In this document: one piece after another, positions 1 to 54,654 of the stretch
Layout of the letters: each line of letters begins with the position of its first letter
Position numbering within the stretch: the first letter of the stretch is position 1
Origin: a virus
Strand: one strand, 5' to 3'
Length of the DNA stretch: 54,654 nt
IMG/VR virus record: IMGVR_UViG_3300044515_000008
Coordinates: 1-54,654 of that record
Notes under the pieces: generated by a model
The model's input: the letters and a program-made list of their open reading frames with translations, nothing else
The model's database searches: none
What the model was told of the DNA's origin: nothing
Made by a program: the position numbers and the translations under genes

Positions 1-164
1 GTCGTCTAGTGGATCACCCATGATCTTCGCGGCGGGGTACCCCCCCTACGTATCCGCCTGCCCGGTGGTGGCGTGATCGTTCGCGTCGAGCCGTGTGCAC
101 AGTGGACGGTGGCTATGCCCGCATTGCCTATGGGCTATGCCATTGGAGGCAAGGCGGCATCGGA
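1..164. other. Left end, no gene; candidate cos-proximal region
   Basis: No convincing ORF. It contains a perfect palindrome GGGGTACCCC (34-43) inside a G/C-run stretch. If the two window ends are joined, this stretch lies between the HNH nuclease gene and the small terminase gene, where cos sites commonly lie in phages with this gene order. The exact cut site cannot be read from one sequence; the assignment is inference. Confidence 0.3.
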
Positions 165-470
165 CTAAATGAATCTACGATTGTTCCATCCGTAGTTACA
201 CTTGGTGCACTCAACCTGGTAGTTGCTAGCCATGCTGCGACCGCCATGACGTAGCGGGGTGGCGTGGCCTAGCGTCTTCGTCTCGCCGCGTGTGAACTCG
301 TGTCCGCATGTTGCACAGTGTGTGGCTTGTGGAATCATGCGTGCTCTAATCCGTCTATGTTCTGTGCCGTAGCCCCGGGCAGTAGTGCCCCCCCGTTGGC
401 ACCCCGCACGGTGGCAGCGTGTGCCTACGTTGGTGAGTCTGTTGCATATGAGACATGGTCGCGTGGGCAT
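165..470 (-). CDS. HNH endonuclease (packaging-associated)
   Basis: 101 residues. Two Cys pairs (CLIC near residue 6, CATC near 52) and a C-terminal CTKCN form the zinc and HNH beta-beta-alpha scaffold; the catalytic stretch reads LGHATPLRHGG. Small HNH proteins encoded beside terminase in HK97-like phages assist cos cleavage with the terminase (family knowledge). Here it lies at the window end opposite the small terminase and points toward it if the ends are joined, so it probably opens the packaging operon. ATG start with a GAGG/CAGGG-type ribosome site upstream. Confidence 0.85.
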   Translation of the reverse strand: MPTRPCLICNRLTNVGTRCHRAGCQRGGTTARGYGTEHRRIRARMIPQATHCATCGHEFTRGETKTLGHATPLRHGGRSMASNYQVECTKCNYGWNNRRFI

Positions 471-556
471 GGCATCCCTGTATCCTCGTGCTCAATACTT
501 CGATCACTCATGTATCCACTGTGTACTCATGCACCTATGCCCCGTGTACATAAGGA

Positions 557-587
557 AAGGCCAGGCATGTTAACCATGCCTGGCCTT
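557..587. terminator. Bidirectional intrinsic terminator
   Basis: Perfect 13-bp inverted repeat (557-569 with 575-587) around the 5-nt loop TTAAC. Reading minus, the stem is followed by TTTCCTT; reading plus, by TTGTT. It separates the end of the early minus-strand operon (gene ending at 707) from the HNH gene at 165-470, so it likely insulates early from late transcription. Confidence 0.85.
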
Positions 588-706
588 GTTCCCGTTGGGC
601 TAACGATCTCTCCCCCGAGAGTGACGATCTCCCGCTGCTGGCCGTCCATTGTGTCCGGTGTCGCCACTGCGATATGGGCACACGTCCGGCAAGCAACGTC
701 ACCGTA
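588..706. other. Intergenic spacer
   Basis: The minus frame of the neighbouring 707 gene stays open beyond its TGA and looks partly protein-like (CRTC motif), but it has no good start and runs through the terminator. No other feature seen. Confidence 0.3.
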
Positions 707-1324
707 TCACGGGATAGGTGAGCAGCCTAAGGCGCGCGCGAGTGATTCCAATTCGGACGGTGGCCACACACGTTGGCACGCAAGGCATGTGCACCCGGTG
801 GTCGCGTCGAGGGTGAGCGCGGCGCGTTGGACCAGCTCACCGGTGGTGTCGGGCCGGAGCACGACGGCCGTCGAGCAGGCGGGGCAGCGTGCCGCGATAC
901 TCAATCGGCGTGGCGGGTTGAGTAGTTCACGGATGGCGTTCACGATGGATTGCACACCAATGACTAGTGCGCTCATGTCTGTAACTTGGCTATATACAGC
1001 GGCTTGTGCGGGCAGCATGCGGAGACTGTCCACAAGGGTGTGACCTGGTGTCCGCCATGATTGATCAATCTCGGTGTAGAGGTCCCATGCTGCTATGCAT
1101 AGTGTCGGCTTGCTACCGAACGCCGATGATCCACCGGCCCCCTTCTCTATGCCGTTGCCGGTGGCCTCTATCAATTGGTCGAGCAGTGGCGCACCTATGT
1201 GGATGCCGAGATACCCGCCGTCGTCGTCGCGTTGGGTCATGCTGCCCGGTGAGATCAGCACCGCTACCGCGCTCACGAGATCATCACGCAATTCGTGCAT
1301 GATGCGTGTCTCAATGGTGTTCAT
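707..1324 (-). CDS. Conserved small phage protein with C-terminal zinc ribbon
   Basis: 205 residues from the ATG at 1324, chosen because that ATG overlaps the TGA of the 35-residue ORF before it (ATGA); an upstream ATG at 1363 would overlap that ORF entirely. The N-terminal two thirds is helical without a recognised fold; the C-terminus has CPAC and CLAC pairs separated by about 30 residues, a zinc ribbon. Function not recognised. Last gene of the early operon before the terminator at 557-587. Confidence 0.6.
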   Translation of the reverse strand: MNTIETRIMHELRDDLVSAVAVLISPGSMTQRDDDGGYLGIHIGAPLLDQLIEATGNGIEKGAGGSSAFGSKPTLCIAAWDLYTEIDQSWRTPGHTLVDSLRMLPAQAAVYSQVTDMSALVIGVQSIVNAIRELLNPPRRLSIAARCPACSTAVVLRPDTTGELVQRAALTLDATTGCTCLACQRVWPPSELESLARALGCSPIP

Positions 1325-1428
1325 ACGCCGTTGATACCGAGCATATCGAGTAGCGTTGCGCAATCGGCTTTGTCGGTGGCCATTCGCTCGACCAATCGCA
1401 CCGCTTTAGATATGCCAACGTCAATCAC
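1321..1428 (-). CDS. 35-residue small ORF, coupled between two genes
   Basis: A GTG start at 1428 lies inside the end of the endonuclease VII gene (GTGATTGA) and its TGA overlaps the next gene's ATG (ATGA at 1321-1324). The peptide is amphipathic (ISKAVRLVERMA). The tight coupling on both sides is the main evidence that it is translated; function unknown. Confidence 0.5.
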   Translation of the reverse strand: MIDVGISKAVRLVERMATDKADCATLLDMLGINGV

Positions 1429-1915
1429 CGGGAATGGCTTCAACGCTGTTCGGTTCGCTAGCTCGTAATCGAAATGTCCGCTCATTAGTGATCAGAACCG
1501 TTCGTGCCGGTGGATTCAATAGGTATTCGGCGCCGCGTGCGAAGATCGCCGGATCATCGCGGTACAGCCCGAGAATGTCATTACACGTGCGGCACAGCAG
1601 GCCGCGTACCTCGTTCGTTTCGTGGTTGTGGTCAACCGACAATCGTCGTGTCTTTCCACTTCGACCACTTCGCGGCCCGCATATCGCACATACGCCGTTC
1701 TGCGCCGCGTAGATCTTCCAATAGTCGCCAGGCTCTAGCGCGTACACGGCTTGTACGCGCTTCTCATGCGCGGCGGCCCGTCGAGCGTGGATAACCGCCC
1801 GGTGATGAGTGGCGCACCGGGGGCCGGGGTGCGGAACCGGCCGTTTGGCGGTGATCCCGGATGTGAGGCAGTCCTTGCAAGCCGGTTGTGCCGCCTGAGT
1901 TGTCCGTGGGGGCAT
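1421..1915 (-). CDS. Recombination endonuclease VII-like nuclease
   Basis: 164 residues. The C-terminal half matches the T4 endonuclease VII family: two zinc Cys pairs (CAICG and CRTCN), the His-Me finger core LSVDHNHETNEVRGLLC, then LGLYRDDP. Such enzymes resolve branched DNA (Holliday and Y junctions), clearing replication intermediates before packaging. The N-terminal ~60 residues carry extra Cys/His (CKDC, CATHH) of unknown role. ATG start with GGAAGG seven bases upstream. Placed just downstream of the replication gene and origin-like region. Confidence 0.85.
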   Translation of the reverse strand: MPPRTTQAAQPACKDCLTSGITAKRPVPHPGPRCATHHRAVIHARRAAAHEKRVQAVYALEPGDYWKIYAAQNGVCAICGPRSGRSGKTRRLSVDHNHETNEVRGLLCRTCNDILGLYRDDPAIFARGAEYLLNPPARTVLITNERTFRLRASEPNSVEAIPGD

Positions 1916-1975
1916 TTTGGCGCCTTCCGAGGGTGGTTATACCGGGGAGGCACGAAAAGCGGCTTAGATTCAAGA

Positions 1976-2437
1976 TCAAAATGGTGGCGGTCCTGCCTCG
2001 ATGGCGACCACTCGGCCGCCGAGCAGGTCGGACACCGAAAACAACGCTTCCGATTCCGCCGCCGACGGTGGCGTGTCGCCTTGTGCGATCACTTCCCGCG
2101 TTGCCTTATCGATCATGTCTGTGATGAATGCCGCTTTGGATGCTTCAATGTCGGCAATGTCGGGGGATTGATTGCATCGATGCGTGGCGACCACTGCTGG
2201 TCGCCCGTACTTCTCATCGGTATTGATACGGCCCACGTTGCGATGACACGCGTAACCGGAATAGATTCCGTAGCTGAGTTTGCCGCCCAGTCGCGCGTTG
2301 ATTTCACCCATGATCGTGAGCGGCAATGGTTCAATCTTGTAAACGAGTCCTTCGTCTATGCCCGATAGGACTAGGCGTCCACAGGCAGGGCAGGGCCGAC
2401 CGCGCGGCCGTCGGGAGATCAGGTGAACGGCGCCCAT
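1976..2437 (-). CDS. Hypothetical protein with N-terminal Cys pair
   Basis: 153 residues from the ATG at 2437; the codon at 2440 is TTG. CPAC near residue 16 and scattered C/H (ACHRN, HRC) suggest zinc binding; the rest is mixed alpha/beta. First gene after the origin-like region 2490-2730, so it may be transcribed from a promoter in that AT-rich stretch. No family recognised. Confidence 0.55.
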   Translation of the reverse strand: MGAVHLISRRPRGRPCPACGRLVLSGIDEGLVYKIEPLPLTIMGEINARLGGKLSYGIYSGYACHRNVGRINTDEKYGRPAVVATHRCNQSPDIADIEASKAAFITDMIDKATREVIAQGDTPPSAAESEALFSVSDLLGGRVVAIEAGPPPF

Positions 2438-2489
2438 CAAAGATCAACTTCTCTCGGGGTCGGCGGGGGTCCGGTGTCGCATGGGGTCG

Positions 2490-2730
2490 GGTTTTTATAT
2501 AAGCGCCATCACACATATATGTATGTGTCTGTGTATATGAGTTAACAAATATAAATCAGGCACCAGACACCATTAGGCTCTCGGGGTGCCCGATGGTGAC
2601 CGGTTTTTGGTGTTGCGAAAAGTTCATTCACTAGGCTTTCTGCAACACCAAAAATCGGGCACCATCGGTCACCCGGGTCGGGTGCTCGATTGTGGCTTTC
2701 GGGACCCCGGACCGGACACCATCGCGGTCA
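2490..2730. other. Candidate replication origin: AT-rich stretch, iterons and 32-bp inverted repeat
   Basis: A strongly AT-rich stretch (about 2490-2555, with TATATAA and ACACATATATG) is followed by repeats of GACACCAT/GGCACCATCGGTCA type near 2566, 2585 (inverted), 2656 and 2714. Two arms (2585-2616 and 2642-2673) form a 32-bp inverted repeat with three mismatches; its inner 13 bp (TTTTTGGTGTTGC) is perfect and the spacer is 25 bp. It lies directly beside the primase-helicase gene. An origin recognised by that protein is the favoured reading; a promoter for the gene at 1976 may also lie here. Confidence 0.55.
2585..2673. repeat. 32-bp imperfect inverted repeat
   Basis: Arms 2585-2616 and 2642-2673, 29 of 32 positions matching, 25-bp spacer. 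The arms contain the iteron-like unit GGCACCATCGGTCA in opposite orientations. No run of T follows, so this is unlikely to be a simple terminator. Confidence 0.8.
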
Positions 2731-5286
2731 GTCGAAGCCGTGGTCGCCGTAGCGGTCCGGCCGTGGTGTCTCTTCGGTTTCGCCCGCCGGGCCGTCTTCG
2801 ATGACTAGTCGGTCGTAAAATCGGTACCCGTGGGACCGGCTTTGGGTGAGTCCGAACTTGCCAAGCATGGTCATTCCGAACCGCTTCGGATTGACGGGTA
2901 ATTCACCCTCACCTCTACACCATTTCTCGTATGCGGTGCGGGCAACCGCCGTTGCTACTTTCACGGCGTCCGTTGTGGACACGCGGCATCGCTCGTCGAA
3001 CCATCGCGCTACCGAGTCTTGCGAGTACGCGTATCCGACGGTTGCTGCCTTGACGGAATTCGGTTCCTGCAATCCGCCGGTGAAGTAGTTCACCGCGCCA
3101 CTGATGATCCATGCGAGGATTGCTGGTCCGTGATCACGGATGAACGTCTCTTGTAGACCAATGATGCGCCTCTCTTCGGGCACGATGTTTGAGAATCCGA
3201 TGATGCGTAGGCGTGCCCAAAACGCGGGTCCGCCGCTGGCGACGGTTGGTTGATCGTTGCCGACTAGCCATAGTTTGTGCGTGGGATCGAACGTGAAGTG
3301 ATCTTGCCTAATGAATCGTGCGGTGATCCTGTCGCCGCCGGTGAGGTGTTTTACCTTCGCTTCGTCGAAACGATCATCGATGTTCACTTCCGAGCAGAGG
3401 ACCATTCGGCACCCGGCTAGCCGCGCAATCTCTGTTTCGTGGCCGGGGAACTGTTTCACCATGAGAAAATCGTTGGGCGCGGTTGTCGCGTAGTCGCCCA
3501 ATATGCTCACGATGGATTCCAGGAATACACCCTTACCGTTGCGGCCGAGTCCGTAGGCGAACGGCAATGCGTGTTCGCCTACTATGCCGCTTGCCGAGTA
3601 TCCGGCTAGCCGTTGCAGGTAGGGAATCGTTTCCTCGTGTCCTGCGAACGTTTCGGCAATGAAGTTTCGCCACGGTGCGGGGTCCGCGTTGTAGTCGGGT
3701 GCGCAACTCGTCATCTTGGTATGCAGGTGGCTAGGGTCATGTGGGTGCACGTGGCCGGTTTTCAGGTCAACCATTCCTGCCGGGGTGTTCAGTTCATAGG
3801 GCCGGTTGTCCAGCTCGTCGACGGTCACAATCACGCGGGGGTCAGTGGACGCCTGCATAAGGATGGCGGTTGTCCCGCTTGCCGACAGTGAATAGTGCTT
3901 GTGTGCTATCGACTTTTTGTCGCCGTCGGTCAGTCCGCGTGCGACCATCTTTGCCGCTTCGCGTGCCGGTCCGCCTAGCGAGCTTGCCGCCCATTCCCAT
4001 TTAGTGCCGTGCCAACACAACCACCGTCCTTTTTCGGGGCAGTAACGAATGATGTGCCCGTATGTCTCAATGAGCAATTCGGCGTTGCCGTCATCGCTTG
4101 CCGCGTGCGTTGTGACCGTAGGTTCGTCCACAGTGGCCGTTGGCGGTGCGGCGGCCGTTGGTGTGGCGGTCACCGGCTGGTCGAGCCAACGCGCGTCTAG
4201 CGGTGTCGGCGGGCCGTCCACACCGCCCACGGTGCGCAACTCTGGCCGTAGCGGCGACCCGTAGCCCAGTGCGCGGAGCGCCGAGGCAGCACGTGCGAAG
4301 TCCCCCCCGTGGTTCAGAAACGCGTACGTGCGCCATTTTGAGAGCTGTTCGTTGTCGGGTAGGCCGGTCGAGGTTGACCACACGCATAGGTAGTCGCCGA
4401 TGTCGCCGCCGGTCACGGCCGATGTGCCGTCATGCTTGCCGGGTCGCCGCCAGAACGTTCGAACGCCGATCGTGCGTAGCCGGGTCCAGCCGTGCGTGTC
4501 GAGCACGTCGGCCCAGGTGGCGCGCGCGTTGTAATCCTCGCCGGGCATGACGTCACCGGGCCGCATGGTCGCCGGTCGTTCTAGGTCTGTGTCCGGGACG
4601 GGTGGCGGTAGCGGGACGGTGTCGAGGGTGCGCGCTATCGCGTGGATGAGGTCGCGCTCGTCGGCGGTGATCGTGGCGACGGTGGTTGGTGAGCCATTGA
4701 GGACTGTCCACGGTTCCCCGCTGGGGTGGACGGTGCCGTGCGACGGTGCGATGACGACGAAGCCGTGTTCCCCGCGTGTTTCCACGAGGGTGCGGCGCGC
4801 ACGGATGCCTTTGTCTGCCAGCGTCGCGGTCTCTTCGGGTGTTAGTTCGTCGTCGAGCGCTAGCCGCTGGCAGAGTTTGGTGTTGCCGCCGACGGGGCCG
4901 GTTGCTATGCGGTAGTAGAAGTGGAGGCCACCCGAGGGTGAGGTTTCGAGGTATCCGGCGGTGATGCGTGTCAGTAGGTCGGAGTGTCCTGCTGCTGCCA
5001 TTGCGTGGAAGAATCCGACGTGTACACGCTCGACGATTGCGCGGCCCTCGAATTCGAGCATTTCGAGGTTGCCCGATACGGCGCCGGTGACAACCCCTAT
5101 GCCCGGATGATCTTCGCTAAACCATTCCGCTAGTTGTTCGTCGGTGGCGGCCGTTGTCTGATAGGGTTTCCACTTGTAAGCCGTTGCGGCCCCCACTTCG
5201 GGGGATTTAGTGCCGTCGGCTTTCACCCGGATTATGCTCAATCCGGACGCTCGGAGCTCTAAAGCCACGTCGAGCATAGTTCCCAT
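2728..5286 (-). CDS. Primase-polymerase / SF3 helicase replication protein
   Basis: About 852 residues from the ATG at 5286 (GGTGG six bases upstream; a GTG at 5295 would add three). N-terminal archaeo-eukaryotic prim-pol domain (residues ~10-220) with LEMLEFEG and SPSGGLHFYY motifs; a middle region (WRTYAFLNHGGDFARAA) then a D5-N-like linker (~400-520); C-terminal superfamily 3 helicase with Walker A GLGRNGKG (~580), Walker B MVLCSEVN (~630) and motif C LWLVGNDQP (~673), as in P4-alpha/D5 proteins. One protein likely primes and unwinds; it sits next to the iteron/inverted-repeat region, its probable origin. Confidence 0.92.
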   Translation of the reverse strand: MGTMLDVALELRASGLSIIRVKADGTKSPEVGAATAYKWKPYQTTAATDEQLAEWFSEDHPGIGVVTGAVSGNLEMLEFEGRAIVERVHVGFFHAMAAAGHSDLLTRITAGYLETSPSGGLHFYYRIATGPVGGNTKLCQRLALDDELTPEETATLADKGIRARRTLVETRGEHGFVVIAPSHGTVHPSGEPWTVLNGSPTTVATITADERDLIHAIARTLDTVPLPPPVPDTDLERPATMRPGDVMPGEDYNARATWADVLDTHGWTRLRTIGVRTFWRRPGKHDGTSAVTGGDIGDYLCVWSTSTGLPDNEQLSKWRTYAFLNHGGDFARAASALRALGYGSPLRPELRTVGGVDGPPTPLDARWLDQPVTATPTAAAPPTATVDEPTVTTHAASDDGNAELLIETYGHIIRYCPEKGRWLCWHGTKWEWAASSLGGPAREAAKMVARGLTDGDKKSIAHKHYSLSASGTTAILMQASTDPRVIVTVDELDNRPYELNTPAGMVDLKTGHVHPHDPSHLHTKMTSCAPDYNADPAPWRNFIAETFAGHEETIPYLQRLAGYSASGIVGEHALPFAYGLGRNGKGVFLESIVSILGDYATTAPNDFLMVKQFPGHETEIARLAGCRMVLCSEVNIDDRFDEAKVKHLTGGDRITARFIRQDHFTFDPTHKLWLVGNDQPTVASGGPAFWARLRIIGFSNIVPEERRIIGLQETFIRDHGPAILAWIISGAVNYFTGGLQEPNSVKAATVGYAYSQDSVARWFDERCRVSTTDAVKVATAVARTAYEKWCRGEGELPVNPKRFGMTMLGKFGLTQSRSHGYRFYDRLVIEDGPAGETEETPRPDRYGDHGFD

Positions 5287-5306
5287 ATGATCCACCCAAC
5301 GGGTTT

Positions 5307-5350
5307 AATCCCCCGGCAAACTCTCTGCGATAAGAGCTTGCCGGGGGATT
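5307..5350. terminator. Strong hairpin, probable terminator/attenuator
   Basis: Perfect 13-bp stem (5307-5319 with 5338-5350), 18-nt loop. Plus reading is followed by GCTGTTTGTTT; minus reading has no T-run, so it may attenuate or protect mRNA between the SSB-like gene and the primase-helicase. Confidence 0.6.
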
Positions 5351-5359
5351 GCTGTTTGT

Positions 5360-6094
5360 TTACGGGGTTGGGTTTTCCACTCGCGCTAGCAATGCCTGCA
5401 CTTCGGGTGAGTCGGCAGGGTTGCTAGTTGCTGCTGCCATCCCGGGCTGCCCTTGCGGGAATGTCATGGTCGGGTGCGGTGCGGGAATGTCGTAAACGGC
5501 GCGTGCCGCCGCGAGCTGCTCGGCTGCCCCTACGGTGGGCGCCACCGTCGCCGGTACGGCCATAGCGGGAAGTGCGGCCGGTGCGGCAGGGGCCGTCTGG
5601 ACGGGCGGGGCAGGCATCGGGGCCGGTGCCGCTGGCGCCGGTGCGCCTTGCATGATCATGCCGGACGCTGGGGGAACGTACACGGCCGTGTAAAGCTTCT
5701 TTGGTGAACCGGCGCCGGTTTCCTCTTCGCCGATGAATTGAATGCCGAGTACCGCACCGACAAGGATATCGGTTGCGCCGGATGCGCGAACGGCGACGGC
5801 TAGCGCGCGCTGGGTTTCACTCGACGCCCGGATGTAGACGCCACGAATACCGTCGTCGTAGGCAATGAGCGGGTCACGCACGATTGTTTGCAGGTCAATG
5901 CGGACCTGGTAAATGGGCTGCGTCTTGAGATCATCCCAGTATTCGAGGTCGCCGAGCTTGCCGTCAGTGCGGAATTTCCGCGACTGCTGCTTGTCGTGAA
6001 TGGCAACAATAGTGCCTTGAACGAAGTCACCAATGGTGGCGAACTTAGCCGAGGCAACCCCGCTTCCCAGAATTAGGTCGCGTGCGTCTGACAT
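5360..6094 (-). CDS. Putative single-stranded DNA-binding (OB-fold-like) protein
   Basis: 244 residues. The first ~140 are beta-rich (VQGTIVAIHDKQQSRK, YQVRIDLQTIV, GIRGVYIRAS, LGIQFIGEEE), the pattern of an OB-fold SSB-like domain in phage replication modules; the last ~100 are Pro/Ala/Met-rich and likely disordered, ending in an acidic segment as in SSB tails. Immediately upstream of the primase-helicase. The role is inferred from fold pattern and position. ATG with AAAGG upstream. Confidence 0.6.
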   Translation of the reverse strand: MSDARDLILGSGVASAKFATIGDFVQGTIVAIHDKQQSRKFRTDGKLGDLEYWDDLKTQPIYQVRIDLQTIVRDPLIAYDDGIRGVYIRASSETQRALAVAVRASGATDILVGAVLGIQFIGEEETGAGSPKKLYTAVYVPPASGMIMQGAPAPAAPAPMPAPPVQTAPAAPAALPAMAVPATVAPTVGAAEQLAAARAVYDIPAPHPTMTFPQGQPGMAAATSNPADSPEVQALLARVENPTP

Positions 6095-6112
6095 TAGTGC
6101 CTTTCGATTGGG

Positions 6113-6430
6113 TCACGAGCCGACCGCCTGTGAGGTTCCGTCCCAACGGAATTCGCCGACCGGCCGGTGCATAGAGCAGCCAACGCAATACGTTGACCCG
6201 TAAAAGTGGGGATCACGCGCGTAGGTTTCGGAAATGGCTAGGGACATAGTGGTGACGGCGCCACACACCGTGTGTACATAAGACATCCGGAGTGGACGGA
6301 CATACTCCTTTGCGCGTTCCCCCTCGGAGAGCACTAGGTACACGTCCGCTTGCGGCGCCGGTTCGTCGTCATGCCCGCGCGTGAGTCGCGGATCTAACGG
6401 GTTGTCGGTGTGGTGCTCATGATCAGTCAT
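6113..6430 (-). CDS. Hypothetical small Cys-containing protein
   Basis: 105 residues; acidic, His-rich N-terminus and a C-terminal half with TVCGAV and YCVGCSM Cys spaced as a possible zinc site. Its ATG overlaps the stop of the next upstream gene (ATGA at 6427-6430), so they are translationally coupled. Function unknown. Confidence 0.55.
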   Translation of the reverse strand: MTDHEHHTDNPLDPRLTRGHDDEPAPQADVYLVLSEGERAKEYVRPLRMSYVHTVCGAVTTMSLAISETYARDPHFYGSTYCVGCSMHRPVGEFRWDGTSQAVGS

Positions 6431-6810
6431 GGAATCTCAACCTCGATGATCTTGGCGTTGGGCATCATTTCGCGAAGCTCCGCGAGCGGGTCACGGCCGA
6501 CGTACGCGCCGGACGGGAGAGCGGTCACCGTGTGCCGTTCGCCGTACTGTGTGGCGACCACTGCAAGCCATGCGGTCACTTCGGCTTCACTGGCAAAGTC
6601 GTCGGGTACGTCGACGTCGTCAAGCCACGGGTGTTGCCGGAGTAGTTCCGGCGCAACCACTTCGCACGCGCGTTTGAGCTGATGAGTGAAGTGGATTCCG
6701 CCGGTGACGAAGTCCACCACGTTGTGGACGCCACCCATTCGGTCGGGGGATACGAGTATCCCGGTGTACACGGACACCAGGTCACCAAGATGGAATGAGC
6801 GGCCGGTCAC
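6427..6810 (-). CDS. Hypothetical protein
   Basis: 127 residues from a GTG that overlaps the upstream stop (GTGA). N-terminal beta-rich FHLGDLVSVYTGIL followed by helical segments (HQLKRACEVVAPELLRQH); resembles small conserved actinophage proteins of unknown function. No catalytic motif seen. Confidence 0.6.
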   Translation of the reverse strand: MTGRSFHLGDLVSVYTGILVSPDRMGGVHNVVDFVTGGIHFTHQLKRACEVVAPELLRQHPWLDDVDVPDDFASEAEVTAWLAVVATQYGERHTVTALPSGAYVGRDPLAELREMMPNAKIIEVEIP

Positions 6811-7100
6811 GGTTCCCTTTCTGCGTTGCGGGCTTCTGTACGGCGTTCGCGTTCAAGTTTCAGCTTTTTTGCCGCACTGTTGCGGATCGATCGAACCGCG
6901 TGCAATGAGAATGAATCCTTGCGCTTAAGCGGTTTCCCGTCGGCGGCCCACCCCGCGTGGTTCATAGCGTCGGCCCAACCGTCGAGATAGCCCACTTCGT
7001 ACGAAACGGCAGACAGTCCCGGTTGGTCTAGCGTGACGTCTGCGATGGCCTGATATCCGGCATAAAGTTCATCGAAGGCGGCCGTCTTGGCTCGTTTCAT
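6807..7100 (-). CDS. Hypothetical protein (first copy of duplicated pair)
   Basis: 97 residues from the ATG at 7100, which overlaps the upstream TGA (ATGA). Helical (FDELYAGYQAIADV, GYLDGWADAMNHAG), with a Lys/Arg/Glu-rich tail (RERRTEARNAEREP) shared almost exactly with the gene at 7331-7504. Function unknown. Confidence 0.6.
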   Translation of the reverse strand: MKRAKTAAFDELYAGYQAIADVTLDQPGLSAVSYEVGYLDGWADAMNHAGWAADGKPLKRKDSFSLHAVRSIRNSAAKKLKLERERRTEARNAEREP

Positions 7101-7321
7101 AGGTTGTGTGCGCACGGTGGACAGACGCCACCGGCCCGGACTCGTTCGGATAGAGCAAGTGCATTGCGAGCGTCGTTTAGATCTTTTGACAAGCGCGACA
7201 CCGTGTTATTATTCTCCTCATATTCTTTAGCTATGTCGTCAATCAACAGTCCCGCGCGCACGTCAGCATTGAATAGTTTGCGCCTAAGCTTCTTAATCTT
7301 CTTATGATCGTGCTTGCACAT
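7097..7321 (-). CDS. Small coiled protein with C-terminal CPPC (duplicated tail)
   Basis: 74 residues: Lys-rich N-terminus with MCKHDHKK, a predicted helix (YEENNNTVSRLSKDLNDA), and a C-terminus VCPPCAHNL almost the same as in the 7501-7869 protein. The lone CxxC with the N-terminal Cys/His could bind zinc. Function unknown. Confidence 0.55.
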   Translation of the reverse strand: MCKHDHKKIKKLRRKLFNADVRAGLLIDDIAKEYEENNNTVSRLSKDLNDARNALALSERVRAGGVCPPCAHNL

Positions 7322-7330
7322 TGCGGCCGG

Positions 7331-7504
7331 TCACGGTTCCCTTTCTGCGTTGCGGGCTTCTGTACGTCCCTCACGGCGTTCGCGCCGGTTGGTGCGGTGC
7401 TTTGCCCGGCTGGTCGCCCCCGCGCGGCTGGCCCAGCAGTACAGCCGCCGCCAGCGGGTGTGTACGTCTTGCTCTTCGCCGGTGATGATGCGTCGGGGCT
7501 TCAT
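7331..7504 (-). CDS. Small basic protein (second copy of duplicated pair)
   Basis: 57 residues from the ATG at 7504 (ATGA overlap with the upstream stop). Very basic (RAKHRTNRRERREGR), consistent with nucleic-acid binding; the ends match the gene at 6807 while the centre is unrelated. Confidence 0.5.
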   Translation of the reverse strand: MKPRRIITGEEQDVHTRWRRLYCWASRAGATSRAKHRTNRRERREGRTEARNAEREP

Positions 7505-7869
7505 AGGTCGTGTGCGCATAGTGGACAGACGCCACCGGTTCGGACGCGTTCGGCTTCTGCGTGCTTGACGTTGACGTTGCCGTCAAAGAAGTCACCGTGC
7601 AGTCTGGTCACTTCGTCCGGGTCGACACCGGCCCGTAGGCCGATTGTGGTTAGTTCGGCGAACGCGTCGATCATCGCGTGACGTCCTGCGTTTAGATCCG
7701 TGCCCCAACCTTTAAGTACGCCTTCGTCCATCGCTTCGGCGCACCGTCGACAGTCCTTAACGAACTCGTCTTCGGTCTGCCACGCGTGCAAGCACTCGCC
7801 GCACACTTTGTACGTGTCGGGTGTGATCGGTTCGCGTTCGCCGTGGTACGCGCAATAGTCAGTCCCCAT
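7501..7869 (-). CDS. Hypothetical zinc-finger protein (duplicated tail)
   Basis: 122 residues from the ATG at 7869, which overlaps the end of the 59-residue gene upstream; a longer reading to 7998 would use out-of-frame-looking sequence. Three Cys clusters: YCAYHG, VCGECLHAW...CRRC, and C-terminal VCPLCAHDL. The middle is helical. Likely a double zinc finger; target unknown. Confidence 0.6.
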   Translation of the reverse strand: MGTDYCAYHGEREPITPDTYKVCGECLHAWQTEDEFVKDCRRCAEAMDEGVLKGWGTDLNAGRHAMIDAFAELTTIGLRAGVDPDEVTRLHGDFFDGNVNVKHAEAERVRTGGVCPLCAHDL

Positions 7870-8038
7870 CGTCGCCGTCCACAATGCGAATGAAGTTGTC
7901 CGCATTCCTGAACCCGCACCGCGCGTAGTCGTTGCCGCCGTCGACGAAGATCTCACCACACGCGCATTCCACGAAGTCGTGTCGGTACTTGGATTCAATG
8001 ACTGTCCCGCACAGTGCGCATTTCGCTTTGTTCGTCAT
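7859..8038 (-). CDS. 59-residue zinc-ribbon protein
   Basis: MTNKAKCALCGTVIESK start, then ECACGEIFVDGG, DYARCGF, ending IRIVDGDDGD. CALC and CAC pairs about 18 residues apart form a compact zinc ribbon. ATG at 8038 overlaps the upstream TAA (TAATG) and its TGA overlaps the next start, fixing both ends. Such short ribbon proteins are common in actinophage early regions; function unknown. Confidence 0.65.
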   Translation of the reverse strand: MTNKAKCALCGTVIESKYRHDFVECACGEIFVDGGNDYARCGFRNADNFIRIVDGDDGD

Positions 8039-8358
8039 TATTTCCAGGATTCCGGGACGGTGTCGGGCGTCTTGTCCATCATCATTGAACCGGCCAGCGC
8101 GACGATGTTCGACACGATGACGGTAGGTACCTGGTCGCCGTAGCGTTCAATGAGTCCACCGATCAATCCGGACACGAGCAGCATTGCGCGGCTTACGGTG
8201 CTCGTCTCGTCGGCCGCGAAGTTGATCCGAACCTCGGTTGTCATGCATGCGGCTAGGTCGCTAATGGACTGGGCGACAATGTCGGAGTCGGTGTGTTCGC
8301 GCACTTCGTCGAGCATCGCGTACGCGTGGTCAAAGTCGTAAAGCTCTTTGTCGTTCAC
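8038..8358 (-). CDS. Hypothetical helical protein
   Basis: 106 residues from a GTG overlapping the upstream stop (GTGA). Acidic helical N-terminus (DFDHAYAMLDEVREH) and a hydrophobic central stretch (SRAMLLVSGLIGGLI). No family recognised. Confidence 0.6.
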   Translation of the reverse strand: MNDKELYDFDHAYAMLDEVREHTDSDIVAQSISDLAACMTTEVRINFAADETSTVSRAMLLVSGLIGGLIERYGDQVPTVIVSNIVALAGSMMMDKTPDTVPESWK

Positions 8359-8726
8359 AGTTCCTCCGCGCGGTAGAGTTTGCCGTCTTCGTCTTGAATA
8401 ATGATCCCGGTCTTTGCCTCCCCGACTAGCTCGTACATGCTCGACGGGCCGGGTCCGCGTAGTGGTGTCTTTGTGTTGGCACTACTGCCGTTTGCCTTGT
8501 CCTTGGCCAGTTGTTCGGCTTCCGTTTCCGGCCGGTAGCGCCATAGGTTGCCGGACACAATGGACTGGACGTTGAGCCCGTAGCGTGTGCGTAGGTTGTT
8601 CATACCAATTTGCACCTGGCTCTTGGTCAGCTCGGTTGCCTCCATTAGTTCGGTCACCGTGATATTCACGTTCGCGTGACCGTTGAGATAGCCGAGGATT
8701 TTGTCTGTCGTGCGTGCCGATCCCAT
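8355..8726 (-). CDS. Winged-helix DNA-binding protein
   Basis: 123 residues. Residues ~5-65 read as a winged helix: DKILGYLNGHANVNITV, then TELMEATELTKSQVQIGMNNL (positioning and recognition helices) and a wing IVSGNLWRYRP. C-terminal half is a flexible Ser/Pro linker plus a small domain. Probably a regulator or replication accessory in the early operon. Confidence 0.7.
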   Translation of the reverse strand: MGSARTTDKILGYLNGHANVNITVTELMEATELTKSQVQIGMNNLRTRYGLNVQSIVSGNLWRYRPETEAEQLAKDKANGSSANTKTPLRGPGPSSMYELVGEAKTGIIIQDEDGKLYRAEEL

Positions 8727-8727
8727 A

Positions 8728-9207
8728 TTACTTCGCCCCCTGTACGTGAATGCTCGCTACGCGGCCGTTCTCGTCGTAGTTGATCGTGACGCCTTCGAGC
8801 CCGTAAACCCTGTGGTGTACAGGGTTCCCGTTCAAGTCGATAGTGATCAAGCCCGTGTCATGATCACGCGAGAGCAACACGGGACAGTGGACGCCGTTGT
8901 GCGCGGTGAAGTTGCTGGCAGCCCCGGCCGGTCGAGGCTCGACGGGTCCCATTGGTGCCAACAAGTTGCGGTATTGGTCATAGGTATAGGCGGACACAAT
9001 GGACTTGCGGAACACGTGCCCGTACACGTCATAGTCCATCTTGGACGCGACGGTGATTCCGCATCGCACGAGCGCGGCGCGCAACCGCTCGTATCCGGAG
9101 TCCTCGACGAAGCCCACTTCGGAACCCTTGCCGTCTATCAGGATGAACCCGCGTCGCGGTGTGCCTACGGACGAATTGGGGCCGGTGATCAAACGCGCGC
9201 GGATCAT
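8728..9207 (-). CDS. Hypothetical protein
   Basis: 159 residues from the ATG at 9207, chosen because it overlaps the upstream TGA (ATGA); a longer frame reaches 9534 but only as an overlap of the membrane protein gene. Beta-rich (RGFILIDGKGSEVGF, VTINYDENGRVASI). No known motif. Confidence 0.55.
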   Translation of the reverse strand: MIRARLITGPNSSVGTPRRGFILIDGKGSEVGFVEDSGYERLRAALVRCGITVASKMDYDVYGHVFRKSIVSAYTYDQYRNLLAPMGPVEPRPAGAASNFTAHNGVHCPVLLSRDHDTGLITIDLNGNPVHHRVYGLEGVTINYDENGRVASIHVQGAK

Positions 9208-9674
9208 GTGACGGTCTGCGGTAGCAGGGATACGAAATTGCAGTCGAGTCCGTCGGTGCCGGAATACTGCCATTGGCGCACGCACGTGATATTGAGCGTG
9301 TCGCCGGGCCGGATGCCGGATGCTCGGGTGTCGGTCACGCCGTACTGTTGGGTGTGGCCGACGAACGTCACCACGAATTTCTGATCTGTGGAGTGGTCGC
9401 CAGCGACTAGCCGTGAGTCCACTGTGGCCACTACGCCACCGGTTGGCGTCCACTCGTGGTACTGCCATTCCCACGGGTACATACCCCACGCGGTGGCCGC
9501 GAGGATTATGGCGACGACGACACCGAACACCCACGGGACAACGCGCAACGCGTCGGCATCACCGTCGTCGGTGTCGTAGATGATCACCACCCGCGCGAGT
9601 GCCGCCGCGCCTACGCACACCGCGAGTAGGACGGGAATGCAGATCATCGTTGCGATGGTGCCGCCGGTGATCAC
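9204..9674 (-). CDS. Membrane protein with two TM helices and an exported domain
   Basis: 156 residues from a GTG overlapping the upstream stop. TM1 ~5-29 (ATMICIPVLLAVCVGAAAL), TM2 ~47-66 (VFGVVVAIILAATAWGM), then a ~90-residue beta-rich domain with two Cys (TCVRQW, LDCNF) that could form a disulfide outside. Family of unknown function seen in actinophage early regions; possibly superinfection or membrane related (inference). Confidence 0.6.
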   Translation of the reverse strand: MITGGTIATMICIPVLLAVCVGAAALARVVIIYDTDDGDADALRVVPWVFGVVVAIILAATAWGMYPWEWQYHEWTPTGGVVATVDSRLVAGDHSTDQKFVVTFVGHTQQYGVTDTRASGIRPGDTLNITCVRQWQYSGTDGLDCNFVSLLPQTVT

Positions 9675-10090
9675 TGGTCACCGTCTTTGCCGTGGTCGGG
9701 TAGGTCGAGCGACGAACGGACGAAACAATCCTTGGCCTCCAACAACTTCTGCAACCCCAGGTCGCGTTGTTCGTTGGGTGGAAGGTGTGCGATCATCTCG
9801 CCGCACAGCTCGACGCACAGTTTCGATACGCTGCGCATAGGTTCGCCTAGGTGCGTATAACTGAAATATTGCTGTACTGGCAACACTTTCGTCTCCAGGT
9901 AGGTACTGCATATGCCGCACTGGTCGCGCGCGCTGCCTTGTGACCAGAATCGATCGGTGCTCACTTCGGCATTGCACGTTGGGCACCAGTCGGTACCGGT
10001 GCGTGTGTCGGCGATTGTGGGCCGTTGGTTGCTGGCCGCCGCAATGAGCAGTGCGCGGTACTCTTCTTCGCTGGTCACTTGACCGTCCAT
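9671..10090 (-). CDS. Hypothetical zinc-ribbon protein
   Basis: 139 residues from the ATG at 10090; a GTG at 10078 that overlaps the upstream TGA (GTGA) is an equally good start. CPTC and CGIC pairs ~25 residues apart form a zinc ribbon near the N-terminus, followed by a helical domain (SVSKLCVELCGEMIAH). Sits next to the exonuclease. Function unknown. Confidence 0.6.
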   Translation of the reverse strand: MDGQVTSEEEYRALLIAAASNQRPTIADTRTGTDWCPTCNAEVSTDRFWSQGSARDQCGICSTYLETKVLPVQQYFSYTHLGEPMRSVSKLCVELCGEMIAHLPPNEQRDLGLQKLLEAKDCFVRSSLDLPDHGKDGDQ

Positions 10091-10839
10091 CCTGGACACC
10101 CGGTGCCCGTGTCGTCGCCTGGTTTGAACCAGTTGCAGTACGTGCATGCGTGGCCTTTGGTGGCCGGTATGCGCATGTAGTTTTCGGGGAAGTGCTCGAC
10201 GTCGAGCGCTAGCGCAAGCTCGGTGGTGCCGTAGTACCGGGCTAACGCCGCGTCCGCTATGGCTACATCAAAGGGTTCCGACCATATGTGCATCCCGGAC
10301 AGCATGCCGCCGCGAGGAAAGAACACGATAGCCACATCCTTGACGGGCGCGCCGAGTTGCGACCAGCCCTTGCCGTAGAGATGCGCTTGCGAGCGGTATT
10401 GAAGAGACGGCCCCCCCTTCTTATAGGCCGTCATCTTCGTGACACCAGGGAATTTCCAGTCAATGACTGTGGCCGTGTCGACGTCGTAGCAGTCACAGTG
10501 ACCCGGCATCCCCGGCACGATAGGGAAAGCCGCTTCGGCTATGTAGCGCGTCCGTCCTATGTGGGCATTCCATTGGTTGCACGCGTCTTCCATCCACAAG
10601 TGCGACGCGGTACCGATGATAGACGGCAACGGGTCGCCGCCGTCGTTCAACTTCGGTTCCCGCATGATGTTATAAGCGAGCTTGCGTAGGCAGTCCTCGC
10701 CGATCTCGGACGGCCCGATTTCCTGTTGCAGCGAGCGCGGGGCACGGTGGTACTTGTGCATGATCAGGTCGGTGATCGATTGGGTTAGCGCGTGCTGTTT
10801 GGGCTTCTCGAAACTCAGGATGTCCACAAAGGTCAGCAA
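10075..10839 (-). CDS. Cas4/RecB-like PD-(D/E)XK exonuclease
   Basis: 254 residues. Nuclease core: IGTASHLWMEDA, then GHCDCYDVDTATVIDWKF containing the D...DxK signature, then a QLxxYxxx-like motif (LQYRSQAHLYGKG). Four cysteines, one before the core (EDCLRKLAY) and three near the end (CTYCNWF...GC), match the Fe-S pattern of Cas4-type nucleases. Likely end resection for recombination or replication. Start uncertain: TTG at 10839, or a GTG at 10827. Confidence 0.82.
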   Translation of the reverse strand: MLTFVDILSFEKPKQHALTQSITDLIMHKYHRAPRSLQQEIGPSEIGEDCLRKLAYNIMREPKLNDGGDPLPSIIGTASHLWMEDACNQWNAHIGRTRYIAEAAFPIVPGMPGHCDCYDVDTATVIDWKFPGVTKMTAYKKGGPSLQYRSQAHLYGKGWSQLGAPVKDVAIVFFPRGGMLSGMHIWSEPFDVAIADAALARYYGTTELALALDVEHFPENYMRIPATKGHACTYCNWFKPGDDTGTGCPGWTVK

Positions 10840-11270
10840 GTCTCGTGCTCGGCGGGGGCCTCTTGATAGACGCCCGTAGCCACTAGCTCATGCAACATTT
10901 GGCTAGCTGTAATGGCTTTCGTGAACGCGCGCGTGATCAACCCGGCCGTGGCCTTCGTGAGCCGTGGCTTGTCGAGGCTCCGCGCGTACATCCGGTCAAC
11001 GAGTGCCGTCTTGTTCTGTGCGGCTTCGCGCCACGTGTCCCGCGAATTACGCATGCACGTGAGCGATAGATTGCGGCGCCGGATCGCTACGTTCAATGTG
11101 GACAGTTCCGCCTTGAGTCGAGCCTGTTGCAGCTCTAGCGCGATGATCTGCCGGTGTAGTTCGAGGTTGACTTGCACGTTATGGTCCTCTAAGGACTTGT
11201 CTTCACGTTCGAGCAGAGCGGGCATATCGATGCTCGCGAGTTTCGCGAGCAGCTTCTTTTTGCTCTCCAT
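10833..11270 (-). CDS. Hypothetical coiled-coil protein
   Basis: 145 residues from the ATG at 11270, with AAGGGG nine bases upstream; a GTG at 11279 is the alternative. Nearly all helical, with a heptad-like stretch (LHRQIIALELQQARLKAELS) and a basic middle. Overlaps the exonuclease start, suggesting coupled expression. Function unknown. Confidence 0.6.
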   Translation of the reverse strand: MESKKKLLAKLASIDMPALLEREDKSLEDHNVQVNLELHRQIIALELQQARLKAELSTLNVAIRRRNLSLTCMRNSRDTWREAAQNKTALVDRMYARSLDKPRLTKATAGLITRAFTKAITASQMLHELVATGVYQEAPAEHETC

Positions 11271-11282
11271 TGTGGACACCCC

Positions 11283-11453
11283 TTACTTCCGGCTTCCGGC
11301 CACGAGCCAACACCCGGTGACGACGGCGACGGCGAACACGAGCGCGAGGGTTGCGTATAGCCAACCGTTAATGATGGTGGCCCACACCTGTACGCCGACG
11401 GCGCTTGCCGCGAGCAGGCCGAGGCCGAGGGCTTGCCGGGCGCGTGGCCTCAC
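11283..11453 (-). CDS. 56-residue membrane protein
   Basis: GTG start overlapping the upstream TGA (GTGA at 11450-11453). Two hydrophobic helices (ALGLGLLAASAVGVQVW and TLALVFAVAVVTGCWLV) joined by a short turn, with basic ends. Two-TM peptides like this can be holin-like or membrane-anchored regulators; no assignment. Confidence 0.55.
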   Translation of the reverse strand: MRPRARQALGLGLLAASAVGVQVWATIINGWLYATLALVFAVAVVTGCWLVAGSRK

Positions 11454-11623
11454 GAGTCGACCTCAATTGTGGTCACTCGCAACAGGTGGTTCCGTTTGGA
11501 CTCTGGCCAGCCGTCGGAAATCTCGTCGACGCGGGCACCGGCTTTGTCGTCGGTGGACCAGATCGAATCGAACGACCAGGCACCGAAACCGGTGTCGTCT
11601 TGCTCGACAAGGTGGACGTTCAC
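11450..11623 (-). CDS. 57-residue acidic hypothetical protein
   Basis: GTG at 11623 directly follows the upstream TAA; TGA overlaps the next gene. Sequence starts MNVHLVEQDDTGFGAWS and ends HLLRVTTIEVDS. No motif recognised; placement in a gap-free chain of coupled genes supports it. Confidence 0.5.
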   Translation of the reverse strand: MNVHLVEQDDTGFGAWSFDSIWSTDDKAGARVDEISDGWPESKRNHLLRVTTIEVDS

Positions 11624-11935
11624 TTACACCACCCACCTAATTGGACGGTTCATCGATGCCGCGTGGGAGATTTCCGCGCGTACCGATTCGCCGACGTAGC
11701 CGTCATGCGCGACGACGATAACCTCGTCGGCCATGTTGATCTTCTCTAGGTGTAGCTCGTCGAGCATCTTCTTTTGCTCGACGTCGTGTCCGACGGTGGT
11801 CACGAACGGCATGAGCACAATGTGTCCGTTGGCGGTCTCACTGGTCGCCACCTCGTGCATAAGGTCTAGATGCTTCATTGATCCGCAGATTGTCACGACG
11901 TGGCTTCGCGTCACACCGGCATTGACGAAGTTCAT
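11624..11935 (-). CDS. Nucleoside 2-deoxyribosyltransferase-like enzyme
   Basis: 103 residues from the ATG at 11935 (overlaps the upstream stop). Rossmann-like start VTICGSMKH, then ADEVIVVAHDGYVGESVRAE, the motif in which the Glu is the usual nucleophile in the nucleoside deoxyribosyltransferase/DUF4406 superfamily. Could remodel nucleotide pools or generate a nucleotide signal; substrate cannot be told. Confidence 0.7.
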   Translation of the reverse strand: MNFVNAGVTRSHVVTICGSMKHLDLMHEVATSETANGHIVLMPFVTTVGHDVEQKKMLDELHLEKINMADEVIVVAHDGYVGESVRAEISHAASMNRPIRWVV

Positions 11936-12123
11936 TGGTCGGCTTCTTTCTCCGCTATCCGGTCCATTCGCGCCCATTTCTTCCTATCGCGCTCGACGGC
12001 GCGGCGATCTCGCCAGGCATGCCACACACGCAAGATCCGGCTTATCAGCGTTTCATTCATTTGCGCGCCGGTTGGTTCGGGCACGGTGCGCGGGTCACGA
12101 TCTTCCCGCAAGGGCATATCCAT
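11932..12123 (-). CDS. Small highly charged protein
   Basis: 63 residues, rich in Arg/Asp/Glu/Trp (ILRVWHAWRDRRAVERDRKK), probably a single long helix. No family recognised. Confidence 0.5.
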   Translation of the reverse strand: MDMPLREDRDPRTVPEPTGAQMNETLISRILRVWHAWRDRRAVERDRKKWARMDRIAEKEADQ

Positions 12124-12128
12124 GCCAT

Positions 12129-12407
12129 TTAGTCATCATCCTTCGGGGCCGTAGCGGCAATGAATGCCGCATCGAATCCGGGGGACTTGCGGGCTTCGTC
12201 GAGGTACGGGATAAATTCGTCCGGGAATTGGGCGTCCCAGCAATGCGAGTGGGTGCCGGTCATGAGTAGCTCGCGCTCGTCGTCGGTGAGCGTGGGTAGC
12301 GCGCGCTGAATCAATTGGCCGCCCTGCCACTTCACGTATCCGGCTTCCGGAACCTCGACGGCCGCGCGCTTGCCGCACACCGTGCACGGTTGGGTCTCTA
12401 CTAGCAT
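12129..12407 (-). CDS. Conserved small actinophage protein (zinc ribbon)
   Basis: 92 residues from the ATG at 12407, preceded by GAGGAAAA. Pattern CTVCGK ... W-x-G-G-x-IQRALPTLTDDERELLMTG ... HCWD is a recurrent small protein type in actinobacteriophages (from memory). An in-frame extension to 12539 would add a hydrophobic stretch (VGAIAVAATVWAATA); with it the otherwise empty 12408-12519 would be coding, so the longer form is possible. Confidence 0.65.
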   Translation of the reverse strand: MLVETQPCTVCGKRAAVEVPEAGYVKWQGGQLIQRALPTLTDDERELLMTGTHSHCWDAQFPDEFIPYLDEARKSPGFDAAFIAATAPKDDD

Positions 12408-12519
12408 GACGGGTTTTTCCTCAATGGCCGTTGCTGCCCACACGGTTGCCGCTACCGCGATGGCGCCCACTGTCCGGGCGCGTGGTGCCGGTGGTCGCCG
12501 GTGTCGGCCACCGGCCGTT

Positions 12520-12699
12520 TCAGCGCTTGCGCTGGTCACGTCGTATGTCTCGCTTGCTGGTCATGTGCCACGTCTCGGCGGCATGCTTGCCGCACCGATA
12601 GACACGGAACTCTGGCCGGTCGATTGGCATTGATCGGGAGTGGTGTAGAGCGGCTGCTTTATTCGGGTACCGGACTTTCGTGCACTTCGCTTTTGGCAT
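12520..12699 (-). CDS. 59-residue zinc-knuckle-like protein
   Basis: Starts MPKAKCTKVRYPN and has YRCGKHAAETWHMTSKR: C...C..H...H spacing matches a small phage zinc-binding family. Overlaps the preceding gene by 41 nt. Probably nucleic-acid binding by its basic tail (RDIRRDQRKR). Confidence 0.6.
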   Translation of the reverse strand: MPKAKCTKVRYPNKAAALHHSRSMPIDRPEFRVYRCGKHAAETWHMTSKRDIRRDQRKR

Positions 12700-12952
12700 G
12701 GTCGGCCCTGTCTTTGGTGCTCCATTTCGACAGTCGACCGTCACGTTTCCGGCTTATGCTTCGTGTGCTTTGCTTCAATTGGTCGCGGTACGCTCGACGG
12801 GCAAGCCGGTTCATTTCGGCCCAGCCCGATTCGGTGCGCTGCCAATATTTGCCGCACGGTGTGCACTGCTCAATTTCGGACTGGGAGTCTTGCCGGAAGT
12901 CGCATACGTGCGGTTCGGGCGGAACGTATTCGGGCGGGTCGTATTCGTTCAC
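12659..12952 (-). CDS. Hypothetical protein with Cys/His cluster
   Basis: 97 residues from the GTG at 12952, which overlaps the upstream TGA (GTGA) and has GAGGGGG five bases before. Pro/Glu-rich N-terminus, then HVCDFR...CTPCGKYWQR, then a very basic C-terminal half. Possible zinc-containing nucleic-acid binder. Confidence 0.55.
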   Translation of the reverse strand: MNEYDPPEYVPPEPHVCDFRQDSQSEIEQCTPCGKYWQRTESGWAEMNRLARRAYRDQLKQSTRSISRKRDGRLSKWSTKDRADHAKSEVHESPVPE

Positions 12953-13116
12953 GCGTCCCCCTCGATAGCGTCGATAGCCGCGTTTAGGCGGATAGTGACA
13001 AGATGAGCGTAAGACGCAACGAAGCAAACACAGAATAGCTCGTCTTCGTCGGTCGGTTCAGTGGCGCGCTGGATATAGACAAGTCGGTTGTTGTGTCGCC
13101 CTACTCGGTATCTCAT
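12949..13116 (-). CDS. 55-residue hypothetical protein
   Basis: Reads MRYRVGRHNNRLVYIQ ... LNAAIDAIEGDA. Both ends are tied to neighbours by 4-nt overlaps (ATGA at 13113-13116, GTGA at 12949-12952). Two Cys (FCVCF). Function unknown. Confidence 0.5.
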   Translation of the reverse strand: MRYRVGRHNNRLVYIQRATEPTDEDELFCVCFVASYAHLVTIRLNAAIDAIEGDA

Positions 13117-13301
13117 ACCCTGTCCCAACCCATGTAGAGTTTCGCGACCGCGTCCGCGCTACGGCGGTAAACGTTCTTCCGGTACTCGTCTGTGTTCTCC
13201 CACTGGTCCACCGGTTCGCCTATGGGTGAGTTGGCGCGGAACAAGTAGCGTGCTGCCTTGTCGCGGTTCTCTGCCTCTACCTGGTGTCTCGTGGCGGTCA
13301 T
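13113..13301 (-). CDS. 62-residue hypothetical protein
   Basis: ATG at 13301 overlaps the upstream TGA. Sequence features DKAARYLFRANSPIGEPV and YRRSADAVAKLYMGW; helical. Chosen over a longer overlapping frame because of the coupling and the composition. Confidence 0.5.
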   Translation of the reverse strand: MTATRHQVEAENRDKAARYLFRANSPIGEPVDQWENTDEYRKNVYRRSADAVAKLYMGWDRV

Positions 13302-13615
13302 TTCGCGGTGAACCGGACGCGGTCGGATTGCGTGGTGAACTCTTCGAGTAGCTCGGGATACTCGGCGCGGAACTTGTCTTTGTGGAACACGTCTTGCACG
13401 TACTCGGTGATGCGGATTGCATCCACCGTGGACACGGTGCCGACGTTGGCGCCCACTGCTGTGAGCTTGTTGATCAAGTGCTGTTGAAAGGTTTCCTTGA
13501 CGACTTTCCAATCGGCCTCGTTCTGCCGTGCCGCCTTGTATCCGTCCACGTAGGCCGACCACTCGTCAAGCTCGGCGCGTACATCCGGCCGTCGAGCTGC
13601 ACTCTTCTCTGTCAC
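13298..13615 (-). CDS. Hypothetical helical protein
   Basis: 105 residues from a GTG at 13615. Charged helical N-terminus (VRAELDEWSAYVDGYKAA), then FQQHLINKLTAVGANVGTV. First gene after the tRNA-like cluster and its terminator, so probably its own transcription unit start. Function unknown. Confidence 0.6.
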   Translation of the reverse strand: MTEKSAARRPDVRAELDEWSAYVDGYKAARQNEADWKVVKETFQQHLINKLTAVGANVGTVSTVDAIRITEYVQDVFHKDKFRAEYPELLEEFTTQSDRVRFTAK

Positions 13616-13646
13616 GGTGGCGCTCCCTGATGAGTAGTTATAGAGC

Positions 13647-13678
13647 GGGGGGACCGCATATCCGGCGATCCCCCCGCA
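13647..13678 (-). terminator. Hairpin closing the tRNA-like cluster
   Basis: A 9-bp stem (GCGGGGGGA with TCCCCCCGC) around an inner CCG/CGG, just after the last tRNA-like element in the minus direction. No long T-run follows on the minus strand (TCTATAA), so termination strength is uncertain. Confidence 0.6.
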
Positions 13679-13680
13679 TT

Positions 13681-13727
13681 AATTGTGTAATGGATTTCAA
13701 GTCCATTGCTCGGTGAGAGCGACAATT
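13681..13727 (-). ncRNA. 47-nt T-armless tRNA-like element with UGA anticodon loop
   Basis: On the minus strand the order is a 6-bp end stem (AATTGT/ACAATT), a hairpin GCTC-TCACC-GAGC in the D-arm position, one A, and an anticodon-type hairpin ATGGA-CTTGAAA-TCCAT with U33 and anticodon UGA (Ser), then the closing strand. No T-arm and no CCA. On the plus strand the same sequence also folds, with loop TTTCAAG. It may be a minimal tRNA mimic, a tRNA remnant or a stable 3' structure. It directly follows the permuted tRNA-like modules. Confidence 0.4.
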
Positions 13728-13783
13728 TAGCTACGACTGGGGACGAATGACGCATTTAAAATGTACGGGTCAAGCTGAGTTAA

Positions 13784-13854
13784 CGTCGGGTTCTGCCATT
13801 GAACTATGGGACCACGTTGGAGGTTCCAGCCGGACTCGAACCGGCATTACGACG
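13784..13854 (-). tRNA. Circularly permuted tRNA-like module P2 (3' half before 5' half)
   Basis: Reading minus: CGTCG-TAAT, T-arm GCCGG-TTCGAGT-CCGGC, acceptor 3' strand TGGAACC, T73, encoded CCA (13854-13818); a 4-nt linker ACGT (13817-13814); then acceptor 5' strand GGTCCCA, TA, D-arm GTTC-AATGGCA-GAAC with the usual A14 and GG, C26, CGACG (13813-13784). The acceptor strands pair at 6 of 7 positions and CGACG/CGTCG pair 5 of 5 at exactly the anticodon-stem position, followed by T32 T33. Neither half has a partner in the normal order nearby. Amino acid identity cannot be set because the loop junction is unknown; T73 with GGT/ACC ends resembles tRNA-Cys. Confidence 0.5.
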
Positions 13855-13926
13855 AAAGGCGCACGCACATAGTAGATTCACAAGTCCGTAGCAATACTGA
13901 CTATAAGGGCGAGAGTTTGACGTTTG

Positions 13927-14003
13927 CGTCCTGCTGCCTCTACCAATTGGGCTACCGGGGCAAGCGTGCCCCGGGGAGGATTCGAACCTTCACTGTCGCG
14001 GGA
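13927..14003 (-). tRNA. Circularly permuted tRNA-like module P1 (3' half before 5' half)
   Basis: Reading minus: TCCCGC, a 6-nt variable segment, T-arm GAAGG-TTCGAAT-CCTCC (one A-C mismatch), acceptor 3' strand CCGGGGC, A73 with no CCA (ends 13967); 5-nt linker CGCTT; then acceptor 5' strand GCCCCGG, TA, D-arm GCCC-AATTGGTAGA-GGC, A26, GCAGG (13961-13930). The acceptor strands pair 7 of 7. The anticodon stem GCAGG/CCCGC has one A-C mismatch and no U33 can be placed, so this copy is less regular than P2 and may be decayed. Confidence 0.45.
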
Positions 14004-14052
14004 TGTGTCGCATTGAGTCTAAGCCTTGTGCTGAGTCTGAGTCTGTGCCCTA

Positions 14053-14076
14053 ATTCCCCGAACATGTGTCCGGGGA
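14053..14076. terminator. Hairpin after the 14084-14815 gene
   Basis: Stem TTCCCCGgACA/TGTtCGGGGAA with a 4-nt loop lies just after the stop of the minus gene ending at 14084. Plus reading is followed by GCTTTATTAT; minus reading has no T-run. It may separate the coding mRNA from the tRNA-like cluster or act as a processing boundary. Confidence 0.5.
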
Positions 14077-14083
14077 AGCTTTA

Positions 14084-14815
14084 TTATGCGAACAGGTAGC
14101 CGAACACGGTGCCGCCGATATTGTTTTCGATGGCTTCGGCCCCGTTCGCCACTTCGCGTGCGACCTTGACCGCACGAGCGAGAGTGTCCACACGCGTCAC
14201 TAACTCGGCGACCCGCGATGCCTGTACGGCGCCCGAAAAGTTAACGGTCGTCCACGTACCGGCTACGATATCTTCGTACCACATCTCCACTTGCGCCGCG
14301 TGCTTGTCGGTTGCCATGGCCTTGACGTGGTTACGGGGCACCTTTTTCGTCTTCGTGGTCTCTCGTGCGTCCGTCGCAAAACAGTCCGCAGATTGGCTGT
14401 AAGACCAATGCTCGGCGGGGTCAAGTACGGGCAACTTGCGAACAAACGTGCGCAAGTCGGCTAGCTGCTTTTCGAGGAATAGCAGCACCGTTACCGGCAC
14501 GGCGGTCAGCAGTGCGACACCGTCGACGACGATATCGGCCCGCGCTACCGTGTTCGTGGTTTCCTTCGTGGCGACCACATCGAACATGCGCGTCAAGTCC
14601 TTTACTACCAACGAAATCACGTCGTCGGTGCGAACCTGAACGCGGGTCGATTCCGGCGGCAACCGGTCGCCGTCGTCGTCTTTCGGCGAGTACGTGCGGG
14701 AGATTCCCGACAAGAGAGACTGTGTCTGTAGTTCGTGGTACGCCTTCGTGAGCGACGCAACCCCTTGCCCCTTAACGGTTTTCTCGATAGCGATGATCTG
14801 ATTTAGCTTGGCCAC
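14084..14815 (-). CDS. Conserved phage protein of unknown function
   Basis: 243 residues from the GTG at 14815, with AAGGAG eleven bases upstream; the longer frame to 14887 starts in intergenic-looking sequence. Begins MAKLNQIIAIEKTVKGQG and contains SRTYSPKDDDGDRLPPES; mostly helical. The family recurs in actinophages next to an AAA+ ATPase gene (recollection); here it directly follows one. Possible partner of that ATPase. Confidence 0.65.
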   Translation of the reverse strand: MAKLNQIIAIEKTVKGQGVASLTKAYHELQTQSLLSGISRTYSPKDDDGDRLPPESTRVQVRTDDVISLVVKDLTRMFDVVATKETTNTVARADIVVDGVALLTAVPVTVLLFLEKQLADLRTFVRKLPVLDPAEHWSYSQSADCFATDARETTKTKKVPRNHVKAMATDKHAAQVEMWYEDIVAGTWTTVNFSGAVQASRVAELVTRVDTLARAVKVAREVANGAEAIENNIGGTVFGYLFA

Positions 14816-14911
14816 AACGGATTCAACTCCTTGTCGGTGTGCGAAGTAGGGGCCGGGACACCCCCGCAGACGACGACGTCTCGCCATGTCCCGACCCCAA
14901 AACTGTGGTGC

Positions 14912-16381
14912 TTACGCGGCGCGCTTCAAGCTATAGATGGTGTTCTGCTCGTGCGGCTCCACACCGGACACGAAACCCATGCCGTTGACACTGTCCTTAA
15001 TCAACTCCGCGAGCTGGTGATCAAGCGGGTTGACCGCCACACCTTCCTTGGCGTCTTGCATAAGGTCATGCTGGGGACGTAGGCCGTCGGCGGCGTTCAC
15101 CAGGTCGGCCGTGCCGATGACGTCCGGCACACCGTCGTTTCGGGAGATGGTGTACATGAGTGCCCGGTCAATGGCGGACTTCGCGAACGCGGGAAGGAAA
15201 CCGTCGAAAGCCTTAGCTACCACCGAATAGTTGATCGATCCGAGCAGCTTTTCCGGGATCACTACCTTGATCAGCTTCTCGTATCCGGCCGCGTCGAGTC
15301 CAGCAATCTCGACCAGCGCGTCAATGCGTCCCGGCCGCAACACTCCCTTTTGGATCTGATCAAGGTGGTTCGTGGTGAACCCAGCGAGAATCGCCACGCC
15401 TTTATTAGCGATGCCGTCGAGCGAATCGAGCAGGCCGCTAATCTGCTGCGCGCTGGTGCCCTTTGCCACGTTGTCAATGTCCTCGTACCAGACGACGGCG
15501 GGCGCGTACAATTCGGCCGTGTGCAACACTTCCTGAAGATCATCCTTGCCGGGACGGGCGAGAATGAAAGTCCACCCGTTGGCTACGGCCTCTTTCGCGG
15601 TGAGCTGCCCGGCAAGTGTCTTGCCCGTACCGTACGGCCCGTACACCAACACGCTTCGCTTGAGCGGGATTCCGTTGTCCCGCATGGTGTCCGTGTATCG
15701 GAGCATTGACCAGAAATTCGTGTCGAGCTGCGTCTGTACCGCATCGGAGTACACGACTCGTGACGGGTCGATTGACGCGGTGTCAAGGAAAGCGGGGTCA
15801 TCGCCGCCGGTAATGGCCTTGCCCCGGTAGATCGAATTCGTCTTGAGCTCGTTCTCTACGACCTGAAAGAACGCTTCGATGTAGGCGCGGTACCGGCGCG
15901 GTGCCTCGACGCCGATAGCGAACACGAGTCCGAAGTCATTGTGTGTCGTGTGCAAAGTGAATTCGGCAGAGAGCGGGGAAAAGCTGACCGTGCCCCACGG
16001 AATTTGAATCGACTGCGTCGAGCTAACCGGGATGGTGCGGTATTGCGGCTTGTACTCGCCGAACATGTCCGACACGGTGACTCCGATACCGACGGTTCCG
16101 AACGTGTTTTTCATGGCGTTCTGAAACGCGTTGGCCCCGTCCCACGGGCGGTAGTCGAATACGCGGGTGAATTCGAAAGTGTTGTTCTGCTGCTTGTCGT
16201 ATTCATTGAGGTACCGTCGCGCCCCCTGAATATCGCCGCTCATGCTCTCGGGGAGAATGAACTTGGTCCCCTCAAAGATGAGACTGTCATCCCCAATGGT
16301 GATCTTCCCCAGCTCGCCGAGCTTCGCCAGGATAGCCGCGCGGGTTTTCTCTTCGGCCGTCGTGGCCTCTGCTGTAGACAT
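14912..16381 (-). CDS. AAA+ ATPase
   Basis: 489 residues from the ATG at 16381. The C-terminal half has the full ATPase set: Walker A GPYGTGKT (~248-255), Walker B VVWYEDID (~296-303), sensor-1-like TTN (~336-338) and LRPGRID (~348-354) with the arginine expected of CDC48/FtsH-type AAA domains. The N-terminal ~200 residues form an unrecognised domain, likely for substrate or partner binding. Probably remodels nucleoprotein complexes in replication or recombination. Confidence 0.88.
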   Translation of the reverse strand: MSTAEATTAEEKTRAAILAKLGELGKITIGDDSLIFEGTKFILPESMSGDIQGARRYLNEYDKQQNNTFEFTRVFDYRPWDGANAFQNAMKNTFGTVGIGVTVSDMFGEYKPQYRTIPVSSTQSIQIPWGTVSFSPLSAEFTLHTTHNDFGLVFAIGVEAPRRYRAYIEAFFQVVENELKTNSIYRGKAITGGDDPAFLDTASIDPSRVVYSDAVQTQLDTNFWSMLRYTDTMRDNGIPLKRSVLVYGPYGTGKTLAGQLTAKEAVANGWTFILARPGKDDLQEVLHTAELYAPAVVWYEDIDNVAKGTSAQQISGLLDSLDGIANKGVAILAGFTTNHLDQIQKGVLRPGRIDALVEIAGLDAAGYEKLIKVVIPEKLLGSINYSVVAKAFDGFLPAFAKSAIDRALMYTISRNDGVPDVIGTADLVNAADGLRPQHDLMQDAKEGVAVNPLDHQLAELIKDSVNGMGFVSGVEPHEQNTIYSLKRAA

Positions 16382-16488
16382 ACGGTGTCGCCTCGCTGTT
16401 TGTCGTTGAATGATGCGTGACACTGTGAGGAATCGGACCTCATGCGGCTAACGTCGGGGTAACCGTCTTTACTCGTCCAGTGCCGTTC

Positions 16489-16531
16489 GGAGTGGGCGCG
16501 GCCTTAGTCGACGTTGACCGGCGCCCACTCC
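16489..16531. terminator. Hairpin between SAP protein and AAA+ genes
   Basis: Perfect 11-bp stem GGAGTGGGCGC/GCGCCCACTCC with a 21-nt loop in the 165-nt gap 16382-16546. No T-run in either direction; attenuator or mRNA-stability element is as likely as terminator. Confidence 0.5.
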
Positions 16532-16546
16532 GGGCCTAGTGGGTTC

Positions 16547-17023
16547 TTAAACCGAAACGGGCTCGGCGAGGGGAAGCTGAACCTGCATTGAATCGAATTC
16601 CACAATGCGGGTAGCGATTTCGCGCTTTGTTCCGGTGACCGTCAATCCGCGCTGCTGCGCAAGCTCGCGAAGCTGCGGACGGTCCGTGACACCGGCAAGG
16701 TTCCGCGCGGGGTCGCCGTCCGGGCCTAGGTACCGCACGTATACGGCGGACAGTTCCGTCTCGCCGTCGAGTCGCGCGGCCCGTGCCTCGAACGTTCCGG
16801 CCGGTGCGAATGCCTTAGAGACTGCCTTGTTCACGCGGTGCGAGAATGCCGATGCCTGCCCGTATCGTTCCGTGCGGGCAATGAGCGCCCACTGTCCGGC
16901 ATTCAACTTGAGCGTCTCGGCAATGACAGTCAGCTCGGGGGATACGGCCGCGCCGCCGGTGGTGACCCGTGTCGGTGCGACCGGCGGGCTTGCCCACGAC
17001 ATTTCCTGTTCGATGTGGATCAT
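16547..17023 (-). CDS. SAP-domain DNA-binding protein
   Basis: 158 residues from the ATG at 17023. C-terminal SAP-like motif RPQLRELAQQRGLTVTGTK followed by REIATRIVEF (helix-turn-helix that binds DNA). The N-terminal region is a small unrecognised domain (LKLNAGQWALIARTERYG). Upstream of the AAA+ ATPase; likely a nucleoid or replication accessory. Confidence 0.7.
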   Translation of the reverse strand: MIHIEQEMSWASPPVAPTRVTTGGAAVSPELTVIAETLKLNAGQWALIARTERYGQASAFSHRVNKAVSKAFAPAGTFEARAARLDGETELSAVYVRYLGPDGDPARNLAGVTDRPQLRELAQQRGLTVTGTKREIATRIVEFDSMQVQLPLAEPVSV

Positions 17024-17105
17024 TAGTTGCAGACTCCTAGCGTGCACGGGTATTGCGGGATGAACTCAAAGTCTATCCCTTGTGGACTGGCGAATAGTGC
17101 GAGCG
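17024..17105. other. 82-nt gap, nothing recognised
   Basis: Short intergenic gap between coupled early genes; no hairpin or repeat seen. Confidence 0.3.
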
Positions 17106-17510
17106 CTAGGGACTTTCTGCGTGGATGTGCCGGAAATTGGATTGACCCCGAACTGTCTTTGCTCGGTGCGGCCGGTCCGGATTGTGTACGGGCTTCGGTA
17201 GGACCCTTGTGGGCGCCGATGAGGACATGGGAACGACCTTGATAAGATCTTTGTCCGCCAGATTAACCGTGATCGGCATGACCTGGTCGCCTGAATCCCA
17301 ATGGTCTACAAAGGTGCGCGCGTTTGGTGGCGTCTGGTATTCGTAGCGAACGCGGGTCTTAACATCGCTGAATCGGATCTTGTCGCGGTCCACTTTGATG
17401 CATCGCGCATTGGGATACGCATATGCTATCGCGTCGGCAATCGCGCACTTGCCTTTATTCTGGCGCTGGGCTAACTCAATGGCCGCTTGCCGGACCCTTG
17501 CTTTGATCAT
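17106..17510 (-). CDS. Hypothetical protein
   Basis: 134 residues; the first ~90 form a compact alpha/beta domain (IKARVRQAAIELAQRQNKGK, RDKIRFSDVKTRVRYEY), then a Pro/Arg-rich tail. The N-terminal helix plus basic strand suggests nucleic-acid binding. Overlaps the upstream gene by 35 nt. Confidence 0.55.
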   Translation of the reverse strand: MIKARVRQAAIELAQRQNKGKCAIADAIAYAYPNARCIKVDRDKIRFSDVKTRVRYEYQTPPNARTFVDHWDSGDQVMPITVNLADKDLIKVVPMSSSAPTRVLPKPVHNPDRPHRAKTVRGQSNFRHIHAESP

Positions 17511-18132
17511 GCTGCGTTCCCTTTTCCAGGTAGCTAATGACTCTTTCCAGTACCTCCAGCAATAGCGCGCGCTCCCCGGTGGTCAATTCATCATTGGCCA
17601 ATTCCAGGGCTATGGACTCCAACTCGACAAGCCGATCAACAATCGCCGGTCGAGTGGGCGCCGAGCACGTCGGTTCTGTAGTGGTGGCGGTAATAGGTGG
17701 CGGCGACTCCACAAAGGTGCCGTCAATGACGATAGGTGGACGCGGGATAGGTGCATGTGGCATAGGCGGGTACGTCTTGCCGTCGAGCCCCCGGGTGTCA
17801 CCAGGTGTCCCGTTTGGGACACCTGCAATGTCCCTGCCTACGGTGCTTCTGCCTGCCCCGGTGGCCGCCGCAATCGCTCGCACTGATAGCCCCGCTTCAC
17901 TCAAGGTGGCTACGGCCTCACGTCGTCGCTCACGCGGTAGCCGGAGTGCGGCCCCGTGGAATTCCGCGACGCAATAGTCGTCCCACGATTCGTAGCCTAG
18001 TGCCTGGTCGGCCCGGCCGTAGTAAGCGGATTTAATCTTTGTCCACGCCATATCGATATGGCCATAGATTTGCGCGGTTAGTTCGCGCGCTTCATTCTCG
18101 GTGAGTAGCCGTAGATCCGGTTCATTCATCGG
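17476..18132 (-). CDS. Helix-turn-helix DNA-binding protein (ParB-HTH-like)
   Basis: 218 residues from the ATG at 18132. An HTH at ~80-110 reads LSEAGLSVRAIAAATGAGRS followed by TVGRDI and then NGTP...GLDGKTYP, a pattern seen in actinobacterial phage and element regulators. A Pro-rich linker leads to a C-terminal helix (LVELESIALELANDELT) that may dimerise. Early regulator or partition-like protein. Confidence 0.75.
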   Translation of the reverse strand, partial: PMNEPDLRLLTENEARELTAQIYGHIDMAWTKIKSAYYGRADQALGYESWDDYCVAEFHGAALRLPRERRREAVATLSEAGLSVRAIAAATGAGRSTVGRDIAGVPNGTPGDTRGLDGKTYPPMPHAPIPRPPIVIDGTFVESPPPITATTTEPTCSAPTRPAIVDRLVELESIALELANDELTTGERALLLEVLERVISYLEKGTQHDQSKGPASGH

Positions 18133-18368
18133 CGCGTCTTTCGCGGACGTCTCGGGGAAGGTGGCATTACGCATATCCCCAGTCTCCATATTACGTGGTG
18201 CACTTCGCGGGTGGTCGCATTGAAATACCAGGCCGCGTAGCCGCACTCCGAACACGTTGTGCCGATCAACGGCAATACCGTATCCTCTTGGCCCGCGCCT
18301 TGCGGCCTTTCCATCTTGACCCGTGGTTGACGGACCACCGGGGAATACGGGGTTTTGCGCTTACCCAT
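18126..18368 (-). CDS. Small zinc-binding protein
   Basis: 80 residues, with CSEC in the middle and HHVIWRLGIC downstream, flanked by basic ends. It overlaps both neighbours by 7-8 nt. Function unknown. Confidence 0.5.
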   Translation of the reverse strand: MGKRKTPYSPVVRQPRVKMERPQGAGQEDTVLPLIGTTCSECGYAAWYFNATTREVHHVIWRLGICVMPPSPRRPRKTRR

Positions 18369-18903
18369 TCCCGCGCGTGCCTAGCGGCGACTCGTCGCTA
18401 TACGCGCCGCGCGTGCCCCAATCGAAGCGGTGCCACTCGCGTAGCGCCGTGCCACCGGCTTTAGGCGACAGTCCCTTGTGGCCCTCAACCGACCGGCCGC
18501 AATACGAGCAACCGCCCACGTCGTCGAGGCTAGGCGGGTCGCCGAGTCCTACCGGCAAACCATCGCGTAGCACGCGCTGCATTTCTTCCATCTGTGCAAG
18601 CGCCGATTCCGCCGGAATGTCCTTGACGTCGGCGATAGCGCGGACGACGTCTTGCGTGTAATGGCGTGCCGCGAACATGACTGGCCCCCACCTGGTGTAC
18701 TCCGCTGGCGTCCACCCGTCCGGGCCGCTCGTTCCGCTGACCTGAATGGACACCATAGCCGCGTGAATGGCTTTGAGTAGTTCGCCTAGGCATCCGGGAA
18801 TCTGGTCGACCTCGTTTGCCCACACCGCGATTTCCTCGGCGGGGTCGAGTGCCGGGACGCCCAGCGCTTCAAGCAAAGCCATTATTTCTTCGTCACTCGG
18901 CAT
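18361..18903 (-). CDS. Hypothetical protein with CxxC-H motif
   Basis: 180 residues. Helical acidic N-terminus (DEEIMALLEALGVPALDPA), central helices, then CSYCGRSVEGHKGL, a possible zinc site, near the C-terminus. Second gene of the early minus operon after the MerR/excisionase-like gene. Confidence 0.6.
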   Translation of the reverse strand: MPSDEEIMALLEALGVPALDPAEEIAVWANEVDQIPGCLGELLKAIHAAMVSIQVSGTSGPDGWTPAEYTRWGPVMFAARHYTQDVVRAIADVKDIPAESALAQMEEMQRVLRDGLPVGLGDPPSLDDVGGCSYCGRSVEGHKGLSPKAGGTALREWHRFDWGTRGAYSDESPLGTRGNG

Positions 18904-18922
18904 GGTGTCCCTTTGATTGGAT

Positions 18923-19147
18923 TCAGCGTGTGATCTGTCGGGGCTTTAGTGGACGCTCACCGGCTAGCCACCGATCAACGTCCGCTTTTTGAATCGAGTA
19001 TTTCCCGTGAGCCTTCGGTTGGGAATTGCGTAGCCCTACGGTTCCGCCGCTTTTGTGATACTGCGCGCAAGCCCGTTGAATGGTTTCGTAGCTACGGCGT
19101 GCGTAGTCGACGGCCTCACGTGCGGTAAGCCAAGGTGAGTCATCCAC
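18923..19147 (-). CDS. MerR/excisionase-like helix-turn-helix protein
   Basis: 74 residues from a GTG. WLTAREAVDYARRSYETIQRA is a winged HTH of the excisionase/MerR (HTH_17) type; YSIQKADVDRWLAG is the typical second half. Divergent from the repressor-like gene and close to the integrase gene, so it may be a recombination directionality factor, a Cro-like early regulator, or both. Confidence 0.8.
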   Translation of the reverse strand: MDDSPWLTAREAVDYARRSYETIQRACAQYHKSGGTVGLRNSQPKAHGKYSIQKADVDRWLAGERPLKPRQITR

Positions 19148-19371
19148 GCTTGCATCCCCGCTGGTCAGCGGCCGGTGGCCCCCTCACCCCTTGCTCTCTG
19201 TCGATGTTCATTCACAGAACGTAGGCCCGTTCCGTTGGGTTCCGCAAGATGCCGCATGGGTACACTTTTGGCCGTGACCTTCCCGTAACGTCCGGACATG
19301 GGCGTAGACTGTCGTATAGTGCCGCATTGTGCCGCATGATAGGCCGCTGACCAGCAGAAAGGCAGAAACGC
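19148..19371. promoter_or_regulatory. Divergent lysogeny-switch region with three TGCCGCAT sites
   Basis: TGCCGCAT occurs at 19250-19257, 19320-19327 and 19330-19337. On the minus strand a candidate promoter has TTGCGG (19242-19247) and TACGTT (19218-19223), 18-bp spacing, with the first site directly upstream. On the plus strand TATAGT (19315-19320) is a candidate -10 box that touches the second site. The layout suits operators bound by the 19372 protein controlling its own gene and the early operon; inferred. Confidence 0.6.
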
Positions 19372-19830
19372 ATGAGCACCCGTGCACCCGACCTACGTCC
19401 GCCGCTAGCCCTGCTACGCGCTACCCAGCAGGATGACGGGATGACAGATCTACAGTGGCAAGCTCTCGGCCACGCCGTGGCGTACCGGCTTGACGAACTC
19501 GGCTATAGGAGTGTCGCAAAATTCGTCGATCAATCCGGCACCGACTTCTCAATCAAAACAATTCGCCGTCTTGTGAATGGCGGCAAAGTCAGCCGGTCGA
19601 CTCTGATCAATGTCGAAAAGTATTTGTTCTGGGGACCCGGTTCAATGGATGCGATCTTAGCGGGAAAGAAGCCATTCCCAAAGAAGGTCGAACCGGTCAC
19701 CGATGATGAACGCATACTGTGGGATACGCTCGTTCAACTCAACGTGGACCAGATTGACAGGGTGGAACATATCGCATTGTTCCGCGCGCACGCGAGTAAG
19801 TCTGACTCGGCCGAAAGTGCGGGTGCGTGA
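19372..19830 (+). CDS. Putative immunity repressor (HTH protein)
   Basis: 152 residues. Central region (LGHAVAYRLDELGYRSVAKF, then TIRRLVNGGKVSRSTLINVE) has HTH-like helices; C-terminal acidic helix may dimerise. It is the first plus-strand gene, divergent from the early operon and coupled to integrase (stop overlaps the integrase start), the usual place of a phage repressor. A second ATG at residue 24 follows a Pro/Arg-rich segment and could be the true start. Confidence 0.65.
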   Translation: MSTRAPDLRPPLALLRATQQDDGMTDLQWQALGHAVAYRLDELGYRSVAKFVDQSGTDFSIKTIRRLVNGGKVSRSTLINVEKYLFWGPGSMDAILAGKKPFPKKVEPVTDDERILWDTLVQLNVDQIDRVEHIALFRAHASKSDSAESAGA

Positions 19831-21011
19831 TGGCCTGGACAACGAAGAACACCAAAGGCGAATTCCGCGCACTGTACCGCGACCCTGCGGGTAAGGCGCT
19901 CACCGTAAAGGACAGCAACGGCGACACCGTTTACTACCCCGGCAAGCGTGCCGCTATGGCCGCTGGTCGCGATGCCGAGTCGACGGCCCGCCGCAAGGCA
20001 CCGCAACGCACAACCACCGGCGGCGATATTCCGTGGGGTGATTGGTGGGACCAGATCGGCGGCAACCGCCACAAGACCAGCGACGGTGACGCTAACGAAA
20101 AGATCGTTGTCGAAAAGCATATCCGCCCGACGTGGGGTACAACGCCGCTCAACCGCATTACCAACCATGACATTAAGGAATGGATTAAAGAGCTAGCGCT
20201 CAAGCACTCCCCGAAGTACGTCGAATACATTTACTATATTTTGAAGGTCAGCCTAGACCTCGCCGTCGATGAGAAATACGGCGTGCTCGACGCAACACCA
20301 TGCACCGCGAAAATGGGCCTGCCTAAAATCGTAAAGAAGGCAATGCCCTATATCACCGATGCGGATATCGAACTGTACCGCGTGCACGGCCTACGCAAGG
20401 ACTACCTAGCCGTACTCGAATTCGCTTACCAAAGTGGCATGCGGCCTAGCGAAGTTTGCGGGCTGCACACGGAAGCAATCAATTGGGATACCGGGTGGTG
20501 CTATGTCGCCAACTCACTTGTACCGGGAATGATGGCAATCCGGCCGTTCACCAAAAACGGCGAAACCCGGCCCGCTCCGCTTATCGACCAGGCACTCAAG
20601 CTAGTTGTCGCCGCACTGGACGGCCGCGAACTACGCAACGGGTGCGGCCTTGAACACCTCGACGGCAAGCCATGCGCGGACGACCTGATTTTCCGCACCG
20701 TACGCGGAGCACCGATCACCCCCCGCAATCTCGCGCAAGCCATGCGGAACGTAGCGAAGAAAGGTGGATTCAAAGGCAAGTCCCCATACGCGGCTCGACG
20801 CGGCGCGGCAACGGCCGCCATTGTCGGCGGTGCCCCACAACTCGACGTCGAGAAAGGTCTAGGTCACGCCAACCTTGACGAGACGCGCGGGTATCACCAG
20901 ATGACACCCGAAGTGCGCAACCGCCTGCAAACCGCGCGCGACGCGGCAAGCGCCGCACCGGCCGCACCGGCATTGACCATTGTCCGCCCGAACACCACCC
21001 ACGCGGCATAA
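19830..21011 (+). CDS. int: Tyrosine integrase
   Basis: 393 residues from the ATG at 19830 (a GTG precedes it by one codon). Core-binding domain ~85-160, catalytic domain ~170-375: Arg in YQSGMRPSEV (~205), box II PYAARRGAA (~319-327, Tyr in place of the usual His of HxxR), GLGH (~346) and nucleophile Tyr in ETRGYHQM (~355). Catalyses site-specific integration into the host chromosome. attP was not identified nearby. Confidence 0.93.
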   Translation: MAWTTKNTKGEFRALYRDPAGKALTVKDSNGDTVYYPGKRAAMAAGRDAESTARRKAPQRTTTGGDIPWGDWWDQIGGNRHKTSDGDANEKIVVEKHIRPTWGTTPLNRITNHDIKEWIKELALKHSPKYVEYIYYILKVSLDLAVDEKYGVLDATPCTAKMGLPKIVKKAMPYITDADIELYRVHGLRKDYLAVLEFAYQSGMRPSEVCGLHTEAINWDTGWCYVANSLVPGMMAIRPFTKNGETRPAPLIDQALKLVVAALDGRELRNGCGLEHLDGKPCADDLIFRTVRGAPITPRNLAQAMRNVAKKGGFKGKSPYAARRGAATAAIVGGAPQLDVEKGLGHANLDETRGYHQMTPEVRNRLQTARDAASAAPAAPALTIVRPNTTHAA

Positions 21012-21026
21012 AGGAGGTTGACCGCA

Positions 21027-22199
21027 ATGCCCAGAGAATCCCGCGCGACGAAAGACATATTCAGAAACCTGTCCCACGGCGATGGAATGTGGGAATTAGT
21101 CGGCGAGAAATTCATCATGACCAGCGTTGAAGCATTCCGCAAAGACGCACGTAGCTATCTCGGCGACCAGACGGAATTGAGGTCAAGTACGCTCGACTCA
21201 CCGGATGTCGATTGGTATTCAATCTGGCGCTACTTCAAAACCGGTGTACCCCTTGCCGACGATGGCCCGTGGTCCCGCTATCTCCCATGCGAAACATGCG
21301 GCGCCGAATACGAACGACCGTGCCTAAGCATGAAGTCATCCGGCCGACGGCCCATCGCTCAACCCCACGATGGCCGCCACTTCGTAGGCCAGTACGTATC
21401 GGGCTCGACAGTGGACACCGACGCACCGGCGCACGCCGACACGGCGACCACCGAACCGGCCCCGGCAAACCCTGCCGTCGTCGAGCACGCCGAACCGGCC
21501 ACGATCACCCGGACACGCAAGCCCCCCGCCGGTTGGGACCGGTCCGCGCACCGCACCCCGTGGTACGTCCTAGCCGACGGTGAGTATGTGGGCTACGCCG
21601 ACCGCACGAGCGCGGACGGCTGGACGTGGTTCACCGCGCACACGATGGACGGCACACCGGTGGCGAACACGCGCCGCAAGCCGGGGCAAGACGAGTGGCG
21701 TTTCTCACACCTAGCCGGGGCTGAGATGGCCCTAGCGGGCCGCACGGCCACGGGCACGGCACAACCGGCCACCCGGCCCGGCCACGCCGACACGGCCACG
21801 CTCACCGGCCACGCCGACAACGGGCACGAGGTGGACGCCACCGACGACACGGCCACCCGGGCAGCGATCGGCCGGGCACACCGCGCGGACACGGTAGAGG
21901 CCCCGCTAGCCGGGTTCCCGGCCATGTTGTGGCGGTCCGCGTGTACGTGCCGGTGGGTGAGCGACCGATACGACGACAAGCGGACGGCCGGGCGCGCCCA
22001 CGATCGCCACGTCATGGACGTGCTCACGGCCGCCGGGTCTGTAGCGGAACCTGTAGCAAAGTCCTCCGGGAAGATTGCTACAGGTTCCGCAAAGCGGCCC
22101 GCAAAAATGCCCGCTGACCAGCGGAAGTATCGTCACAATGTCGATCATGCCCGAACACTGCCGGAAACCCGTTTTACCAGGTCAACGATTTATGCATAA
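21027..22199 (+). CDS. Large hypothetical zinc protein downstream of integrase
   Basis: 390 residues from the ATG at 21027, with AAAGGAGG eight bases upstream. N-terminal CETCGAEYERPCLS...H finger; Ala/Thr/His-rich linkers; a central W-rich domain (GWDRSAHRTPWYVLADGEY); and a C-terminal motif CTCRWVSDRYDD...AHDRHV also found in the minus-strand gene at 23216. No known family. Co-transcribed with integrase, so possibly a lysogeny-expressed protein. Confidence 0.6.
   Translation: MPRESRATKDIFRNLSHGDGMWELVGEKFIMTSVEAFRKDARSYLGDQTELRSSTLDSPDVDWYSIWRYFKTGVPLADDGPWSRYLPCETCGAEYERPCLSMKSSGRRPIAQPHDGRHFVGQYVSGSTVDTDAPAHADTATTEPAPANPAVVEHAEPATITRTRKPPAGWDRSAHRTPWYVLADGEYVGYADRTSADGWTWFTAHTMDGTPVANTRRKPGQDEWRFSHLAGAEMALAGRTATGTAQPATRPGHADTATLTGHADNGHEVDATDDTATRAAIGRAHRADTVEAPLAGFPAMLWRSACTCRWVSDRYDDKRTAGRAHDRHVMDVLTAAGSVAEPVAKSSGKIATGSAKRPAKMPADQRKYRHNVDHARTLPETRFTRSTIYA
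22044..22090. repeat. 16-bp perfect inverted repeat inside a CDS
   Basis: Arms 22044-22059 and 22075-22090 (GCGGAACCTGTAGCAA and complement), 15-bp spacer, inside the 3' end of the 21027 gene. The half-site CTGTAGCAA recurs at 22262-22270 and ATGTAGCAG at about 22251. Candidate protein-binding (integrase arm-type or regulator) cluster. Confidence 0.65.
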
Positions 22200-22270
22200 G
22201 GGTGGCCTCTAGATGGCATAGTGCCTTTGACCTGGTGATCCTTCGCGAATATGTAGCAGATCTGTAGCAA

Positions 22271-22320
22271 ACACCCCCGGCCGTCGGCCGCTACACAACC
22301 GGCGCACCGGGGGTGTTTTG
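22271..22320 (+). terminator. Terminator after integrase operon
   Basis: Stem ACACCCCCGG/CCGGGGGTGT followed by TTTTG on the plus strand; the loop of about 28 nt holds CCGTCGGCCG. Ends the repressor-integrase-21027 transcript before the lipoprotein gene. Confidence 0.7.
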
Positions 22321-22384
22321 CGTGCCCATGATTCGTGATCTGCCGTCGTGACTGTACGTGCCCCGACGGGGCTACTCTCGGTGC

Positions 22385-22882
22385 ATGAGAATCCCCCGGA
22401 TAGCCGGTGTGGTCGCGCTGGTCGCGGCATCCACCGTGGCATGCACGAGCGCGAGCACACCGGCCCCGGCCCCGTCGGTTGCACCCCCGGCCCCGTCGTC
22501 GAGCGCGGCGGACACGGTGCCGGGGCCGCTCGCGTGGAACGCACACGGCGACGCGCTAGGCGCGGACGTAGTGCTTGGTAAGCCGGTGCGGGGCAGTGAC
22601 GGAATCGCTACGGTGCCGGTGACGCTGGTCAACCACCGTCCGGCGGTGCTCACTGATCTTGTCGTCGACGGCATCACGGCCGACGGTGCGGCTACGGACC
22701 TAGACGACGACAATACCGAGCAGATCGGAATTGGTGTGGTGCAAGGGAAAAGCTTCACGTACACCATGCACCTGACGAAGGTTCCCGCTAGCGCCAAGGA
22801 AATCACGGTGACTGTCGAGGTCGATTGGACCAGCACCACGCAAAAGACCGTTCAACTCACGTGGGCCGGTGCGGTTGCGTGA
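22385..22882 (+). CDS. Predicted lipoprotein (lysogenic accessory gene)
   Basis: 165 residues from the ATG at 22385. Signal peptide with basic MRIPR, hydrophobic GVVALVAASTVAC and lipobox Cys20, then a Thr/Ala/Pro-rich tether and a beta-sandwich-like domain (VTLVNHRPAVLTDLVV, ITVTVEVDW). Expected to be exported and anchored outside the membrane. Its plus orientation away from the lytic operons suits expression in the lysogen, e.g. superinfection exclusion or host surface change; inference. Confidence 0.75.
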   Translation: MRIPRIAGVVALVAASTVACTSASTPAPAPSVAPPAPSSSAADTVPGPLAWNAHGDALGADVVLGKPVRGSDGIATVPVTLVNHRPAVLTDLVVDGITADGAATDLDDDNTEQIGIGVVQGKSFTYTMHLTKVPASAKEITVTVEVDWTSTTQKTVQLTWAGAVA

Positions 22883-23166
22883 CGCAATACACCGTGACTT
22901 TGACCGTGAACGATGATCCTAGTTTGGTGATCACCGTTGCAGTATCGGCCGTGGACATCTTGGAAGCGTGGAAGAAAGGTGAGCGGCAGGCACGCGCGAT
23001 TCTGAACCGGCGGGCGCGCCTTAGTAAGTTGTCCGCGCACGCTGCCAACACGTTGCCGACGTTCACGTGCCCCGTGTGCGGCTTGGTGTCTTACAACCCG
23101 ACCGACCGCGCCAAGGGCTATTGCGGTGCGTGTCACGCGTACACGGGCGCCGGTACCATCGCATGA
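22879..23166 (+). CDS. Zinc-ribbon protein coupled to the lipoprotein
   Basis: 95 residues from a GTG overlapping the lipoprotein stop (GTGACG). N-terminal beta-strands and helix (VDILEAWKKGERQARAILN), C-terminal ribbon FTCPVCGLVSY...YCGACHAY. Function unknown; co-expressed with the lipoprotein. Confidence 0.6.
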   Translation: MTQYTVTLTVNDDPSLVITVAVSAVDILEAWKKGERQARAILNRRARLSKLSAHAANTLPTFTCPVCGLVSYNPTDRAKGYCGACHAYTGAGTIA

Positions 23167-23170
23167 TTAA

Positions 23171-23203
23171 AGCCCCCATGCCGTGGTCTAGGGCATGGGG
23201 GCT
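23171..23203. terminator. Bidirectional terminator between convergent genes
   Basis: 12-bp perfect stem AGCCCCCATGCC/GGCATGGGGGCT with a 9-nt loop, between the plus gene ending at 23166 and the minus gene ending at 23216; minus reading continues with TTTAA. Confidence 0.75.
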
Positions 23204-23215
23204 AGGCGAATATGG

Positions 23216-23800
23216 CTAGGACTGTGCGGACAGTTCCGCTATCAGATGTCTCGCGTGCTCGTCTTCGGGGGTGCCGCTATCTGTGTACCGGTCGCCTACC
23301 CATGAACACGAACACAATGCGCGCCACGTCATCAAGCCCCCTATCGTTTCCGGGGTAATGCTGCGCTTGTGGCCGGGGGCCGTCTCGACCCTCGCGCGAG
23401 TGCGGGTGATCGGGATCACCGACGCCCGGCCGGTGGGCGCCTCGATCCGCTCGCGTCCCTTATGGACACGGGCAAGAATCTTGCCGTGGTCATTGACCGA
23501 CAAGCACGCTTTCCCTGCCCGCTGAAAGCACACGCGGCACTTCCCGAACTCTGACCAATAGTCGTCGTCGGGGGTGGCGTCCACCGTGGCGGGCTCGTCG
23601 AGTATGGGGGCCGGTCGGAGTGGCGTGGGGTCGATCGGTTCGGGTGCGGGGCCGTCGACGTGCGGCCGTCCCTTGTGGTGGCGTAGTAGTTCCTTGCCCT
23701 TGCTGGCGTTGTTGCTTATGCCGACGCACGGGCGGGCCGGTCGGGCGCCGCACGTATCGCACGTGTCAAGATCAACGGCACGGTCTAGTATTGCTTGCAT
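23216..23800 (-). CDS. Multi-zinc-finger hypothetical protein
   Basis: 194 residues from the ATG at 23800. Two related fingers, CDTCGARPARPCVG...HHKGRPH and CRVCFQRAGKACLS...VHKGRERI, then a C-terminal CSCSWVGDRYTD...HARHL motif shared with the plus-strand 21027 protein. Finger 1 also matches the finger of 21027 (CETCGAEYERPCLS). Probably paralogues; function unknown. Confidence 0.6.
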   Translation of the reverse strand: MQAILDRAVDLDTCDTCGARPARPCVGISNNASKGKELLRHHKGRPHVDGPAPEPIDPTPLRPAPILDEPATVDATPDDDYWSEFGKCRVCFQRAGKACLSVNDHGKILARVHKGRERIEAPTGRASVIPITRTRARVETAPGHKRSITPETIGGLMTWRALCSCSWVGDRYTDSGTPEDEHARHLIAELSAQS

Positions 23801-23837
23801 CGCAGTAGGTCCCTTAGCATCTATTCGATTGTGCTTG

Positions 23838-24008
23838 TTAGCGATTGGCGCTGGCGTCTTTCTCCACGGCCGCGCCGATTGCGGCAATTATCATGGTGAG
23901 GACCAGGCCATACACCATGTAATGCCATTGATCTAGCGCCACCCAGAGAACGATGCCCGCGCCGAGTGCTGTACTGGTCAGCGCGGCGAAAACTTTATTC
24001 GTCGTCAC
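23838..24008 (-). CDS. 56-residue two-TM membrane protein
   Basis: GTG at 24008 overlapping the upstream gene end by 14 nt. Two TM helices (ALTSTALGAGIVLWVAL and YMVYGLVLTMIIAAIGAAV) and a charged tail. Function unknown. Confidence 0.55.
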   Translation of the reverse strand: MTTNKVFAALTSTALGAGIVLWVALDQWHYMVYGLVLTMIIAAIGAAVEKDASANR

Positions 24009-24255
24009 TTTCACTGTCACCGTCAGCACACCATTTCCATTTTGCGGTGAGGCGTCCGCGATTGTCGGTCGCGTGCACTGTGTGTCTTTCCATCTCGCCG
24101 CCATAAAGCCTCACTTTGTCCTTGCCGCATACCGGGCAAGTGACTTCTCTCGTGCCGGATTTACCGGCGCGCGGTGCTGGCGCCCCCCTGCTCTCGGTGC
24201 TGTAAACCCACCGCGTTCCGTCTGTCCTTAATGCATGGTCCGTTGTGGAACTCAT
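23995..24255 (-). CDS. Small zinc-binding protein
   Basis: 86 residues. CPVCGKDKVRLYGGEMERHTVH forms a CCHH-like site; acidic Asp/Glu/Ser tail. Function unknown. Confidence 0.55.
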   Translation of the reverse strand: MSSTTDHALRTDGTRWVYSTESRGAPAPRAGKSGTREVTCPVCGKDKVRLYGGEMERHTVHATDNRGRLTAKWKWCADGDSESDDE

Positions 24256-24261
24256 GATCAC

Positions 24262-24485
24262 AGACTAGCCGCTTGCCGGGTGCAATATGCACGGAGCGTC
24301 ACCCAAATGGCGGCATCGCTATTCCCCCGGCCGCCGGAAAAGTGGCCTAGACCAGCGGGTTTGCATTCCCGAATTTCGCGGCGACCGTCGCGCGCCGTAT
24401 CCGCGTGACGGTATTTATGACGTCACCGTCGAGGTAATCCACTGTGGATGGTGAGGCTACCCTTATCGAATTCTATTTTCCGTGA
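24262..24485. other. 224-nt intergenic region
   Basis: No ORF of note. It lies between two minus genes and likely holds a promoter for the 23995 gene, but no convincing -35/-10 pair was found. Confidence 0.3.
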
Positions 24486-24956
24486 TCATAAGGCGCGGAC
24501 TAGTTCCAAAACGCGCGCGAGTAGCTCCGACGACGGATAAGAACCCGAGTCCCGGACGGGCCTTGCCGTCGTTTGCACGTGCACGCGCACGGGCAAAGGC
24601 TCGACCGGTTTCGGTGGCTGCTGCTGCTCAAGCTCTTTTGACACGCGAGTCCGCTTTCTTGTTGTGGGTGGCAGGCCGTTTCCGCCGGTCGGCCGAATCC
24701 GGACACCCGCGTTAATGAGCATCCGGCGCGTCTTGCTGTACGTGTAGCCAAAGGCTTCTGCTACCGCGCGGATAGTCTGCCCTGCGCGGTAGGCGTCGGC
24801 CATCCCCGGTGGGATGATCGGAACGTCTGAACGTATTGCGACCCTATGCCGCACCAGTATTTCGCGCACACGTGGACGTGACATTTCGTAGCGCGCTGAA
24901 AGTTTATTCATTGATTCGCCCTGCTGATAGAGGTCGACTAGTTCGTCGTCATCCAT
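24486..24956 (-). CDS. Double helix-turn-helix DNA-binding protein
   Basis: 156 residues. Two tandem HTH repeats: LVDLYQQGESMNKLSARYEM (~5-40) and GMADAYRAGQTIRAVAEAFG (~50-88), each with GxS/T...A-x-x-x-x-x-x-S geometry and followed by RVRE/KTRR recognition helices. Basic C-terminal linker. ATG preceded by a G-rich ribosome site. Likely regulator of the accessory block or a small transposase-like HTH protein. Confidence 0.7.
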   Translation of the reverse strand: MDDDELVDLYQQGESMNKLSARYEMSRPRVREILVRHRVAIRSDVPIIPPGMADAYRAGQTIRAVAEAFGYTYSKTRRMLINAGVRIRPTGGNGLPPTTRKRTRVSKELEQQQPPKPVEPLPVRVHVQTTARPVRDSGSYPSSELLARVLELVRAL

Positions 24957-24977
24957 TAGTGGACACCCCCCAATTTC

Positions 24978-25145
24978 TCACCGTTCGATATGCCACATGC
25001 TTACCGGCCACAACACGGCCCGGCCGATCAACTCGTAAAACGCACTCGCCGGGAACGGGCGCCCGTGGTGCACCACCACGTATGCACCCCACGCGGCCCG
25101 TGCGGCTATGCCAGTCGTCCAGATGAACAGGAGAAGGGTGCTCAT
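24978..25145 (-). CDS. 55-residue membrane-associated peptide
   Basis: Starts MSTLLLFIWTTGIAARAAW; one strong TM helix and a second amphipathic segment. ATG overlaps the upstream stop (ATGA). Confidence 0.5.
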   Translation of the reverse strand: MSTLLLFIWTTGIAARAAWGAYVVVHHGRPFPASAFYELIGRAVLWPVSMWHIER

Positions 25146-25390
25146 GCCCGCACCCCGGCTAGGCACGCTCGTCGACGTACACGGATGGCCTTGCGTACGG
25201 CGACGACAAGGCGCCGCGCGTGGCGTGTCTCATAGCGCCACTGGTCGCCGTCGCGCCGGTACGCCCAAAGCTCGTATGCACGAGTGGGTGCCAGTAGGCC
25301 ACCGTCACAATTGCCGTGCGGGTCAAAGGCCCCGTCGGCGCCCACCGGGCAAAGCGTATCGCACAGTGCACAGAGCTTGGTGTCGATCAT
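25142..25390 (-). CDS. Small Cys-rich N-terminal protein
   Basis: 82 residues from the ATG at 25390. KLCALCDTLCPVG and a later NCDGG give a zinc-like cluster; the C-terminal helix is very basic (RRLVVAVRKAIRVRRR). Function unknown. Confidence 0.55.
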   Translation of the reverse strand: MIDTKLCALCDTLCPVGADGAFDPHGNCDGGLLAPTRAYELWAYRRDGDQWRYETRHARRLVVAVRKAIRVRRRACLAGVRA

Positions 25391-25412
25391 GGGTGGACCT
25401 TCCGCAATGGAA

Positions 25413-25482
25413 CACGGCGGGGGCATTTTGCGTCGGGCGTCTGCTCGGGGTGGACGCCTAGCAAAGGAATGCCCCCGCCGTG
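25413..25482. terminator. Long-stem hairpin
   Basis: 15-bp perfect stem (25413-25427 with 25468-25482) around a 40-nt loop that itself folds (GGGCGTC/GACGCC). Lies after the minus gene ending at 25493; no long T-run. Confidence 0.65.
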
Positions 25483-25492
25483 GGTATCGGGG

Positions 25493-25783
25493 TTATCGCC
25501 GTTGAATCAAGCGCTTGACGAATGCATTGACGTCGTGAACTCGGGGGGTTCTCGTCGGATTGAATACGACGACGACGGCCACGTCATTGCGCCGATCAAA
25601 CGCAACCGGAATGTGGACCGCGTCGCATGCCGCTTGCACGCGGGTGATCCACTCCTCAACGTCGATGTTGTCCAGCGCTGCCCATTCATAGAGGTACACA
25701 CCGAATCTGCCGATCACGAGGTCTGGCAGAAGCCTCGCGATAGTCGCGGCTACCTTCGGTTCCCCTGCTGCGCTGTTCAACAT
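25493..25783 (-). CDS. Hypothetical protein
   Basis: 96 residues: helix-rich N-terminus (VAATIARLLPDLVIGRFG), then WITRVQAACDAVHIPVAFD and VAVVVVFNP strands, an alpha/beta mini-fold. Downstream of the DUF397 pair in the same direction. Confidence 0.55.
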   Translation of the reverse strand: MLNSAAGEPKVAATIARLLPDLVIGRFGVYLYEWAALDNIDVEEWITRVQAACDAVHIPVAFDRRNDVAVVVVFNPTRTPRVHDVNAFVKRLIQRR

Positions 25784-25798
25784 TTCATTCTCTCTCGG

Positions 25799-26011
25799 CT
25801 ATGCGGCGACGATTGCGCGCGCGAATTCGCCGAACGTTGCGGGGCTGGTGCTGAGTCCCGGCCGCGTGTCGACGGGCATGCCTGCCTGCTTGGTGTCGCG
25901 GATACCGACGGTGTTGCCGGATCGGCCCACCTCGACACAAGCGTTTTCCTCGTGGTGCGTTTTGAGGGACTTGTGCCAGTTGCCGATAATGTGATGAATG
26001 TTGATGATCAC
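25799..26011 (-). CDS. DUF397 domain protein
   Basis: 70 residues. The C-terminal part has the DUF397 signature: NACVEVGRSGNTVGIRDTK then FGEFARAIVAA. DUF397 proteins are small acidic partners typically encoded beside XRE-DUF5753 regulators in actinomycetes. ATG overlaps the stop of the second DUF397-like gene upstream (ATGA). Confidence 0.8.
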   Translation of the reverse strand: MIINIHHIIGNWHKSLKTHHEENACVEVGRSGNTVGIRDTKQAGMPVDTRPGLSTSPATFGEFARAIVAA

Positions 26012-26292
26012 GAAATTTCCTTTCCGTTGACGCCGAAAGGGGACAGTCCCATTTCGACGTTGAACTCACCTTTGGACACGCCGTCCTTAAAGGCGTCCCA
26101 CTCACGCGAAGTGAAAACTAGGGTGGAGTGGTTGACGTTGTCGTCGCGAACGAGGGTCAACGTCTCGCCGTCACATTCCAGGGTGACGTATTGCAACCGG
26201 TCGCCGTCGTCACCAACGGTTTCCCAACCGTCGAAAAGTTGACGGCCGAGTGTCGCGGCATGAGCGATGGCAAGACAAATGCTGGCGTCCAC
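26008..26292 (-). CDS. DUF397-like protein
   Basis: 94 residues from a GTG. LTLVRDDNVNHSTLVFTSRE followed by WDAFKDGVSKGEF matches the second half of DUF397 (RDS...L.F...EW..F..G...GEF); the first half (LFDGWETVGDDGDRLQYV) has diverged. Coupled to the DUF397 gene downstream. Confidence 0.65.
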   Translation of the reverse strand: MDASICLAIAHAATLGRQLFDGWETVGDDGDRLQYVTLECDGETLTLVRDDNVNHSTLVFTSREWDAFKDGVSKGEFNVEMGLSPFGVNGKEIS

Positions 26293-26312
26293 GGTGGGGT
26301 TTCCTCCAATGA

Positions 26313-26666
26313 TCAGGAATGTTGCAGTGTCCGACGGCGGGCCGGTTCGGGCTCGTCGCGTGGTTCACGGTCTGGCCGGTTCGTCATGTACGGCCGGGTG
26401 AGTGGCGGCCGTTGCCGGGGTATGGGTGACGGCCGCTCGACGGTTGGCCAGTCGGCGGCAAAGTCGCCGCGCGCGGCATGCTTGTCGTCGACACGGTCCA
26501 GCTCGGCGCGTCGCTCGCGTTCGAGGATCACGGCCACGTCTATCGGGTTCCACCCGTCGGCGCGTGCTCTGGCCTGCCGCCGTTCCCGGTGGTCACGTAC
26601 CAAGATCGCTACCGCTAGGACGGCGGCACCGCCTATGAGCAGGCAACCAACGATCACGGCCCCCAT
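26313..26666 (-). CDS. Single-TM protein with charged tail
   Basis: 117 residues from the ATG at 26666 (a GTG at 26675 is possible). N-terminal TM (AVIVGCLLIGGAAVLAVAIL), then a long Arg/Asp/Glu-rich cytoplasmic region ending in Pro-rich RPPLTRPYM. Divergent from the XRE gene. Confidence 0.55.
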   Translation of the reverse strand: MGAVIVGCLLIGGAAVLAVAILVRDHRERRQARARADGWNPIDVAVILERERRAELDRVDDKHAARGDFAADWPTVERPSPIPRQRPPLTRPYMTNRPDREPRDEPEPARRRTLQHS

Positions 26667-26675
26667 GCCGCACAC

Positions 26676-26856
26676 CCCACTTTCTGCCGTTGACCTGGGC
26701 TAGCGGGCCGGTCGAGCGTGACCGTGCCAGCGTGCCGAGTTGTACCGGTCCCCACAGTGGCCGTCGGTACGATCGGTACGCAATAGCCCATACGTGTGAA
26801 GTAGCAAGTACGCACCGTAGTCGAGCGCGGAAGTCGCCACCCACTATGATCGGTGC
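26676..26856. promoter_or_regulatory. Divergent region upstream of XRE-DUF5753 gene
   Basis: CGGTAC occurs at 26765-26770 and 26774-26779 (9-bp phasing) and its complement GTACCG at 26742-26747. These may be operator sites of the XRE protein; no clear -10/-35 was found. Confidence 0.45.
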
Positions 26857-27705
26857 ATGACGGACACAATCCAGAGTCGGCTACTGGGGCAAAAGCTGAG
26901 GTCAGCGCGCGAAAACGCGGAGCTTGCCCGTGAGGAAATGGCTACGCTGCTCGGGGTCCAGCCGCCGACGGTCAGCCGGTGGGAGCGCGGTAGCCGCAAG
27001 ATCAGCAACCGCGACCTGGTCCGTTACCTCCAGCACTGCAATGCGACCACCGAAGAAATGGACGAATTGCAGTTGCTTGCGGACGACTCGGAAGTATCCG
27101 TGTGGATAAAGTTTCAAGCGCACACCGATCAAAGTCTAATCATGGCCGCCATCCTTCGAGCCGAAGAGCAGGCAATCCGTATCACGTACTTGTGCAACGG
27201 AACTGTGCCGGGGCTTCTGCAAGCGCCCGCCTATTCGCGCGCCATTATGCAAACCGCCGGTGTATCCGATGACGTAGCTAGGCAGCGCGTAGCCGAACGG
27301 CAGGGACGCGGGCAAGTTATAAGACGTCGAGATACCCCAGTCCAGCTAATTGCAATACTTGATGAGTCGGTCATTCATCGCCAAGTGGGCGGCCCGGAAA
27401 CATTCTTGCAGCAACTACGATATCTCGTGGAGTGCGCAGAGCTTCCGAACGTCACCCTTAATATCGTTCCCTTTACGGCAGGATGGACACAGCTACAACG
27501 TGGACAGTTTTTCATCATTGATTCAGCTGACACTAAGTCGGTAGTGCATCAAGAGATCCAAGATGCGAGCTTCTTTTTCAATGATGCCGTTCACGTCGAC
27601 GACGTCTATCGTCATGCCGTCGAGGAAACGAAAGGGAAGGCATTGAGTCACGAAGACTCAATCCGACTCATTGTTAATCAGATTGAGAAATTGGAGAAGG
27701 AATAA
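26857..27705 (+). CDS. XRE-family regulator with DUF5753 domain (WhiJ-like)
   Basis: 282 residues. N-terminal XRE HTH (~8-65): LGQKLRSARENAELAREEMA then LLGVQPPTVSRWERGSRKIS. DUF5753 (~95-270) with RAEEQAIRITYLCNGTVPGL, YSRAIMQTAGV, RRDTPVQLIAILDESVIHR and LNIVPFTAGW. This pairs with DUF397 genes in Streptomyces and relatives (WhiJ family, developmental control). Its codons are less GC-rich than those of its neighbours, which may indicate separate acquisition. Confidence 0.9.
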   Translation: MTDTIQSRLLGQKLRSARENAELAREEMATLLGVQPPTVSRWERGSRKISNRDLVRYLQHCNATTEEMDELQLLADDSEVSVWIKFQAHTDQSLIMAAILRAEEQAIRITYLCNGTVPGLLQAPAYSRAIMQTAGVSDDVARQRVAERQGRGQVIRRRDTPVQLIAILDESVIHRQVGGPETFLQQLRYLVECAELPNVTLNIVPFTAGWTQLQRGQFFIIDSADTKSVVHQEIQDASFFFNDAVHVDDVYRHAVEETKGKALSHEDSIRLIVNQIEKLEKE

Positions 27706-27899
27706 TGTCGTCACTCCCCACAAATTGGCGCAAGTCGATTCGCAGCAATGAGAAGGCCGATTGTGTCGAGGTTGCGAACGACTCGGAAACCGCGCTCGTT
27801 CGCGACACGAAAGACCGCGCGGCGGGTTACCTCACCCTTAGCCCGACCGCGTTCGTTGCGTTCGCGGCATCGATCACAAAGGGCCACCCCGCACCCTAG
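27705..27899 (+). CDS. DUF397 domain protein paired with XRE-DUF5753
   Basis: 64 residues; ATG overlaps the regulator's TAA (TAATG). NWRKSIRSNEKADCVEVAND, ALVRDTKDRAAGYLTLSP and AFVAFAASITKG match the full DUF397 layout (W..S.S....CVEVA....VRDSK....L..). Confidence 0.85.
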   Translation: MSSLPTNWRKSIRSNEKADCVEVANDSETALVRDTKDRAAGYLTLSPTAFVAFAASITKGHPAP

Positions 27900-27917
27900 G
27901 TAGCCCACAGACGAACG

Positions 27918-27958
27918 GAACCCCCGTACCTGGTGACGCAAGCCGGGTGCGGGGGTTC
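27918..27958 (+). terminator. Hairpin after the XRE-DUF397 operon
   Basis: 9-bp stem GAACCCCCG/CGGGGGTTC, 23-nt loop; lacks a T-run. Confidence 0.5.
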
Positions 27959-28228
27959 TGTGCGCTCTCCGGGGCAACGCGGGGCCGGGCACGCTGGCCA
28001 GTCGGCGGGGGCAACACGCACCGTCAAAGAGCAGTCACTAAACGTGCACCATCGTGGGCGGGGCACTGCTGGCCGGTGGCGTCCACCCGCTAGCAAGATC
28101 TCTCCGGGCGCGTGCGTCCATGCCTGCCTGACACCGGTCACGCGGCAGAGAGCGCTACAGGGGCAGCACGCGCGACGCCACCCGGAACGCACCACCCGGC
28201 AACCGGGCGCGCCGACACCGGGCACAAA

Positions 28229-28273
28229 AAAAGCCCCCCGCCCACCGGCATCACTGCCAGGGACGGGGGGCTT
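28229..28273 (-). terminator. Strong terminator of the small-gene operon
   Basis: On the minus strand the stem AAGCCCCCCG/CGGGGGGCTT is followed by a run of seven T. It lies just after the minus gene ending at 28289 and ends the operon that starts near 31.6 kb. Confidence 0.85.
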
Positions 28274-28288
28274 GCTTGTCGGCGGGGG

Positions 28289-28702
28289 CTAGCCGTCGGC
28301 CGCTACGGGCTCGACGGCCGGGAACACTGCGGCGGCCGGAACACGGACGACGTCGAGCACTTCCCACGAACCGGCATCTTTGACGTACCGCACAACCGCG
28401 ATTTCCCGGATAGGTTCGTCGGCAACGCCACCATCATGCCGTAGTCGCCATTCCGTGCCGCCGAGTCGACGCGTGAGGGTGTCGAGGTTGCGGAATGTGT
28501 AGCGCGTCCCGTGTCGACCGTAGCCGGTGTGCATTGCCGTACCCGGCTGAACCTCGACAAGCGGGATCATATCGACGGGGCATATCGGCGGCCCTACGTC
28601 GAGCCACCCGCGCGCTACGCGAACGAGGTAATCACACTTGGGGCATTGTGCCCCGATAAGTCTTGACCGCTGCTGTTTCGGAATGTTGTCGCTGGCGTCC
28701 AC
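28289..28702 (-). CDS. Hypothetical zinc-binding protein
   Basis: 137 residues from a GTG. Near the N-terminus CPKCDYLVRVARGW ... ICPVDMIPL forms a zinc ribbon; then a beta-rich domain (EWRLRHDGG, EIAVVRYVKDAGSWEV). Last gene of its operon. Confidence 0.6.
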   Translation of the reverse strand: MDASDNIPKQQRSRLIGAQCPKCDYLVRVARGWLDVGPPICPVDMIPLVEVQPGTAMHTGYGRHGTRYTFRNLDTLTRRLGGTEWRLRHDGGVADEPIREIAVVRYVKDAGSWEVLDVVRVPAAAVFPAVEPVAADG

Positions 28703-28729
28703 CGTCCTACCTTCTTTCCGTCGGTCGGG

Positions 28730-29197
28730 TTACTTGCCGTACGTGGAATAGTGACGCTTGCCGGTGCGTTCGTAGCCGGTGCGCTTTAGCAATTCTTCGT
28801 CGCTGATTTCACCACGGAAGTGCGCGCGGAAAACATCGTATTGTTCGGCGACTTGTTCGGCCGTGGTCGGCGGATAGAACCCAGCGAGGCAATGACAGTA
28901 TTTCCGGGACGGGTTGTCCCGTTCCGATGATGACGGGAGAGCCGCGTATGCCGCGCCGAGGGGCAGCGTTCGCGTGACGTCCGCGAAGTCACCCTCAATG
29001 CGGTACTGCCCCGGTGGCCACCCGTTGAGTTTGTGCACGGCCTCTAAGAAACGCTCCGGTCCTATCCAGGGTGAATCAGTCGGGTACTGCTGTGGAGTGG
29101 TCGCCGCCGGAACGGTGTTGATTGAAAGCGGTTGGTTATCGGGGTCACCCCCAACGCGGGTGATCTTGTAGGGGCCGGGCGCGCCGTAGTTCGACAC
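28730..29197 (-). CDS. Hypothetical protein
   Basis: 155 residues. Middle stretch IGPERFLEAVHKLNGWPPGQ and a C-terminal helical part (FRAHFRGEISDEELLKRTGY). KYCHCLAGF is the only Cys motif. No family recognised. Confidence 0.55.
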   Translation of the reverse strand: MSNYGAPGPYKITRVGGDPDNQPLSINTVPAATTPQQYPTDSPWIGPERFLEAVHKLNGWPPGQYRIEGDFADVTRTLPLGAAYAALPSSSERDNPSRKYCHCLAGFYPPTTAEQVAEQYDVFRAHFRGEISDEELLKRTGYERTGKRHYSTYGK

Positions 29198-29200
29198 GTG

Positions 29201-29374
29201 CTATTTCCTTTCACTCGCTTTAGCTGCGGCAAATAGATTGGCCGATGTCTTCATGCTTGACTTGAGTAGGTCCACTAGCACGTTGAGTGTTGCGCGGCCC
29301 CACCAGTAAATGCCGATGGGGAGAAGGGCCACGGTCCATGCGAGAAGTATGAAAGTGAAATCGCGCTCGTTCAT
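29201..29374 (-). CDS. 57-residue membrane protein
   Basis: ATG at 29374; one long TM (FTFILLAWTVALLPIGIYWW), then a basic amphipathic helix (VLVDLLKSSMKTSANLFAAA). Function unknown. Confidence 0.55.
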   Translation of the reverse strand: MNERDFTFILLAWTVALLPIGIYWWGRATLNVLVDLLKSSMKTSANLFAAAKASERK

Positions 29375-29379
29375 TATGC

Positions 29380-29748
29380 TTACTCCCCTGGTAAGGGGTT
29401 GTGGTGGCGGCCTGCGTCGGCGTAATCGACTAGCTTCGTTATGGTCTCGTTGGTGAGTCCGCCTTTGTCGCCGGTGAATACCGCCGTGCCGACGAACGGT
29501 TGCATAGGCGTGAGATCTAGGCCCCGCATGATCCGGGTGACGAAATGATTCACCGGTAGCTTGCGCGATATTCCGTCTTCGTCCAGCCACATAGTGACGT
29601 CGTCAGGTAGCCGGACGGGTTCAGCGCAATCGCAACCCCCGCCGATCAATCGGTAATGGTCTTTGAGCGAGTCGGGCGCCACCTCAACAACGCCGATAAC
29701 ACCACTGGGGTCTACGCGTAGCGCTTTCATTTTGGCGACCACTGTCAC
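29380..29748 (-). CDS. DUF3846-like conserved protein
   Basis: 122 residues from a GTG overlapping the upstream stop; the family-like N-terminus MKALRVDPSGVIGVVEV begins at the ATG 29730, which may be the true start. YRLIGGGC and MWLDEDG...LPVN follow the DUF3846 pattern known from phage and actinobacterial genomes. Function unknown. Confidence 0.65.
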   Translation of the reverse strand: MTVVAKMKALRVDPSGVIGVVEVAPDSLKDHYRLIGGGCDCAEPVRLPDDVTMWLDEDGISRKLPVNHFVTRIMRGLDLTPMQPFVGTAVFTGDKGGLTNETITKLVDYADAGRHHNPLPGE

Positions 29749-29948
29749 ACCTTCCGTTTCTTTTTGCCTGTAAGAGTGGTCGCCGCTACGCGACTAGCGA
29801 ACCAAAGGCTAAACATTTCGATTGCGAAACATGCAACTATGTACAGATACGCATTGGCGATTAGGTGGACGTTGGCGGCAAGTATGGTGTTCACCGTCAT
29901 ACCAATGAACACCATTGCAAATAGTTCGTAGCGTGGCTGTCGTGTCAC
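29745..29948 (-). CDS. 67-residue two-TM membrane protein
   Basis: GTG at 29948 overlaps the upstream TGA (GTGA). Two TM helices (ELFAMVFIGMTVNTILAANV and AYLYIVACFAIEMFSLWF) and a basic tail KKKRKV. Confidence 0.55.
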   Translation of the reverse strand: MTRQPRYELFAMVFIGMTVNTILAANVHLIANAYLYIVACFAIEMFSLWFASRVAATTLTGKKKRKV

Positions 29949-30355
29949 TGTGCCCACGGCCGGTACTTGATCGGCGCTATGTCGTGTCCGTCTTTCACGT
30001 CGACCATATCGAATCTCATGAGCGGGTACTGTTCGCGAAACTCGCGCATGCGGTCAACGATGAACTCCTTATCGGGGCTCGACGATGAATCCGTGCGATA
30101 CCACACGCGGCCCCGTTCGCCCTTGACGATTACGGCCCATTGCACCGGGGCTGTCAGCTCGGCGATACGGGCGCGCAACTCGTTATTTTCCTCTTGCAGC
30201 TCGGCTAGCGCGGCGGCCCTATCGGCGCGAATTTGTTCACCCATTTCATAGCGGTCGCCGCCGAACCATTCGTCAAGTTCTTCTGGCGTCCACTCCCGTC
30301 GGTGGTCGCGGATCGGCTCTTCGCCGACGGATTGAGCCATTGTCATATCGTGCAT
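29945..30355 (-). CDS. Hypothetical coiled-coil protein with structured leader
   Basis: 136 residues. Helix ALAELQEENNELRARIAEL is a leucine-zipper-like coiled coil; a C-terminal beta-rich part (QWAVIVKGERGRVWYR) follows. Its ATG is preceded by AAGAGGCACC at the end of leader copy a. Confidence 0.6.
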   Translation of the reverse strand: MHDMTMAQSVGEEPIRDHRREWTPEELDEWFGGDRYEMGEQIRADRAAALAELQEENNELRARIAELTAPVQWAVIVKGERGRVWYRTDSSSSPDKEFIVDRMREFREQYPLMRFDMVDVKDGHDIAPIKYRPWAQ

Positions 30356-30437
30356 GGTGCCTCTTTTCGTTGTCTCTTCGCTGGCGTGCCCTAGCCGGAT
30401 ACGTGAATCCGTGCCCGGCTTTCCCGGGTGCTAGGGC
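30356..30437 (-). promoter_or_regulatory. Structured RNA leader, copy a
   Basis: On the minus strand: GCCCTAGC ... GCTAGGGC outer stem enclosing two hairpins, CCCGG-GAAAG-CCGGG and CGGAT-TCACGT-ATCCG (three-way junction, 30388-30437), then the conserved tail CAGCGAAGAGACAACG and AGAGGCACC before the ATG at 30355. Confidence 0.75.
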
Positions 30438-30447
30438 GGTTGTCTAG

Positions 30448-30687
30448 CTAGTCTTCGTCCCACGATTCACCGGCATACGTGGGGTCGAAATCGGCCGGTG
30501 GCAGGCTGCCCGGAGTGTCGTATCCGGGATAGCGCGAGCTGACATCTGCGTGCACTTTGTCCGTGCGCACCTCGTGTATGCGCTGGTGAGTCTCGCAACG
30601 TGCGCTCACCGTGGCGCCAGAACGTGAACGGTGTTCCTGAATCTCGCCGTCGCAACCGCCGTCGCGCTCTTCGATGCATTCCAACAT
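30448..30687 (-). CDS. Hypothetical protein
   Basis: 79 residues. N-terminal MLECIEERDGGCDGEIQ, with two further C/H residues (RCETHQRIH), and an acidic C-terminus. ATG preceded by AGGAACG. The only gene in this block without its own leader; it shares the transcript of 30700. Confidence 0.5.
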   Translation of the reverse strand: MLECIEERDGGCDGEIQEHRSRSGATVSARCETHQRIHEVRTDKVHADVSSRYPGYDTPGSLPPADFDPTYAGESWDED

Positions 30688-30699
30688 AATCGTTCCTTC

Positions 30700-30924
30700 C
30701 TAGGCTTCGTTGTCTAGCGTCACGACGTCAAGCTCGAACACGTTCGCGTAGTACTCGTTCCGGTATTCGTCGGGCCATTCCACGAGTACCTTAGCCGTGC
30801 CGTTGTATTCGACACCCCGCGTCACGCTTACGAATTTCACAGTGTCGCCCCGGAAGTCGGTGACGGTGTCGCCTTCGGCCACTTCTTTGCCGGTCCGGGT
30901 ATCGGTCACGCGGTACTTTGTCAT
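30700..30924 (-). CDS. Small beta-barrel-like conserved protein with structured leader
   Basis: 74 residues: YRVTDTRTGKEVAEGDTVTD then RGDTVKFVSVTRGVEYNGTA, a SH3-like strand pattern, and EYYANVFELDVV. Similar small proteins recur in actinophages. Start follows AGAGGCACC of leader copy b. Confidence 0.6.
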   Translation of the reverse strand: MTKYRVTDTRTGKEVAEGDTVTDFRGDTVKFVSVTRGVEYNGTAKVLVEWPDEYRNEYYANVFELDVVTLDNEA

Positions 30925-39308: not shown

Positions 39309-39742
39309 TCACCTTCTCGATTCGATACCGCAGACGTTGCAGCCTTTAGAGTGCTGGTCATTGAGCGCGCGTAGAAGTGCGTCGTATTCCCATAGCATCA
39401 ATGCGCGTACGTCCAGAATGGACATTGCGTAGTGGCGGCCGAATAGGGCTACGTCAACGATGCGGGACTCTTGTCGCTTTCGTCGGTCCCGCTGGTCAAA
39501 GGGACGGGGGTTTCCTCGCCGTCCTGCTCGACCTCGACGCGCATCTTTCGCGCCTGCTCCATTGTGTACTTTGGGTCATCGCGTCGGCCGACCGCAAAGG
39601 CAGTGGCAACCATCATCTTGCCTTGCGGCTTATCCGTGTTTCCGAGCCAACCGATAGGCTGCCCCGAAAGGTCTTCGATCATTTCGATATCCCCGAGCGT
39701 TAGCTCGTCGGGCTTAATCTTTAGGACGTTGTCGCCGGTCAC
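39309..39742 (-). CDS. Tail assembly chaperone, -1 frameshift product
   Basis: The frame -1 to the 97-residue chaperone stays open from GGA-AAC-CCC-CGT through to the TGA at 39309 and reads RIVDVALFGRHYAMSILDVR, then LMLWEYDALLRALNDQ. There is no good start of its own. As in the lambda G/GT arrangement, it is expected as a frameshift extension. A slip on GAA-ACC-CCC (near 39510) is a candidate; the exact site is not certain. Confidence 0.7.
39449..39742 (-). CDS. Tail assembly chaperone (G-like)
   Basis: 97 residues. LTLGDIEMIEDLSGQPIGWL and YTMEQARKMRVEVEQDG are typical of actinophage tail assembly chaperones that bind the tape measure. Located directly before the tape measure gene. Confidence 0.82.
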   Translation of the reverse strand: MTGDNVLKIKPDELTLGDIEMIEDLSGQPIGWLGNTDKPQGKMMVATAFAVGRRDDPKYTMEQARKMRVEVEQDGEETPVPLTSGTDESDKSPASLT

Positions 39743-40152
39743 TTGAAACCTACCCTTGCCGCTATTGTGTCAATGACCTTGCCCGCGTCTTCGTAAAACT
39801 TCTCACGGTGGGCGGTCACTGCTGGGAACATAAAAGGCTTAGGCACCATTGGCACCCACTTGTTCGTACCGAAGAGTGGGTGCCTGCCGCCGAACTCGTT
39901 TGGCCGCGCGGCTGGATCATTGTTGGTAATCATCGCGTCGCCAACGGACGTAACGCGGGCCTTCGTTGCCTTGGCCATCTTGCCGGTTTTCTTTGCCGCG
40001 CGGCCCTTGGCGTCTTCTGCGGTTTCCTTGGCTAGCTGTAGGAATGCTCTGCGGGATTCCTTGGCAGCGTCATTGCTAAATGCCCGCAAGTCGCGCATGA
40101 GCACGCGGATTTCCTCTTGCGTCGAAGGCGCAACACTGGCCCCACCGTGCAT
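39739..40152 (-). CDS. HK97 gp10-like head-tail joining protein
   Basis: 137 residues from the ATG at 40152. Helical charged N-terminus (SRRAFLQLAKETAEDAKGRA), basic middle (AKKTGKMAKATKAR), then NEFGGRHPLFGTNKWVP, the pattern of HK97 gp10-like tail-component proteins. Confidence 0.7.
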   Translation of the reverse strand: MHGGASVAPSTQEEIRVLMRDLRAFSNDAAKESRRAFLQLAKETAEDAKGRAAKKTGKMAKATKARVTSVGDAMITNNDPAARPNEFGGRHPLFGTNKWVPMVPKPFMFPAVTAHREKFYEDAGKVIDTIAARVGFK

Positions 40153-40165
40153 GCCGCCACCACCT

Positions 40166-41131
40166 TTACGGCGTGATATCCGTCGTCTGGTATTCGACCT
40201 TGATAGACAGGGTGCCGTTATCAATCACCTTGAACGGCAAAGCCTGCGTGACGATTGACGGCCCCGCGACCGTAGGGGTTTCCCCATCAAAGCGAACGTT
40301 CATCGTGATTTTGGTTTGGTACATGAAAGCGTTGGAGATCACCGCACCCGCGAACAAGAGCACCACCGTGGCTTCGGCGCCACTGATGAAACGGTTGTAG
40401 TTCGTGAGCCCGTTGAACTCTGTATCGAATGATCCGCTAAGGTCGCGCAACGCATTCTCTAGCGGCTGCTTACGGAAGACCGAACCGAGGAAATAGCGCT
40501 GGTCAGCGAGGTTGTTCGCACCCTTGAACGTAAGCCCGGTAACGTCACTGGCGACACCGCCAATTGTCACCGTTCCGTCAATGAAGCGGTAAGGCTTGTT
40601 GCCGGTCGGGTAAGACGCGACGGCGAGAGAGGTCGCCGTCAGTTCCTCTTGGCCAATGACGGTAACCTTCAAACCGGCAAAGTCGCCGACCTTGCAATCA
40701 AGGTCCCATTCTTTGATCCGGCATCCCTGATAGGTGAATGGCTGCGCGGTGTCGGTGATATCCGGCTTGGCAATCTGCGTAGTGAAAGACGTAGGCAACG
40801 GCCCCGGGGTGAACGTGTGCAGGTACACCAGCGGGTCTGTGGACACGGCGGGTTGTGTGGTGACCACCGTTCCAAGAGCCTGGTTAAACCAAAATCCCAT
40901 TCCCTTTGGGCGCATTTCCATATCCATCGAACCGGAGACGTCGACCTTGCCGAGTGCCCAGTTATCCGTTGTCAGAACATGCGACAACGAACGTAGGGAC
41001 TTGGATTCCATACGGTCCTGCGCACGCTTGAAACCTTCTGTGATGAAGTCATAGAACTTCGTCACGACAACGGGTGTCCCGTAGGTCGACTCAGCAACTA
41101 CGCCGACTTGCGCCTTATTAGAGACTGCCAT
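40166..41131 (-). CDS. Major tail (tube) protein
   Basis: 321 residues. N-terminus VAESTYGTPVVVTKFYDFIT and a conserved middle DLDCKVGDFAGLKVTVIGQE are typical of phage tail tube proteins; beta-rich overall. Position between completion proteins and tail chaperones supports it. Confidence 0.85.
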   Translation of the reverse strand: MAVSNKAQVGVVAESTYGTPVVVTKFYDFITEGFKRAQDRMESKSLRSLSHVLTTDNWALGKVDVSGSMDMEMRPKGMGFWFNQALGTVVTTQPAVSTDPLVYLHTFTPGPLPTSFTTQIAKPDITDTAQPFTYQGCRIKEWDLDCKVGDFAGLKVTVIGQEELTATSLAVASYPTGNKPYRFIDGTVTIGGVASDVTGLTFKGANNLADQRYFLGSVFRKQPLENALRDLSGSFDTEFNGLTNYNRFISGAEATVVLLFAGAVISNAFMYQTKITMNVRFDGETPTVAGPSIVTQALPFKVIDNGTLSIKVEYQTTDITP

Positions 41132-41312
41132 TGGCTACGCCTTCTTTTCGAATCGAGACAGCAGGCTTAGTCGTCGTCGAAAGCCACGCGTCTTGCTGCA
41201 CAAGCGTTAGCCCCACGTCGTCGGCAACCTCGATGGATTCACCGCGCTTGCAAGACACCGCGAGCGTGGGCACCTCGACCTCATCGTGAGGCCCTACGTA
41301 CTGGACATTCAA
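41118..41312 (-). CDS. Small head-tail region protein
   Basis: 64 residues, beta-rich (VQYVGPHDEVEVPTLAVSCK), overlapping the tail tube gene start by 14 nt. Equivalent small genes occur here in related phages; role unknown. Confidence 0.55.
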   Translation of the reverse strand: MNVQYVGPHDEVEVPTLAVSCKRGESIEVADDVGLTLVQQDAWLSTTTKPAVSIRKEGVANGSL

Positions 41313-41323
41313 GGGGTATTCCT

Positions 41324-41614
41324 TTAGCTAGTAAGGTTAAGGATCAGCGTATTGACTGCCCCTTGAATGACGGCATCGGATGATGCGGCCGTAATCGCTG
41401 GCGCCGAGGCAAGCGCCCACGCGGCCGTATCTACCATTCCGTTGGGCGTAGTGAGAATGGCAAGCGCGATAGCCTGCCGCCTAACGAACGGATCTTTCAA
41501 TGCGGTACCGAGAGCTTCGCTGCGAATCCCGCGAGCTGCGGTCACCATTGCCATAGTCACCACGGCGCGAAAGTTTGGATCGATCGCTAGGGCCGCTTGC
41601 GTTGCGTAGCTCAT
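41324..41614 (-). CDS. Small structural-region protein (paralogue of 46079-46387)
   Basis: 96 residues from the ATG at 41614, which overlaps the upstream stop by one base (TGATG). Ala-rich helices; WALASAPAITAASSDAVIQG matches WSLATTPTITAASIDDDIQA of the 46079 protein. Function unknown. Confidence 0.6.
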   Translation of the reverse strand: MSYATQAALAIDPNFRAVVTMAMVTAARGIRSEALGTALKDPFVRRQAIALAILTTPNGMVDTAAWALASAPAITAASSDAVIQGAVNTLILNLTS

Positions 41615-42108
41615 CAGGCCGCGCTCAATCGCGCACGGCAAGCAACCTCGAATTGCACGCGGGCCGCCGCACCGTCCGACGTCTGCAATGGAGTGAACGC
41701 AATCCGGCCGGTGACTTGCGCCCACTGAACCGTGCCGCGTAGCTCGACGTCCGAATTAGGGACACCCGGCCGTATCATGCGTTCGACGGCGGCAACCATT
41801 CCAAAAGCGCGGTCACGTTCGGCTTTCATCACCTTATTACCGGACCGCGACACCGCTTCGCAAAAGATGGAAAAGTGTTCATCCTTTTCACGGCCTGGCA
41901 TGGTAATCCAATCCTGTGTCCCGTCGACTCCAGCGGCGCCCACGTCGGCAGGCACCGCGATACTCAGGAAAGTCTCATCCGATGGCGCTATGACGTACCA
42001 CCCGTCATAGACGGTGATCCCTTCGAGCGTGCCACCGACGACGGTCTGATCAGTACACATTCCCACGAGCGCATCGATGGCCGCCGGAATGGCGGACGAT
42101 TCAAACAT
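41614..42108 (-). CDS. Tail terminator-like protein
   Basis: 164 residues. VTVYDGWYVIAP-like start region, DEHFSIFCEAVSRSGNKVMK and VQFEVACRARLS end strand are typical for siphovirus tail terminators/neck proteins. Located between connector and tail tube genes. Confidence 0.7.
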   Translation of the reverse strand: MFESSAIPAAIDALVGMCTDQTVVGGTLEGITVYDGWYVIAPSDETFLSIAVPADVGAAGVDGTQDWITMPGREKDEHFSIFCEAVSRSGNKVMKAERDRAFGMVAAVERMIRPGVPNSDVELRGTVQWAQVTGRIAFTPLQTSDGAAARVQFEVACRARLSAA

Positions 42109-42942
42109 CTATCCCACCTTCGGCTCACGGGCGTACGGCAATAGCAATTCGATTGCCCGGTTAGGCAACGCGAAACCTAGGCCGGTTACTTGCGTGGTGT
42201 TGTCGTGTCGGGCGTCGACGTCGTCGACGAACGGGTGTAGCGATGGCAGTCCCATAGTCCCGTTCTGCACAGACCAAATATGTTTCAAGATGATGCGGCC
42301 CGCGTCGCGGATAGCGGACGGTGTCACCGTGCGACCGGCGGTGAACGTCACACGTAGCGGCCCCACGAAAGCGTTGCCGTCCAGACGAAGAATGATCCCT
42401 GTCCCTAGGTCCACGTCGAGCAAGCTCACGTCATACGCGGTGCCGCTCGTCAACACGGGCACAATGGATTGCACGGAAATGATGGGCGTCTCGCGAAGCA
42501 CGATCATCGATCCGGTGGCGTGAACTTCGGCGACCGTCTGCCGCACCACCGGCCCTACGATGAATTCCACGGCCGCCGTGGTCGACTCGATAAAATCGCG
42601 GACCTCGTCGTCGTGCAAGTGGTTCGACAGATTCAGCGTGGCTTTCGCATCGCTCAAAGAGAAGAGCAACGGCGGCGCAATGTCGCGCACATCGAACGCG
42701 TCCGTGTGTGCGGACTGCGGACCGCTCGACGTCCACCGGACTCTGTACCGCCCGGCCGTCACTGGCGAATAATCGACCTCGTAAGTTCCGGTGACTAGCG
42801 GAGGATTGCTCACCGTCGGAACGGCGGTAGTCCCGTCTGGCAGCGTCACCGTGAGCGTGATCGTGTCGACGTTCGTTGGCTGGTCAAAGATATCCGTGAC
42901 AGAAACAGTCAGCGGCACGGCGTCGCCGAGATCAAAGGGCAT
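42109..42942 (-). CDS. Head-tail connector with N-terminal Ig-like domain
   Basis: 277 residues. Residues ~5-85 form an Ig-like beta-sandwich (DTITLTVTLPDGT, VTAGRYRVRWTSSG); residues ~90-277 match gp6-like connector proteins (LSDAKATLNLSNHLHDDEVR, HIWSVQNG). The N-terminal Ig module is an addition compared with the usual ~110-residue connector. Confidence 0.75.
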   Translation of the reverse strand: MPFDLGDAVPLTVSVTDIFDQPTNVDTITLTVTLPDGTTAVPTVSNPPLVTGTYEVDYSPVTAGRYRVRWTSSGPQSAHTDAFDVRDIAPPLLFSLSDAKATLNLSNHLHDDEVRDFIESTTAAVEFIVGPVVRQTVAEVHATGSMIVLRETPIISVQSIVPVLTSGTAYDVSLLDVDLGTGIILRLDGNAFVGPLRVTFTAGRTVTPSAIRDAGRIILKHIWSVQNGTMGLPSLHPFVDDVDARHDNTTQVTGLGFALPNRAIELLLPYAREPKVG

Positions 42943-42948
42943 ACCCGG

Positions 42949-45261
42949 CTATCCGCCTTTCATTGATACTGCTGGACGATCAACGTTGTGCATAGCCGAG
43001 ACGGCCCGATCCACAAGGGACATACGCGGTGCATCCCGATCCACGTCCGTCATGAACCCCACTTGCGATTTCAACGTCACGTCAAAGGCAACGGCTCCAA
43101 CGAGCGCGCAACCCGCAACGGTCGTGATCACGATTCGAGGATCGAACGCCGAACCGGCCGACGTGCTGCCACCGTCCGCAACGGACACCGCCGCGACACC
43201 GTCCACTGCGGAACCGGCCGACAACCCGGCACCGGCCGGGGCACCGACAGACGTACTCGTCGTCACCGTCGCGTCGAGCGCGGCACCGGAACCACTGGCC
43301 GTATCCGTCGGCCACACCGTCACGGTTGTGGCGTCCACCGGGGCAGCGATCCCGACCGCGTATCCAGCCGCAACGGCGACGAACGCAAACGTCACCACGG
43401 CCGGATCATCGGCCAGTACCGAACCGGCCGCGCCGGTGTCGAGCACGCCCGTGGCCGGAGTGGCGTCGAGCGCCGCGCCCGTGGCCGTCGAGCCCGTGTC
43501 TACCGCCACGGTGCCCGGGGTGGCGTCGAGCGCGGCGCCGGTCGCCGACGGCCCGGTGTCGACGGCCCCGATACCCGGGGCGATGTCGTCCGCTAGCGCA
43601 CCGCCAACGGCATTGACCGCACCAACAGAAACCGCGCCTTGCGGGTCCCCAGCTTGCCCGCTACCGGACGCTACGTCCGCCGGTGCCGTAGCGGCCGTGG
43701 ACGTCGTCACCGTGGCGTCAGCGGCGGAACCCGTGGCCGTCGAGCCCGTGTCTGCTGCCCCGTTGGCCGGGGTGGCGTCGAGTGCGGCGCCGGTTGCCGA
43801 CGGCCCGGTGTCGAGCACGCCCGTGGCCGGGGTGGCGTCGAGCGCCGCGCCCGTGGCCGTCGAGCCCGTGTCTGCTGCCCCGTTGGCCGGGGTGGCGTCG
43901 AGCGCGGCACCGGTCGCGGGTGCTACGTCCGCCGGTGCCGTAGTGGCCGTGGACGTCGACACCGTGGCGTCGAGCGCGGAACCCGTTCCGGCCGGGCCGG
44001 TGTCGAGCGCGCCGGTTGCCCCGGTGGCGTCGAGCGCGGCGGCCGTGGCCGTCGAGCCCGTGTCTGCTGCCCCGTTGGCGGGGGTGGCGTCGAGAGCGGC
44101 GCCCGTTGCCGACGGCCCGGTGTCGAGCGCGCCGGTAGCACCGGTGGCGTCGAGCGCGGCGCCGGTCGCGGGTGCTACGTCGGCCGGTGCCGTAGTGGCC
44201 GTGGCCGTCGACACCGTTGCGTCGAGCGCGGCGCCCGTAGCCGTCGAGCCCGTATCGAGCGCGCCGGTTGCTGGGGTGGCGTCGAGCGCGGCGCCGATCG
44301 CCGACGGCCCGGTGTCGAGCGCGCCCGTGGCCCCGGTGGCGTCGAGTGCCGCGCCGGTCGCCGTCGAGCCCGTACCCGCCGTGCCGGTAGCACCGGTGGC
44401 GTCGAGTGCGGCGCCGGTGGCCGTCGAGCCCGTGTCTGCTGCCCCGTTGGCCGGGGTGGCGTCGAGCGCGGAACCGGTCGCCGTCGAGCCTGTACCGGCC
44501 GTGCCGGTGGCGCCGGTGGCGTCGAGCGCGGCGCCCGTTGCCGACGGCCCGGTGTCGAGCGCGCCGGTGGCCCCGGTTGCGTCGGCGGTCGCGACAGTCC
44601 CGTCACCCTGTACCGCGTTGGCCGATGTTCCGCTAGCGCCAAGGACTTCGAGCGAAACGATGGCGTATTTCTGGCCGGTGGGTGCGGTGAGCCCGGTGGT
44701 TTTCGCACCGGCCGCACCGGCATCGGAGTAGTACGCGCCATAGTTCGTTTCGTCGCCGGTGACGTCGACGTACGTCACTTCGCTTGCCGCGACATTGATT
44801 GTCTGCCATGTACGGCTAGCGCCGGAAATTTCGTTCCAGTCGGACGTTGCCGTGACCACAATGGAGTTTGCTTGTGTTGTGGTCAGGGACAATGTCGGTG
44901 CGCCCGTGGTGTTTGTCTTCGCGGTCGCGCCGATGCCGGATGATCCGGAGAACCGTAGACAGTTGTAGCCCCATGACGTTGGGCTACCGGTAATCGCTTG
45001 TGACAGGGTGAACGTTTGCGAGGTTGGGCACGGTGCCGTCCACACCGAAACGCGGCAATATTGGTGTACCGCAACGTCTTGCTTGAGTGTGTAGGTGAGG
45101 CTGCCACCGGTAGGCGTCGCCGGTGTAAAGGCCGTGCCGTCTGGCGCAATGGTGAAGATCACCAGGACATCACCGGCGACTACCGTCACCGACTCGGTTT
45201 TCGGTGTGGTGCTACCGGTCCATGTTGTCTCGTATTTCGCGACGAACGTAGGTCCGGCCAC
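42949..45261 (-). CDS. 770-residue repeat-rich virion protein (lectin-like head plus Ala/Thr/Gly/Asp repeats)
   Basis: Residues ~1-210 form a beta-sandwich-like domain (VVAGDVLVIFTIAPDG, WGYNCLRFSGSSGIG, YAIVSLEVLG), as in host-glycan-binding or decoration proteins. Residues ~215-610 are degenerate 20-residue repeats of ATGAALDATPANGAADTGST type, then ~160 residues of mixed sequence. It sits among head-completion genes, so a capsid fibre or decoration protein is likely. The repeats would let copy number change by recombination. Not collagen-like (no Gly-X-Y). Confidence 0.6.
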   Translation of the reverse strand: MAGPTFVAKYETTWTGSTTPKTESVTVVAGDVLVIFTIAPDGTAFTPATPTGGSLTYTLKQDVAVHQYCRVSVWTAPCPTSQTFTLSQAITGSPTSWGYNCLRFSGSSGIGATAKTNTTGAPTLSLTTTQANSIVVTATSDWNEISGASRTWQTINVAASEVTYVDVTGDETNYGAYYSDAGAAGAKTTGLTAPTGQKYAIVSLEVLGASGTSANAVQGDGTVATADATGATGALDTGPSATGAALDATGATGTAGTGSTATGSALDATPANGAADTGSTATGAALDATGATGTAGTGSTATGAALDATGATGALDTGPSAIGAALDATPATGALDTGSTATGAALDATVSTATATTAPADVAPATGAALDATGATGALDTGPSATGAALDATPANGAADTGSTATAAALDATGATGALDTGPAGTGSALDATVSTSTATTAPADVAPATGAALDATPANGAADTGSTATGAALDATPATGVLDTGPSATGAALDATPANGAADTGSTATGSAADATVTTSTAATAPADVASGSGQAGDPQGAVSVGAVNAVGGALADDIAPGIGAVDTGPSATGAALDATPGTVAVDTGSTATGAALDATPATGVLDTGAAGSVLADDPAVVTFAFVAVAAGYAVGIAAPVDATTVTVWPTDTASGSGAALDATVTTSTSVGAPAGAGLSAGSAVDGVAAVSVADGGSTSAGSAFDPRIVITTVAGCALVGAVAFDVTLKSQVGFMTDVDRDAPRMSLVDRAVSAMHNVDRPAVSMKGG
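43400..44640. repeat. ~60-bp degenerate tandem repeats within the virion protein gene
   Basis: About twenty units coding for the 20-residue repeat (GTGGCGTCGAGCGCGGCGCC core). Codon-level sequence is highly conserved, so the array recently expanded or is homogenised. Long open frames on the opposite strand here are by-products. Confidence 0.85.
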
Positions 45262-45280
45262 CGTCGCCCCTCAACTGTCC

Positions 45281-45574
45281 TTAGTAGATACCGATCCCGA
45301 GGAATAGCTTGCTGAACGTCCGGTAGTCGTATGCCGGTGTGCGCGTTGCGGTTCCCTCGAACACGGTGCGGAGCTGATCAAGGTCGGTCATTCCCGACTT
45401 GAGCTGCGCTACTTCCCCAACAGAGAATCCCATTGCGGTCAGCGTCACATCGGGTGTCCCGGCAAGGTACGCCGTGAATTCCTTAATTGTCTGAAAGAGA
45501 CTGAAAGCCTGTCGACCAATTGCGGCCGCTGCCTGATTAACTTCAACCTGCGTGACCGTGGCGCCGAGAGTCAT
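45281..45574 (-). CDS. Small structural-region protein
   Basis: 97 residues: VNQAAAAIGRQAFSLFQTIK and a C-terminal TPAYDYRTFSKLFLGIGIY. Helical. No family recognised. Confidence 0.55.
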   Translation of the reverse strand: MTLGATVTQVEVNQAAAAIGRQAFSLFQTIKEFTAYLAGTPDVTLTAMGFSVGEVAQLKSGMTDLDQLRTVFEGTATRTPAYDYRTFSKLFLGIGIY

Positions 45575-45590
45575 ATCTAAATCGTCCGTC

Positions 45591-46070
45591 CTACAGGGTG
45601 AATCGGAATAGCCCGTTAGCGGACCATACGATGGTGAATGTTCCGGCGGTCACAGACTGCGCGCCACCGAAGTAATTGAAACAAACACCTTGCTTGGCTA
45701 CTGGCGACGCGAGGGTGTTGTCATACACAAGGCAACCCATGACCCCGGCTAGTGTGACGTTGCCACCACCGGAAAGGTTGACACCACTAAAGAAGACGAC
45801 ACCGGCCGTACCTACGTCAATGGCAGGGGTGACCAGCGCGCGACCACCGGCAACCCAGTTAGTAGCGTCGGTAACTTCGTTGGCTGTAACCCATTGCCCG
45901 GTGTTGTAAGCCGTGGACGCCGCTGCGGCATTCTGGTCAGGGGTACCGGTGTTGTTGAACAACGCCACATTGAACGTGTCAACGCCAGAACCGGAAAGGT
46001 CGAACGCGGCAGTGTTGGCCAGCGCATCACCGAGGAATGAGCGGAAGATCTTACTAGCGGTAAAGGCCAT
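45591..46070 (-). CDS. Putative virion protein
   Basis: 159 residues from the ATG at 46070. Beta-rich with Gly/Asn turns (DTFNVALFNNTGTPDQ, NLSGGGNVTLAGVMG), ending TIVWSANGLFRFTL. Context suggests a head decoration or tail-related component. Confidence 0.6.
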   Translation of the reverse strand: MAFTASKIFRSFLGDALANTAAFDLSGSGVDTFNVALFNNTGTPDQNAAAASTAYNTGQWVTANEVTDATNWVAGGRALVTPAIDVGTAGVVFFSGVNLSGGGNVTLAGVMGCLVYDNTLASPVAKQGVCFNYFGGAQSVTAGTFTIVWSANGLFRFTL

Positions 46071-46078
46071 TAGGTCAC

Positions 46079-46387
46079 CTATCCAATAGTGACACCGGCG
46101 AGCAAGTCCCACATACCCGATACCTGCGCTTGAATGTCGTCATCGATTGAAGCCGCCGTAATCGTCGGCGTAGTTGCCAGCGACCAGGCGAAGTTACGCC
46201 CGTACATACTGGAATTGTCGAGCACCGCTTTGCAGAAGATAAGCCGTAGCTTATCGATCGGCGTAGGCGTAGTGGTCGCGAGAATCGCTACACCTTGAGC
46301 GGACGCGGTGCGCGCAACGCACGCCGTGACGCGCGCGAGGAAACCTGTATCAACGGCCAGCGTTGCCGCGTCGGTGAGTGATGCCAA
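46079..46387 (-). CDS. Small structural-region protein (paralogue of 41324-41614)
   Basis: 102 residues. Ala-rich; WSLATTPTITAASIDDDIQA mirrors the 41324 protein. The two flank the connector and repeat-protein block, so one may derive from the other. Confidence 0.6.
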   Translation of the reverse strand: MASLTDAATLAVDTGFLARVTACVARTASAQGVAILATTTPTPIDKLRLIFCKAVLDNSSMYGRNFAWSLATTPTITAASIDDDIQAQVSGMWDLLAGVTIG

Positions 46388-46390
46388 CGG

Positions 46391-46666
46391 TTATCCTCCC
46401 GTGGCCGTCGGTGCGTAAATCGCGCAATCCTGGCCGTCATCGCGCGTGGTGATCACGGACATAATCGGGCGGCCGTTCGCGTCGAGCTGCACTAGCTCGT
46501 CGCCGATGTAGTCTTCCCGCTCGACCGCCTCGACCTTTGCTCTCACACCGGCTTTGATCAATGGCGACATTAAGCCCGGGATATGCGGGCAATTGTGGTG
46601 CGGTAGCCGCGTCGAGTACGTCACTGCCTGCGCGTCACAATTGGGGCAGCTCCACAATGTACGCAC
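46391..46666 (-). CDS. Small zinc-binding structural-region protein
   Basis: 91 residues. CPNCDAQAVTY...HHNCPHIPGL near the N-terminus forms a zinc site; C-terminal beta-rich (IMSVITTRDDGQDCAIY). Similar proteins occur between capsid and connector genes in actinophages. Confidence 0.6.
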   Translation of the reverse strand: MRTLWSCPNCDAQAVTYSTRLPHHNCPHIPGLMSPLIKAGVRAKVEAVEREDYIGDELVQLDANGRPIMSVITTRDDGQDCAIYAPTATGG

Positions 46667-46671
46667 CCGAG

Positions 46672-46986
46672 CTACGGCTTAATGACGATTGTCGGATTGA
46701 CCGCCGTGGCGGTAGCCGTGGCCACCGGCAGTGCCGGAAGTTCCGTCCGCGTGGTCAGACGCTTCTCACCCGGTGTCGCCGTGGCCTGCTCGACGGGCGC
46801 GTTTTCCGCACGATCAAGCAACCGGCGCTGTTGTTCGACGTGCGTTGCTACGTCATCGAAGTAGTCTGGGAAACCCTTAAAGGCGGCATCATCGCTGGAC
46901 ACGAGTTGACCGGACGTCACAACCCGAGTCATTCCATTGACGTCGAATCCAAAGGGGGTCTTGCAACGCTTAATGCTTACAGCCAT
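46672..46986 (-). CDS. Hypothetical structural-region protein
   Basis: 104 residues from the ATG at 46986. VSIKRCKTPFGFDVNGMTRV, a helical middle with FDDVATHVEQQRRLLDRA, then an Ala/Thr-rich tail. Possibly head completion. Confidence 0.55.
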   Translation of the reverse strand: MAVSIKRCKTPFGFDVNGMTRVVTSGQLVSSDDAAFKGFPDYFDDVATHVEQQRRLLDRAENAPVEQATATPGEKRLTTRTELPALPVATATATAVNPTIVIKP

Positions 46987-46988
46987 TC

Positions 46989-47396
46989 TTAACGCCTCCA
47001 CCCGGCCGTACCGAAGAGCACCGCGAGTGCCCCAAAAATGCCGCCGGTCGTAGTTCCGGAACTCACGGCGACAAGCCGCGCGTACCGCTTGGGACCGACG
47101 TAGCCGACGTCCTTAGCCACGTCGTCGTCAGTCAGTGTCAGAGTGGGCGCGGTGCCGCCGACGTCGGTAGTTGCGGCCGTGGCCCACGTAGTGCCGTCGT
47201 CGGAATCCTGGACGGTAAAGGCGTGCGATCCGTCGGTGATCGTCGCGGTCTGAATCACAAACAGAATCGACTGATAGTCGCCGACCCCCGCCTGTAGCCG
47301 GTCGACGGTGTCACCGTTGACGGTGCCGGTTACTTTCGCGCCGGTCGCGGTCATTGCACGAATAGACTTTGAATTGTGGTAAAGCGAGCTGCGCAT
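46989..47396 (-). CDS. Putative head decoration protein
   Basis: 135 residues. Beta-rich (YQSILFVIQTATITDGSHAF, PKRYARLVAVSSGTTTG); directly downstream of the capsid gene, behind an attenuator-like terminator. Comparable proteins are decoration or auxiliary capsid components. Confidence 0.6.
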   Translation of the reverse strand: MRSSLYHNSKSIRAMTATGAKVTGTVNGDTVDRLQAGVGDYQSILFVIQTATITDGSHAFTVQDSDDGTTWATAATTDVGGTAPTLTLTDDDVAKDVGYVGPKRYARLVAVSSGTTTGGIFGALAVLFGTAGWRR

Positions 47397-47414
47397 GAGT
47401 TGGCATCCGTTCGG

Positions 47415-47456
47415 AAAAAAGTGGGGCCTTGACTAAGGTTCTAATCAAGGCCCCAC
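47415..47456 (-). terminator. Terminator/attenuator after the capsid gene
   Basis: 12-bp stem GTGGGGCCTTGA/TCAAGGCCCCAC followed on the minus strand by six T. It sits inside the late operon, so partial termination would give more capsid than downstream products. Confidence 0.85.
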
Positions 47457-47468
47457 GATTGGATCGGC

Positions 47469-48947
47469 TTACGTGCTCTTGTTCATCCGGAATCCGTCGC
47501 TGTTCACCACGGCCGCACCAACGCGGTAGTAGGCATACCAACCACGCTGACCGGTCGGCCGCTGGTTGGCACCGACCAGGTGCGGAATGAATTCAATGCT
47601 CATACCGACGCGGTCCGCGATGACGTAGTTAGAGAAGTCACCGTAGATAAGGTTCCGCTTCGTGGTCGCGGTTGTGCTATCCATTGCCTCAGCTTCGTAT
47701 GCCTCGCGCCCAACGAGCTGCGCGGGAACGTCTGCGGGCAGCTGAACCCACATACCGGCACCACCGGCAGTGTCAAACTGTCGAATGGTGTTGTAGATCG
47801 CACGGTGCGCAAGCCACGATGCATTGCTTCGGTACCGGGCAGGCAGCGCGTTATCCAGGCCGTACACGGAAGTGATCGGCAGGCCAGCAGCCTGCGTAAC
47901 TTCCGACGCCGTACCGGTAAGCGCGGTAACAATACCGAACGGCTCACCCGAACCGGAACCCGAAATGAACTTCTGCGCTTCGAGCGCTTCCTTGCCGAAT
48001 GCGAGCAGACGCGCAACTTCCTGCGTCACGTTCGCTTCGTCTTCGAGCGCTTCAATCGAGATCGGCACAAAACCCTGTGCCTTATAGGTATTGATCGTCG
48101 GCTGAACAAACGTCGGGCTGTTGTCACTAGCCTGCGTCGCTTCTGCCGCGAACGACCACGTAACCTGTCCGGCGGAAATGCCGTTCCACACATCACCCGT
48201 GGCGACCACCTGGCGTGCGATCTTACGAATCTGGTTCAGCGAACCGGCAGACGTGATGATCACCGTGGGGTCGAGCTGGAATGGAACCATGTACCCACCG
48301 GCAGAGTCCGTAAGGGACATTGCCCGAACGAGCGCGCCTTGTTCCTCCTGCGTAACAAGTTCCTTCTTACCGCGTGCAAGCTTGGACCATGCGCGAAGGT
48401 ATTCGGGGCTCGACGTAGCAAGCACAATCTTGGCGATGCGGCTATCGCTATCGTCCCAGTTCTCAATGATCGAGGTTCCACCCTTACGGATGGTGTCCGA
48501 TGCGCCGGGCATCTTCGAGATAGCGGACAGTGCCCGCGCTCGAAGCTCGGCATTCACTGCCGACTTGTCACGCCCATACGAGCGGAGGTCCCGAAGATCC
48601 CACGGGTTGCGGAATCGGCAGTCCTCAATGGAATCGGGATTGAGAATAGGGTCCTTGTCGTAGCCGTCATCCTTCGGCGCAACCCCGTTTTCCAGGACAA
48701 CGTTTCCGCCGTGACGGGCAGCGTTGCGAACCTGGTCCCGCTCAAGCACGCTGGCGACGCGGCCCTTTTCAGCCGTCCGCTCAAGTACCTTGCGGTGTGA
48801 GTCCAGCTCGTCGAACTCGTCGCCGAGTGCCTTAAAAGCGCGCTCTTCGTCTTCGGTCAGTTCCGGCTTTTCACTGAGACGCTCGATTTCGTCGCTGATA
48901 TCTTTCATGCGACTCAGTGCGCCCATGTGAGTTAGCTCAACGCTCAT
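47469..48947 (-). CDS. Major capsid protein (HK97 fold)
   Basis: 492 residues. Residues ~1-110 are a charged coiled coil (MKDISDEIERLSEKPELTED), the delta/scaffold domain removed by the protease; the remainder has HK97-fold marks (VTWSFAAEATQASDNSPTFV, FVPISIEALEDEANV). ATG inside the end of the protease gene. Confidence 0.92.
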   Translation of the reverse strand: MSVELTHMGALSRMKDISDEIERLSEKPELTEDEERAFKALGDEFDELDSHRKVLERTAEKGRVASVLERDQVRNAARHGGNVVLENGVAPKDDGYDKDPILNPDSIEDCRFRNPWDLRDLRSYGRDKSAVNAELRARALSAISKMPGASDTIRKGGTSIIENWDDSDSRIAKIVLATSSPEYLRAWSKLARGKKELVTQEEQGALVRAMSLTDSAGGYMVPFQLDPTVIITSAGSLNQIRKIARQVVATGDVWNGISAGQVTWSFAAEATQASDNSPTFVQPTINTYKAQGFVPISIEALEDEANVTQEVARLLAFGKEALEAQKFISGSGSGEPFGIVTALTGTASEVTQAAGLPITSVYGLDNALPARYRSNASWLAHRAIYNTIRQFDTAGGAGMWVQLPADVPAQLVGREAYEAEAMDSTTATTKRNLIYGDFSNYVIADRVGMSIEFIPHLVGANQRPTGQRGWYAYYRVGAAVVNSDGFRMNKST

Positions 48948-50124
48948 TGCGTTCCGCTTCTTTCACAATTAAGGAAAGGTAGTCCTGCATGAATGCCGCC
49001 TTGCGGCGCACGCGGGCCTTTCCTACGGTTGGCTTGAATGGCGTCACTGAGTGCTTATTGAGCGGCTCAACGATGGTGGTTCCTGCGGCTCGCTTATCGA
49101 TCTCTGCCTTAACGGCGTCGAGGTCGACAAGTGGAGTGCGCTTGTGTGAAGTGGCGCGAGTACCCGGCTTCACGGTTGTTGAATTCATTTCCGACATTGC
49201 AGGCGGTGCCATTGATCCATCGGCCGGGACGGGTTCCGCATCATCCGTGCCGTCGTCGTCGTCCGGATCATCGACACCCATGCAATCGAGCAGGCCGTCA
49301 CTAATAGTTTCCGCCGCGTACACAAGCGCGATGGCTTGCAGTAGGACGGGGTCGAGATCGGCCGTGTCGACCCCGGCCAGCAGAGCTACCGCCTGGTCTA
49401 GAACGGCGTCGAGCGATCCGGCCATCGTGCCGGGGTCTGCTGTGTCCTTAGACGGCTTAGCCTTCGGTGCCGGGGCCGTGGCACGCACGGCGTGTTTCAT
49501 GCTCTGTGCGCGCGATACGAGGTCTGCGTATGCCTCGGGTTGGCGCGAGCGCACCCGGCCGTAGTACTCGTCAGTCAGCGCCCGCACACCGGCCGTACTG
49601 TCCGGGTTAGCGGGGAACGTGACCGGCCCGAATTCCATTAGCCGCACTTCTTTGATGGACCGTTCCGGCAACCCCTTGGGATTCCAGTCAGATTCCCCGG
49701 GCTCGTCGTTCCATTCCTCTTTGATCACGCGGAAACGAAACGATGATCCGTACACTCCGGCTTCGAGTCCAGGGAGTAGGTCCCGGTTATACGAAGTGTC
49801 GAATAGCGGAACTTCGGCGTGCGGCCCGGTGACCTCTTCGGACAGTGTCGCAATCGAGCCGAGGACTTTGTTCCCAATCTGACTATCCATGCCATGATCA
49901 AAAAGAACTTTGACGTTGTCGCCGTTCTCCTGAATCGTCTTCTTAAACGAGCCTGGCATGGTGCGTTCTAGGAACTGTCCCTCGAACCACGAATCAATCT
50001 CATACCACGTGCCGAACACGGAGAAATCAACCGTCATCGTGGGCATATCGTCGCCGGTAGCGCGGAGCAGACCTGGACGCGGTGAAGCTGCCCGGACTAG
50101 GTCCAGGTCTTTTAGTGTGTCCAT
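48937..50124 (-). CDS. Prohead protease with extended C-terminus
   Basis: 395 residues. HK97 prohead protease (S78/U35-type) domain ~25-190: catalytic His in VKVLFDHGMD (~77) and Ser in VYGSSFRF (~127), with LMEFGPVTFPA. The ~200-residue C-terminal part is acidic/basic and helical, longer than usual, and could act as an internal scaffold. Cleaves the capsid delta domain during head maturation. Confidence 0.88.
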   Translation of the reverse strand: MDTLKDLDLVRAASPRPGLLRATGDDMPTMTVDFSVFGTWYEIDSWFEGQFLERTMPGSFKKTIQENGDNVKVLFDHGMDSQIGNKVLGSIATLSEEVTGPHAEVPLFDTSYNRDLLPGLEAGVYGSSFRFRVIKEEWNDEPGESDWNPKGLPERSIKEVRLMEFGPVTFPANPDSTAGVRALTDEYYGRVRSRQPEAYADLVSRAQSMKHAVRATAPAPKAKPSKDTADPGTMAGSLDAVLDQAVALLAGVDTADLDPVLLQAIALVYAAETISDGLLDCMGVDDPDDDDGTDDAEPVPADGSMAPPAMSEMNSTTVKPGTRATSHKRTPLVDLDAVKAEIDKRAAGTTIVEPLNKHSVTPFKPTVGKARVRRKAAFMQDYLSLIVKEAERNER

Positions 50125-51566
50125 TATTTAGCCGCTCCGATTGCTTTCGTCTTAGGCGGTCCCTTGGTCGGCACAAGCGTTTTAGGATCCGGTGTGGGCA
50201 CTGCCGGTACGGGGGCAACCGGTGGCGCGGTACTTCCGGGCGGTTGAAGTTGGACGCTGAATAGGCCGGTGTGTTCGAGCGCGGAAAAGTCGCTGGCGTC
50301 CACTGCTGCCACCACGGTGTCAGGCTTATATCCGGCATCGATGAGACGCGCGATGGTGTCGGCTTGTCGGCCCTGGATATCGGCCGCGTCTTTCTCGTCT
50401 TCCCGCAGGAATGGCACGTCTCGCGCGTCATACCAAAGGCGGACGCCGTTACGCGGTGCGGGCTTGTCTAGCAAGATGCCGAGTGATCCCGCGAGGTTCT
50501 GCCACAACGGGTGCATGGTCGCGTCCGCGAATCGTCGGCGTGCCTGCCCGTAATTGCTATAGGTCGCGGACTCCAGACCTTCGCTCAATCCCACGATGAT
50601 TGGCGGTACGCCAGCAGCAGCCGCGATGCGGGTTTCCCCGTGTCCCTGCAACTCCTTGAAGTTCAGCCCTTGCATGTCGGCGCCAACGACTTTCACGTCC
50701 GCGCCCGCGCCGAGATACATTGTCTTGTAAGCGTTCTCGGTTCCACGGTGGTCTTTTTCCATGGTGGCCTTGAACTTCTGGAAATTATCCCAGCTCACGG
50801 CCTTGTCCATGGATACGACCATGTTCGGTGTAGCGCCGTTCTCTAGGAACTTTTGCTTATGCCGTTGCATGGTCTTGTCGCCTTGCAACTCCGGGATAAT
50901 CGAGGATATCCACGACTGTCCCCGGTAGCTCGCTTCCGGGTCCGGGCTCGGCGCGAAGTGCGCAACTTCGTCGAGGGTAAGGAAAGTCGGTTCGCTCGAC
51001 GCCGAGATGCCTCGGTGATGGTAGGCGTAGCCAATCTTTTTCCAGCCGATCGGCTGGCCATCCGGCAAGACTCGTTCCTGTAGAACGATTTGCACCCAAT
51101 CGGGCCGTAGCCGTACTAGCTCGTTCGACTCCAAAATCCAATACGAGTTTCCACAAAGGTCAGCGTCTTGGATCATGCGCACGAGCAGGTCCTGAGTGGT
51201 GGCACCGGGCCACGGGTTCTCAAAGACTTCGAGAGCGTTGGTGCCAAACAACTTCGTCGGCTTGCCGTCGGAGTTTTGGCGCTGCCACTGTAGGCGGATC
51301 GATGAGAACACCGACATGCGCACGGACATGCACGCGAAGATCACACCGTTTGTGCGGTGCGCCAACGCATACGCGCGAAAGTCGTTCGGGATCGGCTCGA
51401 CGGGCGTGGCCGCTAGGGTCTGCTGGGTGCTGGTCCCGTACTGGCCGAAACCGTAGGAGAATCCGTTGTACGCAAATTGGTTTAGCGCGGTGATGTAGTC
51501 GTCAACCGAGACGATCTCTCGCTGTTCGGTGCGGGGTGCGATCATCGCGCGTAGCGGGTTTCTCAC
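50124..51566 (-). CDS. Portal protein
   Basis: 480 residues. Portal-family marks: FRAYALAHRTNGVIFACMSV, PWPGATTQDLLVRMIQDADL, GNSYWILES, and AAAGVPPIIVGLSEGLE. Forms the dodecameric DNA gate at one capsid vertex. Pro-rich C-terminus. Confidence 0.92.
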   Translation of the reverse strand: MRNPLRAMIAPRTEQREIVSVDDYITALNQFAYNGFSYGFGQYGTSTQQTLAATPVEPIPNDFRAYALAHRTNGVIFACMSVRMSVFSSIRLQWQRQNSDGKPTKLFGTNALEVFENPWPGATTQDLLVRMIQDADLCGNSYWILESNELVRLRPDWVQIVLQERVLPDGQPIGWKKIGYAYHHRGISASSEPTFLTLDEVAHFAPSPDPEASYRGQSWISSIIPELQGDKTMQRHKQKFLENGATPNMVVSMDKAVSWDNFQKFKATMEKDHRGTENAYKTMYLGAGADVKVVGADMQGLNFKELQGHGETRIAAAAGVPPIIVGLSEGLESATYSNYGQARRRFADATMHPLWQNLAGSLGILLDKPAPRNGVRLWYDARDVPFLREDEKDAADIQGRQADTIARLIDAGYKPDTVVAAVDASDFSALEHTGLFSVQLQPPGSTAPPVAPVPAVPTPDPKTLVPTKGPPKTKAIGAAK

Positions 51567-51724
51567 GTCTCAACACCTAGGTTGGCGAGTGCTATACCAG
51601 CGACCAAAATTTCCGCACCGACTACGAGTAGCGAGTACGCGAGTCCTATTAGGAGATACACGCCGACCGTGTTTACCGCGATGCCCGCAACAGAAATAGC
51701 CCACGCTAGACGTAGTCGACCCAT
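51563..51724 (-). CDS. 53-residue membrane peptide between terminase and portal
   Basis: ATG at 51724. Two TM segments (AWAISVAGIAVNTVGVYLL and LLVVGAEILVAGIALAN). Starts inside the terminase gene end and overlaps the portal start. Unknown role; membrane peptides here are not rare in actinophages. Confidence 0.55.
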   Translation of the reverse strand: MGRLRLAWAISVAGIAVNTVGVYLLIGLAYSLLVVGAEILVAGIALANLGVET

Positions 51725-53310
51725 GGCTCTACCTCGTCTTCTGCTGGCACTTCGAGGAGAACCCATATCCCCATGGTCATAGCGACACACGCGTCAATGT
51801 GCCTTTTGGAACGTCCTTTTGAGAGCGTGAATCCGCCGCGCTCTTGCGGCTTACCGGCCGCCGATAGGACGTGTGCGGACAACTCAGCGTCGCCGTTGTG
51901 CACCACCGCTTTATCGAGAATCCGCCGGTACGCCTCGCCGCATGCGGGGGCCATACGTTGCGGGTTCTGATCAAATTGGATTGTGCGCACACCGTCGTCT
52001 TCGAGCATCCGGGCGGGAAGCTCGAAGAATCTGGGGTCATACACGACACCACGGAAGCCGAGTCCGCGCGCCTGGTCCTTTATGTACTCCCACACTTCGG
52101 CGTGGTTGATCTTCTGTTGCTGGCCGTCTATCGCGTCCCAGATTTTCGCCGTGACCGCAATGCGCCCGTCGGGCAATAGCTCGACGCGGTCAACCGCAAC
52201 AGAGTCATGCTTGAGTGCCATGTCGACGACAAGCACCCACGGGTTTTCGTCGTCGGATTCCCATGCGCCTTTGCAGTCGGCCCACGCGGCAGGATGGTCT
52301 TTCAACCATGAATCCGTACCGACGTCCACCCACTTGTTAGCGAAATACCGAATCCACTCGTGCGACGGATAGTCAGGCTTGCCCCAACTGTCAACGCGAG
52401 CTTGCACCGACCACTGTTTGTCAGCGGCGGCAGAACCGGCTTTGACGGCTATCACGCGGTCCGCGCGGTTGTGGAAGTCGAGGCCGTTAGGGGCCTCCTG
52501 CCAGTCGAACAACAGACGCGGTGCAATCGTTGGGTCTTTGCGGGCACGGACGCCACGCTTGTATATGGCGCCTAGCAATGAGTGGTCTACGTCAAAGCCT
52601 GCCGTGGACAGACTGAGTACCCGGCCCGGCCCGCGTAGCGTCTGCCGCTTGCTGGTCGACTTGCCGATGACGGTTCCGACACGGGCTTTCGTTGATCCTT
52701 CGTCGCCCCACTCGTGCAACTCGTCACGGACGAATAGATGGGGTAGCCCACCTTCGTTCGTTCCGGCGACGGCGGCGACGCGGTAGACCTTGCCGGGCCT
52801 GTTGTCATTGAATGTGGCGCGCGTGTCGTAAACCTCGAAGTACCCGCACAGTGGCGCCGCGCGGACGACGTTGTCCCGTCCGCCGATCATCGTTGCAAAG
52901 GCGCCATACAATAGGTCGGCCTGATCGAATGACGCGGCGGCAATGGGAATGTTGGGCGATTCCGGCGCGATGCCTCGAACGATTCCCGTTACGGGGTCGC
53001 GGTGCTGTGTAGGACCGGCGAATTCCAGCGCGACGATACCGGCGACGAATTGGGTCTTGCCGTCGCCGGTCGCCGCGCCGCGTACACCTTCGTCGTATCG
53101 CCATTGGTTGCAACCGGGGCAGTACTCGTACCACCGGTACAGAAAAAGCTTTTGATCCGGCCGCAACTTGAACGGCAGACCGTAGAAGTCGCCTTCCCCG
53201 AGGATCAGATTTTCCTCAATCCACCGGACGCCTGTTGGCCCTTCCGTGGGCCAGAGCTGCCCCTTGGCTGGCGTCCACTCGCATCCCGGGCACGCGTCCC
53301 TATCAACCAT
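51706..53310 (-). CDS. Terminase large subunit
   Basis: 534 residues from the ATG at 53310 (longer frames overlap the upstream gene). Walker A RGAATGDGKT (~77-86), Walker B LFVRDELHE (~192-200), nuclease Asp in VLVVDMALKHD (~363) and a C-terminal KRHIDACVAM. Two CPGC pairs (~7 and ~64) before Walker A suggest an added zinc site. Powers and terminates DNA packaging. Confidence 0.93.
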   Translation of the reverse strand: MVDRDACPGCEWTPAKGQLWPTEGPTGVRWIEENLILGEGDFYGLPFKLRPDQKLFLYRWYEYCPGCNQWRYDEGVRGAATGDGKTQFVAGIVALEFAGPTQHRDPVTGIVRGIAPESPNIPIAAASFDQADLLYGAFATMIGGRDNVVRAAPLCGYFEVYDTRATFNDNRPGKVYRVAAVAGTNEGGLPHLFVRDELHEWGDEGSTKARVGTVIGKSTSKRQTLRGPGRVLSLSTAGFDVDHSLLGAIYKRGVRARKDPTIAPRLLFDWQEAPNGLDFHNRADRVIAVKAGSAAADKQWSVQARVDSWGKPDYPSHEWIRYFANKWVDVGTDSWLKDHPAAWADCKGAWESDDENPWVLVVDMALKHDSVAVDRVELLPDGRIAVTAKIWDAIDGQQQKINHAEVWEYIKDQARGLGFRGVVYDPRFFELPARMLEDDGVRTIQFDQNPQRMAPACGEAYRRILDKAVVHNGDAELSAHVLSAAGKPQERGGFTLSKGRSKRHIDACVAMTMGIWVLLEVPAEDEVEPWVDYV

Positions 53311-53674
53311 CGTCGTTCGTGTAGATGCGTAACTCTTTGCGCAGCATGACGATTTCCGTTTCCATATCGGTGATGCGACCCTTAGCAATCGCCATGCGCT
53401 TTTCCCAATCGGACTCAATCTCTTGGACGCGTTCCCTAGAGCGGGCTTCGCTTTCCTTGAGTTGTGCGCGAATGTCGTCACGCTCTTTTTGAATCGCAAT
53501 GGTGAGGCTTTGCCATGACACAACGCTTGTGGCGTCTGCCGCCGCGCGTAGCTTCTCTGCTGCGACTATCGCTTCTGCGCGCCGTTTGCGGCGCTGCAAC
53601 CACACGGGAATGAATACGGTTCCGACGCCCGCCATGACGACGGTTGCAACGGCAGTGGCGTCAACAACATTCAC
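53303..53674 (-). CDS. TM-anchored coiled-coil protein between the terminase genes
   Basis: 123 residues from a GTG overlapping the upstream stop. N-terminal TM (ATVVMAGVGTVFIPVWL), then a long coiled coil (RDDIRAQLKESEARSRERVQ). The build resembles i-spanin-like or accessory lysis proteins, but the location between terS and terL is unusual for lysis genes. Confidence 0.6.
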   Translation of the reverse strand: MNVVDATAVATVVMAGVGTVFIPVWLQRRKRRAEAIVAAEKLRAAADATSVVSWQSLTIAIQKERDDIRAQLKESEARSRERVQEIESDWEKRMAIAKGRITDMETEIVMLRKELRIYTNDDG

Positions 53675-54069
53675 CGCTCACCCACCGCTTCGGATTCCCT
53701 GTCCACCTCGACGGCCGTCTGTAATGCCACATATAGAAAGACGCCCCATGACAGAACATTGACCACTGTCGTTGCGCTATCGGTGAACCAACGCACGACA
53801 AAGCCCACCCACCACGAACCGACTAATACGATATTCAATGTGTGGGTAAGCGTGATCAGCGTTCGCGAATGGCGGAATTTCAAACTCGCAAGCGTGAGGA
53901 TTCCGGCGACCAGATACAGGCATGCCCAGACGAGAGGCCCGAAGATCTGCAACAGGTTCGCGTATGCGGCGCCGCGCTCAAAGCGCCCGGTTTGAAACCA
54001 CAAACTCAGCGCGAGCGCGATAAACACCGTTGATAGCATGATGATATGCGACCGCGAATCGCGGATCAT
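53671..54069 (-). CDS. Four-TM membrane protein between the terminase genes
   Basis: 132 residues with four TM helices (MLSTVFIALALSLWF, FGPLVWACLYLVAGILTLA, LNIVLVGSWWVGFVV, VLSWGVFLYVALQTAV). Coupled to both neighbours by 4-nt overlaps. Could be an additional holin or a membrane docking factor; unknown. Confidence 0.6.
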   Translation of the reverse strand: MIRDSRSHIIMLSTVFIALALSLWFQTGRFERGAAYANLLQIFGPLVWACLYLVAGILTLASLKFRHSRTLITLTHTLNIVLVGSWWVGFVVRWFTDSATTVVNVLSWGVFLYVALQTAVEVDRESEAVGER

Positions 54070-54587
54070 GCCCGAGCTTCGATCAACCGTGGATCGGCCT
54101 GGTGCTCGACGTCGTCCGGCGCCGTGTCTCCATACCGCTTGTTCATTTCGGCCAGTGAGGATTGCTGCTGGACTACCGCAATGCCCAATGCTGCGCGGTT
54201 CTTCGGGCCGTAGCCGATCTGTGCTTCGTCGGCGCGGATCGATGTTTCCAGCTTGAGCGCCATTTCAAATGCGGGATTCTTTGTTGCCTTTGTAATGGCG
54301 TCGTCGTCATCGCGCATTGTCAGAACTGGGCTTCGGTCCGACCTATCCATTAGCCCATTGTATCGATCAATGTTTCTAATCCATCGTTCGACAATCATTG
54401 TTTCTGATTCATGGACTAAACCACTAACGACGTCTTCCCAATAGGCATGCCACAATTCCTTAGACCCTTTGCGCTTTAGTCCACGCGGCAATGCCGGTGC
54501 CGTCGTGCGTACATGCGCGGTCAATTCGACTTGCTGCCCATTGCGGGAATCAACCGCCGTGCCTGCTGGCTTCTTTGTGCGAGGCAT
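54066..54587 (-). CDS. Terminase small subunit
   Basis: 173 residues. Middle part (ELWHAYWEDVVSGLVHESET, IRNIDRYNGLM, NPAFEMALKLETSIRADEAQ, IGYGPKNRAALGI) matches P27-like small terminases, with the typical LGxxPxxRxxLGI end. Recognises the packaging site and recruits the large subunit. Confidence 0.82.
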   Translation of the reverse strand: MPRTKKPAGTAVDSRNGQQVELTAHVRTTAPALPRGLKRKGSKELWHAYWEDVVSGLVHESETMIVERWIRNIDRYNGLMDRSDRSPVLTMRDDDDAITKATKNPAFEMALKLETSIRADEAQIGYGPKNRAALGIAVVQQQSSLAEMNKRYGDTAPDDVEHQADPRLIEARA

Positions 54588-54654
54588 GCCCGCATGCCCC
54601 TTTCCTGATTCGGCGCCACGGCCTTGACGTTTGGTACCACGAATAAAGATGAGG
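54588..54654. other. Right end of window
   Basis: 67 nt upstream of the small terminase with no gene. Joined to the left end it would form the interval between HNH nuclease and terminase. Confidence 0.3.

Follow-up and report, generated by a model that had tools for sequence, protein, structure and literature searches.

A DUF7873-linked structured RNA with two probable circularly permuted tRNA mimics in phages and bacteria

The window considered here is the complete stretch of 54,654 nucleotides constituting the IMG/VR virus record IMGVR_UViG_3300044515_000008, and the features of the element described below all lie on its minus strand. The gene at 14084-14815 (-) encodes a protein of about 243 aa belonging to DUF7873 (PF25283; Pfam score of 335.8 bits against a gathering score of 27, E=2.3e-100), and directly downstream of it two circularly permuted tRNA-like units follow each other. 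A sequence-only reading had located this pair at 13784-14003; the place was right but the size was underestimated, as the element extends from about 14077 to 13645 and takes in stems that flank the units, a hairpin resembling a terminator and an anticodon arm without the rest of a tRNA. On its other side, the DUF7873 gene is adjoined by an AAA ATPase gene (14912-16423, minus strand), which belongs to a PHROG without assigned function and is not an obvious neighbour in the bacterial loci inspected. Elsewhere in the window, integrase and repressor-like genes (19827-21011 and 26857-27705, both on the plus strand) suggest a temperate phage.

In both units, the 3' half precedes the 5' half, with complementary acceptor strands. 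Module 1 (P1, 13936-13991) reads as a T-arm with 4/5 pairs (GAAGG-TTCGAAT-CCTCC, 13975-13991), the acceptor 3' strand CCGGGGC (13968-13974), a 6-nt loop ACGCTT (13962-13967), the acceptor 5' strand GCCCCGG (13955-13961), then TA and the D-arm GCCC..GGC (13936-13952). Module 2 (P2, 13790-13845) shows the same order, namely a T-arm with 5/5 pairs (GCCGG-TTCGAGT-CCGGC, 13829-13845), the acceptor 3' strand TGGAACC (13822-13828), the 8-nt loop TCCAACGT (13814-13821), in which CCA is encoded, the acceptor 5' strand GGTCCCA (13807-13813), then TA and the D-arm GTTC..GAAC (13790-13804), followed by CGACG-TT. On re-reading, the acceptor pairing is 7/7 in P1 and 6/7 in P2, as first claimed, and so is the 5/5 pairing at the anticodon-stem position of P2 between CGTCG upstream of the T-arm (13850-13854) and CGACG (13784-13788), with TT next. 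The corresponding strands of module 1, CCCGC (13998-14002) and GCAGG (13930-13934), form 4/5 pairs. The spacer between acceptor strands had been given as 4-5 nt; it is indeed short, but that count began after the discriminator or the CCA, and the true loops measure 6 and 8 nt.

A strict detector of permuted units, which overlooks divergent copies, was applied to the window and its relatives; its only hits in the window are these two units, and 40 Markov-simulated sequences, each twice as long as the window, gave no hit. ARAGORN reported no tRNA gene in the window, where no contiguous cloverleaf is seen, and Rfam at gathering thresholds gave no match in the element. Across 81 elements, acceptor strands pair at 6.93/7 in the permuted order versus 4.2/7 in the normal order. 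The halves are not parts of ordinary tRNAs and the order is truly circularly permuted; loss of acceptor complementarity in relatives, which had been named beforehand as a possible refutation, is not what these figures show.

Around the units, further segments can be delineated. Between the DUF7873 stop codon and the element start, a G+C-rich hairpin of the TTCCCCGG...CGGGGAA type (14054-14077) has similar counterparts in several relatives. Module 1 is enclosed by an outer helix, whose 5' strand AGGGC (14047-14051) pairs with GCCCT (13906-13910), and is flanked by tract A (14014-14044), conserved with a period of 6 nt (A NNN T N), and tract B (13893-13919), which displays conserved TCAG-type repeats and includes the 3' strand of that helix. 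Module 2 forms the tip of a long hairpin consisting of stem I (13878-13884 with 13744-13750), a conserved internal loop (5' side AATCTAC, consensus ATCGA, 13871-13877; 3' side TTTAAATGCG, consensus CTTAAACG, 13751-13760) and stem II (13862-13870 with 13761-13769). Further on come a canonical anticodon arm, ATGGA-CTTGAAA-TCCAT (13690-13706, anticodon UGA), orphan of any D, T or acceptor arm, and a strong G+C hairpin (13645-13677) that closes the element, is terminator-like without a T run and has an equivalent at the same place in relatives. A scan for consensus promoters and terminators found none.

Regarding the fold, structure tests were performed on 36 aligned relatives and an unsupervised mutual information analysis on 80 non-redundant elements; the latter ranked first the permuted acceptor, T- and D-stems as well as the B:C stem below module 2. 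Covariation in the 36 relatives supports the acceptor, T and D stems as arranged in the permuted order. For the module 2 hairpin, 36 of the 38 pairs show changes on both sides, including 7/7 pairs in stem I and 9/9 in stem II, 87% of cells are paired and the covariation score reaches 0.676 against 0.223 when shuffled and 0.13-0.17 with slid partners; for the module 1 domain, 23/27 pairs changed on both sides with a score of 0.389 against 0.133. Because the structures derive in part from the tested sequences, the slid control would on its own be too favourable to them, but the compensatory changes are independent of that. The outer helix of module 1, with consensus GGAGYG:YRCTCC, came out of the covariation search; a long A:B pairing over the full tracts was discarded, as covariation supports this outer helix only. 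The helices with the poorest pairing are the anticodon-like stems (53% and 61% of cells paired), which is partly an alignment effect; over 81 elements they nonetheless pair better with their own partner (4.05 and 3.99 of 5) than with swapped ones (3.08 and 3.07). Module 2 caps a covarying stem that extends far beyond the length of an anticodon stem. At the tertiary level, the Levitt 15-48 pair of module 2 covaries (UA in 31 relatives, CG in 5, broken in none of the 36) and the modules therefore very probably form a tRNA elbow. A covariance model, R1, built from 36 training sequences including the window, matches the window at 13733-13892 with 108.8 bits (E=8.8e-24), a score to be read with this inclusion in mind. 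Single-sequence folding of the window is no better than that of its own shuffles (z = -0.8).

The conservation of tract A has an autocorrelation of 0.64 at lag 6, a value reached by none of 5000 permutations (alignment A5, columns 75-106), while the lag-6 periodicity of tract B is at p about 0.02-0.05. The 6-nt period of tract A suggests repeated contacts or a regular paired geometry. A coding origin, where alternating Leu-Lys codons would generate this period, was judged unlikely on reading the sequence, given that the A and B frames are out of register and stops are present.

DUF7873 is neither mentioned nor given a function in the open-access full-text literature searched; its AlphaFold2 models are of high confidence (pLDDT of 89.8 and 92.6), and a Foldseek search with them gave no match at E<=1e-3 and no recognisable RNA-binding fold. 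A Cas7-like DUF7873 filament on the 6-nt tract was considered from weak Foldseek matches of one model, which were not reproduced with the second, and was dropped.

In 20 bacterial genomes where DUF7873 is single-copy, the best R1 match lies just downstream of the gene in 19, although several of these genomes fed R1 and give strong hits by construction, so that broader samples are a better test of co-occurrence. Among 41 Streptomycetaceae genomes, the RNA is present, and always adjacent, in 22/22 with an intact DUF7873 gene and in 0/19 without one (18 gene-less, 1 with a fragment only); in an actinobacterial sample, 99 of 100 genomes are without DUF7873 and without the RNA. In Herpetosiphon aurantiacus, the RNA at 1.17 Mb (locus L201, 1170500-1174500) and the DUF7873 gene at 3.01 Mb (3008209) are about 1.8 Mb apart on one chromosome and, though unlinked, the RNA has both modules intact. 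Such co-occurrence implies a functional pair acting in trans. At a few loci, DUF7873 is present and a simple detector did not find the RNA nearby; in the Microcoleus phage My-WqHQDG (L026), no RNA lies directly downstream of the gene, but R1 gives a weak match some 2 kb farther along (5789-5933, 35 bits).

The relatives were drawn from viral contigs, GenBank phages and bacterial genomes, the latter providing at least 550 confirmed DUF7873 stretches, of which the best 80 were retained. At most viral loci examined, both units lie right downstream of DUF7873, in low-GC and high-GC phages alike. Named phages with both units are Gordonia Phendrix and Ziko, Arthrobacter Mimi, Rhodococcus NiceHouse and Pseudanabaena Pam2, and in the more diverged phages of Rhizobium, Vibrio and Klebsiella one unit or more is present; the RNA is unannotated in all of them. 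Chromosomal copies occur in Actinomadura, Nocardia, Streptomyces, Ktedonobacter, Myxococcus and Armatimonadota bins, and at least one unit is found at 60 of the 66 bacterial loci whose downstream sequence reaches 600 nt or more, as counted with the strict detector that misses divergent copies. No conserved neighbour was obvious at the few bacterial loci inspected.

Phage copies bring additional tRNA parts. In the interval separating the closing hairpin from the last stem, a complete tRNA is present in 14 of 44 phage elements, and 9 of the 30 phage elements without a full tRNA exhibit an orphan, perfectly paired anticodon arm, for which shuffling predicts 0.8%; none of the 36 bacterial elements has such an arm. 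These orphan arms comprise a 5-bp stem and a loop of the Y-U-NNN-R-N type with varied anticodons, and no other tRNA part. Besides the window, they were recorded in L034, L035, L045, L067, L068, L076, L081 and L096, and by eye in L004 and L013.

The region 14077-13645 (-) is thus probably one structured noncoding RNA, which would act in trans with DUF7873 as a particle displaying two tRNA mimics. The RNA would be the RNA part of this particle and the DUF7873 protein encoded just upstream its protein part. In each module, the anticodon arm of a tRNA would be replaced by a helix leading into the remaining RNA: module 2 would cap the long B:C hairpin, module 1 would stand between the two tracts closed by the outer helix, and both would fold into a tRNA elbow without any splicing. 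By analogy with the tRNA-like module of YrlA in the Ro60 particle, the modules would most likely recruit tRNA-binding proteins, be they modification enzymes, PNPase-like nucleases or tRNA-attacking enzymes. Comparison of relatives establishes the structure, its covariation, the elbow tertiary pair and the tight co-occurrence with DUF7873, whereas the physical binding of DUF7873, the targets of the mimics and the cellular role are inferred. Several observations weigh against this reading: DUF7873 has no recognisable RNA-binding fold, CCA is encoded in many modules, the window by itself folds no better than its shuffles, the anticodon-like stems pair poorly and, at a few loci with DUF7873, the simple detector did not find the RNA nearby.

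As for that role, the orphan arms and tRNAs in phages point to tRNA decoy or tRNA protection. A decoy is the leading idea for the phage forms because cleaving tRNA anticodon loops is often a second-line defence of bacteria against phages (PMC7824862) and because a competitive-inhibitor role has been proposed for the tRNA-like domain of YrlA (PMC7790460). A broader and tentative possibility is that DUF7873 and its twin tRNA-mimic RNA constitute a class of Ro60-independent particles spread across several phyla and phages, where the phage RNA, together with its orphan arm, would show all the tRNA parts separately and act as a decoy absorbing or blocking host anticodon nucleases or other tRNA-targeting defences.

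The acceptor loops could be cut as in permuted tmRNA, yielding an RNA in two or three pieces held by the long stems, with CCA ends perhaps aminoacylated. A CCA after the discriminator is encoded in at least one module of 28/45 viral elements, where N-CCA directly follows the acceptor 3' strand, and of 18/36 bacterial elements, which counts against a purely closed mimic, since the latter would not need CCA. Besides, the acceptor loops range from 3 to about 60 nt across relatives and seem dispensable, permuted tmRNA itself is a precedent and the contig of one relative contains a tmRNA_permuted match (L010, a viral contig, RF04321 at 5558-5855, 59.8 bits). Yet the CCA is missing from both modules in 18/36 bacterial and 17/45 viral elements, a reading frame for a tag was not seen, the D-arm has the normal tRNA form and not that of tmRNA, and neither RF04321 nor tmRNA models match the window, even with E relaxed to 5, which makes processing of this kind unlikely.

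That the modules are those of an ordinary Y RNA, binding Ro60 (TROVE) from the phage or the host, is quite improbable, even if the module topology is shared, with T-arm, acceptor and D-arm on a stem. In a relaxed Rfam search, both window units match YrlA positions 30-81, at 24.1 and, for module 1, 21.7 bits, and phage relatives match YrlA over its full length (1-114), in several copies, at 33-38 bits, so that all these scores (21.7-38) are below the gathering score of 69. This threshold is not decisive alone, because Ro60-adjacent YrlA copies in actinobacteria also fall under it (44-54 bits); the RNA is better distinguished by its partner gene and the sequence of its stem than by the score. 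TROVE is present in 11 of the 20 bacterial genomes with this RNA and in the Rhizobium phage RHph_Y65, which would fit a Y RNA, but the other 9 genomes carry the RNA without a TROVE match and none is found in the window, so that the RNA does not require Ro60. Where TROVE does occur, it comes with its own Y RNAs: YrlA-like RNAs adjoin it in several of the 11 genomes and have, by eye, a different conserved stem. RHph_Y65 (NC_070967.1, 133300-142000, L200) contains DUF7873 and its RNA, with a TROVE (Ro60) gene and YrlA-like RNAs a few kb off.

The sequence-only reading had proposed permuted tRNA genes whose halves would have to be joined. On this view, the transcript would be cut and ligated at the anticodon, RNase P and RNase Z would remove the acceptor loop, and two working tRNAs would result. 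The T- and D-arms in permuted order, the acceptor and the Levitt pair are all tRNA-like, CCA is encoded in P2 and many relatives, and permuted tRNA genes have precedents in algae and one archaeon (PMC3978253). Position 33, however, is T in just 22/81 elements for module 2 (C29, T22, A15, G15) and 17/81 for module 1, and 32 different triplets occupy positions 34-36 across the 81 elements, which do not make usable anticodon loops. Known permuted tRNA genes rely on a bulge-helix-bulge and a splicing endonuclease (PMC3978253), but in the covarying structure what comes beyond the anticodon-like stem of module 2 is a large asymmetric internal loop, then the 9-bp stem II and stem I, with no bulge-helix-bulge. 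RtcB, the RNA ligase family searched for, and TROVE are both absent from the window, and the RNA follows a protein family rather than codon usage. Being tied to DUF7873 in many phages and soil bacteria, the same RNA is indicative of a conserved RNA-protein system rather than of tRNA genes awaiting splicing. Spliced permuted tRNAs, rejected on the U33 and anticodon statistics, the structure around the stems and the lack of RtcB, are highly improbable.

A permuted-exon ribozyme, with segments A, B and C as a self-splicing core, has in its favour the conserved unpaired motifs ATCGA and CTTAAACG adjoining the modules, but it is very remote, considering that Rfam gives no group I or II intron match on the window even at relaxed thresholds, that a group I permuted intron-exon arrangement consequently finds no Rfam support, that no splice-site triplet is conserved and that module 1 is missing or unrecognisable in some relatives. 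Decay from a phage tRNA cluster is suggested by the many relatives located inside tRNA arrays, but its likelihood is negligible, since the acceptor and T-stem pairs show strong compensatory change across distant hosts, which refutes an ordinary tRNA or pseudogene cluster, and the element also occurs on bacterial chromosomes outside tRNA arrays.

The structured RNA displaying two tRNA mimics constitutes a family of noncoding RNA that has apparently escaped description and is paired with one fixed partner protein. Its members occur in Streptomyces, Nocardia, Actinomadura, Myxococcus, chloroflexi and many phages, and neither Rfam 15 nor the open-access full-text papers found describe the family. 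The family would extend Y-RNA-like tRNA mimicry beyond the Ro60 system, explain permuted tRNA halves in bacteria and phages without splicing, and provide DUF7873 with a first testable hypothesis, while the phage use of detached tRNA parts against tRNA-cleaving defences becomes testable as well.

Among known systems, the permuted tRNA genes of red and green algae and of Thermofilum likewise have the 3' half first and a short intervening sequence at the acceptor, but the phage RNA differs from them by the absence of a bulge-helix-bulge and of a conserved U33 or anticodon, by its long extra stems and by its link with a protein family. The permuted two-piece tmRNA (RF04321) shares a permuted acceptor/T domain, sometimes with CCA encoded in the loop, whereas in the phage RNA the D-arm is that of a normal tRNA, the mimic domain is present twice, a tag frame was not seen and the element gives no match. 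YrlA (RF02553; Salmonella structure PDB 6CU1) shares the permuted T-arm, the closed acceptor arm and the D-arm on a long stem, and also occurs in phages. This Y RNA can be superposed on tRNA once a circular permutation is allowed for (PMC11472068) and connects Ro60 to PNPase (PMC8394870); it has the same connectivity and yet needs no splicing (PMC11472068, PMC8394870), and its tRNA-like module, recruiting proteins for the Ro60 particle, is the model for the mimic role proposed here. The phage RNA nevertheless has two modules per RNA, the extra tracts A and B, and DUF7873 instead of Ro60 as partner gene; phage copies add an anticodon arm or a tRNA, and the stem sequence of Ro60-adjacent YrlA (L197/L198) is absent, as judged by eye, from the DUF7873-linked RNA. 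By analogy, the latter would work like a Y RNA module without being classed as a Y RNA.

What the first reader, a model, noticed from the sequence alone, without database searches (positions are those of the whole stretch)
13855..13929. Spacer between the permuted tRNA modules may hold processing elements
The spacers before P1, between P1 and P2, and after P2 share short patterns: an (A/T)AACTC or GACTC start, and ATG(C/T)G before the 3' half. GACT/AGTC and AAGGC/GCCCTT in the first two spacers can pair, and TGTGCG/CGTACA pair across P2. Each spacer gives only about 40-80 nt, too short for a complete canonical group I intron.
Basis: inference. Interest (0 to 1): 0.7.

Follow-up and report, generated by a model that had tools for sequence, protein, structure and literature searches.

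The report
Twin tRNA-mimic RNAs beside DUF7873 gene
Just after a gene of unknown function (DUF7873), this phage-like genome encodes two linked RNAs that imitate tRNAs with their parts in swapped order, and the same gene-plus-RNA unit recurs in many phages and bacteria, so it looks like an undescribed RNA-protein machine rather than tRNA genes awaiting splicing.

Summary
The two permuted modules are real (minus strand: P1 core 13991-13936, P2 core 13845-13790), and the spacer is part of a conserved structured RNA. They do not look like split tRNA genes: no anticodon arm or U33, no intron match, no RtcB. They are tRNA-mimic heads, in the T-arm/acceptor-hairpin/D-arm order of YrlA Y RNAs, on long irregular stems. 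Covariance models built without the window find P2 at E 9e-21 and P1 at E 1.5e-16.

The gene directly upstream is DUF7873. In 175 of 190 DUF7873 loci from phages and bacteria of several phyla, such modules lie just downstream on the same strand (pattern-scan controls: 1/190 upstream, 0/190 reverse strand). Ro60, the partner of known YrlA RNAs, is absent from the window and 21/21 other DUF7873 virus records. Best reading: a DUF7873 ribonucleoprotein built on two permuted tRNA mimics, YrlA-like in architecture but with a different protein. RNA identity is well supported; partner binding and function are inferred.

The parts
14084..14887 (-). DUF7873 gene (PF25283); conserved part begins at the GTG at 14815
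   Evidence: Pfam E 2.3e-100; alignment of 77-86 relatives; confident fold, no clear PDB match
14054..14077 (-). hairpin TTCCCCG/CGGGGAA between the DUF7873 stop and the RNA
   Evidence: sequence; hairpins here are stronger than in shuffles across 49 loci, 61% against 24% scoring at least 5
14046..14051 (-). P1 outer helix, 5' strand AGGGCA (pairs with 13911-13906)
   Evidence: covariation peak in the column scan
14015..14044 (-). hexamer array AGACTC AGACTC AGCACA AGGCTT AGACTC
   Evidence: 6-nt register in homologues
13998..14003 (-). P1 anticodon-position helix, 5' strand TCCCGC (pairs with GCAGGA 13934-13929, one A-C mismatch)
   Evidence: helix supported in homologues by own-versus-cross pairing, weak in the window itself
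13936..13991 (-). P1 permuted tRNA-like core: T-arm 13991-13975, acceptor 13974-13968 with 13961-13955, loop 13967-13962, D-arm 13952-13936
   Evidence: R2 model E 1.5e-16; YrlA 21.7 bits
13899..13918 (-).
13864..13881 (-).
   Evidence: covariation; R1 model E 8.9e-21
13850..13854 (-). P2 anticodon-position helix, 5' strand CGTCG (pairs with CGACG 13788-13784)
13790..13845 (-). P2 permuted tRNA-like core: T-arm 13845-13829, acceptor 13828-13822 with 13813-13807, loop TCCAACGT 13821-13814 (N73-CCA), D-arm 13804-13790
13747..13788 (-). P2 3' arm: CGACG 13788-13784, CGTACAT 13767-13761, conserved TTAAATG 13759-13753, outer helix TCAT 13750-13747
13645..13677 (-). terminal GC-rich hairpin with GGATAT loop
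   Evidence: sequence; similar hairpins after P2 in 15/79 loci against 1/78 in control windows

Best explanation
The spacer is not an intron. It is the 3' arm of one tRNA-mimic RNA (P1) and the 5' arm of a second (P2), encoded as a unit of about 300 nt directly after the DUF7873 gene. Each has a permuted tRNA-like head (T-arm, capped acceptor stem, D-arm) on an irregular stem; P1 carries a hexamer array clamped by an outer helix, P2 a conserved internal loop (AUCGAC / UUAAAYG). Shown: the structures, their covariation, and near-constant co-inheritance with DUF7873, without Ro60 in viruses. Inferred: DUF7873 binds the hexamers and/or the P2 loop to form a ribonucleoprotein, and the heads dock an enzyme that recognises tRNA (a nuclease, modification enzyme or RNase P), tethering or decoying it much as YrlA Y RNAs tether Ro60 to PNPase. 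The RNA identity I hold at about 0.95; the RNP-scaffold mechanism as a whole at the confidence given.
For: Leave-window-out covariance models find P2 (8.9e-21) and P1 (1.5e-16) exactly here. P2: 33 of 34 pairs with changes on both sides, score 0.734 against 0.223 shuffled and 0.12-0.19 slid. P1 outer helix found by a scan of all windows. Hexamers in 6-nt register. Modules in 175/190 DUF7873 loci; pattern-scan controls 1/190 upstream and 0/190 reverse strand. Found from both directions: L002 and L121 came in through the RNA and carry DUF7873. No other conserved neighbour. P1-P2 spacing 142-172 nt. No TROVE in the window or in 21 other DUF7873 virus or phage records.
Against: No expression, binding or genetic data. 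DUF7873 shows no fold with a known RNA-binding role. The tight 3' position also fits a cis-acting 3' UTR. In the window the P1 anticodon-position helix and the P2 outer helix are imperfect. Fifteen of 190 loci have no module found within the window used. The enzyme docked by the heads is unknown.
Confidence: 0.6

Rival explanations
1. Ordinary phage YrlA-type Y RNAs that use a host Ro60: the modules are divergent YrlA and DUF7873 is a bystander or an accessory.
For: Same permuted order; weak RF02553 matches, stronger for the Annadreamy relative; TROVE is enriched in other virus records with permuted heads, 11/24 against 1/29.
Against: Both heads far below the RF02553 cut-off of 69 bits; no DUF7873 locus tested reached it (8 loci); no TROVE in 21 other DUF7873 virus records and none found in 14/24 DUF7873 bacteria; DUF7873 is the constant neighbour; the outer arms differ from those of TROVE-linked RNAs.
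Confidence: 0.15
2. A cis-acting 3' UTR of the DUF7873 mRNA: the protein or a tRNA enzyme binds it and controls the message (autoregulation, protection from decay, or processing).
For: Same strand, usually 50-250 nt after the stop in most loci.
Against: Two complete heads, long-range covarying helices and a repeat array are elaborate for a 3' element; in L175 the RNAs lie upstream of the gene. Does not exclude that the RNA also acts in trans.
Confidence: 0.15
3. Genuine permuted tRNA genes whose transcripts are cut and joined (bulge-helix-bulge or RNA-ligase route) to give tRNAs.
For: Reversed halves, acceptor hairpin, G1-C72 in 43/45 P2 and encoded N-CCA in 30/45 P2.
Against: T at position 33 in 16% and 29%, no anticodon arm, conserved outer helices, no RtcB in 25 records.
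Confidence: 0.03
4. The acceptor loops are cut by RNase P and trimmed to CCA, giving two-piece, possibly aminoacylated tRNA mimics in the manner of permuted tmRNA.
For: Loop usually starts N-CCA and ends CAT or CGT directly before G1.
Against: P1 of the window lacks CCA, as do a third of P2 and over half of P1 homologues; G3-U70 in 0/45 P2.
Confidence: 0.07

Closest known systems
YrlA Y RNAs (Rfam RF02553) with Ro60/Rsr (PMC8394870, PMC7790460)
   Same: Permuted tRNA-like head with capped acceptor stem; long stem formed by the 5' and 3' ends; RNA encoded beside its protein gene.
   Different: Partner gene is DUF7873, no Ro60 in the virus records; two heads in tandem at fixed distance; hexamer array and AUCGAC/UUAAAYG loop; acceptor loop often encodes N-CCA; scores well below the Rfam cut-off.
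TROVE-linked permuted RNAs in virus records
   Same: Same head order.
   Different: They carry a complete anticodon stem-loop beside the head and TROVE in the genome, no DUF7873.
Permuted tRNA genes of archaea and algae
   Same: 3' half before 5' half with a short linker.
   Different: No anticodon loop or U33 can be formed.
Two-piece (permuted) tmRNA
   Same: tRNA-like domain whose acceptor end is closed by a loop in the primary transcript.
   Different: Complete D-arm and T-arm, no G3-U70 pair in P2, no match to tmRNA families at these modules.

Membership tests
YrlA Y RNA (RF02553) | permuted tRNA-like domain: T-arm, acceptor hairpin, D-arm | tested here: met
YrlA Y RNA (RF02553) | score at or above the family's gathering cut-off (69 bits) | tested here: not met
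   24.1 and 21.7 bits; none in 8 further loci
YrlA Y RNA (RF02553) | Ro60 (TROVE) encoded nearby or in the same virus genome | tested here: not met
   none in the window or in 21 other DUF7873 virus/phage records; the records may be fragments
YrlA Y RNA (RF02553) | stem formed by the 5' and 3' ends | tested here: met
   covarying outer helices of P2 and P1
YrlA Y RNA (RF02553) | binding to Ro60 and PNPase | not testable with these tools
   needs biochemistry
Permuted tRNA gene | 3' half precedes 5' half with short linker | tested here: met
Permuted tRNA gene | joined halves give an anticodon loop with U33 | tested here: not met
   T33 16% (P1), 29% (P2) against 1141/1198 in canonical tRNAs
Permuted tRNA gene | bulge-helix-bulge splice motif | not tested
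   no dedicated scan was run
Group I intron | conserved catalytic core | tested here: not met
   no group I intron match in cmscan of the window or of this stretch with permissive settings
Ro60/TROVE protein (for DUF7873) | TROVE sequence profile | tested here: not met
   Pfam gives DUF7873 only; no TROVE in the window
Ro60/TROVE protein (for DUF7873) | TROVE HEAT-repeat ring plus vWA fold | tested here: inconclusive
   confident model, no clear PDB match of any kind

The most novel reading that the evidence does not exclude
A categorically separate class of ribonucleoprotein: DUF7873 assembles along a 6-nt repeat array, and two permuted tRNA mimics (P1 and P2, sometimes followed by a T-armless third tRNA-like piece) present tRNA-like heads to a cellular tRNA enzyme. 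It would be shared by phages and bacteria and be parallel to, but independent of, Ro60/Y RNA.
Probability: 0.4. Interest if true: 0.92.

Novelty: new variant of a known kind. Interest (0 to 1): 0.8.

Why it matters
In the literature I could read, bacterial Y RNAs with a tRNA-like head are described as partners of Ro60. Here a comparable permuted tRNA mimic, doubled and with its own motifs, is tied to an uncharacterised protein family in phages of Actinobacteria, Cyanobacteria and Proteobacteria and in bacterial chromosomes. That gives DUF7873 a first testable role, adds an RNA family that Rfam 15 does not recognise, and makes the question of what phages and bacteria gain from tRNA mimics testable in cultured phages such as NiceHouse, Phendrix and Mimi. 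No paper naming DUF7873 was found, but most subscription journals are not covered.

Tried and rejected
Group I intron or self-splicing permuted tRNA: no intron family, no U33. RtcB-dependent joining: no RtcB in 25 records. Joining the halves and running ARAGORN: too permissive, accepted many different junctions with different anticodons, so discarded. Single-sequence folding: no better than shuffles. Own-versus-cross pairing with wide windows for P1: uninformative, replaced by the column scan. A conserved third gene: the largest neighbour clusters were other-frame readings of DUF7873 itself or lineage-specific genes; the AAA+ gene upstream (14912-16423) is not a constant neighbour. Known fold for DUF7873: only weak Foldseek and VIA matches; prefoldin- and V-ATPase-like coil matches not trusted. 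PDB sequence search: nothing convincing. Defence and NCBI family libraries: nothing for DUF7873. GACT/AGTC as a conserved pair: no support. A coding role for the spacer: only 4/54 loci with both modules have any open frame across the span. Searches failed on input form and gave no data.

Full report
What was asked. The window is a virus record of 54,654 bases in IMG/VR. It carries a phage integrase, a primase and a tape-measure protein; a megablast of its last 24.7 kb against isolated phages gives only a short capsid-gene match to Gordonia phage Mcklovin.

The modules. On the minus strand the order is T-arm, 3' acceptor strand, short loop, 5' acceptor strand, D-arm, twice: P1 core 13991-13936 and P2 core 13845-13790. 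ARAGORN and Rfam at curated cut-offs find nothing. A permissive Rfam search gives YrlA (RF02553) for both cores at 24.1 and 21.7 bits, far below the 69-bit cut-off. BLASTN finds P1 in Rhodococcus phage NiceHouse and in three Streptomyces phages, unannotated in each; the Annadreamy copy fits YrlA over the full model at 37.8 bits, still below the cut-off.

The gene beside them. The gene directly upstream (14084-14887) is DUF7873 (PF25283, E 2e-100). Relatives were collected from viral contigs, isolated phages and bacterial genomes. A pattern scan for the module within 1 kb downstream finds it in 141 of 190 loci, against 1 of 190 in equal windows upstream and none on the reverse strand. Adding covariance-model hits raises this to 175 of 190; the controls were run with the pattern scan only. 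Several of the remaining loci are truncated or have the RNAs elsewhere: L175 upstream, L151 about 1.8 kb away. The association was also reached from the RNA side: L002 (by BLASTN) and L121 (by a DNA pattern) both turned out to have DUF7873 just upstream. No other gene is conserved in these neighbourhoods. DUF7873 is in 17 of 22 Glycomyces genomes and 7 of 146 cyanobacterial genomes, so it is not only a phage gene.

The RNA structure. For P2, 45 aligned homologues support an outer helix, a second helix, and the acceptor, T and D helices; 33 of 34 counted pairs show changes on both sides, 88.1% of cells are paired against 61.2% in shuffles and 39-45% when slid, and the covariation score is 0.734 against 0.223 and 0.12-0.19. 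A helix in the place of the anticodon stem is supported by own-versus-cross pairing; it scores only 50% in the fixed-column count, I think because the variable loop is 4 or 5 nt long. Between the two outer helices lies a conserved internal loop, AUCGAC on one side and UUAAAYG on the other. For P1, a scan of every 6-column window shows that the segment at CGCTCC covaries with the sequence just before the hexamers, 47 of 63 sequences reaching a pairing score of at least 5; in the window this is AGGGCA/CGCCCT. Inside this clamp lie A-R-R-Y-T-S hexamers spaced 6, 12 and 18 nt (60, 33 and 17 pairs; about 0.1-0.3 in shuffles). P1 and P2 lie 142-172 nt apart, mostly 142-153. Models built without the window recover P2 at E 8.9e-21 and P1 at E 1.5e-16.

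Not a tRNA gene. If the halves were joined, position 33 would be T in 16% (P1) and 29% (P2) of homologues; in canonical tRNAs from the same loci it is T in 1141 of 1198. Neither RNA has an anticodon arm. RtcB is absent from all 25 records searched.

Not plain YrlA either. A wider set of virus records with permuted heads is rich in Ro60/TROVE (11/24, against 1/29 records picked up by the same DNA pattern without such a head), so permuted heads in phages are often Y RNAs, as published for bacteria (PMC8394870; TROVE in some jumbo phages, PMC7824862). But TROVE is absent from the window and from 21 other DUF7873 virus or phage records, and among those 24 records the two with DUF7873 lack TROVE. 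Ten of 24 DUF7873 bacteria have TROVE somewhere in the genome. Models R1 and R2 mostly match only the tRNA-like core of the TROVE-linked RNAs.

The protein. AlphaFold2 gives a confident monomer (pLDDT 95.8, pTM 0.75): long helices, beta hairpins and a C-terminal helix. No PDB match is convincing (best 3kdq, Z 9.5, rmsd 7.9, function unknown).

Mechanism. Shown: two conserved structured RNAs with permuted tRNA-like heads, co-inherited with DUF7873. Inferred: DUF7873 binds the repeat array or the P2 internal loop. The 6-nt register suggests repeated binding by several subunits, which is untested. The heads would engage an enzyme that reads tRNA elbows; known YrlA RNAs are substrates of DusA and TruB and tether Ro60 to PNPase (PMC8394870), and a role of the YrlA head as an inhibitor of an anticodon nuclease has been proposed (PMC7790460). 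The N-CCA at the start of the acceptor loop in 30 of 45 P2 and 28 of 63 P1 homologues may be mimicry or may mark a processed end.

Limits. There are no expression data. Virus records may be fragments. The modules were first found with a hand-made pattern and the DUF7873 loci were chosen by sequence similarity, so counts are not independent samples; some loci are repeats of the same contig. The 'other' class of 50 modules, mostly Glycomyces and Actinomadura P2-like copies, was not modelled separately. The paper library lacks most subscription journals and holds no paper on DUF7873.

Noticed in passing
window 13681-13728 (-); L236 3590-3666; L247 3629-3718: Between P2 and the terminal hairpin lies a miniature tRNA-like element with acceptor stem, D-arm and a complete anticodon arm (Ser UGA-like CTTGAAA loop in the window) but no T-arm; L236 and L247 have a comparable element at the same place with other anticodon loops, while L131 and L244 seem to have one with a T-arm.
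   Followed up: partly
L045, L051, L071, L073, L081, L097, L103, L118, L122: Permuted tRNA-like RNAs in virus records, most of which encode TROVE/Ro60, carry a complete anticodon stem-loop beside the T-arm, with differing anticodons, split in the 5' strand of the anticodon stem. This differs from the Rfam YrlA consensus and deserves its own study.
   Followed up: partly
window 13645-13677 (-): GC-rich hairpin with a GGATAT loop after P2, shared with other loci (15/79 against 1/78 in control windows); possibly the 3' end of the transcript.
   Followed up: partly
window 14912-16423 (-): AAA+ ATPase gene next to DUF7873, with weak similarity to the anti-phage ATPase IetA over the ATP-binding region only.
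   Followed up: no
L001 3975-4081: Streptomyces phage Annadreamy has a YrlA-like RNA but neither TROVE nor DUF7873 was found in its genome.
   Followed up: partly
L144 575-1103: Gordonia phage Phendrix has an unannotated tmRNA match in Rfam beside its DUF7873 unit.
   Followed up: no
window 43200-44450: GC-rich repetitive stretch inside the 42949-45261 reading frame, which gave false module hits.
   Followed up: no
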